This document shows, in pieces, positions 1 to 50,712 of a stretch of DNA of 50,712 nucleotides. The notes beneath the pieces are model-generated. The model was not told where the DNA came from, searched no databases, and was given only the letters and a program-made list of their open reading frames with translations. The stretch is taken from NCBI GenBank assembly GCA_947372105.1, contig CANBSH010000014.1, positions 1 through 50,712 on the forward strand, in the 5' to 3' direction. The translations under genes and the position numbers were made by a program. Within the stretch, counting starts at the first letter, position 1; each line of letters begins with the position of its first letter. The DNA is from Chitinophagaceae bacterium. GTDB lineage: Bacteria; Bacteroidota; Bacteroidia; Chitinophagales; Chitinophagaceae.

Positions 1-1184
1 GCGATGACACTTAAGAATTCAATCAATTTGGTATTGGTAATTAATCTTCGGCTGAAAATTAAGAAAATGATGAAAAATGTTACAATACCCACCGCGATGA
101 AAGTGTATTGAAGATTCTCTTCTATCTTTTGTTGCGTTTCTTGTTCGGCTAATTTTAATTCTTCTTGTCTTGTATTTTCTTCAAATGCTAAAAGTTGAGC
201 TTGTTGTGTATTTTTGGTATTGAATAAACTGTCTTTTGCAATTCTGAATATTTCAGAATATTTAAAGGCGCTATCTATATTTTTCTTGCTGTAAAGGTCT
301 AATAAAATTTTAGAAGGCTCTACGTTTAAGGTATAGAAGGCAGTGTTTCTTACCGCTGCTATTGCCTTATTTGCATAAAATATCGCCGAATCTGATTGGT
401 TTGAACTTTTATAAAAAGTCGCCATAGCGGTATACGCGTTACTAGCTAATTTAGGTGACTTAATTCTGCTTGCCTCTGCTAAGGCCATATTCCAATAACT
501 CAAAGCTAAGGCCGGGTTCTTCATAGCAGAATGTATGCTACCAAATTGCAAATAGATAAGCCCATTCCAATAGGTGATATTCGCTTTGATACCTAATTCG
601 TAAGCTTTTTGTGTATACATCAATGCAGAATCTACTTTGTTTTTGTATAAATAAAGCATACCCATATCATTGTAGCTACAAACTGTAATAATATCAGTTT
701 CATATTTAGTGGATGCATTAATAGATAGCATATTTTGTTCTATCGCTTTATTAAGATCACCCATTAGCATATATGATAAAGCGTACATTGCTTTTCCAAA
801 AGTAATGAGTCTAACATCTTTGGATTTTTCAGCTACTTGACTTGCTAAAACCCCATGCTCAAAGCATTTTACAGGATTGCCAAAAGCCAAGTAATCATAG
901 GATAAACAAGCATGTCCTAAAAGTTGACAAACTAAGTCGTTATTTTTTTGACCATATAATAAAATCTTCTCTGAATTGTGCATGTCTTCCACCGGGTTGG
1001 TTTCGGAAATAGTCAGACCGCTCAATGCTAAATAATATCTGGCGCTGTCATTTTTTTCAGCTGCAATTTTTACAAGTAAGGAATCAATGTTGGGTGGAGG
1101 TTGAGAAAAATCAACTTTAGCGCTTTGCGCGTTGGCAATAGTTAATGCGAAATATGTCGAAATAAAAAGTACAAATTTTTTCAT
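1..1184 (-). CDS. TPR-repeat membrane protein, N-terminal part (runs off the left edge)
   Basis: An open frame starts at ATG 1184 and continues unbroken to the window edge, about 394 codons. The N-terminus MKKFVLFISTYFALTIANAQ is a signal peptide. Residues about 40-320 are helical repeats of tetratricopeptide type (units such as DSALMYTQKAYELGIKA and SDSAIFYANKAIAAV). A glutamate- and glutamine-rich coiled-coil stretch (residues about 335-358) follows, then a hydrophobic segment (FIAVGIVTFFIIFLIF). This order is typical of Bacteroidota TPR proteins that end in a membrane module or a sensor kinase or DNA-binding domain. The C-terminus lies outside the window, so its output function cannot be told. 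Confidence 0.8.
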   Translation of the reverse strand, partial: MKKFVLFISTYFALTIANAQSAKVDFSQPPPNIDSLLVKIAAEKNDSARYYLALSGLTISETNPVEDMHNSEKILLYGQKNNDLVCQLLGHACLSYDYLAFGNPVKCFEHGVLASQVAEKSKDVRLITFGKAMYALSYMLMGDLNKAIEQNMLSINASTKYETDIITVCSYNDMGMLYLYKNKVDSALMYTQKAYELGIKANITYWNGLIYLQFGSIHSAMKNPALALSYWNMALAEASRIKSPKLASNAYTAMATFYKSSNQSDSAIFYANKAIAAVRNTAFYTLNVEPSKILLDLYSKKNIDSAFKYSEIFRIAKDSLFNTKNTQQAQLLAFEENTRQEELKLAEQETQQKIEENLQYTFIAVGIVTFFIIFLIFSRRLITNTKLIEFLSVI

Positions 1185-1235
1185 ATAGGGTTTAAATATT
1201 ACATGAATTTATAAAAAAATTCGAAAAAAGCCTAA

Positions 1236-1766
1236 TTATTGGACTTTCTTGAACACGACTCTTTGTAGGTTTAGGACACTGTAATTATTAACTTCTTTCA
1301 TCCCTTCTAATTTCTTACCCGAAGTCACTTCAAAAATTAGATAATTACCCTGTAATTCATAACTCGAGGTTAACATAACATTATGAGTTTCAAAAATGGA
1401 GTATAGTTTGTTGATAAAATTATAATCCATTAATTCAATGCCGTCATTTTCGTCGGTTGCATAAGTTTGGGTTGCAGTATCTTTTAAGATCAGCTTGTAA
1501 TCCTTAACAGCGGGCATTGTTTTAGAAAGGTAGGTTGTTTTCCAGGTCCAAGTGTTTGGAGTAGATGTTTTTTCAACCACTAGTTCCACTGGAACGCTAT
1601 CTTTTAATTGACCCTTTCCATACATATACATAATTCCTTGCCACTTGCCAAGACATTTATCTGCAAAAAGTGTTTGTGCTTTTGTGGGGGTGTAAATGTT
1701 GGTTAAAAAGCTTATCAAAAAAAAGAGAATGAGCCTATGTATGCGAGAATTTTTTTGATGAAACAT
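1236..1766 (-). CDS. Small secreted protein of unknown function
   Basis: A 176-residue protein starting at ATG 1766. A basic N-terminus and hydrophobic core (LILFFLISFLTNIY) ending near TKAQ suggest a signal peptide of about 30 residues, so the mature part is probably periplasmic or surface-exposed. The mature part is mostly predicted beta strand and begins with a KCLGKWQG segment like those that open lipocalin-type barrels. I do not recognise a specific family. It lies 51 bp upstream of the TPR gene start on the same strand and could share its transcript. Confidence 0.65.
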   Translation of the reverse strand: MFHQKNSRIHRLILFFLISFLTNIYTPTKAQTLFADKCLGKWQGIMYMYGKGQLKDSVPVELVVEKTSTPNTWTWKTTYLSKTMPAVKDYKLILKDTATQTYATDENDGIELMDYNFINKLYSIFETHNVMLTSSYELQGNYLIFEVTSGKKLEGMKEVNNYSVLNLQRVVFKKVQ

Positions 1767-1885
1767 AAGGTTTTTTTAGAGTATGAATATAATTAAAAAT
1801 TAAATTCATATTTTAAAATTGTCAACCCAAATAGCTGCAACAAAGAAAGGGGTTTATAATAGGGGTAGTAAACTTTTTATATGTA

Positions 1886-2488
1886 TTACTCTTTCCATTC
1901 AATGGGGATAGAGATTTCGTTTTTACGACCAATAAAATCATATGGCGCATTATAGCCTAAGAAATTAAAGCCGCCTATTATTTTAATATTCTTTTTTTGA
2001 AGTAAGTCAACTAGCTTATTAGTATAATCATTAATCTTTTCATCATTTGCATATCCTCCGAATGCAATTACCGCAGCATATACTTCTTCGGATTGTTTAA
2101 TTTCTACAGTAGCATCCTTTGGTTTAGGTAAAGTTGCCATGTCATATTTCTCTGGCATTACAAAACTCATAGCCGACCCTTTTTCGCTCATCTCCATTCT
2201 CACGGGTGCGGTCATGGCAATACTTTTATTTTGGTCGTTACCGCCAAAAATATAACCTGCTAACTTTCTAAATCCACTGCTTGCTATTTGTTTATAGTTA
2301 GTTCCATTAGAACGAATAGTTGCAAAGGTTGCTTTAGGGTAAAATCGGATTTCAAAGCCATCCTCCTTTTTAACCACTCTGTACTTTTGGGTCTCAATGC
2401 TTGACACTGAAAATTTTTTAAATGATTGAAATACAATAAAAATAATGGCTAAAGCCAAGAATAGGTAAAACATTTTCATACTATTCAT
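1886..2488 (-). CDS. SOUL family heme-binding protein
   Basis: A 200-residue protein. After an N-terminal membrane anchor (residues about 6-22, FYLFLALAIIFIVFQSF) comes a SOUL domain, opening with KYRVVKKEDGFEIRFYPKA and containing the family's MTAPVRME block and a C-terminal LGYNAPYDFIGRKNEI block. SOUL proteins bind heme or related tetrapyrroles in some members, but the function of bacterial members is mostly unknown. The anchor suggests that the domain sits on one face of the inner membrane. The ATG at 2488 is the first possible start. Family assignment is firm; ligand binding is inferred. Confidence 0.85.
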   Translation of the reverse strand: MNSMKMFYLFLALAIIFIVFQSFKKFSVSSIETQKYRVVKKEDGFEIRFYPKATFATIRSNGTNYKQIASSGFRKLAGYIFGGNDQNKSIAMTAPVRMEMSEKGSAMSFVMPEKYDMATLPKPKDATVEIKQSEEVYAAVIAFGGYANDEKINDYTNKLVDLLQKKNIKIIGGFNFLGYNAPYDFIGRKNEISIPIEWKE

Positions 2489-2552
2489 AACAAGTTAGCT
2501 ATAAAAATGTTTAATATTTATAAATGAATGTCAACAAAAGCGGACCTGTTTA

Positions 2553-2731
2553 TGGGATTGTCGTTCTCGCTTTGCTCGAACGACTTCCCTAAATGGCGTC
2601 CTTATCCAAAGCTTTTCAACGAAACGCTTCGCGTTTCGTTGGCTTTTTTTACGCTCATCCACTCAATCAAGCAAGCTTGTTTCGCGGCCTCGCATAAAAA
2701 AAGCTCCGACTTGCGTCGAAGCTTTGTGGCC
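2553..2731. repeat. tRNA-trailing hairpin unit, distal copy A (179 bp)
   Basis: This is the first of two tandem 179-bp units; copy B begins at 2732. They are nearly identical except inside the first hairpin. Copy A holds hairpin 1 (2560-2584, stem GTCGTTC/GAACGAC), hairpin 2 (2617-2641, an 11-bp stem closed by TTC and followed by seven T on the plus strand) and hairpin 3 (2700-2725, an 11-bp stem that reads as a terminator on the minus strand). It ends in GTGGCCTGGG, which resembles the GTGAACTGGC that carries the 3' end of the tRNA-Lys gene. Open frames across it are low-complexity artefacts. Confidence 0.85.
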
Positions 2732-2910
2732 TGGGATTGTCGGCTTCACTTCGTTGCGCCGACCTCCCTAAATGGCGTCCTTACTCAAAGCTTTTCAACG
2801 AACCGCTTCGCGTTTCGTTGGCTTTTTTTACGCTCATCCACTCAATCAAGCAAGCTTGTTTCGCGTCCTCGCATAAAAAAAGCTCCGACTTGCGTCGAAG
2901 CTTTGTGAAC
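2732..2910. repeat. tRNA-trailing hairpin unit, proximal copy B (179 bp)
   Basis: This second copy directly abuts and slightly overlaps the 3' end of tRNA-Lys. Hairpin 1 (2739-2763) pairs GTCGGC with GCCGAC, so it keeps its stem although the bases differ from copy A. Hairpin 2 (2796-2820) carries one mismatch (AACC for AAAC). Hairpin 3 (2879-2904) is identical and acts as the tRNA terminator. Together with copy A it fills the gap of about 420 bp between the SOUL gene and the tRNA; I see no protein gene there. Confidence 0.85.
2875..2904 (-). terminator. Intrinsic terminator of tRNA-Lys
   Basis: Read on the minus strand, AAAGCTTCGAC pairs with GTCGGAGCTTT around a GCAA tetraloop (11 bp, one G-U pair), followed by seven T. 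It starts one base after the tRNA 3' end. The same structure recurs in copy A at 2696-2725. Confidence 0.85.
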
Positions 2911-2978
2911 TGGCTGGGACTCGAACCCAGGGCCCATACATTAAAAGTGTATTGCTCTACCAACTGAGCTACCAATTC
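2906..2978 (-). tRNA. tRNA-Lys (anticodon UUU)
   Basis: A 73-nt cloverleaf. The acceptor stem GAATTGG/CCAGTTC pairs over 7 bp with one G-U, and the discriminator base is A. The D-arm contains AGCTCAGTTGGTAGAGC. The anticodon stem ATACA/TGTAT holds loop CTTTTAA, so the anticodon is TTT. The T-arm CTGGG-TTCGAGT-CCCAG is perfect. The 3' CCA is not encoded. A promoter lies just upstream and a terminator just downstream, so the gene is transcribed alone. Confidence 0.97.
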
Positions 2979-3001
2979 TAACCGCCCTTTTTAGAGGAGT
3001 G

Positions 3002-3032
3002 CAAAAATAAGCATTATTAAAATCTATCCAAA
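3002..3032 (-). promoter_or_regulatory. Promoter of tRNA-Lys
   Basis: On the minus strand TTTG (3032-3029) is separated by 19 bp from TATTTTTG (3009-3002). This matches the Bacteroidota primary sigma factor consensus (TTTG, about 19-21 bp, TAnnTTTG). Transcription would begin near 2996, about 18 nt before the mature tRNA. Confidence 0.75.
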
Positions 3033-3073
3033 TAAAAGGTAACATTTATTTTCCCCATCAAAAACCTGCATAA

Positions 3074-3104
3074 TTGATTCATCTTCAAATAAGAAGTACA
3101 TTTG
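3074..3104 (+). promoter_or_regulatory. Promoter of the SDR gene
   Basis: TTG (3074-3076), a 20-bp spacer and TACATTTG (3097-3104) match the Bacteroidota promoter pattern. Transcription would begin near 3111, leaving a leader of about 9 nt before ATG 3120. This argues against the upstream in-frame TTG at 3102 being the start. Confidence 0.6.
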
Positions 3105-3119
3105 TACAAACACAATCTG

Positions 3120-3926
3120 ATGGCCCATTTTAACAACAAAATTGTGGTAATTACAGGCGGTTCTGATGGCATTGGGAAAGCCTTGGTAGCACAGTTTTTA
3201 ACATTAGGCGCTAAAGTAGCTACCTGCGCACGTACTTCTTCTAAATTAGAGGTGATCGTAAATGAATTTAATACTCCTCAATTAATGGTATTTACTGCTA
3301 ATGTGAGTCAACAAGAGGAGTGTGATGCCTTTATTAAGGCGGTTGTGGTTGAGTGGGGAACCATTGATATTCTAATTAATAATGCTGGAATTTCAATGCG
3401 CGCCTTGGTGAGTGAAGTGTCGGTATCTACACTAAAAAATGTGATGGATATTAACTTTTGGGGAACGGTGTATTGCACCATGGCAGCTTTACCTTTTATT
3501 CAACAAAACAATGGGGTTGTTGTAGGTGTATCCAGTATTGCGGGTTACCGTGGACTCCCGGGTCGAAGTGGATACTCTGCCTCTAAATATGCATTAAACG
3601 GTTGGCTGGAATCTTTAAAGACGGAGTTGTATGGATCAGGCACTCATGTGATGTGGGTTTGTCCTGGTTTTACAAGTTCTAATATTCGTAATGCAGCTTT
3701 AAATAAAAATGGGGAACAACAGGGCGAGTCGCCTATGGATGAAGGAGTTATGATGAGTTCGGAAGAATGTGCCACGCACATTATTGATGCGATTGAAAAA
3801 CGAAAAAGAACATTAGTATTAACTTTTACAGGCAAGCGAACCGTTTTCATGAACAAGTATTTTCCAGCATGGGCTGATAAGTTAGTGCATCAATTCTTTT
3901 TTAAAGAAGGCAAGTTAATAAAGTAA
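3120..3926 (+). CDS. SDR family NAD(P)-dependent oxidoreductase
   Basis: A 268-residue classical short-chain dehydrogenase/reductase. The dinucleotide-binding motif TGGSDGIG is at residues 12-19, NNAG at 87-90, the catalytic serine in the GVSSI segment near 138-139, and YxxxK as Tyr152/Lys156. The cofactor preference cannot be fixed from sequence. The C-terminal tail (KRTLVLTFTGKRTVFMNKYFPAWADKLV) resembles DHRS7-like SDRs, which reduce lipid or steroid-like carbonyls, but the substrate is unknown. ATG 3120 is chosen over TTG 3102 because the promoter -7 box overlaps that TTG. The DUF62 gene follows after 47 bp. Confidence 0.9.
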   Translation: MAHFNNKIVVITGGSDGIGKALVAQFLTLGAKVATCARTSSKLEVIVNEFNTPQLMVFTANVSQQEECDAFIKAVVVEWGTIDILINNAGISMRALVSEVSVSTLKNVMDINFWGTVYCTMAALPFIQQNNGVVVGVSSIAGYRGLPGRSGYSASKYALNGWLESLKTELYGSGTHVMWVCPGFTSSNIRNAALNKNGEQQGESPMDEGVMMSSEECATHIIDAIEKRKRTLVLTFTGKRTVFMNKYFPAWADKLVHQFFFKEGKLIK

Positions 3927-3973
3927 TCACCCCATTGAATACTATTTAAGCTTAAAATTCGTTCCATTAAGAT

Positions 3974-4795
3974 ATGCCTGTTATTACTTTAACATCAGAT
4001 ATTGGCCAAGAGGATTTTATTATTGGTGCAGTGAAGGGACAAATTTTGTCCACGATACCAACTGCAACGGTAGCTGATATCACGCATTATTTATCTTCCA
4101 AAAATTATCAACAAGGCGCTTATATTTTTAATAATGCAGCCAAGCATTTTCCTAAAGGAACAGTGCATTTGGTGATGGTGAATTTTTTTCAATTCCCTCA
4201 GGAGCATGTTTTATTTGCACATTATAATGGACATTTTTTTGTGACACCAGATAATGGGTTTTTAACCATGATGTTAGGTGTGAAGCCATTGGAAATTGTA
4301 AAAATTAATTGTAAGGGAGCGCATACTTTTATTCAAATCACCGAAAAAATAGTAGAATCCTTAGCCTACTTTATCGCTTCTGGAAATATGGCAGAAGCGG
4401 GGGAACCATTCACAGACATTCAGGAAATTTATCCAATGCAACCCACATTAGGGCCCAATTGGATGGAGGGCCAAATTCTTTTTATTGATCAATTTGAGAA
4501 TGTGGTGGTGAATATTCGTAAGGAAGAATTTGATTTACATGCCAAGGGAAGACCCTTCAAAATTGTGTTTACACGCAATGAAACCATCGAAGTTTTAAGC
4601 AAGCATTATGGCGAAGTTCCGGTGGCCGATAAGTTGGCTTGGTTCAATTCGGCAGGGTATTTGGAAATTGCAGTTAGAGGGGGTAATATGGCTGGTTTAT
4701 TTGGATTGAGTAAATACGATGAAAATCAGCACAATAAGCAGCGTCCGAACGATAATAAATGGTTTTTCCAGATGGTTCGAGTTTTCTTTGAATAG
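3974..4795 (+). CDS. DUF62 / SAM hydroxide adenosyltransferase family protein, atypical
   Basis: A 273-residue protein of the family that includes SAM hydrolases, chlorinase and fluorinase. The N-terminal TSDIGQEDFIIGAVKG, the VADITHYL block, the PDNG segment (residues about 93-96) and the C-terminal IDQFENVVVNI and NSAGYLEIAV blocks all fit. The usual VDPGVG-x-R segment that supplies the Asp and Arg of the Asp-Arg-His triad is replaced by MVNFFQFPQEHV, and the usual FHGRD block by AHTFIQI. Bacteroidota members often lack DPGVG, from memory; here the Asp also appears to be lost. The fold is firm, but catalytic activity on SAM is doubtful. Confidence 0.8.
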   Translation: MPVITLTSDIGQEDFIIGAVKGQILSTIPTATVADITHYLSSKNYQQGAYIFNNAAKHFPKGTVHLVMVNFFQFPQEHVLFAHYNGHFFVTPDNGFLTMMLGVKPLEIVKINCKGAHTFIQITEKIVESLAYFIASGNMAEAGEPFTDIQEIYPMQPTLGPNWMEGQILFIDQFENVVVNIRKEEFDLHAKGRPFKIVFTRNETIEVLSKHYGEVPVADKLAWFNSAGYLEIAVRGGNMAGLFGLSKYDENQHNKQRPNDNKWFFQMVRVFFE

Positions 4796-4820
4796 TTTTT
4801 TCCATTTGCTATTTTGGGGG

Positions 4821-4828
4821 TATTTTTG
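4821..4828 (+). promoter_or_regulatory. Candidate -7 box upstream of lpdA
   Basis: TATTTTTG matches TAnnTTTG and lies 33 bp before the lpdA ATG. No good TTTG is present at the -33 spacing, so the call rests on the -7 box alone. Confidence 0.4.
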
Positions 4829-4861
4829 CACCCTCATTAAATTACTAAAATAAGTTATACA

Positions 4862-6271
4862 ATGGCATACGACGTTATCGTTATTGGAAGTGGTCCTGGT
4901 GGTTATCCAGCTGCCATTCGTGCTTCACAATTAGGCTTAAAAGTAGCTATCGTGGAAAAGGAAAGTTTAGGTGGCGTTTGTTTAAACTGGGGTTGTATTC
5001 CAACAAAAGCTTTATTAAAAAGTGCGCAAGTATACGAATACTTAAAACATAGTGCCGATTATGGTATCACTGCAACAGGAGTGAACCACGATTTTGGTGC
5101 GGTGATTAAGCGTAGCCGTGGGGTAGCTGAAAAAATGAGTAAAGGGGTTCAGTTTTTAATGAAGAAAAATAAGATTGACGTGATCATGGGATATGGTAAA
5201 GTACAATCTAAAGGAAAAGTAGAAGTAAAAGCGGCAGATGGTACTGTTCAAATTGTGGAAACAAAATATATCATTATTGCAACAGGGGGACGTAGTCGTG
5301 AATTACCTAATTTAAAACAAGACGGAAAAAAAGTAATAGGATATCGCGAAGCAATGGTGCTTCCTACGCAACCAAAGAGTATGATCATTGTGGGAAGTGG
5401 TGCGATAGGTGTTGAGTTTGCTTATGTATACAATAGCATGGGAACCAAAGTAACCATTGTTGAATTCTTACCAAAGATTGTTCCTGTAGAAGATGATGAT
5501 ATTTCAAGAGAATTAGAAAAGCAATATAAAAAGCAAGGTATTGAAATTATGACCAATGCTTCCGTTGAATCAATAGACACAACAGGGGCTGGTGTAAAAG
5601 CAACTGTAAAAAAACAAGATGGATCAACTATCGTTCTTGAAGCAGATATTGTTTTAAGTGCAGTGGGTGTAGTAGCAAATCTTGAAAATATTGGATTAGA
5701 ACAAAACGGAATTAAAACCGACAAAGGCCGTATTATCGTTGATAAATTTCAACAATCAAGCGTGGCAAGTATTTATGCGATTGGGGATTGCTCTCCAGGT
5801 CAAGCATTGGCGCACGTGGCTGCAAAAGAAGGTATTAATGCAGCAGAGCATATTGCTTATCAAGAAAAAAAGCATGCACATATTCCTGAAGGCATTGATT
5901 ACAATAATATTCCAGGATGTACTTATTGTACACCCGAGATTGCAAGTGTAGGCTATACCGAAAAAGCAGCAAAAGAAGCAGGCTACGAAGTGAAAGTGGG
6001 TAAGTTCCCATTTATGGCAAGTGGTAAAGCAAGTGCAGCTGGCGCAACAGAAGGTTTTGTAAAAGTGATTTTTGATGCGAAATATGGTGAGTTTTTAGGA
6101 TGTCATATGATTGGAACCAATGTTACAGAGATGATTGCAGAAGCAGTTGTTGCACGTAAATTAGAAACCACTTCACATGAATTATTAAATGCGATCCATC
6201 CACATCCAACTATGAGCGAAGGATTAAAAGAAGCAGTAGCAGCTGCTTATGGCGAAGCAATTGATATCTAA
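4862..6271 (+). CDS. lpdA: Dihydrolipoyl dehydrogenase (E3)
   Basis: A 469-residue flavoprotein disulfide reductase. It reoxidises dihydrolipoamide of 2-oxo acid dehydrogenase complexes and the glycine cleavage system, passing electrons through FAD to NAD+. The FAD motif GSGPGG is at 9-14, the redox-active disulfide Cys40/Cys45 in GGVCLNWGCIPTK, the NAD-binding GSGAIG in the middle, the second FAD motif YAIGDC, and the catalytic His-Glu in the C-terminal HPHPTMSE. The length is normal. A strong terminator follows, so it is probably a single-gene transcript. E1 and E2 partners are not in the window. Confidence 0.96.
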   Translation: MAYDVIVIGSGPGGYPAAIRASQLGLKVAIVEKESLGGVCLNWGCIPTKALLKSAQVYEYLKHSADYGITATGVNHDFGAVIKRSRGVAEKMSKGVQFLMKKNKIDVIMGYGKVQSKGKVEVKAADGTVQIVETKYIIIATGGRSRELPNLKQDGKKVIGYREAMVLPTQPKSMIIVGSGAIGVEFAYVYNSMGTKVTIVEFLPKIVPVEDDDISRELEKQYKKQGIEIMTNASVESIDTTGAGVKATVKKQDGSTIVLEADIVLSAVGVVANLENIGLEQNGIKTDKGRIIVDKFQQSSVASIYAIGDCSPGQALAHVAAKEGINAAEHIAYQEKKHAHIPEGIDYNNIPGCTYCTPEIASVGYTEKAAKEAGYEVKVGKFPFMASGKASAAGATEGFVKVIFDAKYGEFLGCHMIGTNVTEMIAEAVVARKLETTSHELLNAIHPHPTMSEGLKEAVAAAYGEAIDI

Positions 6272-6290
6272 CTAGCGGAAGAATATACCC

Positions 6291-6332
6291 AATGGCTCGT
6301 GGTTCAAATTTTTTTGAATGCGAGCCATTTTT
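6291..6332 (+). terminator. Intrinsic terminator after lpdA
   Basis: AATGGCTCG (6291-6299) pairs perfectly with CGAGCCATT (6321-6329), with an inner TTCAAA/TTTGAA-type pairing, and ends in a run of five T. It separates lpdA from prfC. Confidence 0.8.
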
Positions 6333-6343
6333 AATGAAGCAAC

Positions 6344-7930
6344 ATGAAGTACGAGAAAGAAATAAATAGAAGAAAAACCTTTGCGATTATATCGCATCCG
6401 GATGCGGGTAAAACCACATTAACGGAAAAATTATTATTGTTTGGAGGTGCGATTCAAACAGCAGGAGCTGTAAAAAGTAATAAAATTAAAAAACATGCGA
6501 CAAGTGATTTCATGGAGATTGAACGCCAAAGAGGGATCTCGGTGGCCACTTCGGTCATGTCTTTTGAATATAAAAACACTTTAATTAATTTATTAGATAC
6601 ACCAGGACACAAGGATTTTGCGGAAGATACTTATCGAACACTCACGGCAGTGGATAGCGTTATATTAGTGATTGATAGTGTGAATGGGGTGGAGCCACAA
6701 ACGCGTCGCTTAATGGAAGTGTGTAGTATGCGTGCCACACCTGTGATTGTTTTTATTAATAAAATGGATCGTGATGGTAAAAACAGGTTTGATTTATTAG
6801 AAGAAATTGAAGCAGAATTAAAAATTTCATTGCATCCCATGACCTGGCCCATCAATAGTGGTAAGGAATTTAAAGGGGTGTACAATTTGCATGATAAAAA
6901 TTTAAGATTGTTTGCAGCAAGTACCAAAGCGGAAGAGGAAGATATTGTTGCCATTGAGGATTTAAGTAGTCCTGTATTAGATGAAAAAGTAGGTGATAGA
7001 GATGCGGCATTATTAAGAGAAGATGTAGAATTAATAGATGGTGTGTATGGAGCCTTGAATCCTGCAGATTATTTAGAAGGAAAAATAGCGCCTGTATTTT
7101 TTGGAAGTGCGGTGAATAATTTTGGAGTGAAGGAAATGTTAGATACGTTTATCCAAATTGCACCGGTCCCACGTGATCGTGAAACGAATATGAGAACCGT
7201 GCAGGCTGGAGAAGATAAGTATAGCGGATTTATTTTTAAAATACATGCCAATTTGGATCCTAAGCATCGTGATCGTATTGCTTTTATGAGAGTATGTAGT
7301 GGAAAGTTTGAGCGTAATAAATATTATAAGCATGTTCGTTTAGATAAAGACGTTCGTTTTACCAATCCCTATACTTTTTTAGCTCGGAGTAAGGATATTA
7401 TTGATGATGCCTATCCTGGCGATGTAGTGGGTTTATTTGATACAGGTAATTTTAAAATAGGAGACACTTTAACCGAAGGAGAAAAATTTTATTTCACAGG
7501 TATTCCTACTTTCTCTCCTGAAATATTCAAAGAGTTAGTGAATAAGGATCCTATGAAAACAAAACAATTGGAAAAAGGGATTACCCAATTGACCGATGAA
7601 GGGGTAGCACAATTATTTACTCAGTTTGGAGGCAATAAAAAAATTATTGGTTGTGTGGGTGATTTGCAATTTGAAGTAATACAATATCGTTTATTGCAGG
7701 AGTATGGAGCAGCTTGTGAGTTTAGAACACTTCCATTTTACAAAGCTTGTTGGTTAACCTCTAAAGATCAAAATAAACTCAATGATTTTTTAAGGTATAA
7801 GCAACAAAATGCAGCCATGGATAAAGATGAGTCACCTGTGTACTTAGCACAAAGTGAATGGTTTTTAAATACTGAAATCACCAATAATCCCGACATTCAA
7901 TTTCATTTTACCAATGAGGTGAATAAATAA
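6344..7930 (+). CDS. prfC: Peptide chain release factor 3
   Basis: A 528-residue translational GTPase. RF3 removes RF1 or RF2 from the ribosome after peptide release, using GTP. The P-loop SHPDAGKTT is at 17-25, the switch I region ends with [11 protein letters not shown]3 DTPGH is at 85-89 and G4 NKMD at 139-142. The EF-Tu-like domain II and the RF3-specific C-terminal domain ([31 protein letters not shown]) follow. The start is ATG 6344, 12 bp after the lpdA terminator. rimO begins only 17 bp after its stop, which suggests one transcript for two ribosome-related proteins. Confidence 0.96.
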
Positions 7931-7947
7931 AATTGATATAATTTATT

Positions 7948-9258
7948 ATGAAGGCAAAAACATTAAAACAAAACAAAGTCAATATCATCACCTTAGGTTG
8001 TAGTAAAAACCTAGTGGATAGTGAAATGTTAAGTGGGCAGTTGGTGGCGAATGACATTGCAGTAGTGCATGAAAATAAAAAAATAGATCACAATATAGTT
8101 GTAGTGAATACCTGCGGATTTATTGACAAAGCCAAAGAGGAAAGCGTCAATACAATTTTGGAACAGGTGGCTTTGAAAAAGAAAGGTAAATTAGATAAAG
8201 TATATGTTACAGGTTGTTTGAGTGAAAGATACAGAGGAGATTTAGCTGCAGAAATTCCCGAAGTGGATGCCTGGTTTGGAACCATGGAATTGCCTTTAAT
8301 GTTGAACGAATTAAATGCCGATTATAAAGCAGAATTATTAGGAGAGCGTATGTTAAGTACACCCAAACATTATGCATATTTGAAAATTAGTGAAGGGTGT
8401 AATCGTACTTGTTCCTTTTGTGCCATTCCTTTAATGCGCGGACAGCATGTAAGTAAAACCATAGAACAGTTAGTAAGCGAAGCGGAAGGATTGGTGAAAA
8501 AAGGAGTGCGTGAAGTCATGTTGATTGCGCAGGAATTAACTTATTACGGTTTAGATATTTATAAAAAGAGAGCCTTGCCGGATTTACTACATGCTTTAGC
8601 TAAAGTAGAAGGCTTGGAATGGATACGTTTGCATTATGCATATCCAAGTAAGTTCCCATTGGAAGTTTTGGAAGTGATTCAGCAGCATAAAAATATTTGT
8701 AATTATATAGATATTCCATTACAGCATGCGAGTAATAATATGTTGAAAGCAATGAAGCGTAATATTACACGGGAAGAAATGGGTGACTTAATTCATGAAA
8801 TACGCAAACAAGTTCCAGGTATCGCCATTCGTACTACATTAATAGCTGGCTTTCCGGGAGAAACCTTAGAAGATATAGAGGAGTTAAAACAATTCTTGAT
8901 AGAACATAAGTTTGATCGTGTTGGTATTTTCACCTACAGCCATGAGGAAAATACAAGTGCGCATGATTTAGTGGATGATGTGCCTGCAGCCGAAAAGCAA
9001 CGCAGAGCCGAAGAAATTATGGAAATGCAACAAGAGATTAGTTTGGAAAAAAATCAAGAAAAAGTGGGTCAAACTTTAAAAGTCATCATTGATAAAAAAG
9101 AAGCAGGCAGGTATTTAGGACGCACCGAATTTGATAGTGTGGAAGTGGACAATGAAGTGGTAATTCAAACTTCTAAAAAATTAACAATTGGCGATTTTGT
9201 AACAGTTAAAATTACAAAAGCGTACGATTATGATTTAGAGGGGGAGTTGGTAGGGTAA
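7948..9258 (+). CDS. rimO: Ribosomal protein S12 methylthiotransferase
   Basis: A 436-residue radical SAM methylthiotransferase that adds a methylthio group to the conserved aspartate of ribosomal protein S12. The N-terminal UPF0004 domain has its three cluster cysteines at Cys18 (LGCSKN), Cys56 (NTCGFI) and Cys90 (VTGCLSERY). The radical SAM CxxxCxxC is Cys151, Cys155 and Cys158 in CNRTCSFC. A C-terminal TRAM domain ends the protein. The LGCSKNLVDSE opening and YAYLKISEGCNRTCSFC favour RimO over MiaB. It follows prfC closely. Confidence 0.95.
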   Translation: MKAKTLKQNKVNIITLGCSKNLVDSEMLSGQLVANDIAVVHENKKIDHNIVVVNTCGFIDKAKEESVNTILEQVALKKKGKLDKVYVTGCLSERYRGDLAAEIPEVDAWFGTMELPLMLNELNADYKAELLGERMLSTPKHYAYLKISEGCNRTCSFCAIPLMRGQHVSKTIEQLVSEAEGLVKKGVREVMLIAQELTYYGLDIYKKRALPDLLHALAKVEGLEWIRLHYAYPSKFPLEVLEVIQQHKNICNYIDIPLQHASNNMLKAMKRNITREEMGDLIHEIRKQVPGIAIRTTLIAGFPGETLEDIEELKQFLIEHKFDRVGIFTYSHEENTSAHDLVDDVPAAEKQRRAEEIMEMQQEISLEKNQEKVGQTLKVIIDKKEAGRYLGRTEFDSVEVDNEVVIQTSKKLTIGDFVTVKITKAYDYDLEGELVG

Positions 9259-9312
9259 TTCATAGGATTTTTGTACATTAGTACATCATTTAAAAACATA
9301 AAATTCAACTAT

Positions 9313-10227
9313 ATGTCGATTCAATGGAAAGGGGTTTTCCCAGCAGTGACAACTAAATTTACAGCTAACGATCAGCTTGATTTAGATTTATTTAAAAAGA
9401 ATATCCAAGCCCAATTGGATGCAGGTGTAAATGGTATCATCTTAGGGGGAACCTTAGGGGAAGCTAGTGTATTAAGTAATGAAGAGCGTGAAATTTTAGT
9501 GAAGGAAACGGTGGCTTTTGTAAATGGAAAAGTTCCTGTAGTAATGAATATTGCCGAAGGTAGCACCAAAGTAGCTATCGAATTAGCCATCAATGCCAAA
9601 AAATGGGGAGCACAAGGGTTAATGTTATTGCCTCCTATGCGTTACAAAACAGATCATCGTGAAACGGTTCAATATTTTAAAGATATCGCAGCAAGCACCG
9701 ACTTGCCAATCATGATTTATAATAATCCAGTGGATTATAAAATTGACGTAACCATTGAAATGTTTGCAGATTTAGTGTCGGTTCCTAATATTCAAGCCAT
9801 TAAAGAATCTACTCGTGATGTTACCAACGTAACTCGTTTACGCAATGCGTTTGGAGATCGTTTTAAAATTTTATGTGGTGTAGATACTTTGGCTTTGGAA
9901 GAATTATTATTAGGCGCTGATGGTTGGGTAGCAGGATTGGTTTGTGCTTTTCCTGCAGAAACAGTGGCCGTATTTAAATTAGCAAAAGCAGGTCATATGG
10001 AAGAAGCCATCAAAATATACAGATGGTTTATGCCATTATTAGAATTAGATATTCATGCGAAATTGGTTCAGTATATCAAATTTGCTGAATCTAAAACAGG
10101 CATAGGTTCTGAAACAGTTCGTCGTCCAAGATTATTATTGGAAGGGGAAGAAAGAAAAAGAATTGAAAATATTATTGATACAGGGATTAAAAATCGTCCT
10201 ACACTTCCAGCATATCATAGTTTATAA
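9313..10227 (+). CDS. DapA-family lyase, probable pyrroline-4-hydroxy-2-carboxylate deaminase
   Basis: A 304-residue class I aldolase-like protein of the dihydrodipicolinate synthase family. GGTLGE is at 45-50, the catalytic tyrosine is Tyr136 (MIYNNP) and the Schiff-base lysine is Lys164 (AIKEST). The family includes true DapA, N-acetylneuraminate lyase and the deaminase that turns 1-pyrroline-4-hydroxy-2-carboxylate into 2-oxoglutarate semialdehyde. The adjoining semialdehyde dehydrogenase, hydroxyproline epimerase and D-amino acid dehydrogenase make the last role by far the most likely. ATG 9313 (MSIQWKGVFPA) is chosen over an upstream in-frame TTG. The next gene starts after 11 bp. Confidence 0.85.
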   Translation: MSIQWKGVFPAVTTKFTANDQLDLDLFKKNIQAQLDAGVNGIILGGTLGEASVLSNEEREILVKETVAFVNGKVPVVMNIAEGSTKVAIELAINAKKWGAQGLMLLPPMRYKTDHRETVQYFKDIAASTDLPIMIYNNPVDYKIDVTIEMFADLVSVPNIQAIKESTRDVTNVTRLRNAFGDRFKILCGVDTLALEELLLGADGWVAGLVCAFPAETVAVFKLAKAGHMEEAIKIYRWFMPLLELDIHAKLVQYIKFAESKTGIGSETVRRPRLLLEGEERKRIENIIDTGIKNRPTLPAYHSL

Positions 10228-10238
10228 TTACAACAAGT

Positions 10239-11729
10239 ATGTCTCATTTATTAGTAGCAACTGCTACGCAACAAGCAGGAGTGGCATTTGAACAATTTGC
10301 AAAAGTAGCTACCGAAAATCGTGCCCTTTTTTTAAATACCATTGCGGATCAAATAGAAGCATTAGGAGATACTTTATTGCAAACTGCCCATGAAGAAACG
10401 CATTTGCCTTTGGCGAGATTAACGGGAGAAAGAGGACGCACTTGTTATCAATTAAGAATGTTTGCAACTATGTTGCGTAAGGGAGATTATGTGGAAGCAA
10501 GTATTGATACTGCGATCCCCGAAAAAACACCCCCAAAGCCAGATATTCGTAGAATGTTATATCCATTAGGTCCTGTGGTGGTATTTGGTGCAAGTAATTT
10601 TCCATTTGCCTATTCAACGGCAGGGGGTGATACAGCAAGTGCCTTAGCTGCTGGATGTCCTGTAATTGTAAAAGCGCATCCAGGGCATTTAAAAACTTCT
10701 ACATTAGTGTCGCAAGCAATACAAGATGCTGCGGCAAAAACGAATATGCCATCTCATGTATTTCAACATATCACTACCACCGATTTTGAAACCGGAAAAC
10801 AACTAGTGCAGGATGAAAATATTTGTGCAGTAGGTTTTACGGGATCAAGAACAGGAGGTCGTGCTTTATATGATTATGCAAGTAGTCGTGAAAACCCCAT
10901 TCCTGTTTTTTCCGAAATGGGAAGTGTGAATCCAGTAGTTTTACTTCCGGATGCGTTGCAACAAAACAGTGAAAGTATTGCGAAAAATTATGCGGGGTCC
11001 ATTACTTTAGGAGTAGGACAATTTTGTACCAATCCAGGCATATTAATAGGATTGCAATCCGAAGCCTTGCAAAATTTTTCACAACAGTTAGCCCATGAAA
11101 TGAATCAAATAGCAGCGGGTACGATGTTGCATGAAGGAATACAAGCTGCCTATATTAAAAATAGTGCGCAAGCATTACAACAAGATGGAATTAGTTGTTT
11201 GACAAATCCTGTCTCTAATTTAACAGATACTTCAAATTCAGCGAACCATCAAGCAACGCCAATTTTAACAACAGTCAAAGGATCGGTTTTCTTAGCCAAT
11301 CCAACATTCGCCGAAGAAGTTTTTGGCCCTTATTCTATATTAGTACAATGTGGTTCTATGGAAGAATTAATCGCTGTCTGGAAAAAAGTAAAAGGTCAAA
11401 TCACTACGACCATTATGGGGACAGATGTTGATTTTAAACAATACCCACAATTATTAGATATCGCTATGCACATTGCAGGTAGAGTATTAATTAATGGTGT
11501 GCCTACAGGAGTGGAAGTATGTGATAGTATGGTGCATGGTGGTCCTTATCCTGCTACCACCGATAGTCGATTTACAGCAGTAGGCGTGAAAGCGGTTAAA
11601 CGTTGGTTACGCCCTATATCATTTCAAAGCTGGCCCAATCATTTATTACCGGTATACTTGCAAAATGAAAATCCGCTTCAAATTTGGCGTGAAGTAAATG
11701 GTCAATTAACAAAGGATGCTGTTTCGTAA
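10239..11729 (+). CDS. Aldehyde dehydrogenase, probable 2-oxoglutarate semialdehyde (2,5-dioxovalerate) dehydrogenase
   Basis: A 496-residue NAD(P)+-dependent aldehyde dehydrogenase, the last step of hydroxyproline breakdown (semialdehyde to 2-oxoglutarate). The transition-state Asn120 is in FGASNFPF, the cofactor-binding Lys145 in VKAHPG, the general base Glu226 in FSEMGSVNP and the nucleophile Cys263 in GQFCTNPG. These blocks match the ketoglutaric semialdehyde dehydrogenase group. It shares an operon with the DapA-like gene. Its 3' end overlaps the convergent sterol desaturase-type gene by 28 bp, so no terminator fits between them. Confidence 0.9.
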   Translation: MSHLLVATATQQAGVAFEQFAKVATENRALFLNTIADQIEALGDTLLQTAHEETHLPLARLTGERGRTCYQLRMFATMLRKGDYVEASIDTAIPEKTPPKPDIRRMLYPLGPVVVFGASNFPFAYSTAGGDTASALAAGCPVIVKAHPGHLKTSTLVSQAIQDAAAKTNMPSHVFQHITTTDFETGKQLVQDENICAVGFTGSRTGGRALYDYASSRENPIPVFSEMGSVNPVVLLPDALQQNSESIAKNYAGSITLGVGQFCTNPGILIGLQSEALQNFSQQLAHEMNQIAAGTMLHEGIQAAYIKNSAQALQQDGISCLTNPVSNLTDTSNSANHQATPILTTVKGSVFLANPTFAEEVFGPYSILVQCGSMEELIAVWKKVKGQITTTIMGTDVDFKQYPQLLDIAMHIAGRVLINGVPTGVEVCDSMVHGGPYPATTDSRFTAVGVKAVKRWLRPISFQSWPNHLLPVYLQNENPLQIWREVNGQLTKDAVS

Positions 11730-12970
11730 TTCAGTTTTTCTTTAGAAAAATAATATACGGCAATCGTACTAAACATAAAGTAAACAATCATTGCTGGTGC
11801 GATCAAGGTAGATAAAGAATTGGATACAAACCAATCTCCAAAATGTAAGATCCAATATATAGCTGCTCCATTTTTTATAGTTTCCAAGATCCAAGCATTT
11901 TTATTGCGATCCATTAATTCGGTAAGTGCATATACTTGAACAAAAATAAATCCTCCGTATATAAAAATATTGGTGTGCCCAATACTGGCCACATTTCCAT
12001 ACAAATAACTTACAATTAATAGCATACTAAACAACTGAAACCATAAATAAGATTTCATTAAAGGAGAAGCAGGAGTATTATACTTTTCAAAATGATAAAC
12101 ATCTTGAATTTTATATACCGGATACTTTTCTATCACATCGTTTGGTCTCCAACCCAATGGCATCATCCAAATGCGAAACTTATCTTTCCAACTTTGTGCA
12201 TGATACGCGTCTTTGGCAAGTAACCATAAATGCATGAAATTAATTTTAATGGGGTTCCATGTTTGCACAGGGCGTGTAATACCATAGACTGCAGGGATAT
12301 CGTCTCTTTCTTCCACAAAAGTGCCAAACAATCTATCCCAAATAATAAGCACTTGCCCATAATTTTTATCTAGATATGCTGGATTAATGGCATGATGTAC
12401 ACGATGATGCGCAGGAGTGACAATAATATATTCCAACCAGCCCATATTTTTGATATGTCGAGTATGATACCAAAATTGTGCAAATAAATGTAAGGGAGCA
12501 ACAATCGCAATGACTTTAGGAGAAACGCCAAAAATGGCAGCAGGTATTAAAAGAAAAGCGAATATTCTAAAAAAAACCGAAATGCTTTGTCTTAAAGCAC
12601 AGGCCAAATTGAATTCCTCACTACTATGATGTACAATATGACTATTCCAGAAAAAATTAAAAGTATGCGCATTGCGATGTACCCAATAGCCAGCAAAATC
12701 TAAAGTGATAAAAGCAATAAAATAAACCCCAAAACCACTTTGAACATGAGTGATTGCAAAATGATCTTCCAGCCAGCCATAACTTAATATCGCGATACTT
12801 ATTCCTAAAACATCTTTGGTGGAATTAGTGACTCCCGAACTTAGGCTTGAAATCATATCCAAGGTATTCACTGTTTCAAATCCTTTTTTCCATCCATACC
12901 ATTTTTCAAATAAAACCAATAGTAAAAAAAGGGGCATGGCTATCATGAGTATTTTGCCGTAGGTCTCCAT
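11702..12970 (-). CDS. Sterol desaturase / fatty acid hydroxylase superfamily membrane protein
   Basis: A 422-residue integral membrane di-iron enzyme. The histidine clusters are HRNAH (98-102), HIVHH (111-115), a further His near 169, and HHRVHH (188-193), the pattern of the fatty acid hydroxylase superfamily. Hydrophobic segments flank the clusters, and four more follow in a C-terminal extension of about 130 residues. Members oxidise or hydroxylate lipid substrates; the substrate here is unknown. ATG 12970 is chosen because the longer frame starts with an upstream TTG. It sits on the opposite strand inside the hydroxyproline cluster, with its own promoter; a metabolic link is not evident. 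Confidence 0.88.
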   Translation of the reverse strand: METYGKILMIAMPLFLLLVLFEKWYGWKKGFETVNTLDMISSLSSGVTNSTKDVLGISIAILSYGWLEDHFAITHVQSGFGVYFIAFITLDFAGYWVHRNAHTFNFFWNSHIVHHSSEEFNLACALRQSISVFFRIFAFLLIPAAIFGVSPKVIAIVAPLHLFAQFWYHTRHIKNMGWLEYIIVTPAHHRVHHAINPAYLDKNYGQVLIIWDRLFGTFVEERDDIPAVYGITRPVQTWNPIKINFMHLWLLAKDAYHAQSWKDKFRIWMMPLGWRPNDVIEKYPVYKIQDVYHFEKYNTPASPLMKSYLWFQLFSMLLIVSYLYGNVASIGHTNIFIYGGFIFVQVYALTELMDRNKNAWILETIKNGAAIYWILHFGDWFVSNSLSTLIAPAMIVYFMFSTIAVYYFSKEKLNYETASFVN

Positions 12971-13007
12971 AAAAAAAATTTGATGAAACAATGTGTAATC
13001 GAGCTAT

Positions 13008-13038
13008 CAAATGTATTAATTTTATCTCATGACAGCAA
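13008..13038 (-). promoter_or_regulatory. Promoter of the sterol desaturase-type gene
   Basis: On the minus strand TTG (13038-13036), a 20-bp spacer and TACATTTG (13015-13008) fit the Bacteroidota promoter pattern. The -33 element lies inside the first codons of the divergent epimerase gene. Confidence 0.55.
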
Positions 13039-14081
13039 CTTCACCTATTAGTTCTCCCAGTTTTGGGAAGTATCAATTATCTGGTTCCGTATTTCAATGT
13101 ATTGATGCACATACTTGTGGCAATCCTGTACGCGTGGTGGTCAATGGTGGCCCTGCCTTGCTAGGAAATAATATGAGTGAGAAGCGCCAGCATTTTTTAA
13201 AAGAGTATGATTGGATACGTAAAGGTTTGATGTTTGAACCAAGAGGGCATGATATGATGAGTGGAAGTATTTTATATCCGCCGCATGATCCAGCTAATGA
13301 TGTTGCAGTACTATTTATTGAAACCAGTGGTTGTTTACCTATGTGCGGTCATGGTACGATTGGAACTATAACAGTGGCTATAGAAGCGGGATTAATCACT
13401 CCTAAAGTGCCTGGCAAGGTTCGTATGGAAGCGCCTGCAGGATTAGTGTTGATTGATTATACCATGGAAGGGGATAAAGTAAGCTCGGTGAAATTGACCA
13501 ATGTACCTTCGTATGTAGCAGGTGAAAATATACAAGTAGAATGTCCCGATTTAGGAATGATTTCGGTAGATGTTTGTTATGGTGGAAATTATTATGCAAT
13601 AGTGGAAGTGCAAGAAAATTTTAAAGGGGTGGAACATTACACAGCTGATCAATTAATCGCATGGAGTAGAGTTTTAAGAGAACGCATTAATGCTTCAAAT
13701 ACTTTTGTACATCCTTTGGATCCTACCATCAATAAATGTTCTCATTTATTATGGACAGGTAAAGTGTTGGATGAAAAAAATACAGCGCGTAATGCCGTTT
13801 TTTATGGTGACAAAGCCATCGATCGTTCTCCCTGTGGAACTGGTACTTCGGCAAGATTAGCCCATTGGCATGCCAAAGGAAAATTGCAACAAGGGGAAGC
13901 CTTTTTACATGAGAGCATCATTGGCTCTGTATTTATTGGGAAAGTGGAGCAAATCACCCAAGTGGGCGAATATCCTGCTATTGTGCCTTCTATACAAGGG
14001 TGGGCCAAAATATATGGGTTTAATACCATTTGTATCGATTCAAAGGACGATCCTTATGCTGGAGGATTCCAGGTGGTTTAA
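13029..14081 (+). CDS. 4-hydroxyproline 2-epimerase (proline racemase family)
   Basis: A 350-residue member of the proline racemase superfamily. Both catalytic cysteines are present, Cys106 in PMCGHGTIG and Cys269 in RSPCGTGTS. This indicates a racemase or epimerase rather than the 3-hydroxyproline dehydratase group, which has Ser or Thr at the first site. It converts trans-4-hydroxy-L-proline to cis-4-hydroxy-D-proline. The neighbouring D-amino acid dehydrogenase, DapA-like deaminase and semialdehyde dehydrogenase supply the rest of the route and make hydroxyproline a better substrate guess than proline. The D-amino acid dehydrogenase follows after 105 bp. Confidence 0.9.
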   Translation: MTATSPISSPSFGKYQLSGSVFQCIDAHTCGNPVRVVVNGGPALLGNNMSEKRQHFLKEYDWIRKGLMFEPRGHDMMSGSILYPPHDPANDVAVLFIETSGCLPMCGHGTIGTITVAIEAGLITPKVPGKVRMEAPAGLVLIDYTMEGDKVSSVKLTNVPSYVAGENIQVECPDLGMISVDVCYGGNYYAIVEVQENFKGVEHYTADQLIAWSRVLRERINASNTFVHPLDPTINKCSHLLWTGKVLDEKNTARNAVFYGDKAIDRSPCGTGTSARLAHWHAKGKLQQGEAFLHESIIGSVFIGKVEQITQVGEYPAIVPSIQGWAKIYGFNTICIDSKDDPYAGGFQVV

Positions 14082-14186
14082 GGGGATCTTATTTGAAGAT
14101 CTATCTATTTATCATTCTGAAGCTGGCATTAAATTTAATGAGGGAATCACCGCATTTTTTACGAAATTTGTCCTTTAAATGATTCT

Positions 14187-15440
14187 ATGAAAGTAGTTGT
14201 AATTGGGGGAGGTGTCATTGGCTTAAGTAGTGCTTACTTTTTACAAGAAGCTGGTCATTCTGTAACAGTCATTGATCAAACAGATATTTCAAATAACTGT
14301 TCCTATGGGAATGCAGGATATGTATGTCCAAGTCATTTTGTTCCATTAGCCACTCCAGGCATTGTAAAGCAAGGATTAAAATGGATGTTGAATCCTCAAA
14401 GTCCTTTTTATGTGAAGCCAAGATTAAGTTGGAGCTTAATGCAATGGGGTTTGAAATTTATGCAAATGGCGACGCCCGAAAATGTAGAAAAAGCAGCAAT
14501 GCCTTTGAAAGATTTTGCATTAGTAAGTCAACATTGGTATGAGGAGTGGGCAAAGTTGCCTCAGTTTAAATTTGCCTATGAGCATAAAGGGTTGTTGGAA
14601 ATTTTCCAAACAGATAAAGTGGCAGATCATTCACATCATTTAGTGAAAAAAGCACATGAGTTAGGATTAACGGATACTCGATTATTAAATCAAGAAGAAT
14701 TATTTGCTTTAGAGCCGCAACATAAAATGAATGCGATAGGGGCCGTTTATTTCGCATGTGATGCACATTTGTATCCTAATAAATTAATGAAACAATTAAT
14801 AGAGGATTTAAAAAGCAAAGGAGTTCAATTTTGTTTGGGAGAAACGGTGAAAAGTTTTGAAAAAGAAAATGGTAAAATTAAATCTGTCATTACAGATAAA
14901 AATAAATATACACCCGATGCTGTGGTGTTGGCTACTGGTTCCTGGAGTCGTGAAATGGTGCAACAATTAGGTATTACCATGCCACTTATGCCAGGCCGTG
15001 GGTATTCTATTACATTGGAGAATTCGCAGTATCAAACCAATTATCCTTCTGTATTAGTAGAAGGACGAGTCGCATTAACACCTATGGATGGAAATAAAAT
15101 GCGTTTTGGAGGTACCATGGAAATCACGACTACTCAAGCGCCACCGCAAATGAATAGAGTGGTAGGTGTTTTAAAAGCGGTTAAAAAATTCTTCCCCGAA
15201 TTTGATATTCCAACACCAAGTTGGGAACAAGTTTGGTATGGTTATCGTCCTTGTTCGGCTGATGGTTTACCTTATTTAGGACGCTCTCGTAAAATTCAAA
15301 ACTTAGTGATTGCTACGGGGCATTCAATGATTGGATTAAGTTTGGGTGCAGGTACTGGTAAATTAGTATCAGAAATTTTGGATGAAAAACCTACCAGCAT
15401 TGATATTAGTTTTTATAACCCTGAAAGATTTGATCGCTAA
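14187..15440 (+). CDS. FAD-dependent D-amino acid dehydrogenase, probable cis-4-hydroxy-D-proline dehydrogenase
   Basis: A 417-residue DadA/DAO-fold flavoprotein. The dinucleotide motif GGGVIG is at 7-12, followed by the acidic end of the second strand (VTVID). The C-terminal GYRPCSADGLPYLGRS and ATGHSMIGLSLGAGTG blocks are characteristic of the family. It would oxidise cis-4-hydroxy-D-proline to 1-pyrroline-4-hydroxy-2-carboxylate, passing electrons to the respiratory chain rather than to oxygen (inferred from similarity to DadA-type enzymes). The stop overlaps the bshC start by one base (TAATG), so the two are probably translationally coupled. Confidence 0.88.
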   Translation: MKVVVIGGGVIGLSSAYFLQEAGHSVTVIDQTDISNNCSYGNAGYVCPSHFVPLATPGIVKQGLKWMLNPQSPFYVKPRLSWSLMQWGLKFMQMATPENVEKAAMPLKDFALVSQHWYEEWAKLPQFKFAYEHKGLLEIFQTDKVADHSHHLVKKAHELGLTDTRLLNQEELFALEPQHKMNAIGAVYFACDAHLYPNKLMKQLIEDLKSKGVQFCLGETVKSFEKENGKIKSVITDKNKYTPDAVVLATGSWSREMVQQLGITMPLMPGRGYSITLENSQYQTNYPSVLVEGRVALTPMDGNKMRFGGTMEITTTQAPPQMNRVVGVLKAVKKFFPEFDIPTPSWEQVWYGYRPCSADGLPYLGRSRKIQNLVIATGHSMIGLSLGAGTGKLVSEILDEKPTSIDISFYNPERFDR

Positions 15441-17074
15441 TGAAATTTAGTGCGACTCAAATACCTTATAGTGAAACTGGATTGTTTTCATCATTAGTTC
15501 AAGATTATATTGCTGGAAAACCAGCGACATTTAACTATGTCAATTATCCAGTGAGTCAAGAAGGAGTTCGTGCTGCCATTCAAGAAAGAAAAAATTTCAC
15601 TATACAAAGAGTGGTATTGGTAGAGGCACTAATAAATCAATACCAAATTTTATTGAATTCTAATGAGACATTCAATAAAACTGCAAATGCAAAAGTGAGT
15701 GAAGCAATTCAATCTTTTTCGCAAGAAAATACTTTTGCTATTACAACGGCACATCAACCTAATATTTTTACAGGGCCTTTATACTTTTTTTATAAAATCA
15801 TTCATGCTATTCAATTAGCGGCCGATTTAAAAAAACAATTTCCTGACAATCATTTTGTTCCTGTATATTATATGGGTTCGGAGGATGCAGATATTGAGGA
15901 AGTGGGAAGTTATTTTTTAGGAGGCACGCAACATCAATGGGTCACCAAGCAAAAAGGAGCTATAGGGCGAATGAAAGTGGATGATGCTTTATTAAGCTTA
16001 TTGCAAAACTTAGAAGGGTATTGGTCGGTGCAACCTCAGGGTAAAGCTACCTTTCAAATTTTAAAGTCGGCTTATCAAAAAGGACGTACTATTAACGAAG
16101 CTACATTGCATTTGGTGCATGCCTTTTTTGGTGCCTATGGTTTAGTGGTGGTGCAACCCGACCAAGCTGCTTTGAAGCAGTTGTTTGTGCCAGTGATGGA
16201 ACAGGAATTATTGCATCAATTTTCACATCAAGCAATACAACCTACCTTGCAACGTTTGACCAAGGAATATCATGTACAATCTGAAGGACGCTCTTTGAAT
16301 TTATTTTATTTAAAAGATGACCTTCGTGCAAGAATAGAAAAGCAAGGAGAAGAATATATTATTGTTGATACGCCTATTCGTTTTTCTGCTACCCAAATCA
16401 TAGAGGAGTTAAAAGCTTATCCAGAAAGGTTTAGCCCTAATGTGATATTAAGAGGGGTGTATCAGGAAACCATATTACCAAGTGTTGTTTTTATTGGTGG
16501 AGGCGGTGAACTTGCTTATTGGATGGAACTTAAAGAAGTGTTTGCGCAAACTAAAGTTCATTTTCCAATATTACAATTGCGTAATTCTTTTTTATGTATC
16601 AAGGAAAAACAATTAAACCAATGGAAGGATTTAGGTTTTGAGTTAAAAGATTTATTTAAGCCAGTTTTACAACTTGAAAACGAATACATCAAAAGAGTAA
16701 GTGCCGAAAATTTATCCTTAAGCATACATTTGGCTACCATGAATACTTTATATGAACAGATTCAGCAGGATGTCATAAAAATTGATTCTTCCTTAGGAGA
16801 TCACACTTTGAATTTGTCCGTTCAGGCGCAAAAAAAGTTGGCTATTTTAGAAAAGAAAATGTTGAAAGCAGAGAAAAGAAAACAGCATACAGCTTTACAA
16901 AGAATTCATTCCATTAAAAAGGATTTATTCCCTCAGGATAGTTTACAAGAACGTGTAGAAAATATCGCAGAATGGATAGGGGCGTATGATTGGAATTGGG
17001 TAGATGCTATTATGGATCATTCTAACACTTTAGCACAAAGTTTCACAGTTTTGTCACCCCTACAGAAGGATTGA
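15440..17074 (+). CDS. bshC: Bacillithiol biosynthesis cysteine-adding enzyme
   Basis: A 544-residue protein of normal BshC length. It opens with the core around TTAHQPNIFTGPLYFFYKIIHAI, followed by PVYYMGSEDADIEEVG, blocks typical of BshC, and has a long C-terminal helical coiled-coil part (about 430-500). BshC joins cysteine to glucosaminyl-malate in the last step of bacillithiol synthesis. BshA and BshB are not in the window. The start codon shares its A with the stop codon of the upstream dehydrogenase gene, an unusual link between hydroxyproline breakdown and thiol synthesis. Confidence 0.93.
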   Translation: MKFSATQIPYSETGLFSSLVQDYIAGKPATFNYVNYPVSQEGVRAAIQERKNFTIQRVVLVEALINQYQILLNSNETFNKTANAKVSEAIQSFSQENTFAITTAHQPNIFTGPLYFFYKIIHAIQLAADLKKQFPDNHFVPVYYMGSEDADIEEVGSYFLGGTQHQWVTKQKGAIGRMKVDDALLSLLQNLEGYWSVQPQGKATFQILKSAYQKGRTINEATLHLVHAFFGAYGLVVVQPDQAALKQLFVPVMEQELLHQFSHQAIQPTLQRLTKEYHVQSEGRSLNLFYLKDDLRARIEKQGEEYIIVDTPIRFSATQIIEELKAYPERFSPNVILRGVYQETILPSVVFIGGGGELAYWMELKEVFAQTKVHFPILQLRNSFLCIKEKQLNQWKDLGFELKDLFKPVLQLENEYIKRVSAENLSLSIHLATMNTLYEQIQQDVIKIDSSLGDHTLNLSVQAQKKLAILEKKMLKAEKRKQHTALQRIHSIKKDLFPQDSLQERVENIAEWIGAYDWNWVDAIMDHSNTLAQSFTVLSPLQKD

Positions 17075-17108
17075 TCTTTCAAGATTCTTATTTCAGAGAA
17101 GGGTTGAG

Positions 17109-17627
17109 TTATTGATCAAACTCGTTATTGAACTGACCTTTTATTTTTTCTACTTTACTTAAGACCTCTTCGTTCATTTTAGCTTTATAATCATCCATTG
17201 CTTTTCCTAAACTTGCATTGGAACTTCCTAATATTTGAACAGCTAATAAGCCTGCATTTTTTGCACCGTTCAAAGCGACTGTTGCCACGGGAACGCCACC
17301 AGGCATTTGTAAAATAGATAAAATAGAATCCCAACCATCTGCTGAATTGCTCGATTTAATAGGGACACCAATTACCGGAAGGCTGGTTATGGCAGCGACC
17401 ATACCAGGAAGATGTGCGGCGCCTCCGGCGCCGGCAATAATGACTTGAATTCCTCTTTCTCTAGCAGTTTGTGCATATTGAACCATTCTTTCAGGAGTAC
17501 GATGTGCTGAAACAATAGTGAGCTCAAAAGGAATTTGAAAGCTGGTAAGAATATCCGCAGCAGCTTGCATAATTGGCAAATCGCTATCGCTTCCCATGAT
17601 AATTCCAACTGTTGCTTGTGTATTCAT
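17109..17627 (-). CDS. purE: 5-(Carboxyamino)imidazole ribonucleotide mutase
   Basis: A 172-residue class I PurE. It rearranges N5-CAIR to CAIR in purine synthesis. [11 protein letters not shown] is at 10-20, SAHRTPERM at 40-48, and [13 protein letters not shown] follows; together they line the active site. ATG 17627 is chosen; a longer frame would read into the upstream fucosidase gene. It starts 31 bp after the fucosidase stop. The partner PurK is not in the window. The gene is convergent with bshC. Confidence 0.95.
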
Positions 17628-17658
17628 AATTGCTCCATTTGAGTGCAAGTTAATAAAA

Positions 17659-19005
17659 TCATAATGATTCAGGAAATTCATATCCTTCTATTGCCAAAAG
17701 TAACGGGGAAGCCTTTGATTCCGTGTATTTAATCCTTAGGTATTTTAGTTTTTGAAGTGGGAATTTGACAATTCTTTTATGGCCAATTGTAGTTCCTGTA
17801 GTAATGGGTTTAAAATGTTCTACATCATTACCGCCACTTATTTCAAAACGAATGACTCTTTGACCCCATTGAATATCTTCTCTTAAAACTATAGCATTCA
17901 AACTCTCTTCTTTTTTCAAATGCACTTCGATACTGTTTTTTGTTTTAAGTATTTTAGCTCCTTTAAAAACGTCATTTGAAAATGCTTCATCACGAATCTT
18001 TTTAAATTGCATGAGTGCCGCAGAATCGGGAGCAGCAATTAATCCTCTGCGATCGGGAGGTACATTTAATAATAAATTTCCGCCGCGTCCTACCGACTTT
18101 AAATATAAATCAAATAATGTTTTACCACTTTTGACTGTGTTGTCTTCTTCAGGATGATAAAACCATCCTTTACGAATAGAAACATCTGCTTCCCCTGGTA
18201 TCCATACTTTCCCATTAAAATTACCTCTATTCAAAGTATCATTGGGAGGGGAACCTGCGCCTCTTTTAAAACCAGCCGTATCTAACAAATTCCAATTCGT
18301 TTCATTGATTATTCCATTTTCATTTCCTATCCATCTTATGTGCGGACCTATATCACTAAAAATAACCAACTGTGATTGATAACTTAAAGCAGAGTCTTGA
18401 AAACGTTTAAAATCGTACACTTGTTTTTTTCCATTAGGGCCTTCACCATTTGCACCATCCCACCATAATTCAAAAAATCGACCATAACCAGTGAGTAATT
18501 CCTTCATGGTTTGAATATAAATTTCATTGTATTTAAGAGTCCCATAATCAGGATGGTTTCTGTCCCATGGTGATATATACACACCCATTTCAATACCGGC
18601 TTTTTTACAAGCCTCGCTTAACATTTTTATCACATCCCCTTTTCCATTCATCCATTTACTTTCTCTAACAGTGTGTTTGCTGTATTTGCTAGGCCATAAA
18701 CTAAAACCATCATGATGCTTCGCGGTGATGATGATTCCTTTGGCACCGGCTGCTTTGGCTATGGAAGCCCATTGATTACAATCCAGCGCAGTAGGATTAA
18801 ATACATTGGGATCTTCACTTCCATGTCCCCATTCTAAATCGGTAAAAGTATTAGGACCAAAATGCATGAACAAATAAAATTCTTTATCATGCCAAGCCAA
18901 TTGAGTAGCAGTAGGAGTAGGTCCTACTTTTTGTTGAGCCAAACTCAACATGGTTGCACTACCTGCAATTAAAAATACCCCTACTAAAATTAATTTTATT
19001 TTCAT
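17659..19005 (-). CDS. Secreted alpha-L-fucosidase (GH29)
   Basis: A 448-residue protein with an N-terminal signal peptide (residues about 1-23, ending SLAQQ). The GH29 catalytic barrel shows [13 protein letters not shown] near 48-60, [11 protein letters not shown] at 96-106 and the nucleophile Asp183 in [11 protein letters not shown]. The last 100 residues or so are a beta-rich domain. It would release alpha-linked fucose from glycans in the periplasm or outside the cell. No fucose catabolic genes or SusC/D pair are nearby. The acid/base residue of GH29 is poorly conserved and I cannot place it. Confidence 0.9.
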
Positions 19006-19094
19006 TTGAAATAATGTGTTATAATAAATTATTAAATCAAGTTTTTAGGTCATGGGGGGTTCGAACTATTAGGGGGTCTGTTTTAAAAATCAGT

Positions 19095-19820
19095 TTACCC
19101 TTTTTGTAAGGCTCTTAAATATAATTGAATGGTGTTTTCTAATCCTAAATACAAAGAGTCACTTATTAAAGCATGACCAATACTTACTTCATCTACATAA
19201 GGAATATGAGCCATTAAAAAAGCTAAATTGCTACGATCTAAATCATGACCCGCATTAATCCCAAGGCCTAATTGTTGTGCTAATGCTGCAGCTGTTTTAT
19301 AAGGGGCAATGGCTTTTTCTTTTTCACCCATGCTAAATAAATGCGCAAAGGATTCGGTATATAATTCAATTCGATCGGTGCCAGTGGTTGCTGCGGCTTG
19401 TATCATTGCTTCATTAGGATCCACAAAAATAGAAACACGAATACCTGCTTGCTTAAATACTTTTATGATGTCTTGCAAATAAGCTTGTTCTTGAATTGTA
19501 TCCCATCCGTGGTCACTGGTTAATTGGTTTAAGGCATCCGGAACAAGAGTCACTTGGTCTGGTTGGGTAGCTAAAACCAGGTCTACAAATTTGGATTCTT
19601 TTGGGTTGCCTTCTATGTTGAACTCTGTGGTTACAATTTGCTTTAAATCATACACATCTTGGTATCTAATATGCCTTTCATCAGGGCGAGGGTGTACGGT
19701 GATTCCTTGAGCGCCAAATCGTTCACAATCCTGAGCCACTTTGATCAAATTGGGGTTATTGCCTCCGCGGCTATTTCGGAGGGTCGCAATCTTATTTATG
19801 TTTACACTTAAACGAGTCAT
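19095..19820 (-). CDS. pdxJ: Pyridoxine 5'-phosphate synthase
   Basis: A 241-residue PdxJ of normal length. It condenses 3-amino-2-oxopropyl phosphate with deoxyxylulose 5-phosphate. [16 protein letters not shown] near the start, [19 protein letters not shown] and [11 protein letters not shown] in the C-terminal half are characteristic. ATG 19820 ([15 protein letters not shown]) is chosen over an upstream TTG. It is divergent from the UbiD-type gene, and the two share a compact promoter region. Confidence 0.95.
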
Positions 19821-19834
19821 AGGCGAATTTAAGT

Positions 19835-19842
19835 TATTTTTG
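19835..19842 (+). promoter_or_regulatory. -7 box of the UbiD-type gene
   Basis: TATTTTTG matches TAnnTTTG, 18 bp before ATG 19861, so the leader would be about 12 nt. No clear -33 TTG is visible. It faces the pdxJ -7 box with five bases between them. Confidence 0.5.
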
Positions 19843-19847
19843 CAACT

Positions 19848-19855
19848 CAAATATA
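19848..19855 (-). promoter_or_regulatory. -7 box of pdxJ
   Basis: On the minus strand TATATTTG matches TAnnTTTG. Initiation near 19841 would leave a leader of about 21 nt before the pdxJ ATG at 19820. It faces the UbiD-type gene's box on the other strand. Confidence 0.5.
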
Positions 19856-19860
19856 CCTGA

Positions 19861-21663
19861 ATGGCTTATTCTAATTTAGAAGCTTGTTTATTAGATTTGG
19901 AACGCACTGGGCAACTATTGCGTATCAAGGAGGAAGTAGATCCTTATTTAGAAATGTCAGCCATTCATTTAAGGGTGCACGCGCAAAAAGGCCCTGCTAT
20001 TTTGTTTGAAAAAGTGAAAGGAAGTTCCTTCCGAGCAGCTTCTAATATTTTTGGAACTTTGGAACGTAGTCAATTTATTTTCAGAGATACTTTACCCTCA
20101 GTGAAGCAGTTAATTGAAATGAAAATAAATCCATTGGCAGCGATTCAACAACCATTAAAATCTTTGAGTGCTTTACCGGCAGCTATTCATGCGTTACCTA
20201 AAAAAAATCCATCCTCTAAGCCGGTTTTATTTCAAGAAATTAAAATCAGTGATTTGCCTTTGATTCATCATTGGCCCATGGATGGGGGTGCATTTGTAAC
20301 ACTACCACAAGTGTATACCGAAGACGCAGATCAACCAGGTATTGGGCATTCTAATTTAGGAATGTATCGTATTCAATTAAATGGCAATGATTATATCAAG
20401 GATCAAGAAATAGGATTGCATTATCAATTGCATAGAGGCATTGGTGTGCATCAAACCAAAGCCAATAAAAAAGGGTTGCCTTTAAAAGTAAGTTGTTTTG
20501 TAGGAGGTCCACCAGCACATTCCGTGGCAGCAGTCATGCCGCTACCCGAAGGAATGAGTGAAATGAATTTTGCAGGAGTTTTAGCAGGAAAACGATTTGG
20601 ATATTCTTATCAAGATGGTTTTTGTGTGAGCACGGATGCCGATTTTGTGATTACAGGAGAAGTATATCCTCAAGAAAATAAACCAGAAGGTCCTTTTGGA
20701 GATCATTTAGGATATTATAGTTTGCAACATGAATTTCCTGTCATGAAAGTGCATAAAGTGTATGCAAGAAAAAATGCCATTTGGCCATTTACAGTGGTAG
20801 GACGTCCTCCTCAAGAAGACACTAGTTTTGGACAATTAATTCATGCTATGACAGATGCTGCAGTGTCTAATGAAATTCCAGGATTAAAACAGGTTCATGC
20901 AGTAGATGCAGCAGGAGTGCATCCTTTATTATTAGCGATAGGAAGTGAAAGATATACTCCCTTTTTACAAAATAAAAAGCCAGCAGAAATTTTAACGATT
21001 GCAAATCATATTTTAGGAACGGGACAATTAAGTTTAGCCAAGTTTGTTTTTATTACTGCCGATGATACCAATCAATTAGACACGCATAAAGTAGAAGCTT
21101 ATTTGACCTATATTTTTGAAAGAATTGATTTAGCAAATGATATTCATTTTCACACCAAAACCACCATGGACACCTTGGATTATTCAGGTGAAAATTTAAA
21201 TTCAGGTTCTAAAGTGGTGATAGCTGCTTATGGAGATGTGAAAAGAAATTTAGCGAAGGAATTGCCTGCCATGATTCGTGATTTAAATGTGTCAACACAA
21301 CTTGTGATGCCGGGGGTAATTGCTATTAATGCTAGTCAAATAAACACCCTTCAACTACAAGAAGCTTTGAAAGGGAAGGGGAATGAACTATTAAATCAAC
21401 AAGGAGTTGTTGCTATCATATTAACAGAAGATGCAGTATGGATGGGGGAAGCTTTGAATAATTTTTTATGGGCCACTTTTACAAGAACGAATCCTTCGCA
21501 TGATATAGAAGGCATAGACAGTAGTATTCAAAATAAACACTGGGGTTGCGCAGGTCCTTTAATTATTAATGCCACTATTAAAAAACATCATGCACCACCA
21601 GTGGTGATGGATACTGAAGTGGATAAAAGAGCTGCAGCTATTTTATCCAAATACGGCTGGTAA
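19861..21663 (+). CDS. UbiD-family decarboxylase, probable menaquinone biosynthesis decarboxylase
   Basis: A 600-residue prenylated-FMN-dependent decarboxylase of the UbiD family. The family block [12 protein letters not shown] is present near residue 280, preceded by the [16 protein letters not shown]-terminal region and followed by [19 protein letters not shown]. In organisms with the futalosine route, a UbiD-type enzyme decarboxylates the naphthoate intermediate; mqnA at 34.3 kb supports that route here. The C-terminus (about 560-600) resembles the menaquinone-type UbiDs of Bacteroidota. The UbiX-type flavin prenyltransferase that would make its cofactor is not in the window. Confidence 0.85.
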
Positions 21664-21751
21664 AATTTCCTGGATTAGTGTAGAAATTATTTTTTTACTT
21701 ATTTCTATTTTTTTATTTTCCCTAATTATAATTCTTTGGTAGGGTTCAGTT

Positions 21752-22543
21752 TTATACTTCTACCCAAGTATGATCTGCTAAAAGCTTTACAGTTGCAACA
21801 AATGATGCAAAGGGTCCCGAACCACCTCCCCATTCGGAAGGAGCTACCAATGATAAAACATGTGAACTGTCTGTTTTTTCATACACATGATACACTTGAC
21901 CTATTTGAGGCTTGAAAGTGATTTTTGCTTCATAAATCATTAAGCTCAATTCCTTTCTTTTTCTTATTTCTTGTGCTTGTCTTGCTAGTAATTCAATTTG
22001 CTCTTTGATTTGGTTCAACTGCATATTGGTTTGATCTTCCATTGCAGAAAGAGCTTTGTGTTTAATCACACCTTCCTTAGTAGGTCGAATAGCTACACTA
22101 CCTGCAGAAGAGGCATAGGGTAACACACTAAGTTGTTTATGATACACTTCAATATTCGTAAAATGGTCACCTGTATTTTTTTTGCCTTTATGGGTCACTT
22201 TCAAAAAACCATTGGCTAATATTTCATGCACCACTTGAAGCACTTCCACTTCTTCTTTTATAAAATGCACTGTTAAGCAGGAAGCATTATTAATAATGGC
22301 AGATACGGTATCCGCTAATTCAATATTTTCAAAAGACTGAAATTCTCCATTAGGCTTGACATGGTATTGAGCATAAAAAGCTTCATTTTCCAAATTCACC
22401 CAGTTGTGACTAAAGCTTAAAGCATGTCCATTTTGAATACTCTCAATTTTATAGTTCCCTGATTTAGGGACGAGTTGATATTCAAATTGGCATTTTTCGG
22501 GAAACAGTTGCCAACTGGCTAAAAAATTATACGCTTGAACCAT
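21752..22543 (-). CDS. DUF2452 domain protein with an extra N-terminal domain
   Basis: A 263-residue cytoplasmic protein. The C-terminal half (about 150-263) is a DUF2452 domain: a helical stretch with QLNQIKEQIELLARQAQEI, followed by YEAKITFKPQIGQVYHVYE, LVAPSEWGG and LLADHTWVEV. The N-terminal half (about 1-140) is beta-rich (QNGHALSFSHNWVNLENEAF) and looks like a separate lipocalin-like module. DUF2452 has no known function. No signal peptide is visible. It stands alone between the convergent UbiD-type gene and the upstream barrel gene (38 bp gap). Confidence 0.7.
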   Translation of the reverse strand: MVQAYNFLASWQLFPEKCQFEYQLVPKSGNYKIESIQNGHALSFSHNWVNLENEAFYAQYHVKPNGEFQSFENIELADTVSAIINNASCLTVHFIKEEVEVLQVVHEILANGFLKVTHKGKKNTGDHFTNIEVYHKQLSVLPYASSAGSVAIRPTKEGVIKHKALSAMEDQTNMQLNQIKEQIELLARQAQEIRKRKELSLMIYEAKITFKPQIGQVYHVYEKTDSSHVLSLVAPSEWGGGSGPFASFVATVKLLADHTWVEV

Positions 22544-22581
22544 GAAAATATAACAATCTAAAGGGTAAAATGTTTGAAAAT

Positions 22582-24432
22582 TTAGTTGATCTCTACAAAA
22601 TCAGGCTTGCTTAGAATGCTAGAATTGTATTTAAAGCGGAAATTGGTACTTAAGCTAATATTCCAGGGGCTTAATTGTAATTGTGTGCGTGGAAAATAAT
22701 ACCCCTTAAGCTCAATCGTTCCAAATATTAAGTTTTCATTTCGGACCCTCATACCCGAACCAATGGCAGTATAGATGTCACCCATTTTGATTGGTTCTCC
22801 CACAGTTCTTATATAAGTCACATTAGCAAATATAAATGGGGCATGTTTAAAGCCGAACCATTGTTTGGTGTTATAAATATTGGTTTCCCAATTAGCACTT
22901 ATTCTAGTACCTCCTTTGATACGTTCTTTGTTTAATTGAGGAATGCCATACATACTATTGATTAATAGCGCCTCGTTAAATTTATTCTTTAATGTTTGTG
23001 TAAAACTAATATTTAACATGTTTCTATAGCCAAGGCCATTGTCAAAATATTTCAGTTTACTAATTTTTTCAATACTAGATAGCCATCTAAAATCCTGAAT
23101 CGTATTCTCAAAATAACTACTTCCGCCATTCATCAATAAATGAGTGTAGTTTCCATTGGTATGCAGGACATATTTTTCAAATCGAATCCCTAAATAGGGA
23201 AGCCTGCTTTGATCTCTTTGATAGGAGGCAGCAGTAAATGTAATAGATTGACCCACTGGTAAATCTTCATTACGCCCAAAGCCGTATAAATATTTAGTTC
23301 TAATCACTTCTTGTTTAAATAAAGTGAAGGCTAAAAATTGAGCGTTGATGTTTTGATAGTTTTTATCTAACTGGTCTAGATAATTAATAGGTCTTGAATC
23401 AAAGCGATTTTCTTCATGCCTTATTAAAATAAAACGACGATAATTGTTTTTGCTTTTATTTTTTTGGAATAATTGATATCCTAACCAAAAATCAACATAT
23501 TCGTTTTCGTATTGTAATTGATTTTTAAATAAGCTATCTGGCCATACAGTAGGGTATACATTTTTGTTTTTGAAGCTTGAAAGTTCAAATCCCCCTGTCC
23601 AGTTACTAAAAGGGTTTAGCAATGGGAGACTACCTTTTAAATATTGTTTAAAGCTGGAGGGCTCATTATTGACAATATTGTTGCTATAGTCATTAATGCC
23701 TCCATCTATATTTATAAAACTCCCTAATACATTTCTTAGGTTGATATCGTATCCCCAGCCTGGATTGGGATTTCTGGTTTTGTCAAAATTGTGGTTGATT
23801 TGAATAGCATGCCCTATTCCCCAAAGGTTGGCATTAGAAATATTTGCTTGATATGAATTTTCATTCCTAATATTTAATTGTCCACCATAAGGTAAGATGT
23901 CCTTACTTATCACATGGATGTCCACTTTGGTAGTGTCGTAGGGTAAAGTGGTAGCTATGATTCTTGCATCTTGTAAAAAAGGCAAATCTCTTAACCATTT
24001 TTCATTGTAGGCGATAATGGTGGGGTTAAAAGTGTCATTCGTTTTAAAGAATAAATTTTTTCTAATGGTTTCGTCAGAGGAACTAATATGTAATCTATTA
24101 GCCAATTGAGTGAAAAAATCTTTATTATTTAGCTGGGGTAGATTAATATTAGTGGAGAAGTTATGCTGTTCAATAATGATGGTATTAATTTCTTTTCCAT
24201 CATATTTGCGGAGTAATTCGATATTATTTCCAATCACTTCTCGATTGGCGTCAATTAATGAGGAAGATCCCCCTGTCATCCCTTGTATAATTTTGGTTTT
24301 AATTTGATGCATCCATTTAGACCTAGGAGTAATGACACTATCCGTTTTGCTAGTGCTAATTAAGTTGGTTTGCGCTATGAGGCGAAAGCATATGCCTGTG
24401 AAGAAAAAAAATAAGATGCAATAGCGCTTCAT
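22582..24432 (-). CDS. Outer-membrane beta-barrel protein with a POTRA-like region
   Basis: A 616-residue protein with a signal peptide (residues 1-20, MKRYCILFFFFTGICFRLIA). Residues about 80-200 contain a POTRA-like stretch (SDETIRKNLFFKTNDTFN, then FLQDARIIATTLP), followed by a long series of alternating aromatic strands (such as GYDINLRNVLGSFINIDGG) consistent with a 16-stranded BamA/TamA-type barrel. Repeats of outward-facing Asn and Tyr are typical of Bacteroidota barrels. The family is inferred from architecture; the cargo or role is unknown. It may assemble or export surface proteins. Confidence 0.65.
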   Translation of the reverse strand: MKRYCILFFFFTGICFRLIAQTNLISTSKTDSVITPRSKWMHQIKTKIIQGMTGGSSSLIDANREVIGNNIELLRKYDGKEINTIIIEQHNFSTNINLPQLNNKDFFTQLANRLHISSSDETIRKNLFFKTNDTFNPTIIAYNEKWLRDLPFLQDARIIATTLPYDTTKVDIHVISKDILPYGGQLNIRNENSYQANISNANLWGIGHAIQINHNFDKTRNPNPGWGYDINLRNVLGSFINIDGGINDYSNNIVNNEPSSFKQYLKGSLPLLNPFSNWTGGFELSSFKNKNVYPTVWPDSLFKNQLQYENEYVDFWLGYQLFQKNKSKNNYRRFILIRHEENRFDSRPINYLDQLDKNYQNINAQFLAFTLFKQEVIRTKYLYGFGRNEDLPVGQSITFTAASYQRDQSRLPYLGIRFEKYVLHTNGNYTHLLMNGGSSYFENTIQDFRWLSSIEKISKLKYFDNGLGYRNMLNISFTQTLKNKFNEALLINSMYGIPQLNKERIKGGTRISANWETNIYNTKQWFGFKHAPFIFANVTYIRTVGEPIKMGDIYTAIGSGMRVRNENLIFGTIELKGYYFPRTQLQLSPWNISLSTNFRFKYNSSILSKPDFVEIN

Positions 24433-24513
24433 GTTATCTAGTAATGGTCTTTAGGGTGGTCTATGTTCTCGTCTATTTTGAGGTCTTTTCAAATCTACTA
24501 AAACTATTGCAAT

Positions 24514-24549
24514 AAAAATCCCCTGTTTCAATGATATAAAACAGGGGAT
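24514..24549 (-). terminator. Terminator after the GH20 gene
   Basis: On the minus strand ATCCCCTGTTT pairs with AAACAGGGGAT around a 10-base loop and is followed by TTTTTATTG. It is 91 bp beyond the GH20 stop codon. Confidence 0.7.
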
Positions 24550-24639
24550 ATACAATTTGAACTATCAATTTGAATTATGAATTCGATCAATTGTTAAATT
24601 TTAAGTAGATCAAAATCGTATCAAGTTCTTTTTAAATAT

Positions 24640-26541
24640 TTATAATACCTTCTTGGCTCTTTGTTTTAAGGATTCATAAGGAATATTTAACATCTTGCCA
24701 ATGGGTTTTCCATCCCTATAGGTTGCGATTCTTAAAACGGTAACATCATTTGGAATAAGGATTGGCTGTGTATATTCAAGACTCCAATTGTCGGGAATAC
24801 TTGAATCATCAATACTGTAATAAAAATGCAAATTATCTACTTCCCCTTCCATAGTAGCGGTTAATTGACCACTTGTGTTTAAAGTGGTTTTTACAATAGG
24901 GTCATAAATACTTTTTGCGTATTTGACATTCAATGCATCAAGTATGTCAAAATGCTTTTCGGCTTTTTCACTAAAGTTTTTCCAATCTTTTTTTTCTTTG
25001 GGTGACCATAGGCTTTCAGCAACTGACATTGATCTTGGCCAAGTTAAATATTGTGCGGTACGATAATTTAATATTTGTTCGGTCCATAAATTAGCTTGAC
25101 CTCCTAAAATATATTTCGGGTCTACTCCTTGTGGTAAGGGCTCAAATTCATATGTTTTTTTCATTCTCAATCCCGCATACACTTTACCTTCGGCAGTCAG
25201 TTCTCCTTGGTAAAAATCAATGTATACATAATCATTGGGGGTCATTACCACTTTGTGGTTTTGTTTAGCAGCTTCAATGCCACCAGCCATTCCTCTCCAG
25301 CTCATCACTGCAGCATTCCCTGGTAATCCACCTTCTAAAATTTCATCCCAACCCATTAGTTTTTTCCCTTTGGAGTTAATTATTTTTTCTACTCTTTTAA
25401 CAAAATAACTTTGCACTTCATTTTGATTTTTTAATCCTTCCTTTTTCATAAGAGCTTGCACTTCTGCACTTTTTTCCCAGTTATTTTTTGCATTTTCATC
25501 TCCACCCATATGTATGTATTCAAAAGGGAATAATTCTGCCACTTCGGTAAATATCTTATCTAAATAATTGTATACAGTTTCATTGGCTGGATTTAAGGCA
25601 TTGTCAATAAGTGCTGCATTGTGCCCATTGTATCCGCCCCATTCCATAAATTCAGTTCCTACATTCACTTGATAATTATGAGTCGGAGTAGTGCTTAATG
25701 GGTAGGAAGCTAAGAATGCCATACTATGTCCCGGTATATCAATTTCAGGTAAGATGTCTACAAATTTTGATTTCGCATAAGTCACTATTTCTTTTACATC
25801 TTCATGGGTGTAAAACCCGCCATAAGTTTTAGGTTCATCTAAGGCTGGTACTGAAGTATTGCCCCATTTACCTTTGCGTTCTACTCTCCAAGCACCCACT
25901 TCGGTGAGTTTTGGTAAGGCTTTAATTTGCAATCTCCAACCTTGATCATCGGTTAAATGCAAATGCAGTAGGTTATACTTGTACAATACCATGTCGTCAA
26001 TATATTTTTTCACTTCCTCTTTGGTGAAAAAATGACGACTTACATCAAACATGAGACCTCTCCATCCAAAACGAGGTTTGTCCATGATAGATACATAGGG
26101 AACATTCCAAGTAATATTGCTTGTTGTTTTTTTAGAAAAAATAGCAGTTGGCATAATTTGTTGTAAGGTTTGCCATGCATAAAATAAACCTTGGTTGGTA
26201 TTTGCTTTTATTTGAATTCCTTTTGCATTTACATCTAATAAATAGCCTTCATTGCCAATCGCCTCGTCTTTTACGATTTGTATATCAATAAGGGCTTTTG
26301 TTTTAGAAGCGCTCACAGAATAGTTCACTGTAAAGCCAGTTACTAATTTTAATTGATCACTAATTTGCTTTGCAATCACATTATCCGTTGGAGCACTGAT
26401 GGTTATAGTTTTTGGAAGGCTAAAAATTCCTTCTGTCACTTTCATTTGATAAGGCTCTGGAATAATGGCCAGTTTTTGAGCATGTAATAGGGCAGTTGTA
26501 ACTATTAAAGCCCCTGCTAATAAAATACTTTTCAGTTTCAT
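24640..26541 (-). CDS. Secreted beta-N-acetylhexosaminidase (GH20)
   Basis: A 633-residue protein with a signal peptide ending near LLHAQK. Residues about 24-150 form the GH20b (zincin-like) domain, and about 152-530 the GH20 barrel. The substrate-assisted catalytic pair Asp348-Glu349 is in HMGGDENAKNNWE, with HLTDDQGWR and EIDIPGHS upstream. A small C-terminal sandwich follows. It removes terminal N-acetylglucosamine or N-acetylgalactosamine from chitin-like or glycoprotein glycans, probably in the periplasm or at the cell surface. ATG 26541 is chosen over TTG 26547. Confidence 0.93.
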   Translation of the reverse strand: MKLKSILLAGALIVTTALLHAQKLAIIPEPYQMKVTEGIFSLPKTITISAPTDNVIAKQISDQLKLVTGFTVNYSVSASKTKALIDIQIVKDEAIGNEGYLLDVNAKGIQIKANTNQGLFYAWQTLQQIMPTAIFSKKTTSNITWNVPYVSIMDKPRFGWRGLMFDVSRHFFTKEEVKKYIDDMVLYKYNLLHLHLTDDQGWRLQIKALPKLTEVGAWRVERKGKWGNTSVPALDEPKTYGGFYTHEDVKEIVTYAKSKFVDILPEIDIPGHSMAFLASYPLSTTPTHNYQVNVGTEFMEWGGYNGHNAALIDNALNPANETVYNYLDKIFTEVAELFPFEYIHMGGDENAKNNWEKSAEVQALMKKEGLKNQNEVQSYFVKRVEKIINSKGKKLMGWDEILEGGLPGNAAVMSWRGMAGGIEAAKQNHKVVMTPNDYVYIDFYQGELTAEGKVYAGLRMKKTYEFEPLPQGVDPKYILGGQANLWTEQILNYRTAQYLTWPRSMSVAESLWSPKEKKDWKNFSEKAEKHFDILDALNVKYAKSIYDPIVKTTLNTSGQLTATMEGEVDNLHFYYSIDDSSIPDNWSLEYTQPILIPNDVTVLRIATYRDGKPIGKMLNIPYESLKQRAKKVL

Positions 26542-26583
26542 AAACAATCGTTTTGTGTTCTTAAAGATACAAAAAACAAGACC

Positions 26584-26617
26584 AAAAAAAAGGCCGCTCC
26601 GAAAATTCGGAACGGCC
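26584..26617 (-). terminator. Terminator after ahcY
   Basis: On the minus strand GGCCGTTCCGA pairs with TCGGAGCGGCC (11 bp, one G-T) around a four-base loop and is followed by eight T. It lies 20 bp beyond the ahcY stop. Confidence 0.85.
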
Positions 26618-26637
26618 CTAGGGGATATTTTGACTGA

Positions 26638-27960
26638 CTAGTATCTGTACATATCAGATTTAAACGGACCTGCTTTAGGGATACCTAAATAAGCAGCTTG
26701 TTCAGTTGTTAATTCATCTAATTCAGCACCTACTTTCGCTAAGTGTAATCTTGCTACTTTTTCATCTAAATGCTTAGGTAACACATACACTTTGTTTTCG
26801 TAGTTTTTGCTATTAGTCCATAACTCAATTTGAGCTAATGTTTGGTTTGAAAAAGAGTTACTCATTACGAAAGAAGGGTGTCCAGTTGCACAACCTAAAT
26901 TCACTAAGCGACCTTCTGCTAATACAATCACATCTTTTCCATCAATATTGTATAAATCAACTTGTGGTTTGATGGTATCTTTTGTATGACCATAGTTTTT
27001 ATTTAACCAAGCCATATCAATTTCAATATCAAAGTGACCAATGTTACAAACAATCGCTTTGTCCTTCATGGCTCTGAAATGTTTTTCGTTGATCAAATCA
27101 CGACAACCAGAAGCAGTAACAATAATGTCGGCTTCTTTTACTGCGTCAATCATTTTTCTTACTTCAAAACCATCCATAGCGGCTTGTAAAGCACAAATTG
27201 GATCAATCTCTGTTACCATAACACGGCAACCAGCACCACGTAAAGAAGCTGCAGAACCTTTTCCTACATCACCGTAAGAACCAACAACAGCAACCTTTCC
27301 AGCCATCATCACATCGGTAGCGCGACGAATCGCATCTACTAATGATTCTTGACAACCATATTTATTATCAAATTTAGATTTAGTAACTGAATCGTTTACA
27401 TTGATAGCAGGCATAGGTAAAGTTCCTTTAGCCATACGCTCATATAAACGGTGAACACCTGTTGTAGTTTCTTCACTTAAACCTTTTATGCCAGCAACAA
27501 ACTCAGGATATTTATCTAATACCATATTAGTCAAATCACCACCATCATCTAAGATCATATTCAAAGGACGATCTGCGCCACCAAAGAATAAAGTTTGTTC
27601 AATACACCAATCTCCTTCTTCAACGCTTTGTCCTTTCCAAGCAAACACACCTACACCTGTTGCAGCAATGGCAGCAGCAGCTTGGTCTTGTGTTGAAAAT
27701 ATATTACAAGAGCTCCATTTTACTTCAGCTCCTAATGCAGTTAAAGTTTCAATTAATACTGCAGTTTGAATGGTCATGTGTAAACAACCCGCAATACGAG
27801 CACCTTTTAAAGGTTGGCTAGGTCCATATTCGGCACGGATACTCATTAAACCTGGCATTTCTGCTTCAGCTAAACGAATTTCTTTACGACCCCAATCTGC
27901 TAGGGTAATATCTGCTACTTTATAAGGTAGGCTAAAATCAATGTTTTGTAAATTAGACAT
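26638..27960 (-). CDS. ahcY: Adenosylhomocysteinase
   Basis: A 440-residue S-adenosylhomocysteine hydrolase. It splits SAH to adenosine and homocysteine, keeping methylation reactions running. [19 protein letters not shown], the NAD-binding [17 protein letters not shown] segment (here [18 protein letters not shown]), and the C-terminal [11 protein letters not shown] and SDMYRY end are hallmarks. The protein ends in Tyr, as is usual. ATG 27960 ([18 protein letters not shown]) is chosen; the longer frame starts upstream of the promoter. It is divergent from an Lrp-type regulator. Confidence 0.97.
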
Positions 27961-27978
27961 GTTATTATTTTTAGGACA

Positions 27979-27986
27979 CAAAGGTA
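27979..27986 (-). promoter_or_regulatory. -7 box of ahcY
   Basis: On the minus strand TACCTTTG matches TAnnTTTG. Initiation near 27973 gives a leader of about 13 nt before ATG 27960. There is no room for a riboswitch in this leader. Confidence 0.55.
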
Positions 27987-28002
27987 TAGAATAGGGTATA
28001 TA

Positions 28003-28044
28003 ATAGGATAAAATAATAAAATAATTCATAATTATAGGATAAAA
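28003..28044. repeat. Direct repeat pair between ahcY and the Lrp gene
   Basis: ATAGGATAAAA occurs at 28003-28013 and 28034-28044, exactly 31 bp apart (about three helical turns), in a very AT-rich spacer. The second copy ends four bases before the Lrp -7 box. The arrangement suits cooperative binding by a regulator, possibly Lrp itself; this is inferred. Confidence 0.45.
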
Positions 28045-28047
28045 CAC

Positions 28048-28055
28048 TACTTTTG
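28048..28055 (+). promoter_or_regulatory. -7 box of the Lrp/AsnC gene
   Basis: TACTTTTG matches TAnnTTTG. Initiation near 28062 would give a leader of about 26 nt to ATG 28088, which excludes an upstream in-frame GTG at 28055. Confidence 0.5.
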
Positions 28056-28087
28056 TGTTATTTCCTTGGTATAAATGCTATTTTACT

Positions 28088-28591
28088 ATGAAAAATAATA
28101 CTACAACAGTGGATTCGGCTATAAGCACCACCACTATTTCTTTGGATGAAAAGGATTTAGCTATTTTAAGACTCTTGCAAAACAATGCGCGTATTACCGT
28201 TAAAGAAGTGGCAGATCAAATTCATTTAAGTACGACCCCTGTGCATGAACGTATTAAACGATTAGAATCCACAGGTGTGATTAAACAATATGCCACATTG
28301 ATTGATGGCACTAAAGTTAAAAAAGGATTGATGGTGATTTGTTATGTTTCTTTAAATCAACATAGTAAAAAAACTGGGGGACAATTTATTAAACTCATCA
28401 ATGAATTGCCAGAAGTAGTGGAGTGTTATAGTATTTCGGGGGAATTTGATTTCATGTTAAAAATTGTAACCGAAGACATGAATAGCTATTATAATTTTCA
28501 CGTGAACAAGTTAAGTCAAACCGAAAATATTGGACAAGTTCAAAGTGTATTTATCATGGGGGTGGTGAAACAAACCCATGTGATGGTGTAG
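28088..28591 (+). CDS. Lrp/AsnC family transcriptional regulator
   Basis: A 167-residue regulator. The winged helix-turn-helix is at residues about 20-65 (LDEKDLAILRLLQNNAR, then VKEVADQIHLSTTPVHERIKRLE). The C-terminal RAM/AsnC effector domain follows (GEFDFMLKIVTEDMNSYYNFHVNKL). Family members sense amino acids and bind DNA as oligomers. Divergence from ahcY, with paired direct repeats in the spacer, suggests autoregulation and perhaps control of methionine-cycle genes; this is inferred. The start is ATG 28088. Confidence 0.9.
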   Translation: MKNNTTTVDSAISTTTISLDEKDLAILRLLQNNARITVKEVADQIHLSTTPVHERIKRLESTGVIKQYATLIDGTKVKKGLMVICYVSLNQHSKKTGGQFIKLINELPEVVECYSISGEFDFMLKIVTEDMNSYYNFHVNKLSQTENIGQVQSVFIMGVVKQTHVMV

Positions 28592-28621
28592 TAGTTTATT
28601 AAAAATGATACCCAAGAAAGT

Positions 28622-28690
28622 ATAAAGTAAATTGAAACGATAAATTGAAATGGTAGACTGAATGGTAGATTATAATTGTAAATTATAAAT
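28622..28690. repeat. Degenerate short tandem repeats
   Basis: About four imperfect copies of a 12-13 bp unit of the form RTARAYTGAAATG (for example AAATTGAAACG, AAATTGAAATG, AGACTGAATG) lie between the Lrp gene and the acetyltransferase gene. No gene or terminator is evident in this gap. Confidence 0.5.
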
Positions 28691-29237
28691 GAAGTCTCAT
28701 CACATAGTCGTCCATGAAAAAGCCATTCCCAATATCAAATTTAAAATCACGCTCTTTCACAAATCCATGTTTCAAATAAAAAGTGTAAGCGGTATTTAGT
28801 TTATTGACCTGTAAAAATAGGGAAGTGGATCCCGCTTCTTTTGCAACTTCAATGGCTTTGTTTAATAAAGCTTTTCCTGCACCTGTTCCCTGTGCCTTGG
28901 GTAATACGTATAGTTTATTCAGTTTATGCTCATTTGCATTTTCAGGGCTTACAGAACAAAAACCTACATCCTCAAATACTTCATTTGTGAATTCTACATT
29001 TTTGAATTCCCCGTTTTTTAATTCGTGATTTTCCTTCATGATATTTGCTATAAAAAATTGACAGCCTTTTTGGAACTGTTCTGCTAAGGAAGCGTCACTA
29101 TACATCCAGTCCAACATAAAATCAATTTGTTCCTGGGATATAATATGACCGTAGGTGCTAGGCCATGTGCGTTCCGAAACAGAACGAATAAAAGCGCTGT
29201 CCTGTATTCTAGCGGGTCTGATACTTATTTGGCTCAT
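28683..29237 (-). CDS. GNAT family N-acetyltransferase with a repeat insertion
   Basis: A 184-residue GNAT. The acetyl-CoA-binding loop region is LYVLPKAQGTGAGKALLNKAIE (residues about 109-130), and the C-terminal KHGFVKERDFKFDIG segment is typical. The substrate is unknown. Residues 67-90 hold an insertion of five-residue repeats (HELKN, GEFKN, VEFTN, EVFED) between two core strands. It follows valS after 8 bp, so it is probably the last gene of that operon. Confidence 0.85.
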   Translation of the reverse strand: MSQISIRPARIQDSAFIRSVSERTWPSTYGHIISQEQIDFMLDWMYSDASLAEQFQKGCQFFIANIMKENHELKNGEFKNVEFTNEVFEDVGFCSVSPENANEHKLNKLYVLPKAQGTGAGKALLNKAIEVAKEAGSTSLFLQVNKLNTAYTFYLKHGFVKERDFKFDIGNGFFMDDYVMRLHL

Positions 29238-29245
29238 TCAAAAAT

Positions 29246-31855
29246 TTATAATTGGGCTAAACTTTCTTCAATAGTTTGTATACGTGCTAAAGCATCTGCT
29301 TTTTTCTTTTGTTCAATGGCTAAGACATCTGGCTTTGCATTTTGAACAAATTTTTCATTGCTTAATTTTTTCTCTACCGATGCTAAAAAGCCTTGTTGAT
29401 GTGCTAAGTCCTTCAATAAATTTACTTTTAATCCTGCGGTATCAATAGCTTGATTGGCAACGATGTAAAATTTATCTTTTTCCAAAGCAACGACAATCGA
29501 AGACGCTACCGATCCTTGTGTATATTGAATAGCGCTTGCATTAATTTGCTTTGCTAATATATTTTGGATGGTTTGATAAGGCTTATTGTTTTCGGTTTGA
29601 ATATGAAGTTCAATGGCATCCTTAGGTTTAATTTGATTTTTATTACGTGCATCACGTAAAGTAGAAATTACGTTTTGCAATAATTGACCTGCTTTTAAAA
29701 CGGATTCATCTACCTCACCAAATGAAGTGTATGCTTTTACGCATAAGTCTTCGGTTTGTGTTTTTAAAGTATGATGAATTTCTTCTGTAATGAAAGGCAT
29801 GAATGGGTGCAATAATTGCAATAGAGAATCATAAAATGTAACTGTCTTTTCATACACTGCTGCATGCATGGGTTGCTCAAAGCCAGGCTTGATCCATTCT
29901 AAATACCAACTACAAAAATCATCCCAAACTAATGCGTATAATACTTTTAAAGCTTCACTTAATTTAAACTGCTTTAATAATTCATCTACTGTATTTTGAG
30001 TGGCGTTTAATTTTGCTTGGAACCAATCCATTGCAAATTGAGCATCTTCGGGAATACTTCCTTCCTTATTTTGACGTGCTTCCCACATCTTCAATAATTT
30101 AGTAGCATTCCATAATTTATTATTAAAATTTCTACCTTGTTCTAAAGTAGATTCATCAAATAACAAATCGTTTCCAGCAGGAGAGGCGATCATAATGCCA
30201 AAACGAACTGCATCAGCTCCATATTGATCAATCAATCCAAGTAAGTCAGGGGAGTTTCCTAAACTCTTACTCATCTTACGTCCTTGTTTGTCTCTTACTA
30301 TTCCTGTGAAGTACACATCTTTAAAAGGAATCTTTCCCATGTATTCTTCCCCAGCCATGATCATACGTGCAACCCAAAAGAAAATAATTTCAGGAGCCGT
30401 TACTAAAGTGCTAGTAGGATAGTAATAATTAACTTCTGCATTATTGGGATTGGATAAACCTTTAAATACTTCAAATGGCCATAACCAACTACTAAACCAA
30501 GTGTCTAAACAATCATTGTCTTGATGTAAATTTTTTCCTTTGGTTTCAGGATAGTTTTCATATACTTTCTCTAAACTTTCAGCTACAAATACATTGCCTT
30601 CGTTATCATACCAAGCGGGTATGCGATGTCCCCACCAAAGTTGTCGGCTAATACACCAATCTTTGATGTTCTCCATCCAATGTCTGTATAGATTTTTAAA
30701 TTTAGCAGGATGAAAATTAATTTCATCTGTCATCACAGCTTCTAGGGCAGGAGCTGCTAATTGTTTCATATCTACCCACCATTGCAAACTTAATCTAGGT
30801 TCAACAATTGCATCAGTCCTTTCGCTAAATCCAACCTGGTGTGTATAATCTTTAATGGAAACTACATTTCCTGCAACTTCTAAATCTTGAACAATTTTTT
30901 TTCTTACTTCTATACGATCTTCTCCAATATATCTGGTTGCAGCTTCCGATAAAGTACCATCATCATTCATGGTATCAATAATTTCCAAATTATATTTTTG
31001 CCCTAATTGAAAATCATTCATATCATGCGCTGGCGTTACTTTTAAAGCACCAGTACCAAAATCCATTTCAACATATTCATCAGCAATAATGGGAATGCGT
31101 CTATTAATCAATGGCACAAATGCAAATTGTCCCACTAAATGAGTATATCTTTTATCATCAGGGTGAACGCAAATGGCTGAGTCGCCTAAAATAGTTTCTG
31201 GACGAACGGTGGCGATAGAAATATATTCTTCACCAGGCAAATCCAATCTATATTTTAGCTCATAAATTTTTCCATTTACTTCCTTGTAAATCACTTCTTC
31301 ATCACTTAGGGCAGTCTTCGCTCTTACATCCCAATTGATCATTCTTTTGCCACGATAAATTTTACCTTTTTTATATAAATCTACAAATACACCAATTACG
31401 GTTTGGTAATAATCGGGGTCCATGGTAAAAGAAGTTCTTTCCCAATCCAAACTACAACCCATTTTACGCAATTGTTGCAAAATGATTCCTCCATATTTCT
31501 CTTTCCATTCCCATGCGTATTCTAAAAATTTTTCTCTCGATAAAGATGATTTTGCAATGCCTCTTTCGCGTAACATCGCCACTACTTTTGCTTCAGTAGC
31601 AATAGAAGCATGATCGGTACCTGGCACCCAACATGGATTAAATCCTTGCATACGTGCACGACGTACTAAAATATCTTGAATGGTATTATTTAAACAATGT
31701 CCCATATGCAACACTCCAGTCACATTAGGGGGTGGGATCACCACAGTATACGCAGGCTTATCGTTAGGGGTACTATGAAAATAACCTTGTTCCACCCAAT
31801 GGCTATACCATTTGGTTTCTACTTCGGTGGGGATATAATTTTTGCTTAATTCCAT
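29246..31855 (-). CDS. valS: Valine--tRNA ligase
   Basis: An 869-residue class I synthetase, near the shorter end of the ValRS range. HMGH (the HIGH motif) is at 50-53 within PPPNVTGVLHMGH, and KMSKS is in GRKMSKSLGNSPD. The editing domain includes ETILGDSAICVHPDD. The anticodon-binding domain and the C-terminal coiled-coil tRNA arm (last 65 residues or so) are complete. ATG 31855 (MELSKNYIPTEVE) is chosen over TTG 31873. The acetyltransferase follows closely; the small lipoprotein lies upstream. Confidence 0.97.
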   Translation of the reverse strand: MELSKNYIPTEVETKWYSHWVEQGYFHSTPNDKPAYTVVIPPPNVTGVLHMGHCLNNTIQDILVRRARMQGFNPCWVPGTDHASIATEAKVVAMLRERGIAKSSLSREKFLEYAWEWKEKYGGIILQQLRKMGCSLDWERTSFTMDPDYYQTVIGVFVDLYKKGKIYRGKRMINWDVRAKTALSDEEVIYKEVNGKIYELKYRLDLPGEEYISIATVRPETILGDSAICVHPDDKRYTHLVGQFAFVPLINRRIPIIADEYVEMDFGTGALKVTPAHDMNDFQLGQKYNLEIIDTMNDDGTLSEAATRYIGEDRIEVRKKIVQDLEVAGNVVSIKDYTHQVGFSERTDAIVEPRLSLQWWVDMKQLAAPALEAVMTDEINFHPAKFKNLYRHWMENIKDWCISRQLWWGHRIPAWYDNEGNVFVAESLEKVYENYPETKGKNLHQDNDCLDTWFSSWLWPFEVFKGLSNPNNAEVNYYYPTSTLVTAPEIIFFWVARMIMAGEEYMGKIPFKDVYFTGIVRDKQGRKMSKSLGNSPDLLGLIDQYGADAVRFGIMIASPAGNDLLFDESTLEQGRNFNNKLWNATKLLKMWEARQNKEGSIPEDAQFAMDWFQAKLNATQNTVDELLKQFKLSEALKVLYALVWDDFCSWYLEWIKPGFEQPMHAAVYEKTVTFYDSLLQLLHPFMPFITEEIHHTLKTQTEDLCVKAYTSFGEVDESVLKAGQLLQNVISTLRDARNKNQIKPKDAIELHIQTENNKPYQTIQNILAKQINASAIQYTQGSVASSIVVALEKDKFYIVANQAIDTAGLKVNLLKDLAHQQGFLASVEKKLSNEKFVQNAKPDVLAIEQKKKADALARIQTIEESLAQL

Positions 31856-31910
31856 GCGTTGCTTCTTTTCCAATAATGAGCCACAAAAATAAGGAAAAGC
31901 TAGCTAGTGG

Positions 31911-32168
31911 TTACCAAGTTCTTCCTGATTCCGCCGCTTCCCAAATATTAGTAGGTTCTTGGCTAGCAACTTGATTGGTGGAAGTGCTTTGGGAACTTGC
32001 AGAAACTTGTGAAGGTTTCACCCATTCAATGGCTTTGGCGTCTAATTTTTCGATGATCACTTTGCATGATTTCTGAGTCGTTTCCTTTATTTTCTCCTGA
32101 GTCATTTGACATGAAGTAAATGATAGGATGGAAATACTTAACAAAGCGATGGTTGTACCCTTTTTCAT
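31911..32168 (-). CDS. Small putative lipoprotein
   Basis: An 85-residue protein. The N-terminus MKKGTTIALLSISILSFTSC is a lipoprotein signal peptide with the acylated cysteine at residue 20. The mature part has a short helical stretch (EKIKETTQKSCKVIIEKLDAKAIEW) and then a Ser/Thr/Gln-rich tail, so it is probably a periplasmic or surface tether. I do not recognise the family. It lies 55 bp upstream of valS on the same strand and could be co-transcribed. Confidence 0.6.
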   Translation of the reverse strand: MKKGTTIALLSISILSFTSCQMTQEKIKETTQKSCKVIIEKLDAKAIEWVKPSQVSASSQSTSTNQVASQEPTNIWEAAESGRTW

Positions 32169-32178
32169 ATTAAAATTT

Positions 32179-32192
32179 ATATAGATCTATAT
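32179..32192. promoter_or_regulatory. 14-bp perfect palindrome between divergent genes
   Basis: ATATAGATCTATAT is a perfect inverted repeat, 10 bp before the lipoprotein start codon and upstream of the exonuclease gene. It could be an operator; nothing in the sequence names the regulator. Confidence 0.3.
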
Positions 32193-32264
32193 TATAACGC
32201 TGTTTTTATGAAATTGTTACAAAAAACACCCAAAAAGCGTAAAAATTTGCGATCTTGTCCCCTC

Positions 32265-32849
32265 ATGGAATTTGCAATTGTAGATATTGAAACCACAGGA
32301 GGGATGCCCCAATCTCACGGAATTACCGAGATTGCTATTGTCATGCATAATGGGGTAGAAGTCACTGGGAAATATGTGACTTTGGTGAATCCTAGACAAA
32401 AAATACCCCCCTTTATTGTGAACATGACAGGGATTAGCGATGAGATGGTAGCAACTGCTCCTTTATTTGAAGAAGTAGCTCCTCAAATTTATAATTTATT
32501 GAATGGTAGAATATTTGTGGCGCACAATGTAAGTTTTGATTATTCTTTTGTGCATTATTTACTTCGTCAATCTGGATTTGAATGGTCAGCCCCCAAATTA
32601 TGTACCATTAAATTGGCAAAGAAAGTGTTCCCTGGTTTGCAAAAATATGGGTTGGGTTCTTTAACACGTGATTTAGGAATTAGAATAGAAGGAAGACACA
32701 GAGCATGGGGTGATGCAGCAGCTACTGCACAAGTATTGACAATGGCAATTCAAAAAGAAGGGATGAGCCCTATACATTCTTTACTTAATAAGAAAGAACC
32801 AAGAAAAAAAATAGCACCTAGTTCAAATGAAGAAGGTGCTAGTAATTAG
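32265..32849 (+). CDS. DEDDh 3'-5' exonuclease (DNA polymerase III epsilon-like)
   Basis: A 194-residue exonuclease of the DnaQ-like superfamily. ExoI is IVDIETTGG with Asp7 and Glu9, ExoII is in the HNVSFDYSF region, and ExoIII is HRAWGDAAAT, where His and Asp follow the DEDDh spacing. It would remove nucleotides from 3' ends using two metal ions, in repair or proofreading. ATG 32265 is chosen because the protein then starts directly at the catalytic strand; an upstream in-frame ATG at 32208 would add 19 basic residues (MKLLQKTPKKRKNLRS) and remains possible. Confidence 0.85.
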   Translation: MEFAIVDIETTGGMPQSHGITEIAIVMHNGVEVTGKYVTLVNPRQKIPPFIVNMTGISDEMVATAPLFEEVAPQIYNLLNGRIFVAHNVSFDYSFVHYLLRQSGFEWSAPKLCTIKLAKKVFPGLQKYGLGSLTRDLGIRIEGRHRAWGDAAATAQVLTMAIQKEGMSPIHSLLNKKEPRKKIAPSSNEEGASN

Positions 32850-32871
32850 TTCTATTCAATTTCAGACTATA

Positions 32872-34212
32872 TTAAAATTCGGCAGTCACTCCCGTATAAT
32901 TTTGCGGAGTAATGGCTTTCAATTCTTTTTTAAGGGTTGCTGAAACTTTCAAGCCGTCGATAAATTTATGCATCAGTTTTTTATCAATCTTATTATTTCC
33001 TCTTGTTAAATCTTTAAGTGCTTCGTAAGGGTTAGGATATTTTTCACGACGTAAAATAGTTTGAATCGCTTCAGCCACAACCGCCCAATTGTTTTCTAAA
33101 TCGGATTGAATTTTATCTTCATTCAAAATAAGTTTTCCTAATCCTTTTTCCAAAGAATTTAAAGCGATAGCAATATGTCCCACAGGAACTCCTACGTTTC
33201 TTAAGACAGTAGAATCGGTTAAGTCGCGTTGTAAACGGCTAATAGGAAGCTTGGCAGCTAAATGTTCAAGTAAAGCATTTGCAATACCCAAATTACCTTC
33301 TGCGTTTTCAAAATCAATAGGGTTTACTTTATGTGGCATAGCGCTAGATCCTACTTCGCCTTTTTTGGTTTGTTGCTTAAAGTAATCCATGGAAATATAA
33401 GTCCAAATATCTCGAGCAAAATCAATTAAAATAGTGTTGATGCGTTTTAAATTATCACAGTGTGCTGCAAAATGATCATAATGCTCAATTTGAGTAGTGA
33501 ACTGCATACGCTCTAATCCTAATACATCATCTACAAATTCATTTCCTAAACTCACCCAATTTTTTTTAGGATAAGCAATATGATGTGCATTAAAGTTACC
33601 GGTGGCGCCTCCAAATTTTGCTGCGTATGGAATCGCCGAAAATAATTCAATTTGATGATGTAATCTCTCCACAAATACCATTAATTCTTTTCCTAATGTA
33701 GTGGGAGAAGCAGCTTGCCCATGAGTACGCGCTAATAATGGAACTTTTTTCCATTGCTTAGCTAATTGAAATAATTTGTTCTGTAAATTAATATAAGAAG
33801 GTAATACCGAATTTTCCATCGCTTCTTTCCAGCTTAAAGGAATAGCTGTATTATTAATGTCTTGTGAAGTAAGTCCAAAATGAATCCATTCTTTTAATTC
33901 GCTCGCTTTATGTTGGTCTAAAACTTCTTTTAAAAAATATTCTACCGCTTTCACATCGTGGTTAGTGGTGGCTTCAATTTTTTTAATTTTTGTCGCATCT
34001 TCTTCCGAAAAATTTTCTGCTACTGCCAATAAAGTTTTACGTAATGCGGGGGTTACTTTGAAAAACTTTTTATCTGCTAAAAACAAGAAGTAATGTACTT
34101 CTACTAAAACGCGATATTTTATAAGGGCAAATTCGGAAAAATAAGCGCCTAGGGCAGAGGTTTGCTTATGATATCTTCCGTCGATAGGTGAAATGGCTGT
34201 TAATGATGACAT
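32872..34212 (-). CDS. purB: Adenylosuccinate lyase
   Basis: A 446-residue fumarase/aspartase superfamily enzyme acting twice in purine synthesis (SAICAR to AICAR, adenylosuccinate to AMP). The signature SSAMPHKVNPIDFENAEGN carries the catalytic serine loop, HGQAASPTTLGKE the His region, and TTNHDVKAVEYFL and LTSQDINNTA line the site. The opening SLTAISPIDGRYHKQT fits the long PurB subgroup. It is divergent from mqnA across 71 bp. Confidence 0.96.
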   Translation of the reverse strand: MSSLTAISPIDGRYHKQTSALGAYFSEFALIKYRVLVEVHYFLFLADKKFFKVTPALRKTLLAVAENFSEEDATKIKKIEATTNHDVKAVEYFLKEVLDQHKASELKEWIHFGLTSQDINNTAIPLSWKEAMENSVLPSYINLQNKLFQLAKQWKKVPLLARTHGQAASPTTLGKELMVFVERLHHQIELFSAIPYAAKFGGATGNFNAHHIAYPKKNWVSLGNEFVDDVLGLERMQFTTQIEHYDHFAAHCDNLKRINTILIDFARDIWTYISMDYFKQQTKKGEVGSSAMPHKVNPIDFENAEGNLGIANALLEHLAAKLPISRLQRDLTDSTVLRNVGVPVGHIAIALNSLEKGLGKLILNEDKIQSDLENNWAVVAEAIQTILRREKYPNPYEALKDLTRGNNKIDKKLMHKFIDGLKVSATLKKELKAITPQNYTGVTAEF

Positions 34213-34259
34213 TGGCTATTGCTTTTTAAACAAGTAGAGTCTATGTTAAAAAAAATGGT

Positions 34260-34267
34260 TTTCTTTG
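34260..34267 (+). promoter_or_regulatory. -7-like box upstream of mqnA
   Basis: TTTCTTTG matches TAnnTTTG with one mismatch. Initiation near 34274 would leave a leader of about 10 nt before the TTG at 34284. It is face to face with the purB -7 box and forms part of CTTTGTGCAAAG (34263-34274). Confidence 0.35.
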
Positions 34268-34269
34268 TG

Positions 34270-34277
34270 CAAAGTTA
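34270..34277 (-). promoter_or_regulatory. -7 box of purB
   Basis: On the minus strand TAACTTTG matches TAnnTTTG. Initiation near 34263 gives a leader of about 50 nt to ATG 34212. The start regions of the two divergent promoters overlap, so they may compete. Confidence 0.45.
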
Positions 34278-34283
34278 ATTCAA

Positions 34284-35024
34284 TTGGACAGAAGATGGCG
34301 CATAGGGGCGGTAAGTTATTTAAATACCCGTCCATTATTATTAGGATTGGAGCAGTCCCCCCTCATGGATCAAATGGAGCTGGTGAAGGATTATCCTGCA
34401 GCTATCGCACAGCAATTATTAGACGGCACCATTGATATGGGTTTGGTCCCTGTGGCCATTACCCCTTTATTAAAAGAGGCTCATTTTGTGTCACAATTTT
34501 GTATTGGAACCGAAGGCGAGGTTGCTTCTGTGGCCATTTTTAGTGAAGTACCCTTAGAGCAAGTCTCCCATTTATATTTAGATTATCAGAGTAAAACATC
34601 GGTGAGGCTGGCTCAAATATTATTAAAAGAGTATTGGAAGTTGGAGGTGGAATTACTTACTGCTAAGGAAGGATATATTAATGAGATTAAAGGAACTATA
34701 GCAGGGGTGATCATTGGTGATCGTGCTTTAAAAGCGCGTACCCAATTCCCTTACATATATGATTTAGGGAGCGCTTGGGTAGCACATACTGGTTTGCCAT
34801 TTGTTTTTGCCACTTGGATCGCAAATAAACATATCCCGGAAGAATTTATGAAAGCTTTTGATGCTGCAAATGAATTTGGATTACAACATTTGGATCAAGT
34901 TATTGCGGCGATACCTCCCAATCAACAAGTGTATGATTTGCATCAATATTATACGCATAATATTAGTTATCATTTAACGCCGTCCAAACGAAAAGGAATG
35001 GAATTGTTTTTGAGTTCTATTTAA
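34284..35024 (+). CDS. mqnA: Chorismate dehydratase (futalosine pathway of menaquinone synthesis)
   Basis: A 246-residue periplasmic-binding-protein fold enzyme that dehydrates chorismate to 3-enolpyruvoylbenzoate. The opening RIGAVSYLNTRPLLLGLE, TIDMGLVPVAITPLL, and IYDLGSAWVAHTGLPFVFATW are typical MqnA blocks. The start appears to be TTG 34284: no ATG or GTG is in frame at the proper distance, and the conserved strand begins six codons later. Together with the UbiD-type gene it supports the futalosine route. The methyltransferase gene follows after 10 bp. Confidence 0.9.
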   Translation: MDRRWRIGAVSYLNTRPLLLGLEQSPLMDQMELVKDYPAAIAQQLLDGTIDMGLVPVAITPLLKEAHFVSQFCIGTEGEVASVAIFSEVPLEQVSHLYLDYQSKTSVRLAQILLKEYWKLEVELLTAKEGYINEIKGTIAGVIIGDRALKARTQFPYIYDLGSAWVAHTGLPFVFATWIANKHIPEEFMKAFDAANEFGLQHLDQVIAAIPPNQQVYDLHQYYTHNISYHLTPSKRKGMELFLSSI

Positions 35025-35034
35025 ATTTGAAAGT

Positions 35035-35787
35035 ATGACTTTGTTAGAATTTATCATAACGAGTATTTCTTATATCAAACATCCTGCCAAAAGAAAGTGT
35101 TTGCAATTATCTTTTTTATTTAAAAATAAAAAGGGGTTAGAAGTTGGGGGGCCTAGTGCTTTTTTTCATTTAAAAACACCTTTGCCTATTTATGCATGGG
35201 CGCAAAGCATGGATGGAGTCAATTTTTCAAATAGTACTCTATGGGAAGGTGCTTTACTGCAAGGAGCGCATTATCATTATTATAAAAATAAAAATGGTTT
35301 TCAATTTATACATGAAGCAACCCAATTAACTGGTATTCCAAATGGCAGCTATGATTTTGTAGTTTCCTGTCATTCTTTGGAACATACTGCTAATCCTATA
35401 AAAGCGTTGATGGAATGGGAAAGAGTGCTAGGGGATAAAGGAAGTTTAGCATTGATATTGCCCGATAAAAATTACACTTTCGATATCCAAAGACCTATCA
35501 CCACCTTAGAACATCTTATAGAAGATTATAAAAATGATACGCCCGAAACAGATACTACTCATTTTGAAGAAGTGATAGCTTTATCGGATTTGACAGTAGG
35601 TAATTTAACTATCACGAAAGAAGAATTCAAAAATAGAACCTATCAGAATTTCGAAAATAGAGCAGTGCATCATCATGTGTTTGATTTGGCACTTGTGAAA
35701 GCAATGTTGGAATACGCAGGCTTTGAATTATGGCATCAGCAGGCTTATTCTAATTTACATTTAGTAGCGGTTGCTCAAAAAAGGTAA
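35035..35787 (+). CDS. Class I SAM-dependent methyltransferase
   Basis: A 250-residue protein. KNKKGLEVGGPSAFF (residues about 30-43) is the SAM-binding loop, YDFVVSCHSLEHTANPIKAL is the central motif with the HSLEH acidic stretch, and VLGDKGSLALILPDK follows, as in Methyltransf_11-type enzymes. The substrate is unknown. The neighbouring polysaccharide genes on the opposite strand suggest a sugar or a lipid carrier, but its own operon partner is mqnA, so it is left open. Its stop codon is one base from the convergent flippase stop. Confidence 0.8.
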   Translation: MTLLEFIITSISYIKHPAKRKCLQLSFLFKNKKGLEVGGPSAFFHLKTPLPIYAWAQSMDGVNFSNSTLWEGALLQGAHYHYYKNKNGFQFIHEATQLTGIPNGSYDFVVSCHSLEHTANPIKALMEWERVLGDKGSLALILPDKNYTFDIQRPITTLEHLIEDYKNDTPETDTTHFEEVIALSDLTVGNLTITKEEFKNRTYQNFENRAVHHHVFDLALVKAMLEYAGFELWHQQAYSNLHLVAVAQKR

Positions 35788-35788
35788 A

Positions 35789-37309
35789 CTACTTTTTACC
35801 AAATAAAGCAGGAATATTTTTCAAGAAAAAATTGCGTACAATCGCTAAAATTTCAGGAGCAGGGTTGATCCATTGTGTCAACAAATAAAATCCAATACCA
35901 AAACTTACAGATTGAATTGCAATATTGATGGCGAAATTAGAAGCCATTGGTAATTGGTGAATACCTAACATTAATCCTATACTTGCGAGTAAGAATAAAC
36001 CGTGTTTGAAAGTATAGGGCTGTAGGTCGAATTTTTTATACAAGAAAGTGAATCGGATGCTATTATATAAAGTAAGTGCAATTAAATTAGAGTAGGCCAA
36101 TCCTTCTAAGCTGTAATTTAAAATCAAGTAATAATTTAAAGGGATAGAAAGTAAAATATAAAATAGGTTGGTGAAAAAATCAAATTTCCAATAATTAGAT
36201 GTGCCTATAATTTGGCCATTCACGCCCGTGGCAAGATCGATAAGCTTGGCGATTCCTAAAATAAATATCAATTTACTGATGGCATCATACCCTCCAGATT
36301 GTTTATGGCTCACCCAGTTTAAAAAGGCCACTAGGTTTTCAATATTCAACCAGATCAGTCCAAATAACATGAGTCCAATCACCAATAAATTAGATACACT
36401 TTTATGATAAATGTGTTTGATATTAGCAAAGTCCTTATCCTTCCAAGATTGAGCTAAAACTGGTATGCTGATGGAGTTCAAGCTACGTTGTGGTATTTCT
36501 AAAATGGCAGATACATAAGTGGCGATGGCGAAAATACTAGCATCACTTAAACTCCTTAATGTGACAATCATGATAGTATCATTCGTCCTGGCCAATAAAT
36601 TAAAAAACTGACCCGCAAACACAAATAAAGCAAAGCTGATCATTTTTCCTTTGAGCCTTCTAGTAACACTGCTAATTGTAAAAGCGCGAATACTCCATTG
36701 TTTGGATTGAATTAAATTAATAAACAATAACACTACTGGAACGGCATAAATAAAACTAAAAAGAACAATAAACTGAGGTAGGGTAATCCAATGAAACCCA
36801 AATGCAACAATTAAAATAGTGGTTAAAATACGAATAGCGGTTTCTCGTAAAAAATTAGTGTACACCCCTTTTCTTAAACCCCATGCAAAAGCTTCTAGCC
36901 AATAAAATAGAAGTAAAAAGAAAGTATAAGGATACACATAGTTGAAATATTGAGCCAGGCTAGGGGACTTTCCTAATTTTCGTATGATAAAATCTTTTTC
37001 ATGCCAGCCAATAATGAGCAATAATCCAAACCCCATCAAATTAAGTAACAAAGTAATAAATGGAAGCTCATTTTTTTGAGGGCCTAAATATTGGTTGTAA
37101 AAGGGGTAAAACTTATACACCACGGGCAAAGTTCCTAAAGTACAAAAAACGGAAAGTGTGGCACCAATATCTATGATGGCTCTCACCAAGCCTTGGTCAT
37201 TTTTTGTAAAAAATAAGGGGAATAAAACAAGCAGGTTGATGGCTCCAATCACAAAGCCTAGCATGATATAAAAGGAGGACTTAACGCCTTGTTTTTGAAT
37301 AATACCCAT
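35789..37309 (-). CDS. Polysaccharide flippase (Wzx/MVF-like membrane protein)
   Basis: A 506-residue integral membrane protein with about 14 hydrophobic segments of the MOP exporter superfamily (opening FYIMLGFVIGAINLLVLFPLFF). It would flip lipid-linked sugar units across the inner membrane, as fits the four nearby GT2 genes. The C-terminal tail is short and basic (NFFLKNIPALFGKK). ATG 37309 is the first start; a -7 box ends only five bases before it. It is the last of three same-strand genes. Confidence 0.85.
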   Translation of the reverse strand: MGIIQKQGVKSSFYIMLGFVIGAINLLVLFPLFFTKNDQGLVRAIIDIGATLSVFCTLGTLPVVYKFYPFYNQYLGPQKNELPFITLLLNLMGFGLLLIIGWHEKDFIIRKLGKSPSLAQYFNYVYPYTFFLLLFYWLEAFAWGLRKGVYTNFLRETAIRILTTILIVAFGFHWITLPQFIVLFSFIYAVPVVLLFINLIQSKQWSIRAFTISSVTRRLKGKMISFALFVFAGQFFNLLARTNDTIMIVTLRSLSDASIFAIATYVSAILEIPQRSLNSISIPVLAQSWKDKDFANIKHIYHKSVSNLLVIGLMLFGLIWLNIENLVAFLNWVSHKQSGGYDAISKLIFILGIAKLIDLATGVNGQIIGTSNYWKFDFFTNLFYILLSIPLNYYLILNYSLEGLAYSNLIALTLYNSIRFTFLYKKFDLQPYTFKHGLFLLASIGLMLGIHQLPMASNFAINIAIQSVSFGIGFYLLTQWINPAPEILAIVRNFFLKNIPALFGKK

Positions 37310-37313
37310 ATTA

Positions 37314-37321
37314 CAAATATA
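37314..37321 (-). promoter_or_regulatory. -7 box directly before the flippase gene
   Basis: On the minus strand TATATTTG matches TAnnTTTG and ends five bases before the ATG at 37309. If used, the transcript would be leaderless or nearly so. No -33 element is evident. Confidence 0.4.
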
Positions 37322-37339
37322 TTCTAAATAAAGGATTGG

Positions 37340-38344
37340 TTACAGAACTTTGTAAAAATAGGGTTGGTTGCGAATGATGTGTCCACTCAGGCCCCATACG
37401 CGTAACACATTGTATCCTAAACCCATCGATTTTTCAAGATCAGGCATTGGGTTTTGCAAAGTGAATAAATTATGCACCAAGCTTGCTATAATATATATTG
37501 GCACTGCGATAGTGTAATTTAAAAGCTGAATGAAAAACCAAATTAGGCCATATTGTTTTCGAATCCTAACATGGTTACTTAAGATAAATTGCAAGCCTTT
37601 TTTATCAAATAAATTGGAATAGGATTTGTCCTTGGATTTGGAATTAGAGCTTATTACTTCTCCAATAATATGTACGATATGGATATCTCCATAAATACAT
37701 AAAGAACCTTGCTTTCCTAATCTACTGCACCATTCTACTTCTTCTGCATATAAAAAGAAGTCTTCATCCATTAAACCCGCGGCTTCTATGACTTGTTTTT
37801 TAACCATTAAAAAAGCCCCGCTAATCCAATCTACTTTTTCTTCGGCTTGCGCCACCTCAATACTTGGTTTTTGCATTTTCATAAAACCTGCAATCCATTT
37901 TAAGAAGCTGCCCCAGTAGGGTAAAGGAAGTAAATGGTTTAATCCACCTTTCATAAAATGACTTCCTGAAATTTGAGTCGTTAAATTGGGATGCAACATT
38001 TGAACTCCACAAGCTGCATGTGTAGAAGCTGAAAAAATTGTTGAAGTTTTTTGTAAGGCATCTTCTAAAATAAGAGTATCAGGGTTTAAGAGTACTATAT
38101 TTTCTCCTTTGGCCATGCGAATACCTGCATTATTTGCCCTGGCAAATCCAGCGTTATATCCCATGTCATGCCAACCAACAAAAGGAAATTCTTGCAAGAT
38201 GGTTTCTTTACTTGCATCTTTTGAATCATTGTCCACAATAATCCATTCAAAATTTTTATAAGATTCAAATGCCATAGCTGATCGCAAGCAATCCACTATG
38301 AAATGAGATGATTTATAATTTACTATGATGATGGATAATTGCAA
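37340..38344 (-). CDS. Family 2 glycosyltransferase
   Basis: A 334-residue GT-A fold enzyme. LSIIIVNYKSS opens it, VDNDSKD carries the first acidic pair, VLLNPDT the metal-binding stretch, and EEVEWCSRLGKQG the likely catalytic-base region. This resembles rhamnosyltransferase-type GT2s of O-antigen or exopolysaccharide assembly. Hydrophobic residues at about 265-290 may anchor it to the membrane. It lies 30 bp upstream of the flippase and 14 bp downstream of another GT2. Confidence 0.88.
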   Translation of the reverse strand: MQLSIIIVNYKSSHFIVDCLRSAMAFESYKNFEWIIVDNDSKDASKETILQEFPFVGWHDMGYNAGFARANNAGIRMAKGENIVLLNPDTLILEDALQKTSTIFSASTHAACGVQMLHPNLTTQISGSHFMKGGLNHLLPLPYWGSFLKWIAGFMKMQKPSIEVAQAEEKVDWISGAFLMVKKQVIEAAGLMDEDFFLYAEEVEWCSRLGKQGSLCIYGDIHIVHIIGEVISSNSKSKDKSYSNLFDKKGLQFILSNHVRIRKQYGLIWFFIQLLNYTIAVPIYIIASLVHNLFTLQNPMPDLEKSMGLGYNVLRVWGLSGHIIRNQPYFYKVL

Positions 38345-38358
38345 TGTTTTTAGTTTGG

Positions 38359-39300
38359 TTATAATTTTCCTTGAATATAATTTTGAATATAAGAATAGGT
38401 CATTAATATTTTAGAATACACTCCGTTTTTTAATTGTTGTGTTGAAAATTTGGATTGCAGGTGAGTCATCTCTTGAATACAAGGTGGCCAATAGCTATCA
38501 CCAAATTGAGTGAGATCCTGATTAGAACGAATACCACAATTACGAAGGATACGCCACCAGGCATCAAATACAATGATGTTTTTAAGCGGAGCTGTGCCAT
38601 ATTTAGTTAATAAAATATGTCCTTCAGGAATTTCAACACTAGGTATATTAATACAATAATTCGTCACTTGACTTTCACTTACCCCCACTTGAATGAGTGC
38701 TTTGGGAATATGATATATTTCTTTTTCCTGTTGCAACACTCTAATATAATATTCTAAATCTACCCTCCATTTCATTCGCTCATCATATTTTTCTAGAATG
38801 CTTTTGTGAAATAAGGTAACACTGGGCGGTCCAATTATATTTTCGGATAACAATAGGAGTGGTTGCTTTAAAACATCAATGATGGCAGTTCTTTTATGTT
38901 GAACCAATTGATTGCTTTGATCGGATTCCAGATAATTACTATATGCCGAATAGATAAATTTGGGCCCTTGAGCAGTCGCATCCGCAAATTCTTGCAAACT
39001 ATCTTTGGAGGCAAACCAATCATCATCATGAATTAATTTAATCCAATCGCCATTGGCTTTTGAAACAGCAAAATTCCAGTTGGCAGGGGTACCTAGGGAG
39101 GGACTGTTTTTATAGTAATGTATGGGGAAACTAAAGTTTACTGATTTTAGATAATCTGAAACCGTATCATCATCACTGTCATCTGATAGAATGACTTCAA
39201 ATTGAGTATAGGTCTGTTCCGCAATAGAATTCATCAAACGCGTGAGGAAAGGCAGACGTTTATAAGCTGGAATACATATAGATATAAAAGGTTGCCCCAT
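38359..39300 (-). CDS. Family 2 glycosyltransferase
   Basis: A 313-residue GT2. FISICIPAYKRLPFL at the start, ILSDDSDDDTV with the nucleotide-binding aspartates, and WIKLIHDDDWF as the DxD-type metal site. The C-terminal part is helical without clear membrane segments, so it is probably peripheral. The donor and acceptor sugars cannot be told. It begins the three-gene run of GT2, GT2 and flippase on the minus strand and is divergent from another GT2 across 78 bp. Confidence 0.88.
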   Translation of the reverse strand: MGQPFISICIPAYKRLPFLTRLMNSIAEQTYTQFEVILSDDSDDDTVSDYLKSVNFSFPIHYYKNSPSLGTPANWNFAVSKANGDWIKLIHDDDWFASKDSLQEFADATAQGPKFIYSAYSNYLESDQSNQLVQHKRTAIIDVLKQPLLLLSENIIGPPSVTLFHKSILEKYDERMKWRVDLEYYIRVLQQEKEIYHIPKALIQVGVSESQVTNYCINIPSVEIPEGHILLTKYGTAPLKNIIVFDAWWRILRNCGIRSNQDLTQFGDSYWPPCIQEMTHLQSKFSTQQLKNGVYSKILMTYSYIQNYIQGKL

Positions 39301-39378
39301 GCTTGAAAATCAATTAATAAGATGAAATTAGTAACTTTTTAGCATTTATGTTAAATTCGCATATATTAACCCTATTGC

Positions 39379-40248
39379 ATGTTAAAATTAGCCGGTGTTG
39401 TTATATTGTATCATCCAGATGTTGCTAAGACTTTGGAGAACATGGCTAGTTATGCCAATCAATTAGACAAGCTCTATATTTTAGATAATTCAGAGCCGGC
39501 CTGTTTTGCAGGGACTGATGCATTTGCTCATTTAAATGTTCCCATAGAATACATTGCTACAGGAGTGAATGAAGGGATTTCTAAAAGGTTAAATCAAGCA
39601 GCACATAAAGCCATCCAAGAAGGGTTTGATTTTTTATTGACTATGGATCAGGATTCGTGTTTTGAAACAGGTGCTTTTGAGAAATTTAAAACATTAGTAA
39701 AGGATCATCTTGTAATAGCAGAAGAGAAGGGGCAAAAAATTGCTCAGTTTGGAGTGAATAGTGACACTCAGCATATTAAAATTTCCGAACAGCCCTTATG
39801 GACTAATAATTTGATTACTTCGGGGACGATCCTTAATTTATCCATATTTCAAAGAGTGGGGAATTTTGATGAAAATCTTTTTATTGATTTTGTAGATGTT
39901 GAATATTCCTTGCGAGCGGATTATTTAGGGTATCAAAATATCATATTCCCCAATGTCGTCATGCAGCATTCCTTGGGGTTTATAAAAATGGGGCGTTCGT
40001 TTAAAACTTTCAAAAAAACACCCCGCATATTACATGCACCCATTCGCGTGTATTACATTGTTAGAAATGGATGGTACCTATTATTTAAAGTGAAACAAAT
40101 TCATAAAGAAGAACGTAAAGCCATACTTCTTAATCATATGAAGCTGTTAAAAAATGATTTCTTATACAATGATGAATTAGCAAAAGTATATGGGTATGCC
40201 TTGTTAGGCACTTTTCATTTTTTCATCAATAAAATGGGTAAAAAATAA
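39379..40248 (+). CDS. Family 2 glycosyltransferase (rhamnosyltransferase-like)
   Basis: A 289-residue GT2. LAGVVILYHPD at the start, LYILDNSEP for the nucleotide site and LLTMDQDSCF for the metal site, followed by FIDFVDVEYSLRADYLGY. These blocks are seen in RfbF/WsaF-type rhamnosyltransferases. The acceptor is unknown. An FkbM methyltransferase gene follows after 4 bp, so the two probably act on one glycan. Confidence 0.88.
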   Translation: MLKLAGVVILYHPDVAKTLENMASYANQLDKLYILDNSEPACFAGTDAFAHLNVPIEYIATGVNEGISKRLNQAAHKAIQEGFDFLLTMDQDSCFETGAFEKFKTLVKDHLVIAEEKGQKIAQFGVNSDTQHIKISEQPLWTNNLITSGTILNLSIFQRVGNFDENLFIDFVDVEYSLRADYLGYQNIIFPNVVMQHSLGFIKMGRSFKTFKKTPRILHAPIRVYYIVRNGWYLLFKVKQIHKEERKAILLNHMKLLKNDFLYNDELAKVYGYALLGTFHFFINKMGKK

Positions 40249-40252
40249 GCAC

Positions 40253-41212
40253 ATGAAAATAGCTAGAATTTTAATGAAGATGATTTATTTCATGTATGCG
40301 ACACTTTATTTTAAAAGTGCTAAGCTTGCCTATTTAATGGTAAAATATACGGTTGATTTTAATTTACTTGCAGGACTGAAGCGTGAGGGGGATCAATTAT
40401 TGTTCAAAAATTCTGGCAATAAAATATTAATTGAGCAACTGCATTGGTTTGGATTTTTGTTCCCAATGTTAAATGAGCTTTTACAAAATTCTTTCGTGCG
40501 AGTGACTCAATTGAAAAAGGAATCTTTCATAGTGGGGGTGAGTGGCTTTCAATTTAAAGTGGCTTCTTTATCTAATATGGCAGTTTTGCATGAAATATTT
40601 ATCCAAAAAATTTATAATATTCAATTGGAAGGACCTGAACTGGTCGTGGTAGATATTGGAATGAATGTAGGTGTTGCTTCTCATTTTTTTGCAACCTTGC
40701 CCAATGTAAAAGCAGTATATGGATATGAGCCTTTCCCTGAAACTTTCCAAGAAGCTTTGTATAATATATCTTTAAATCATTCCATTCAATCAAAACTAAC
40801 TCCCTTCAATCAAGGAGTGAGTGATGTGACTGCTCAAAAAACTATTACACTTTTTGAAAGTGGCTCTTTATCTGCCTCTACTATAGAAACAGCGCAAACC
40901 TTCACCAAGAAGGAAGGGCAAGAAGTGAAAGTAGAATTAATTGCCGCTAAAGAGTTATTAGCTAGCCTTACACAAAAGCATCCTAATAGTCAATTGTTAT
41001 TAAAGGTAGATTGTGAAGGGGAGGAGTATGCTATTTTTGAATCTTTGAAAAATACAGGACTCATGCAAAATGTCACGGCTATATTGGTGGAATGGCATGA
41101 AAAAGGAGTAGAACCCATTGCATCATTTTTAAATGATCATGGCTTTCAGTTTCATCATATACCCAATGAGCAGTTGAATTGCGGAATGGTATATGCCTTT
41201 AAGAAAAGTTAA
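40253..41212 (+). CDS. FkbM family methyltransferase
   Basis: A 319-residue SAM-dependent methyltransferase. VVDIGMNVGVASHFFA (about residues 137-152) is the SAM-binding loop, YGYEPFPETF follows, and the C-terminal LLKVDCEGEEYAIFES is the FkbM signature. Such enzymes O-methylate sugars or other natural products. The upstream GT2 (4 bp gap) suggests methylation of a surface glycan. The N-terminal 80 residues are more hydrophobic and variable. Confidence 0.85.
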   Translation: MKIARILMKMIYFMYATLYFKSAKLAYLMVKYTVDFNLLAGLKREGDQLLFKNSGNKILIEQLHWFGFLFPMLNELLQNSFVRVTQLKKESFIVGVSGFQFKVASLSNMAVLHEIFIQKIYNIQLEGPELVVVDIGMNVGVASHFFATLPNVKAVYGYEPFPETFQEALYNISLNHSIQSKLTPFNQGVSDVTAQKTITLFESGSLSASTIETAQTFTKKEGQEVKVELIAAKELLASLTQKHPNSQLLLKVDCEGEEYAIFESLKNTGLMQNVTAILVEWHEKGVEPIASFLNDHGFQFHHIPNEQLNCGMVYAFKKS

Positions 41213-41265
41213 GATATAAATAAGATATAAAAATTAAGGAATAAAAAAATAAGGTATAAAACGAG
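41211..41265. repeat. Degenerate 13-bp tandem repeats after the FkbM gene
   Basis: Four imperfect copies of a TAAGATATAAA-type unit (TAAGATATAAA, TAAGATATAAAAA, TAAGGAATAAAAA, TAAGGTATAAAA) run from the stop codon onward. It is AT-rich and non-coding. Confidence 0.55.
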
Positions 41266-41283
41266 CTTGCTAGAAGTATAAAC

Positions 41284-41302
41284 GACAACGCTTGATGTTG
41301 TC
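41284..41302. other. Hairpin between convergent genes
   Basis: GACAAC pairs with GTTGTC around a seven-base loop. It lies between the FkbM gene and the convergent GT2 gene. There is no T-run, so its role as a terminator is uncertain. Confidence 0.3.
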
Positions 41303-41328
41303 TTAAATAATTTATGAATAGAAGCTAT

Positions 41329-42234
41329 TTATCTTCCTAATAATCCTTTCAAAGTATCCATTCGAAATTGAATGATGGGCCAAAATTTAGCAGGAGTGCC
41401 TTGTAATGTATATTTAACTCCTAAAACAATGGCTGCTCCTAGTTTGAAAAAATATTCCAATATTTTTTTCCAATAGGCAGCTTGTGAAATTTGCTGTGTG
41501 CGTGTTTTTTCACCTCTTCCAATACCACTTGCGACTCTATATAAATATTCGGGAGTTAGTTTTTTTACCTCCACCACATGGTGTACAATAATACTAGGAT
41601 CATAATAAATAGTGTGCCCCAATGCCATCACTTTTAAAAACAATTCTTTTCCTTCACCACCAATTCTTAAAGTGCCCACCACACCAGGAAGTGCTGTATT
41701 AAATCCACCCACTTGATCAAATACTTTTTTTTGTAAAATCATATTGGATTCCAAAGGATACTTTTCATTTTCAAAAGCACAGGCGGTAGGGGCATAATCA
41801 AAATTGCCTACCAAGCTTGAAACATAATAACTCATCCATTTTGGTTCTGCAGGAATGTATTGGGGTATAATTCTTCCTCCAAATCCTAGAGCAAATGGCT
41901 TATTGTGAATATGAAGTAAAATATTTTCTACAAAATGAGGAGTAGCAATAGCATCATCATCTACAAAACAAAGCCATTCTCCTTTTGCTAAAGAAGCGCC
42001 AGTATTACGAGCAAAGGAAGCTCCTTGTTGCTTCTCTGTTACATAATGAAATTGACCAAGAGGATGTTGTGAACGCCATTGCGCGAATACATCAGAGGTA
42101 TTGTCGGTTGAGTTATTATCTACCACCCATACTTCGAAGGCATCTAAACCTGAAGTTTGTTGATATAAGCCATTCAATGCATCACTTATATAGTTAGCAC
42201 GATTATAACTGCATATGATAACACTTAACATCAT
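41329..42234 (-). CDS. Family 2 glycosyltransferase
   Basis: A 301-residue GT2. LSVIICSYNRANYI at the start, VWVVDNNSTDNTSDVF for the nucleotide site and WLCFVDDDAIATP for the DxD-type metal site. A C-terminal hydrophobic stretch (YFFKLGAAIVLGVKYTL) may anchor it. ATG 42234 is used; the longer frame would overlap the YfhO-type gene, whose stop is 5 bp upstream. This spacing suggests co-translation with that gene. A second ATG follows directly at 42231. Confidence 0.87.
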   Translation of the reverse strand: MMLSVIICSYNRANYISDALNGLYQQTSGLDAFEVWVVDNNSTDNTSDVFAQWRSQHPLGQFHYVTEKQQGASFARNTGASLAKGEWLCFVDDDAIATPHFVENILLHIHNKPFALGFGGRIIPQYIPAEPKWMSYYVSSLVGNFDYAPTACAFENEKYPLESNMILQKKVFDQVGGFNTALPGVVGTLRIGGEGKELFLKVMALGHTIYYDPSIIVHHVVEVKKLTPEYLYRVASGIGRGEKTRTQQISQAAYWKKILEYFFKLGAAIVLGVKYTLQGTPAKFWPIIQFRMDTLKGLLGR

Positions 42235-42239
42235 CTTTT

Positions 42240-44726
42240 TTAGGAAGCTTGTTTTGTATTTTTTTGGATCCATTGAAACAATCCACCTAAAACGACTAGC
42301 CATAGTAGTGCAGAGGCAAAAATAGACGCTTTTTGTGCTGCATTCACTGAAGTAGGTTTGAATTCAAAACGAATATCATGCTTACCTGCAGGAACCACAA
42401 TTGATCTTAAAACATAGTTAGCTTTATAAATAGGAGTTTCAACATTATCAATATAGGCTTTCCAGCCAAGCTTATAATAAACCTCACTAAACACAGCTAA
42501 TTGTTTTTGAGAACTGTTAGAAGTATAATTCACCTCGTCGTTTTTATTATTTACAAGTTGAATGGTTGCAGTGCTATCAAATGAAATACTAGTTAATGCA
42601 GAATTCTTATCTTTTTCTTCTACAATAGCAGTATCCTTAGGATTAAAACTGCTTAAGCTACTCATCACTTCTGCAGGACCTTTTTTATATTCAATACCTT
42701 TCACAAACCATGCATTGCCTAATGCTTGTGGATTAGAAAGTGTATCGGTGGCAATATTTCCAGTGATTACATATTTAGTGTTCATCATGTTTACCACAGG
42801 CAAACAATTAGGAAATTTATACCATTGATTTTCGATCAAGTCTTGATAGATACTCAATTTAGCTGGATTGTAACCGCCTACCGTTTTGTGATGGTATGCG
42901 ACTAAAGCGCCTCCATTAAATGCATTTTGTATACCACCACGCATGTCTAATACTCTATAAAAAGATGTATCTTTTTTCAAAGCGATGTCAATAGGAGATT
43001 CGGTGAAAGTGTTTTCGTTTTCTGCAGCTTCAATATAGGTTTCAGATTTTAAATATTTTGTATTTACTTGAAATAGATCTACCATGGCCAAAACACCAAT
43101 GCTTGCAATGAAGATGGTTTGATTGATTATTTTTTTATAATAAACAAATAGTAAAATAAATATAAGACCAATGTAAATTAGGGCGGTAGTAATATCGCCT
43201 TCGATTAGTGTTTTTCTATCTTGTTGTAATCCATTGACTAACTCATGAGCAGGTCCGTCAAAAACAGCTCTTTGATTGGGATCTTGAATGAGTGCGATTT
43301 GTTTTAGTAAGTTACTATCGCCTTCGCTTTTGAAATCACTATTCACATAAAATAGGATAACTCCAGCAAATAAAACAACTAATAAAATAAAACTGTTTTT
43401 ATATTGCTTTAATAAATTTTTGAAATTATCTACTTCAGTCACTGCTTGTAATCCATATAAGGCAAGGATCCCTAAAAGCAAGGTGGGGATCACTAAGATC
43501 ATACTAGGAGCTCTGAATTTATTATAAAAGGGGAGATGATCCACCATAAAATAATTGAAGCTTTGGAAATAAGAACCTGCAGCTAACATGAGAGCAAAAA
43601 CAATGGCTGCTGGTATCCACCACTTGTGTGGATTTTTTTTGGCAAATAGGCCAATGAAAGCAAAAAAGCAAACTATGATTCCAATATAAGGAGGACCTGC
43701 TGTGAATCCAATTCCGCCCCAATAAAATTGTATAAAGGATTGAAGTTGTTGGCCAATTTGTGGTTGCATTTGTTGTAATGCTTCCACTGCTTTTGATTTC
43801 GTAGGATCTATTGCATTAGGATCACTTCCTCCTCCATAAATATTAGGGAACATTAAAACCAGCGCTTCCGATTTAAACATACTATAAGAAAGTGCGTAAT
43901 CTTTATTTAAGCCCGTACTACTTGTTTTGCTGTCTTTTGTAGTTAATAAACTTCCGCCTCTAATGGATTCTTTCCCATATTCATAAGTGCTTACTAAAAT
44001 AGGAGCATTCACTGCAACGCCCAGCATACCTGCAACAAGAGCTGTTACAAATGTTTTGTAGATATGTGTAAAATCTTTTTGAATGATCCATTGAATACTA
44101 TGATAGAGGGACATAAAAAACACAATCAATGTTCCGTAGTAAGTAATTTGTAAGTGATTTGCTTGCACAAATAATGCAGTAGCTAAAGCTGTGAGAACAC
44201 CACCAAGAATATATTTTCTTTTAAAAATTAAAAGAATAGCACCGATAAAGAAAGGCAGATAAGCAATGGCGTGCATTTTGGTAATATGACCTACCACAAT
44301 AATAATAGGGTTGTAAGTAGCGAAACTATAACAAAGCCCTCCTACGATTCCTACAATAGGGTTCATTCCTAAAACAATTGCTAAGAAATAAAAACAGATA
44401 CTCGCAAGAAAAAACAAATTAATGGGCTCAGGTAATTTTAAAGTAAATAAATTATCCAAGGCGCCAATAGAATAACTGTATCCAGGGATCCCCGTAATTT
44501 GATAGGTAGGCATCCCTCCAAACATACTATTTGTCCATAATGGAGTTTTACCATATTGATCACGATAAGTTAAAGCATCCTGTGCCATTCCTTTCCATTG
44601 ACTAATATCTGATTGCTGTAAAACCTTGCCTTCAATAGCGGGTTTGCAATATATAATGGATACCAATGCAAAAAGGGCTACTGCAATAAAATGAATCAGA
44701 TTTGCCTTCAAAAATTGTTTTATCAT
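42240..44726 (-). CDS. YfhO-family membrane protein (putative GT-C-like)
   Basis: An 828-residue integral membrane protein with about 12-14 hydrophobic segments and a large extracytoplasmic C-terminal domain ending in one last membrane segment (ASALLWLVVLGGLF). The N-terminal MFGGMPTYQITG and the C-terminal YYKLGWKAYIDN and VVPAGKHDIRFEF blocks are typical of Bacteroidota YfhO-like proteins. In Firmicutes, YfhO modifies lipoteichoic acid by glycosylation; the role here is unknown but fits the adjacent GT2. A -7 box lies upstream at 44753-44746. Confidence 0.85.
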   Translation of the reverse strand: MIKQFLKANLIHFIAVALFALVSIIYCKPAIEGKVLQQSDISQWKGMAQDALTYRDQYGKTPLWTNSMFGGMPTYQITGIPGYSYSIGALDNLFTLKLPEPINLFFLASICFYFLAIVLGMNPIVGIVGGLCYSFATYNPIIIVVGHITKMHAIAYLPFFIGAILLIFKRKYILGGVLTALATALFVQANHLQITYYGTLIVFFMSLYHSIQWIIQKDFTHIYKTFVTALVAGMLGVAVNAPILVSTYEYGKESIRGGSLLTTKDSKTSSTGLNKDYALSYSMFKSEALVLMFPNIYGGGSDPNAIDPTKSKAVEALQQMQPQIGQQLQSFIQFYWGGIGFTAGPPYIGIIVCFFAFIGLFAKKNPHKWWIPAAIVFALMLAAGSYFQSFNYFMVDHLPFYNKFRAPSMILVIPTLLLGILALYGLQAVTEVDNFKNLLKQYKNSFILLVVLFAGVILFYVNSDFKSEGDSNLLKQIALIQDPNQRAVFDGPAHELVNGLQQDRKTLIEGDITTALIYIGLIFILLFVYYKKIINQTIFIASIGVLAMVDLFQVNTKYLKSETYIEAAENENTFTESPIDIALKKDTSFYRVLDMRGGIQNAFNGGALVAYHHKTVGGYNPAKLSIYQDLIENQWYKFPNCLPVVNMMNTKYVITGNIATDTLSNPQALGNAWFVKGIEYKKGPAEVMSSLSSFNPKDTAIVEEKDKNSALTSISFDSTATIQLVNNKNDEVNYTSNSSQKQLAVFSEVYYKLGWKAYIDNVETPIYKANYVLRSIVVPAGKHDIRFEFKPTSVNAAQKASIFASALLWLVVLGGLFQWIQKNTKQAS

Positions 44727-44745
44727 ACTGAGTTTATTGTATCAA

Positions 44746-44753
44746 CAAACCTA
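44746..44753 (-). promoter_or_regulatory. -7 box of the YfhO-type gene
   Basis: On the minus strand TAGGTTTG matches TAnnTTTG, 20 bp before ATG 44726. No -33 TTG is seen at the usual spacing. Confidence 0.4.
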
Positions 44754-44829
44754 CAACTAAATGGGGGATTGAAAAAATGACGAAAGCTCAATTTTTACTA
44801 TCTTTCCATGGTAAAAATGTTAAAAATAT

Positions 44830-45120
44830 ATGCCATTTGTGAGCCGTTTTATTGCTTTCCTGTCCAAATTGGCTGTCATTTGTAATTTGTGTTTCATTGC
44901 GTCTTTGTATTTTATGTTTGTTCCTAATAACCATCTACCGGCAGCTCTAATGAGTTTTGTGGCAGTCATGGGGTTAGCCATGGCGCCTGTGGTAAGTTTA
45001 CTTTTTGGCGGTTGCTTTATTTACATAGGCATTAAAAAACAAAATAATCCTTTGCCCCAATGGCAAACAATTAGCAACCTTTTGATGTTAATAATGCAAA
45101 TCATTTATATTATTGTATAA
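44830..45120 (+). CDS. Small membrane protein of unknown function
   Basis: A 96-residue protein with three hydrophobic segments (residues about 10-30, 38-63 and 80-96). I do not recognise the family; similar short proteins appear next to housekeeping genes in Bacteroidota. It precedes the queuosine-precursor transporter by 38 bp on the same strand. It is kept because the frame is intact, hydrophobic and unlikely by chance. Confidence 0.6.
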   Translation: MPFVSRFIAFLSKLAVICNLCFIASLYFMFVPNNHLPAALMSFVAVMGLAMAPVVSLLFGGCFIYIGIKKQNNPLPQWQTISNLLMLIMQIIYIIV

Positions 45121-45158
45121 TTAAATGGCCCCCACTTCATTAAATCATTCCCTTTCAT

Positions 45159-45944
45159 ATGATACAATCTATTTTAAAAGATAAGCCTACTAAATTATTC
45201 ATTGGCATTACTGCATTTTTTGTGGCCAACGCTTTAATTGCAGAATGTATTGGTGGAAAAATATTTTCTTTGGAAAAAGTATTTGGATGGCCTCCTGTGA
45301 ATTTGACTTTGTTTGGAGAAAAAGGATTGTCCTTTAATTTAACATGTGGTGTATTATTATGGCCTTTAGAATTTGTGATCACCGATATTGTCAATGAATA
45401 TTTTGGACCTAAAGCGGTGAGACGTATCAGTATTACTGCTGTGGCTTTAATTAGTTATGCTTTTTTAATGTTTTATATTGCGATGCATGCTGCTCCAGCT
45501 GATTTTTGGGTGGGTTCTAAAACAAGCGCAGGAATTCCTAGTATGCAAGGCGCATTTGAAGCAGTGTTTGGACAAGGGATGTGGATTATATTAGGAAGTT
45601 TAGTCGCATTTTTAGTTAGTCAGTTTGTGGATGTTTATGTGTTTCATAAAATCAAAAAAGCAACAGGAGATAAAATGATATGGTTAAGAGCTACCGGTTC
45701 TACTGTGGTATCTCAATTGGTAGATAGTTTTGTCGTACTTTTTATTGCCTTCAAAATTGGCAATGGTTGGAGTTGGAGTACTGTTTTAGGGGTTTGTGTA
45801 GTAAACTATATGTATAAATTTACCATGGCAATTATATTGACGCCTGTGATTCAGTGGGTAGAAAAAAGAATTGAAATTTACGTAGGCCATGAGACTGCTC
45901 AAAAAATGAAGCGCTCTGCTATGGGAATTGAAAATGAGATTTAA
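45159..45944 (+). CDS. Queuosine precursor transporter (YhhQ/DUF165 family)
   Basis: A 261-residue integral membrane protein with about six hydrophobic segments. FVANALIAECIGGKIFSL near the start, LLWPLEFVITDIVNEYFGPKAVRR, and SQLVDSFVVLFIAF are typical of the YhhQ/vitamin-precursor ECF-like family. These proteins import preQ0 or preQ1 for queuosine tRNA modification. The family is firm; the exact substrate is inferred. Confidence 0.88.
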   Translation: MIQSILKDKPTKLFIGITAFFVANALIAECIGGKIFSLEKVFGWPPVNLTLFGEKGLSFNLTCGVLLWPLEFVITDIVNEYFGPKAVRRISITAVALISYAFLMFYIAMHAAPADFWVGSKTSAGIPSMQGAFEAVFGQGMWIILGSLVAFLVSQFVDVYVFHKIKKATGDKMIWLRATGSTVVSQLVDSFVVLFIAFKIGNGWSWSTVLGVCVVNYMYKFTMAIILTPVIQWVEKRIEIYVGHETAQKMKRSAMGIENEI

Positions 45945-45968
45945 TCTATTCTAGTTTAGTAAAATATT

Positions 45969-46433
45969 TTAAGGAGTGGAGGTCTGTTTTAATAATTGAA
46001 TCGCCACTTTATCTATTGGCAAGCTCATGCTGTCCTCGGTTAAATCGTTCCAATGAATCCATCTAAAAGATTCTGCCGTTCCTGTATTATCTGCTGTTTG
46101 CTCCGGTAAAAAATCAAAAACTTTTTCACTGGTTTTAAGTCTAGTTAAATTACTACAATGCACCCTGTAGTAAATAGAAATAATTTGATCTTTATGATTG
46201 AATGCGGAGATTTGAAAAAAATCGGTGGTATATAAATGTTCTCCCACAGTTACCTCTAATCCGGTTTCTTCTTGAAATTCTCTAGCTAAACAATCACGAG
46301 TGCCTTCGCCAATTTCTAAACCGCCTCCAGGTAATTTTGTAAAATAATGACCTCTTATAAATTCATCACTTACTAATAATCGTTGTTGATTGTCTAATAA
46401 AATTCCGTAAACTCTTACATTAAATAAAGCCAT
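45969..46433 (-). CDS. NUDIX hydrolase
   Basis: A 154-residue protein. The Nudix box GGGLEIGEGTRDCLAREFQEETG (written here with its key residues Gly, Glu, Arg-Glu and Glu-Glu) is complete at about 36-58. It would hydrolyse a nucleoside diphosphate derivative, which cannot be named. The ATG at 46433 is preceded directly by C6T8 (minus strand), a run that leaves no Shine-Dalgarno. It is the last gene of the phosphorylase-dapF-Nudix operon, 21 bp after dapF. Confidence 0.88.
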   Translation of the reverse strand: MALFNVRVYGILLDNQQRLLVSDEFIRGHYFTKLPGGGLEIGEGTRDCLAREFQEETGLEVTVGEHLYTTDFFQISAFNHKDQIISIYYRVHCSNLTRLKTSEKVFDFLPEQTADNTGTAESFRWIHWNDLTEDSMSLPIDKVAIQLLKQTSTP

Positions 46434-46454
46434 AAAAAAAAGGGGGGAGTGTGG

Positions 46455-47243
46455 TTAAATTTCAATAATACCTTTAAATACAAAAGTGCCAGGACCCATT
46501 AACCAAATATCGTTGACTTCATTATCGCCTTTGTTATTATACTTTACTGCTAACTTTCCGCCTAAAGTTTCTATTTGAATAGTTTGTTCACCTAGTTTCT
46601 CTAAACCTGTGATAATGGCTGCAGCAGTCACTCCTGTGCCACAACTTAATGTTTCATTTTCTACACCGCGTTCATAAGTGCGCACTAATATTTTATCTTC
46701 CTCTTTTGCTACAAAGTTCACATTCACGCCTTCTTGCTTAAATCTTTCATTATATCTTATAGATTGTCCTAATCCTACTACATCCACTTGATTGATATGA
46801 TCTACCATTTCAATATAATGAGGAGAGCCGGTATCTAAAACATAAAAAGTAACGTCACCGTCAATATTTTTTTCAATTGCATGTACATCAATCATTTTTA
46901 AATGCACCCAACCATTTTCATGTATAATAGATTCATGTGTTCCGTCAATCGCATTGAAAAGGTAATTTGATTTTTGAATGCCATTGTCAAATGCAAATTG
47001 AGTTAAACATCTTCCACCATTTCCGCACATAGAACCTTCCTTGCCGTTTGCATTAAAATAAGTCATAGAAAAATCGAAACCATCTTGAAGTCCTAATAAC
47101 ATTAATCCATCTGCACCAATTCCATTTTTTCGATCACACAAAAATGCAATTTGAGTAGTAGAAAGGTGGATGTCACCTTTGCGATTATCAATAATAATGA
47201 AATCGTTTCCTGTACCTTGATATTTTGAAAAATGTAATGTCAT
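46455..47243 (-). CDS. dapF: Diaminopimelate epimerase
   Basis: A 262-residue PLP-independent epimerase converting LL- to meso-diaminopimelate for lysine and peptidoglycan. The opening KYQGTGNDFIIID and the two active-site cysteines, Cys73 in SMCGNGGRC and Cys201 in SCGTGVTA, are present. Length and spacing are normal. It starts 16 bp after the phosphorylase stop. This fold is shared with the hydroxyproline epimerase at 13 kb, though the sequences are clearly different. Confidence 0.96.
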   Translation of the reverse strand: MTLHFSKYQGTGNDFIIIDNRKGDIHLSTTQIAFLCDRKNGIGADGLMLLGLQDGFDFSMTYFNANGKEGSMCGNGGRCLTQFAFDNGIQKSNYLFNAIDGTHESIIHENGWVHLKMIDVHAIEKNIDGDVTFYVLDTGSPHYIEMVDHINQVDVVGLGQSIRYNERFKQEGVNVNFVAKEEDKILVRTYERGVENETLSCGTGVTAAAIITGLEKLGEQTIQIETLGGKLAVKYNNKGDNEVNDIWLMGPGTFVFKGIIEI

Positions 47244-47259
47244 AATTATTGTAAATAAA

Positions 47260-48135
47260 TTAAATGCTTGCTAAAATACCTAATGATTTTTCAATCATAT
47301 GATCCACGGCTTTACCCATGTCCTTGCTGTATTCTTTTTTAACTCTGTTGGCCACTATCACATTAATACTTAAACATTGGTGTCCTAATAAATTACACAA
47401 ACCATAAATCGCACTTGTTTCCATTTCAAAATTTGCGATATGATGATTGCCATGTTTAAAACTAGTCATTTGACCTACTAAGTTTGGCATCGCTAAAGGG
47501 AGTCTTAAAATTCTTCCTTGAGGGCCATAAAAACCAGGGCAAGTCACTGTAATGCCATGGCTATATCCTTCGGTAAAATGTTTAATAAGTCCTTCACTCG
47601 CAGAAGCTAAATAGGGGAATACTTTATGTGTACTTATTTTAGTATGTGCTTCAAATGCTGCTAAAATTTGTTTTTCTTCTTCATTATTTTGAAGACTATA
47701 AAAATGCAATAAATTATCAATGCCTAAACCATGTGTACCAGCTACTAATTGGTCTACACCCACTTCTCCTTGTAAAGAACCACAAGTACCCATTCTTACA
47801 ATAGAAACCGATTTTTTAGTGGAGTTGATGGTTCGAGTATTAAAATCAATATTTACTAAAGCGTCAATCTCATTCAAAGCAATATCTATATTATCAGGAC
47901 CAATGCCTGTACTTAATACAGAAATCCTTTTTTGACCTACATACCCGGTATGAGTAATAAATTCTCTATGAGAACAAACATGTTCCACACGGTCAAAATA
48001 TTTGCTTACTTCTGACACGCGATCAGGGTCACCGACTGTAATAATGGTATCCGCCAATTCCTCCGGACGGACATTTAGGTGATAAATCGCCCCGCGCTCA
48101 TTAATGATCATTTCGGATGCGCCAATTGCCTGCAT
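47260..48135 (-). CDS. Nucleoside phosphorylase (uridine phosphorylase-like)
   Basis: A 291-residue PNP/UDP family enzyme. IITVGDPDRVSEV carries the phosphate-binding Gly-Asp-Arg, SHREFITHTGYVG and STGIGPDNIDIALNE follow, RMGTCGSLQ lies mid-protein, and NFEMETSAIYGL holds the ribose-binding Glu. The base is probably uracil, but purines cannot be excluded. It is longer than futalosine hydrolase MqnB and lacks reason to be one. It heads the operon with dapF and the Nudix gene. The start is ATG 48135 (MQAIGAS); ATG 48111 is an alternative. Confidence 0.88.
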   Translation of the reverse strand: MQAIGASEMIINERGAIYHLNVRPEELADTIITVGDPDRVSEVSKYFDRVEHVCSHREFITHTGYVGQKRISVLSTGIGPDNIDIALNEIDALVNIDFNTRTINSTKKSVSIVRMGTCGSLQGEVGVDQLVAGTHGLGIDNLLHFYSLQNNEEEKQILAAFEAHTKISTHKVFPYLASASEGLIKHFTEGYSHGITVTCPGFYGPQGRILRLPLAMPNLVGQMTSFKHGNHHIANFEMETSAIYGLCNLLGHQCLSINVIVANRVKKEYSKDMGKAVDHMIEKSLGILASI

Positions 48136-48210
48136 AGTTGAGTTTTAGAATACAAATGTCGCTTAAATCGGAATAGTGGTAAAATTCTTTTATAATTAAC
48201 TTGTTTGCGT

Positions 48211-48218
48211 TATTTTCG
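48211..48218 (+). promoter_or_regulatory. Candidate -7 box of tRNA-Cys
   Basis: TATTTTCG matches TAnnTTTG with one mismatch and lies 14 bp before the tRNA 5' end. A weak TTTT sits at the -33 position. Confidence 0.35.
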
Positions 48219-48231
48219 CGTCCTAGAAAAA

Positions 48232-48302
48232 GGTCCTGTGGCCGAGTGGCTAGGCAGAGCTCTGCAAAAGCTTCCACAGCGGTTCGAATCCGCTCGGGAC
48301 CT
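48232..48302 (+). tRNA. tRNA-Cys (anticodon GCA)
   Basis: A 71-nt cloverleaf. The acceptor stem GGTCCTG/CGGGACC pairs over 7 bp with one G-U, and the discriminator is U73, a Cys identity base. The anticodon stem GAGCT/AGCTT holds loop CTGCAAA, so the anticodon is GCA. The T-arm AGCGG-TTCGAAT-CCGCT is perfect. CCA is not encoded. A terminator begins seven bases after the discriminator. Confidence 0.97.
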
Positions 48303-48308
48303 CGATAC

Positions 48309-48343
48309 AAAGCCTCCCCCGATGAAACGGGGGAGGCTTTTTT
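48309..48343 (+). terminator. Intrinsic terminator of tRNA-Cys
   Basis: AAAGCCTCCCCCG pairs with CGGGGGAGGCTTT over 13 bp around ATGAAA and ends in six T. Confidence 0.95.
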
Positions 48344-48390
48344 GCTTTGAGGCGGTGTCGAAAGCTTGCTTTCGTAAACAGAGGAAAAGC

Positions 48391-48434
48391 AAAAAAGCCC
48401 ACCAAGAAACAAAGTTTATTGGTGAAAAGGCTTT
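48391..48434 (-). terminator. Terminator-like bulged hairpin on the minus strand
   Basis: On the minus strand AAAGCC-TTTT-CACCAA pairs with TTGGTG-GGCTTT and is followed by TTTTTT. The TTTT bulge matches that of hairpin 2 after tRNA-Lys (AAAGC-TTTT-CAAC/GTTG-GCTTT). No gene obviously ends here on this strand, so its target is unclear. Confidence 0.45.
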
Positions 48435-48549
48435 GGGTAAGACGAGATTGTCGAGCGGAAGGCATCGAGCAAAGCAAGATGCCCATCCTGAATTCAGATC
48501 TAAATATATTTAAGAAACAATTCCTTTACTTTGCATTGAATTCCAACTC

Positions 48550-48942
48550 ATGAAACATTCTCAAACAATAGGTATTATTTTATGTGGTTTATTATTATTT
48601 ACCACTACACAACCATTAGTGATTATTGAAAGCCAACATTGGATCATCACTGGATGGAAAACAGGAGGAAGTAATTTTGGACAACCAGGAAAATTTTTAT
48701 CTTTTTTCTCCGTGTTAGCTATCTTATTTTTTAGTTTACCTTATTTATGGGCAAAACGATTCAACATGGTATTTGCTACTTTTTTGTTATCGTGGTCAAT
48801 TCGTAATTTTTTAATTTTATCTACCTGCCAAATGGGAGAGTGTCCGCAAAAACAATGGGCATTGTATGCTTGCATTGTTTTAAGTGCAGGAATATTGATC
48901 ATGACTTTTTTACCTAAGTTGAAAATCAAATCAAATAATTAA
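48550..48942 (+). CDS. Small membrane protein of unknown function
   Basis: A 130-residue protein with an N-terminal signal-anchor-like segment (8-24), and three further hydrophobic segments (about 48-62, 70-88 and 105-122). It contains CQMGECPQKQ, with two cysteines between segments three and four that could form a disulfide outside the cytoplasm. I do not recognise the family. It begins 66 bp after the tRNA-Cys trailing unit and is convergent with rocD. Confidence 0.65.
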   Translation: MKHSQTIGIILCGLLLFTTTQPLVIIESQHWIITGWKTGGSNFGQPGKFLSFFSVLAILFFSLPYLWAKRFNMVFATFLLSWSIRNFLILSTCQMGECPQKQWALYACIVLSAGILIMTFLPKLKIKSNN

Positions 48943-48961
48943 GATTCGTAGTCGATTTTTC

Positions 48962-50218
48962 TTATTGACTTAATCTATTTAATGCAGTTGCGATAATTTG
49001 TACAGCTTCTACAACTTGTTCTTGATTAATAATAAGTGGAGGAGCAAATCTTATTTTCTCTCCATGTGTGGGTTTTGCTAATAAACCTAAATCACGTAAA
49101 TGCAAACAAAGTTCCCATGATACTTCAGGGTCGGGGTGATTGATCACAATAGCGTTTAACAATCCTTTTCCTCTTACTAATTTTATGAAAGGGGAATTTA
49201 ATTTTTCTATTTCAGATCTTAATAATGCACCCATTTTTTCAGCATTGTCTGCCATATTTTCGGAACGTAAAACTTCCAATGAAGTCAAAGCCACAGCACA
49301 TGCTAATGGGTTACCGCCATAAGTAGAACCATGTTCACCTGGTTTAATTTGTAACATGATTTCGTCATCCGCTAAAACAGCAGAAATAGGTAAAGTCCCG
49401 CCACTTAATGCTTTCCCTAATATTAAAATATCGGGGCGAACTTTTTCATGATCACAGGCAAGCATTTTTCCTGTTCTTGCTAAACCTGTTTGAATTTCAT
49501 CTGCAATAAATAATACATTGTATTGTTTACATAAGTCACTTATTCCTTTTAAATATCCTTCATTAGGAATCACCACTCCAGCTTCACCTTGTATAGGCTC
49601 TACCATAAATGCAGCTACTGTTTCGTCTTGAAATGCTTTTTCTAATGCGACTAAATCATTATAAGGAACCAAACCAAAGCCAGGCATATAAGGACCAAAG
49701 CCATGATAACTACTAGGATCAGTTGAAGATGAAATAGCGGCTAAAGTTCTTCCCCAAAAATTGCCTTCTGCAAAAATAATTTTCGCTTTATTTTCCGGAA
49801 TCCCCTTTACATTGTATCCCCATCTTCTAGCTAATTTAATCGCAGTCTCGCCACCTTCTACGCCAGTGTTCATAGGTAGCACTTTATCATAGCCAAAATA
49901 GGCAGTGATATATTTTTCGTATTGACCTAATAAATTATTGTGAAATGCTCTGGAAGTTAAAGTTAGTTTTCCTGCTTGCTCTTGTAATGTTTTTATGATA
50001 GCTGGATGACAATGACCTTGATTGACTGCAGAATATCCGCTTAAAAAATCAAAATATCTTTTACCATCTATATCATATAAAAAAACGCCTTCACCTTTTT
50101 CTAAAACTACAGGAATGGGATGATAATTATGAGCACCGTATTGATCTTCTAATGCTAAGTATTTTTCGGCAGCTGCGCTCACTGCTTCTAATGAAGAAAG
50201 GGTATGTGTAGAAGACAT
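48962..50218 (-). CDS. rocD: Ornithine--oxo-acid transaminase
   Basis: A 418-residue class III PLP aminotransferase. It moves the delta-amino group of ornithine to 2-oxoglutarate. PLP Lys269 is in [13 protein letters not shown], and Asp240 in [16 protein letters not shown] contacts the pyridine nitrogen. [15 protein letters not shown] and [15 protein letters not shown] support ornithine rather than acetylornithine. The product, glutamate semialdehyde, can feed proline metabolism. It is a single gene here; the hydroxyproline cluster is 34 kb away. Confidence 0.94.
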
Positions 50219-50477
50219 AAAATGAAATTGAAGAAATAAATAAAAAAAATGATTTTTAAAAAATAGAATCCAGAAAATGAAACAAACGATATATCAAATA
50301 ATAGGTAGGAATTGCTTCCTAAGACACTAAATGATATGTAATGATAATAACCCCAAGGGATGATTAAGGAGGTCTAAATTAGCAGATAAGAATCGAAGCT
50401 TGTTCATACCTGCAATTTAGGATTTTTTTACATGATTATCCCATATTTTGGTGGTACATTCGCAAAAACAATTATCC
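50219..50477. other. Intergenic region between rocD and the last GT2 gene
   Basis: This 259-bp AT-rich gap has no convincing ORF. It must hold divergent promoters for rocD and the GT2 gene, but no full TAnnTTTG match is present. ATATTTTG at 50443-50450 is a one-mismatch candidate for the GT2 gene, and AGGAA-TTGC-TTCCT at 50308-50321 is a short hairpin. Confidence 0.4.
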
Positions 50478-50712
50478 TTGAAGCCAAGCGTCTCCATTGT
50501 TATTTTAAATTATAACGGTGTTAAATATCTGCAGGAATTTTTGCCTTCAGTATTAGCTACGGTATATGACAATTTTGAAGTGATTGTTGCGGATAATGGT
50601 TCATCTGATAATTCCATTTCAATTTTAGCCTCCCATTTTCCTTCTGTAAAAGTAATTACATCACCCAGCAATGAAGGTTTTGCTGGCGGGTATAATTGGG
50701 CTTTGAAACAAA
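50478..50712 (+). CDS. Family 2 glycosyltransferase, N-terminal part (runs off the right edge)
   Basis: The frame opens with the classic SVSIVILNYNGVKYL strand, VIVADNGSSDNS as nucleotide site, and SPSNEGFAGGYNWALK, as in rhamnosyltransferase-type GT2s. No ATG is in frame upstream, so TTG 50478 (giving MKPSVSIVILNYNG) is taken as the start. An in-frame TTG further upstream at about 50448 is less likely. The C-terminal part is outside the window. Confidence 0.8.
   Translation, partial: MKPSVSIVILNYNGVKYLQEFLPSVLATVYDNFEVIVADNGSSDNSISILASHFPSVKVITSPSNEGFAGGYNWALKQ

Follow-up and report, generated by a model that had tools for sequence, protein, structure and literature searches.

Mobile DNA in bacteria frequently inserts at tRNA genes. 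The rtT/tyrT locus of Escherichia coli, one enterobacterial tRNA locus, carries a tandem repeat of ~178 nt behind the tRNA, each repeat with a tRNA 3′ end (~19 nt), and Rfam includes an RtT model. Casposons are gene-bearing, and in one case the 3′ end of a tRNA gene was duplicated on their insertion. REP/BIME sequences are short repeated hairpin elements 3′ of genes that form modular arrays and are linked to RAYT transposases, and integron attC sites are structured repeats at cassette junctions with RYYYAAC/GTTRRRY core boxes and an integron integrase. According to passages of PMC4383910, integrative islands restore the 3′ end of the tRNA gene and leave the displaced end fragment at the far side, and the sizes of Islander islands peak at 13.6 and 39.9 kbp. 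In PMC10872708 the size of tycheposons is given as 4–200 kbp, and freshwater Methylophilaceae are described as having an island marked by repeated copies of the final 20 bp of tRNA-Lys.

The DNA analysed here (the window) is a stretch of 50,712 nucleotides from a Chitinophagaceae bacterium whose genus is probably at or near Sediminibacterium. It contains two tRNA genes and no others by ARAGORN, tRNA-Lys(TTT) at 2905..2978 on the minus strand (also Rfam RF00005) and tRNA-Cys(GCA) at 48232..48303 on the plus strand, and these two were the only window matches at or above the gathering cut-off of the 4227 Rfam models. Three copies of one element follow them, two in tandem behind tRNA-Lys (2553–2731 and 2732–2910, 179 nt each, 91% identical) and one behind tRNA-Cys. 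The first-pass annotation had described the same series behind both tRNAs, and AAGCTTGCTT, an A-run, GAAAAG(G)CTTTGrrTAAG and a next hairpin are indeed present in all three copies, the loop GAGCAAAGCrA being common to the distal tRNA-Lys copy and the tRNA-Cys copy. Its division of the tail into a terminator, a AAGCTTGCTT stretch and a bulged hairpin as independent modules has to be given up, as these correspond to P2, to the tip of P3 and to P4 within a single four-way junction that P1 closes. Neither this junction nor the tRNA-end copies described below were part of that first reading.

The element features a core of ~120–135 nt (~130 nt in the window), which is a four-way junction of helices P1–P4 that includes a terminator-like hairpin, with a further hairpin, P5, after the core. 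P1 (ACAAAGCY/GCTTTGrG) closes the junction, P2 is the upper portion of the terminator-like hairpin, and P3 starts with the T-run paired to the A-run and ends in a GCTTGC tip. All three window units fold alike in the tRNA direction. The pairing can be written in terms of four segments, 1 (AAAGCC), 2 (GGCTTTTTT), 3 (AAAAAAGCC) and 4 (GGCTTTG), so that pairing of 1 with 2 gives a terminator-like hairpin for the tRNA, and pairing of 1 with 4 together with 2 with 3 gives the junction.

On the minus strand behind tRNA-Lys, the core of unit 1 spans 2778..2907 and scores 131.3 bits with R1, a covariance model built from seven units of this genome, among them all three window units. Its terminator-like hairpin (the 5′ strand of P1, P2 and the T-run) lies at 2875..2905, the 3′ strand of which also takes part in P3, and its P5 hairpin (GGGAGG...CAATCCC) lies at 2733..2768. 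The core of unit 2, the tandem copy at 179-nt spacing, spans 2599..2728 on the same strand (133.4 bits) and is followed by a P5 hairpin with loop GAGCAAAGCGA at 2554..2589 (pattern match 2555–2588; reversed-pattern control 0). The core of the tRNA-Cys unit lies at 48306..48443 on the plus strand (131.9 bits), with a P5-like hairpin, loop GAGCAAAGCAA, at 48457..48488. For each of these three units none of 200 shuffles was as stable, with fold z-scores of −4.7 for unit 1, −7.2 for unit 2 and −6.9 for the tRNA-Cys unit. An open frame of 126 aa (2528–2908, plus strand) runs across the tRNA-Lys tail on the strand opposite to the tail and is most likely spurious.

Integrative islands and tycheposons share with this element the logic of a regenerated gene with a displaced fragment, but they carry genes, whereas the unit described here is ~150–180 bp, non-coding and structured. 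The likeness to casposons lies in the duplication of a tRNA 3′ end, the difference being that casposons are gene-bearing and the unit is gene-less. Like REP/BIME sequences the element is short, hairpin-bearing and arrayed, but it is tied to tRNA ends and has a large branched core. As in attC, structure is kept while sequence varies; the present element differs in being tRNA-anchored, in having a four-way junction and in carrying a terminator. We consider it reasonably probable that these units form a family of ~150–180 bp non-coding insertion elements of Bacteroidota in the 3′ ends of tRNA genes.

In the genome that contains the window, R1 gave 13 rows at E below 1e-4 among the 150 of 807 candidates scored. 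They represent 12 places, since the end of contig C23 and the start of contig C41 show one tRNA-Gln tail; the tail is identical at both contig ends and the two contigs probably overlap. Eleven of the 12 lie behind a tRNA and show no island-type end, namely Lys (twice), Cys, Arg-TCT (twice, the second being a weak and partial match), Leu (anticodon GAG as read), Leu-CAA, Ser-GGA, Pro-GGG, Gln-TTG and Ser-TGA; the remaining place, on contig C26, has no tRNA. The model thereby recovers four tRNA tails outside its training units (Ser-GGA, Gln, Pro-GGG and Ser-TGA), and because of these matches and the fold z-scores the resemblance between the tails exceeds chance. The element stands behind 9 of the 31 tRNA matches of this genome, and most of the remaining tRNAs, judged by eye, have an ordinary terminator or lie within an operon. 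The exact P5 pattern is found at 6 sites in the genome, all of them on contigs that carry the Lys, Pro-GGG and Leu-CAA tails (reversed control 0), and one of these sites is ~0.9 kb from the Leu-CAA unit. The possibility that P5 is a REP sequence was rejected on account of the small number of exact occurrences and of the Y1 transposase family (PF01797), for which no match at E up to 0.01 was obtained in this genome (97.9% complete); run on 14 control genomes, this search gave matches in 6.

The covariance-model search proposed in the first-pass annotation found more copies near tRNAs, the opposite of the outcome that it had named beforehand as refuting its claim. Matches at E up to 1e-3 occurred in 36 of 60 genomes, comprising 33 of 37 congeneric genomes (the window's own included) and 3 of 23 outside the genus. 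A second model, R2, was built from 70 units and gave matches at E up to 1e-4 in at least 88 of 394 genomes and at least 37 of 101 genera of the family, and in at least 19 of 395 genomes and at least 16 of 170 genera in a search of the phylum, where eight families besides that of the window were represented; both sets of counts are lower bounds, with at most 8 candidates scored per genome. Within the same genus, the family search with R2 matched 7 genomes and left at least 3 unmatched. Linkage to tRNA is seen throughout: a same-strand tRNA directly adjoins 47 of 60 congeneric units chosen among the matches listed, 42 of 70 units at loci from a pattern scan and 42 of 65 rows of a mostly distant set. 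The pooled collection has 205 unit rows, with 191 distinct sequences; in 135 of the rows ARAGORN finds an intact tRNA next to the unit, and 41 abut tRNA 3′-end sequence alone, a class in which tRNAs interrupted by an intron or truncated at a contig end are counted. Of the remainder, 12 are at one class of conserved island end, 2 at contig edges and 15 elsewhere, the last including later members of tandems (such as the second tRNA-Lys unit) and several weak matches. Measured from the annotated end of the tRNA, the match starts at one constant distance in 100 of the 135 abutting rows. The tRNAs that host units span many isoacceptors.

The proposed fold is conserved among 70 aligned units (69 distinct rows). 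All 44 of 44 pairs show two-sided changes in at least one sequence; 95.0% of the cells are paired, as compared to 67.9% on shuffling and at most 49.8% with the partners slid, and the covariation score is 0.613, falling to 0.152 after shuffling and to 0.102 at most with slid partners. Cell counts are inflated by relatedness, and the alignment had itself been fitted to the fold; the counts of pairs and of pair types, described as less prone to this inflation, also lie above those of all 500 shuffles. Several copies have an interrupted T-run with corresponding changes in the A-run, and the pairing of segments 2 and 3 is therefore kept even where the terminator is weakened.

In order to decide which strand folds, we compared G·T with A·C mismatches, on the reasoning that a fold of the sense strand tolerates G·T better than A·C whereas symmetry at the duplex level would treat both alike. 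Over 121 clusters there were 143 G·T and 38 A·C cells, distributed as 70/6 in P3a–c, 31/7 in P4, 25/10 in P2, 9/5 in the P3 tip and 8/10 in P1, so that P1 shows no G·T excess and the P3 tip little. When the helices were seeded with Watson-Crick pairs only, the ratio was 39/1 in P3 toward the tip (7 other mismatches) and 16/2 in P4 (23 other), and P3 outward of the seed gave no signal (2/1). This repeat served as a check for alignment bias and gave an unchanged result for P3 toward the tip and for P4. Because G·T mismatches outnumber A·C in P3 and P4, the tRNA-sense strand is the one that folds and on which these two helices are constrained, which fits RNA and is also compatible with folded single-stranded DNA. 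The idea that P4 is a terminator of the opposite strand was likewise rejected, as it predicted more A·C than G·T on the sense strand and the reverse was found.

A T-run of at least 5, as in intrinsic terminators, is present at unit positions 21–60 in 91 of 121 clusters. P2 carries a GNRA loop in 41 of the 99 clusters scored, P3 ends in GCTTGC or GCTCGC tips in 90 of 121, and P4 loops are often C(GNA)G, i.e. GNA triloops; these loop types do not settle whether RNA or DNA is the folded form. P5 is of a GATC...AATC type in 44 of 205 rows, in which the 5′ arm is complementary to AATCNN at the first variable position in 39 of 44 and at the second in 25 of 44 (plus 7 G·T), counts that have no control and of which the first reflects a mostly constant G-C. 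These counts lend modest support to a resemblance of P5 to a T-arm.

In some relatives P5 runs on into a copy of the 3′ strand of the T-arm and the 3′ end of the tRNA. Exact copies of at least 13 nt of the unit's own tRNA end are found in 18 of the 135 abutting rows, two of which (L324 and L340) are one place, as against 0.2% in a control with the ends of other tRNAs. A 17-mer test, running from A58 to nt 74 of the tRNA (control 0.1%), finds the full 17/17 copy with P5 leading into it in 11 of 42 rows of the mostly distant set, the full 17 nt being missing in the other 31. By eye, an ordinary terminator follows the end copy in L297, L300, L305, L310 and L311 and a whole or partial unit follows it in L304, L308 and L309, and neither was recognised in L313, L326 and L339. 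End copies are scarce in the genus of the window, where 13/17 matches are reached in only 3 of 93 rows of two congeneric (Sediminibacterium) sets, and the insertion reading there therefore rests on relatives. In the window itself the 17-mer test gave no intact tRNA-end copy anywhere, including after the P5-like hairpin of the tRNA-Cys unit. The stretch AATCCCAGGCCAC between the tRNA-Lys units (2726..2738, minus strand) is by eye a possible decayed copy of the tRNA-Lys 3′ end, AGTCCCAGCCAGTTCAC; an ungapped comparison of the two gives 9/17, which is the control level, and the likeness needs a gap. On the insertion reading, the window units would be old members whose end copies have decayed.

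The arrays stand out. In L348 a Leu tRNA is followed by three identical 159-nt repeats, in L349 another Leu tRNA by four 172-nt repeats, and in L350 an Arg tRNA by four nearly identical 153-nt repeats, with the 17-nt end in each repeat; L351 has two full repeats and one partial repeat carrying the tRNA 3′ end. These four arrays resemble rtT in that tandem repeats lie behind a tRNA, on the tRNA-sense strand, each with a tRNA 3′ end. The rtT repeats, on the other hand, are not known to have a four-way junction shared among many tRNAs, as the element described here does, and the name RtT was not matched in Rfam searches of the window, of its unit regions or of the L348 unit.

Sites without the element were sought for one carrier, L300, by searching its end copy, terminator and flank in 42 genomes of its genus. 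Nine of the 42 were matched, mostly over 44–58 nt at 79–88% identity (L363 over only 22 nt), and in five of the seven matched loci examined tRNA-Glu runs directly into a terminator. No R2 match was present in these five loci. L356, L358 and L360 have terminators similar to the one found after the unit and end copy in L300, whereas that of L363 is dissimilar, and what the empty-site genomes share with L300 is the tRNA end and terminator, not long flanks. A regenerated tRNA with a displaced 3′-end fragment is found in part of the units of relatives and not in the window. The view that the tails belong to a mobile or functional structured family and did not arise by gene duplication thus gains support on both counts, with covariation speaking for structure and the tRNA-end copies and empty sites for mobility.

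If the units are indeed insertion elements, a complete copy would comprise the core right behind the tRNA, a T-arm-like P5 and a 17-nt copy of the 3′ end of the host tRNA, the core being a sense-strand four-way junction, usually with a terminator-like hairpin and T-run. Insertion would take place at the T-loop, as in a tRNA-targeting integrative element, with the new copy coming to lie between tRNA and native terminator, and the tRNA sequence brought or duplicated by the element would keep the tRNA whole. The core hairpin would then end transcription of the tRNA in place of the displaced terminator. Read-through transcripts may refold in vivo from the 1-2/3-4 to the 1-4/2-3 pairing and so form the junction, which could give the read-through RNA a defined, protected or processable end; P2, however, forms ahead of the synthesis of segments 3 and 4, and most transcripts may therefore never fold the junction. 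A recombinase presumably acts in trans, either a tyrosine recombinase using the matching end or an enzyme making a fixed 17-bp target duplication. The likeness of P5 to a T-arm speaks for the former route, and the latter would account more easily for how one core has reached many tRNAs with a matching copy each time. Units of 153–179 nt leave no room for an integrase and none is present within the element; no recombinase could be linked to the mini-elements, and movement was not observed.

From one congener to the next, similar tails are found again behind the same tRNA, and long vertical retention and a function for the host are therefore likely. The same observation favours a different account, in which the tail is a structured 3′ trailer owned by the host, acting in termination, processing or as a small RNA, that was multiplied by tandem duplication as in tyrT/rtT and for which the 17-nt copies are by-products. 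The sense-strand folding bias, the GNRA loops of P2 and the recurrent P3 tips, as well as the identical or near-identical tandem units, likewise speak for such a trailer. We nevertheless regard it as unlikely, as one core is found behind many unrelated tRNAs and yet the end copy matches the local tRNA, five tRNA-Glu sites lack the core, and duplication in place leaves the spread of one core to many tRNAs unexplained.

Units without a tRNA often mark the ends of gene islands. In genome G008 three units lie behind tRNA-Met, one adjoining the intact tRNA and two preceded by a tRNA 3′ half from the anticodon loop, and two tandem islands (L275, G008 C21:83500–103400) are bounded there by the tRNA 3′ half plus a unit; their cargo, named from ORF translations, is a multicopper-oxidase segment and a nos (nitrous oxide reduction) cluster. 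This genome has two tyrosine-recombinase matches, neither of them on the island contig. In genome G014 an AraC/SDR segment and a Fic gene, again named from ORF translations, lie between three units that follow tRNA-Glu. The tRNA-Glu class of island ends, to which the unit on C26 of the window's genome belongs, shares a conserved stretch of ~60 nt joined to the unit (L274 on G014 C53, L276 on C26, and L277), and the L274 cargo includes, by eye, Fic-like, AraC-like and toxin-antitoxin-like genes. The conserved stretch reads like a protein C-terminus on the opposite strand and may be simply a conserved island end. An island reading for all copies was rejected, many units abutting an intact tRNA without an island end, and the link to islands is kept as secondary.

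The units at cargo junctions in the arrays behind tRNA-Glu and tRNA-Met suggest a further explanation, namely that the core is a folded single-stranded DNA site comparable to attC, with a junction recognised by a recombinase and serving as an attachment site for cassettes and islands. G·T is tolerated in DNA too, and the GNA triloops frequent in P4 are very stable in DNA. This explanation seems to us improbable, however, given that no island-type end accompanies the 11 of 12 places in the window's genome that lie behind a tRNA, that the GNRA and CTNG loops, like the transcribed location, agree with RNA at least as well, and that no recombinase was identified. Least probable is that the units are two convergent intrinsic terminators with similar stems, the junction being incidental or kept by template switching between inverted repeats. 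In its favour, segments 1-2 yield a terminator-like hairpin and segments 3-4 another on the opposite strand, the T-run is frequent, and the models also recognise the units, with lower scores, on their reverse strand. Against it, P3 extends past the T/A tracts with the 39 to 1 G·T bias, the excess in P4 is opposite to that expected of a minus-strand terminator, and interruptions of the T-run are matched by changes in the A-run in several copies.

Searches for a known counterpart of our favoured insertion element gave little. At E up to 5, the unit regions of the window and L348 had only Rfam matches far below the cut-off. Neither the window unit nor the L348 unit was matched in phages, plasmids gave no match for the window unit, and a 17-mer scan of viral contigs returned 7 stretches, none with an R2 match or a tRNA. 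No recurrent structured non-coding element at tRNA ends was found among the titles and abstract starts of open-licence literature, and the tRNA and Bacteroidetes passages of PMC2864571 describe no such motif. The element differs from known tRNA islands in being gene-less, ~150–180 bp long and strongly structured. If the insertion reading is right, a conserved structured module of inserted DNA, and not a plain terminator, stands at the end of many tRNA genes of Bacteroidota, which bears on the formation of tRNA 3′ ends, on how islands find tRNAs and on annotation, and makes testable the site-specific movement of ~160 bp non-coding structured elements. A wider reading, tentative and rather unlikely, is that of a phylum-wide class of gene-less mobile elements whose body is one structured RNA or folded DNA strand of ~150–180 nt and which, helped in trans, would enter many tRNA genes at the T-loop, rebuild the tRNA end, supply a terminator, multiply in tandem and dock larger islands at tRNAs.

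A few observations were made on the surroundings of individual units. In L120 a group I intron directly ahead of the unit apparently divides a tRNA-Leu gene (RF00028, 44.3 bits, E 4.2e-10, gathering score 50), and in L131, L234 and L206 a tRNA-Leu is similarly split, as judged by sequence likeness only; none of the four loci has an intron match at gathering level. In the window's genome a tyrosine-recombinase gene (C17:18846–20687, XerD-like by naming) lies within ~1.5 kb of the unit-bearing tRNA-Leu(GAG), and such a gene lies within that distance of it in five genomes, this one, G008, G013, G014 and G033. A recombinase gene of 384 aa is found ~1.2 kb beyond the tRNA-Met unit of L345, with one ORF between, and one of 419 aa is 0.2 kb from the unit of L346, which is preceded by a tRNA-Arg-like 3′ end.
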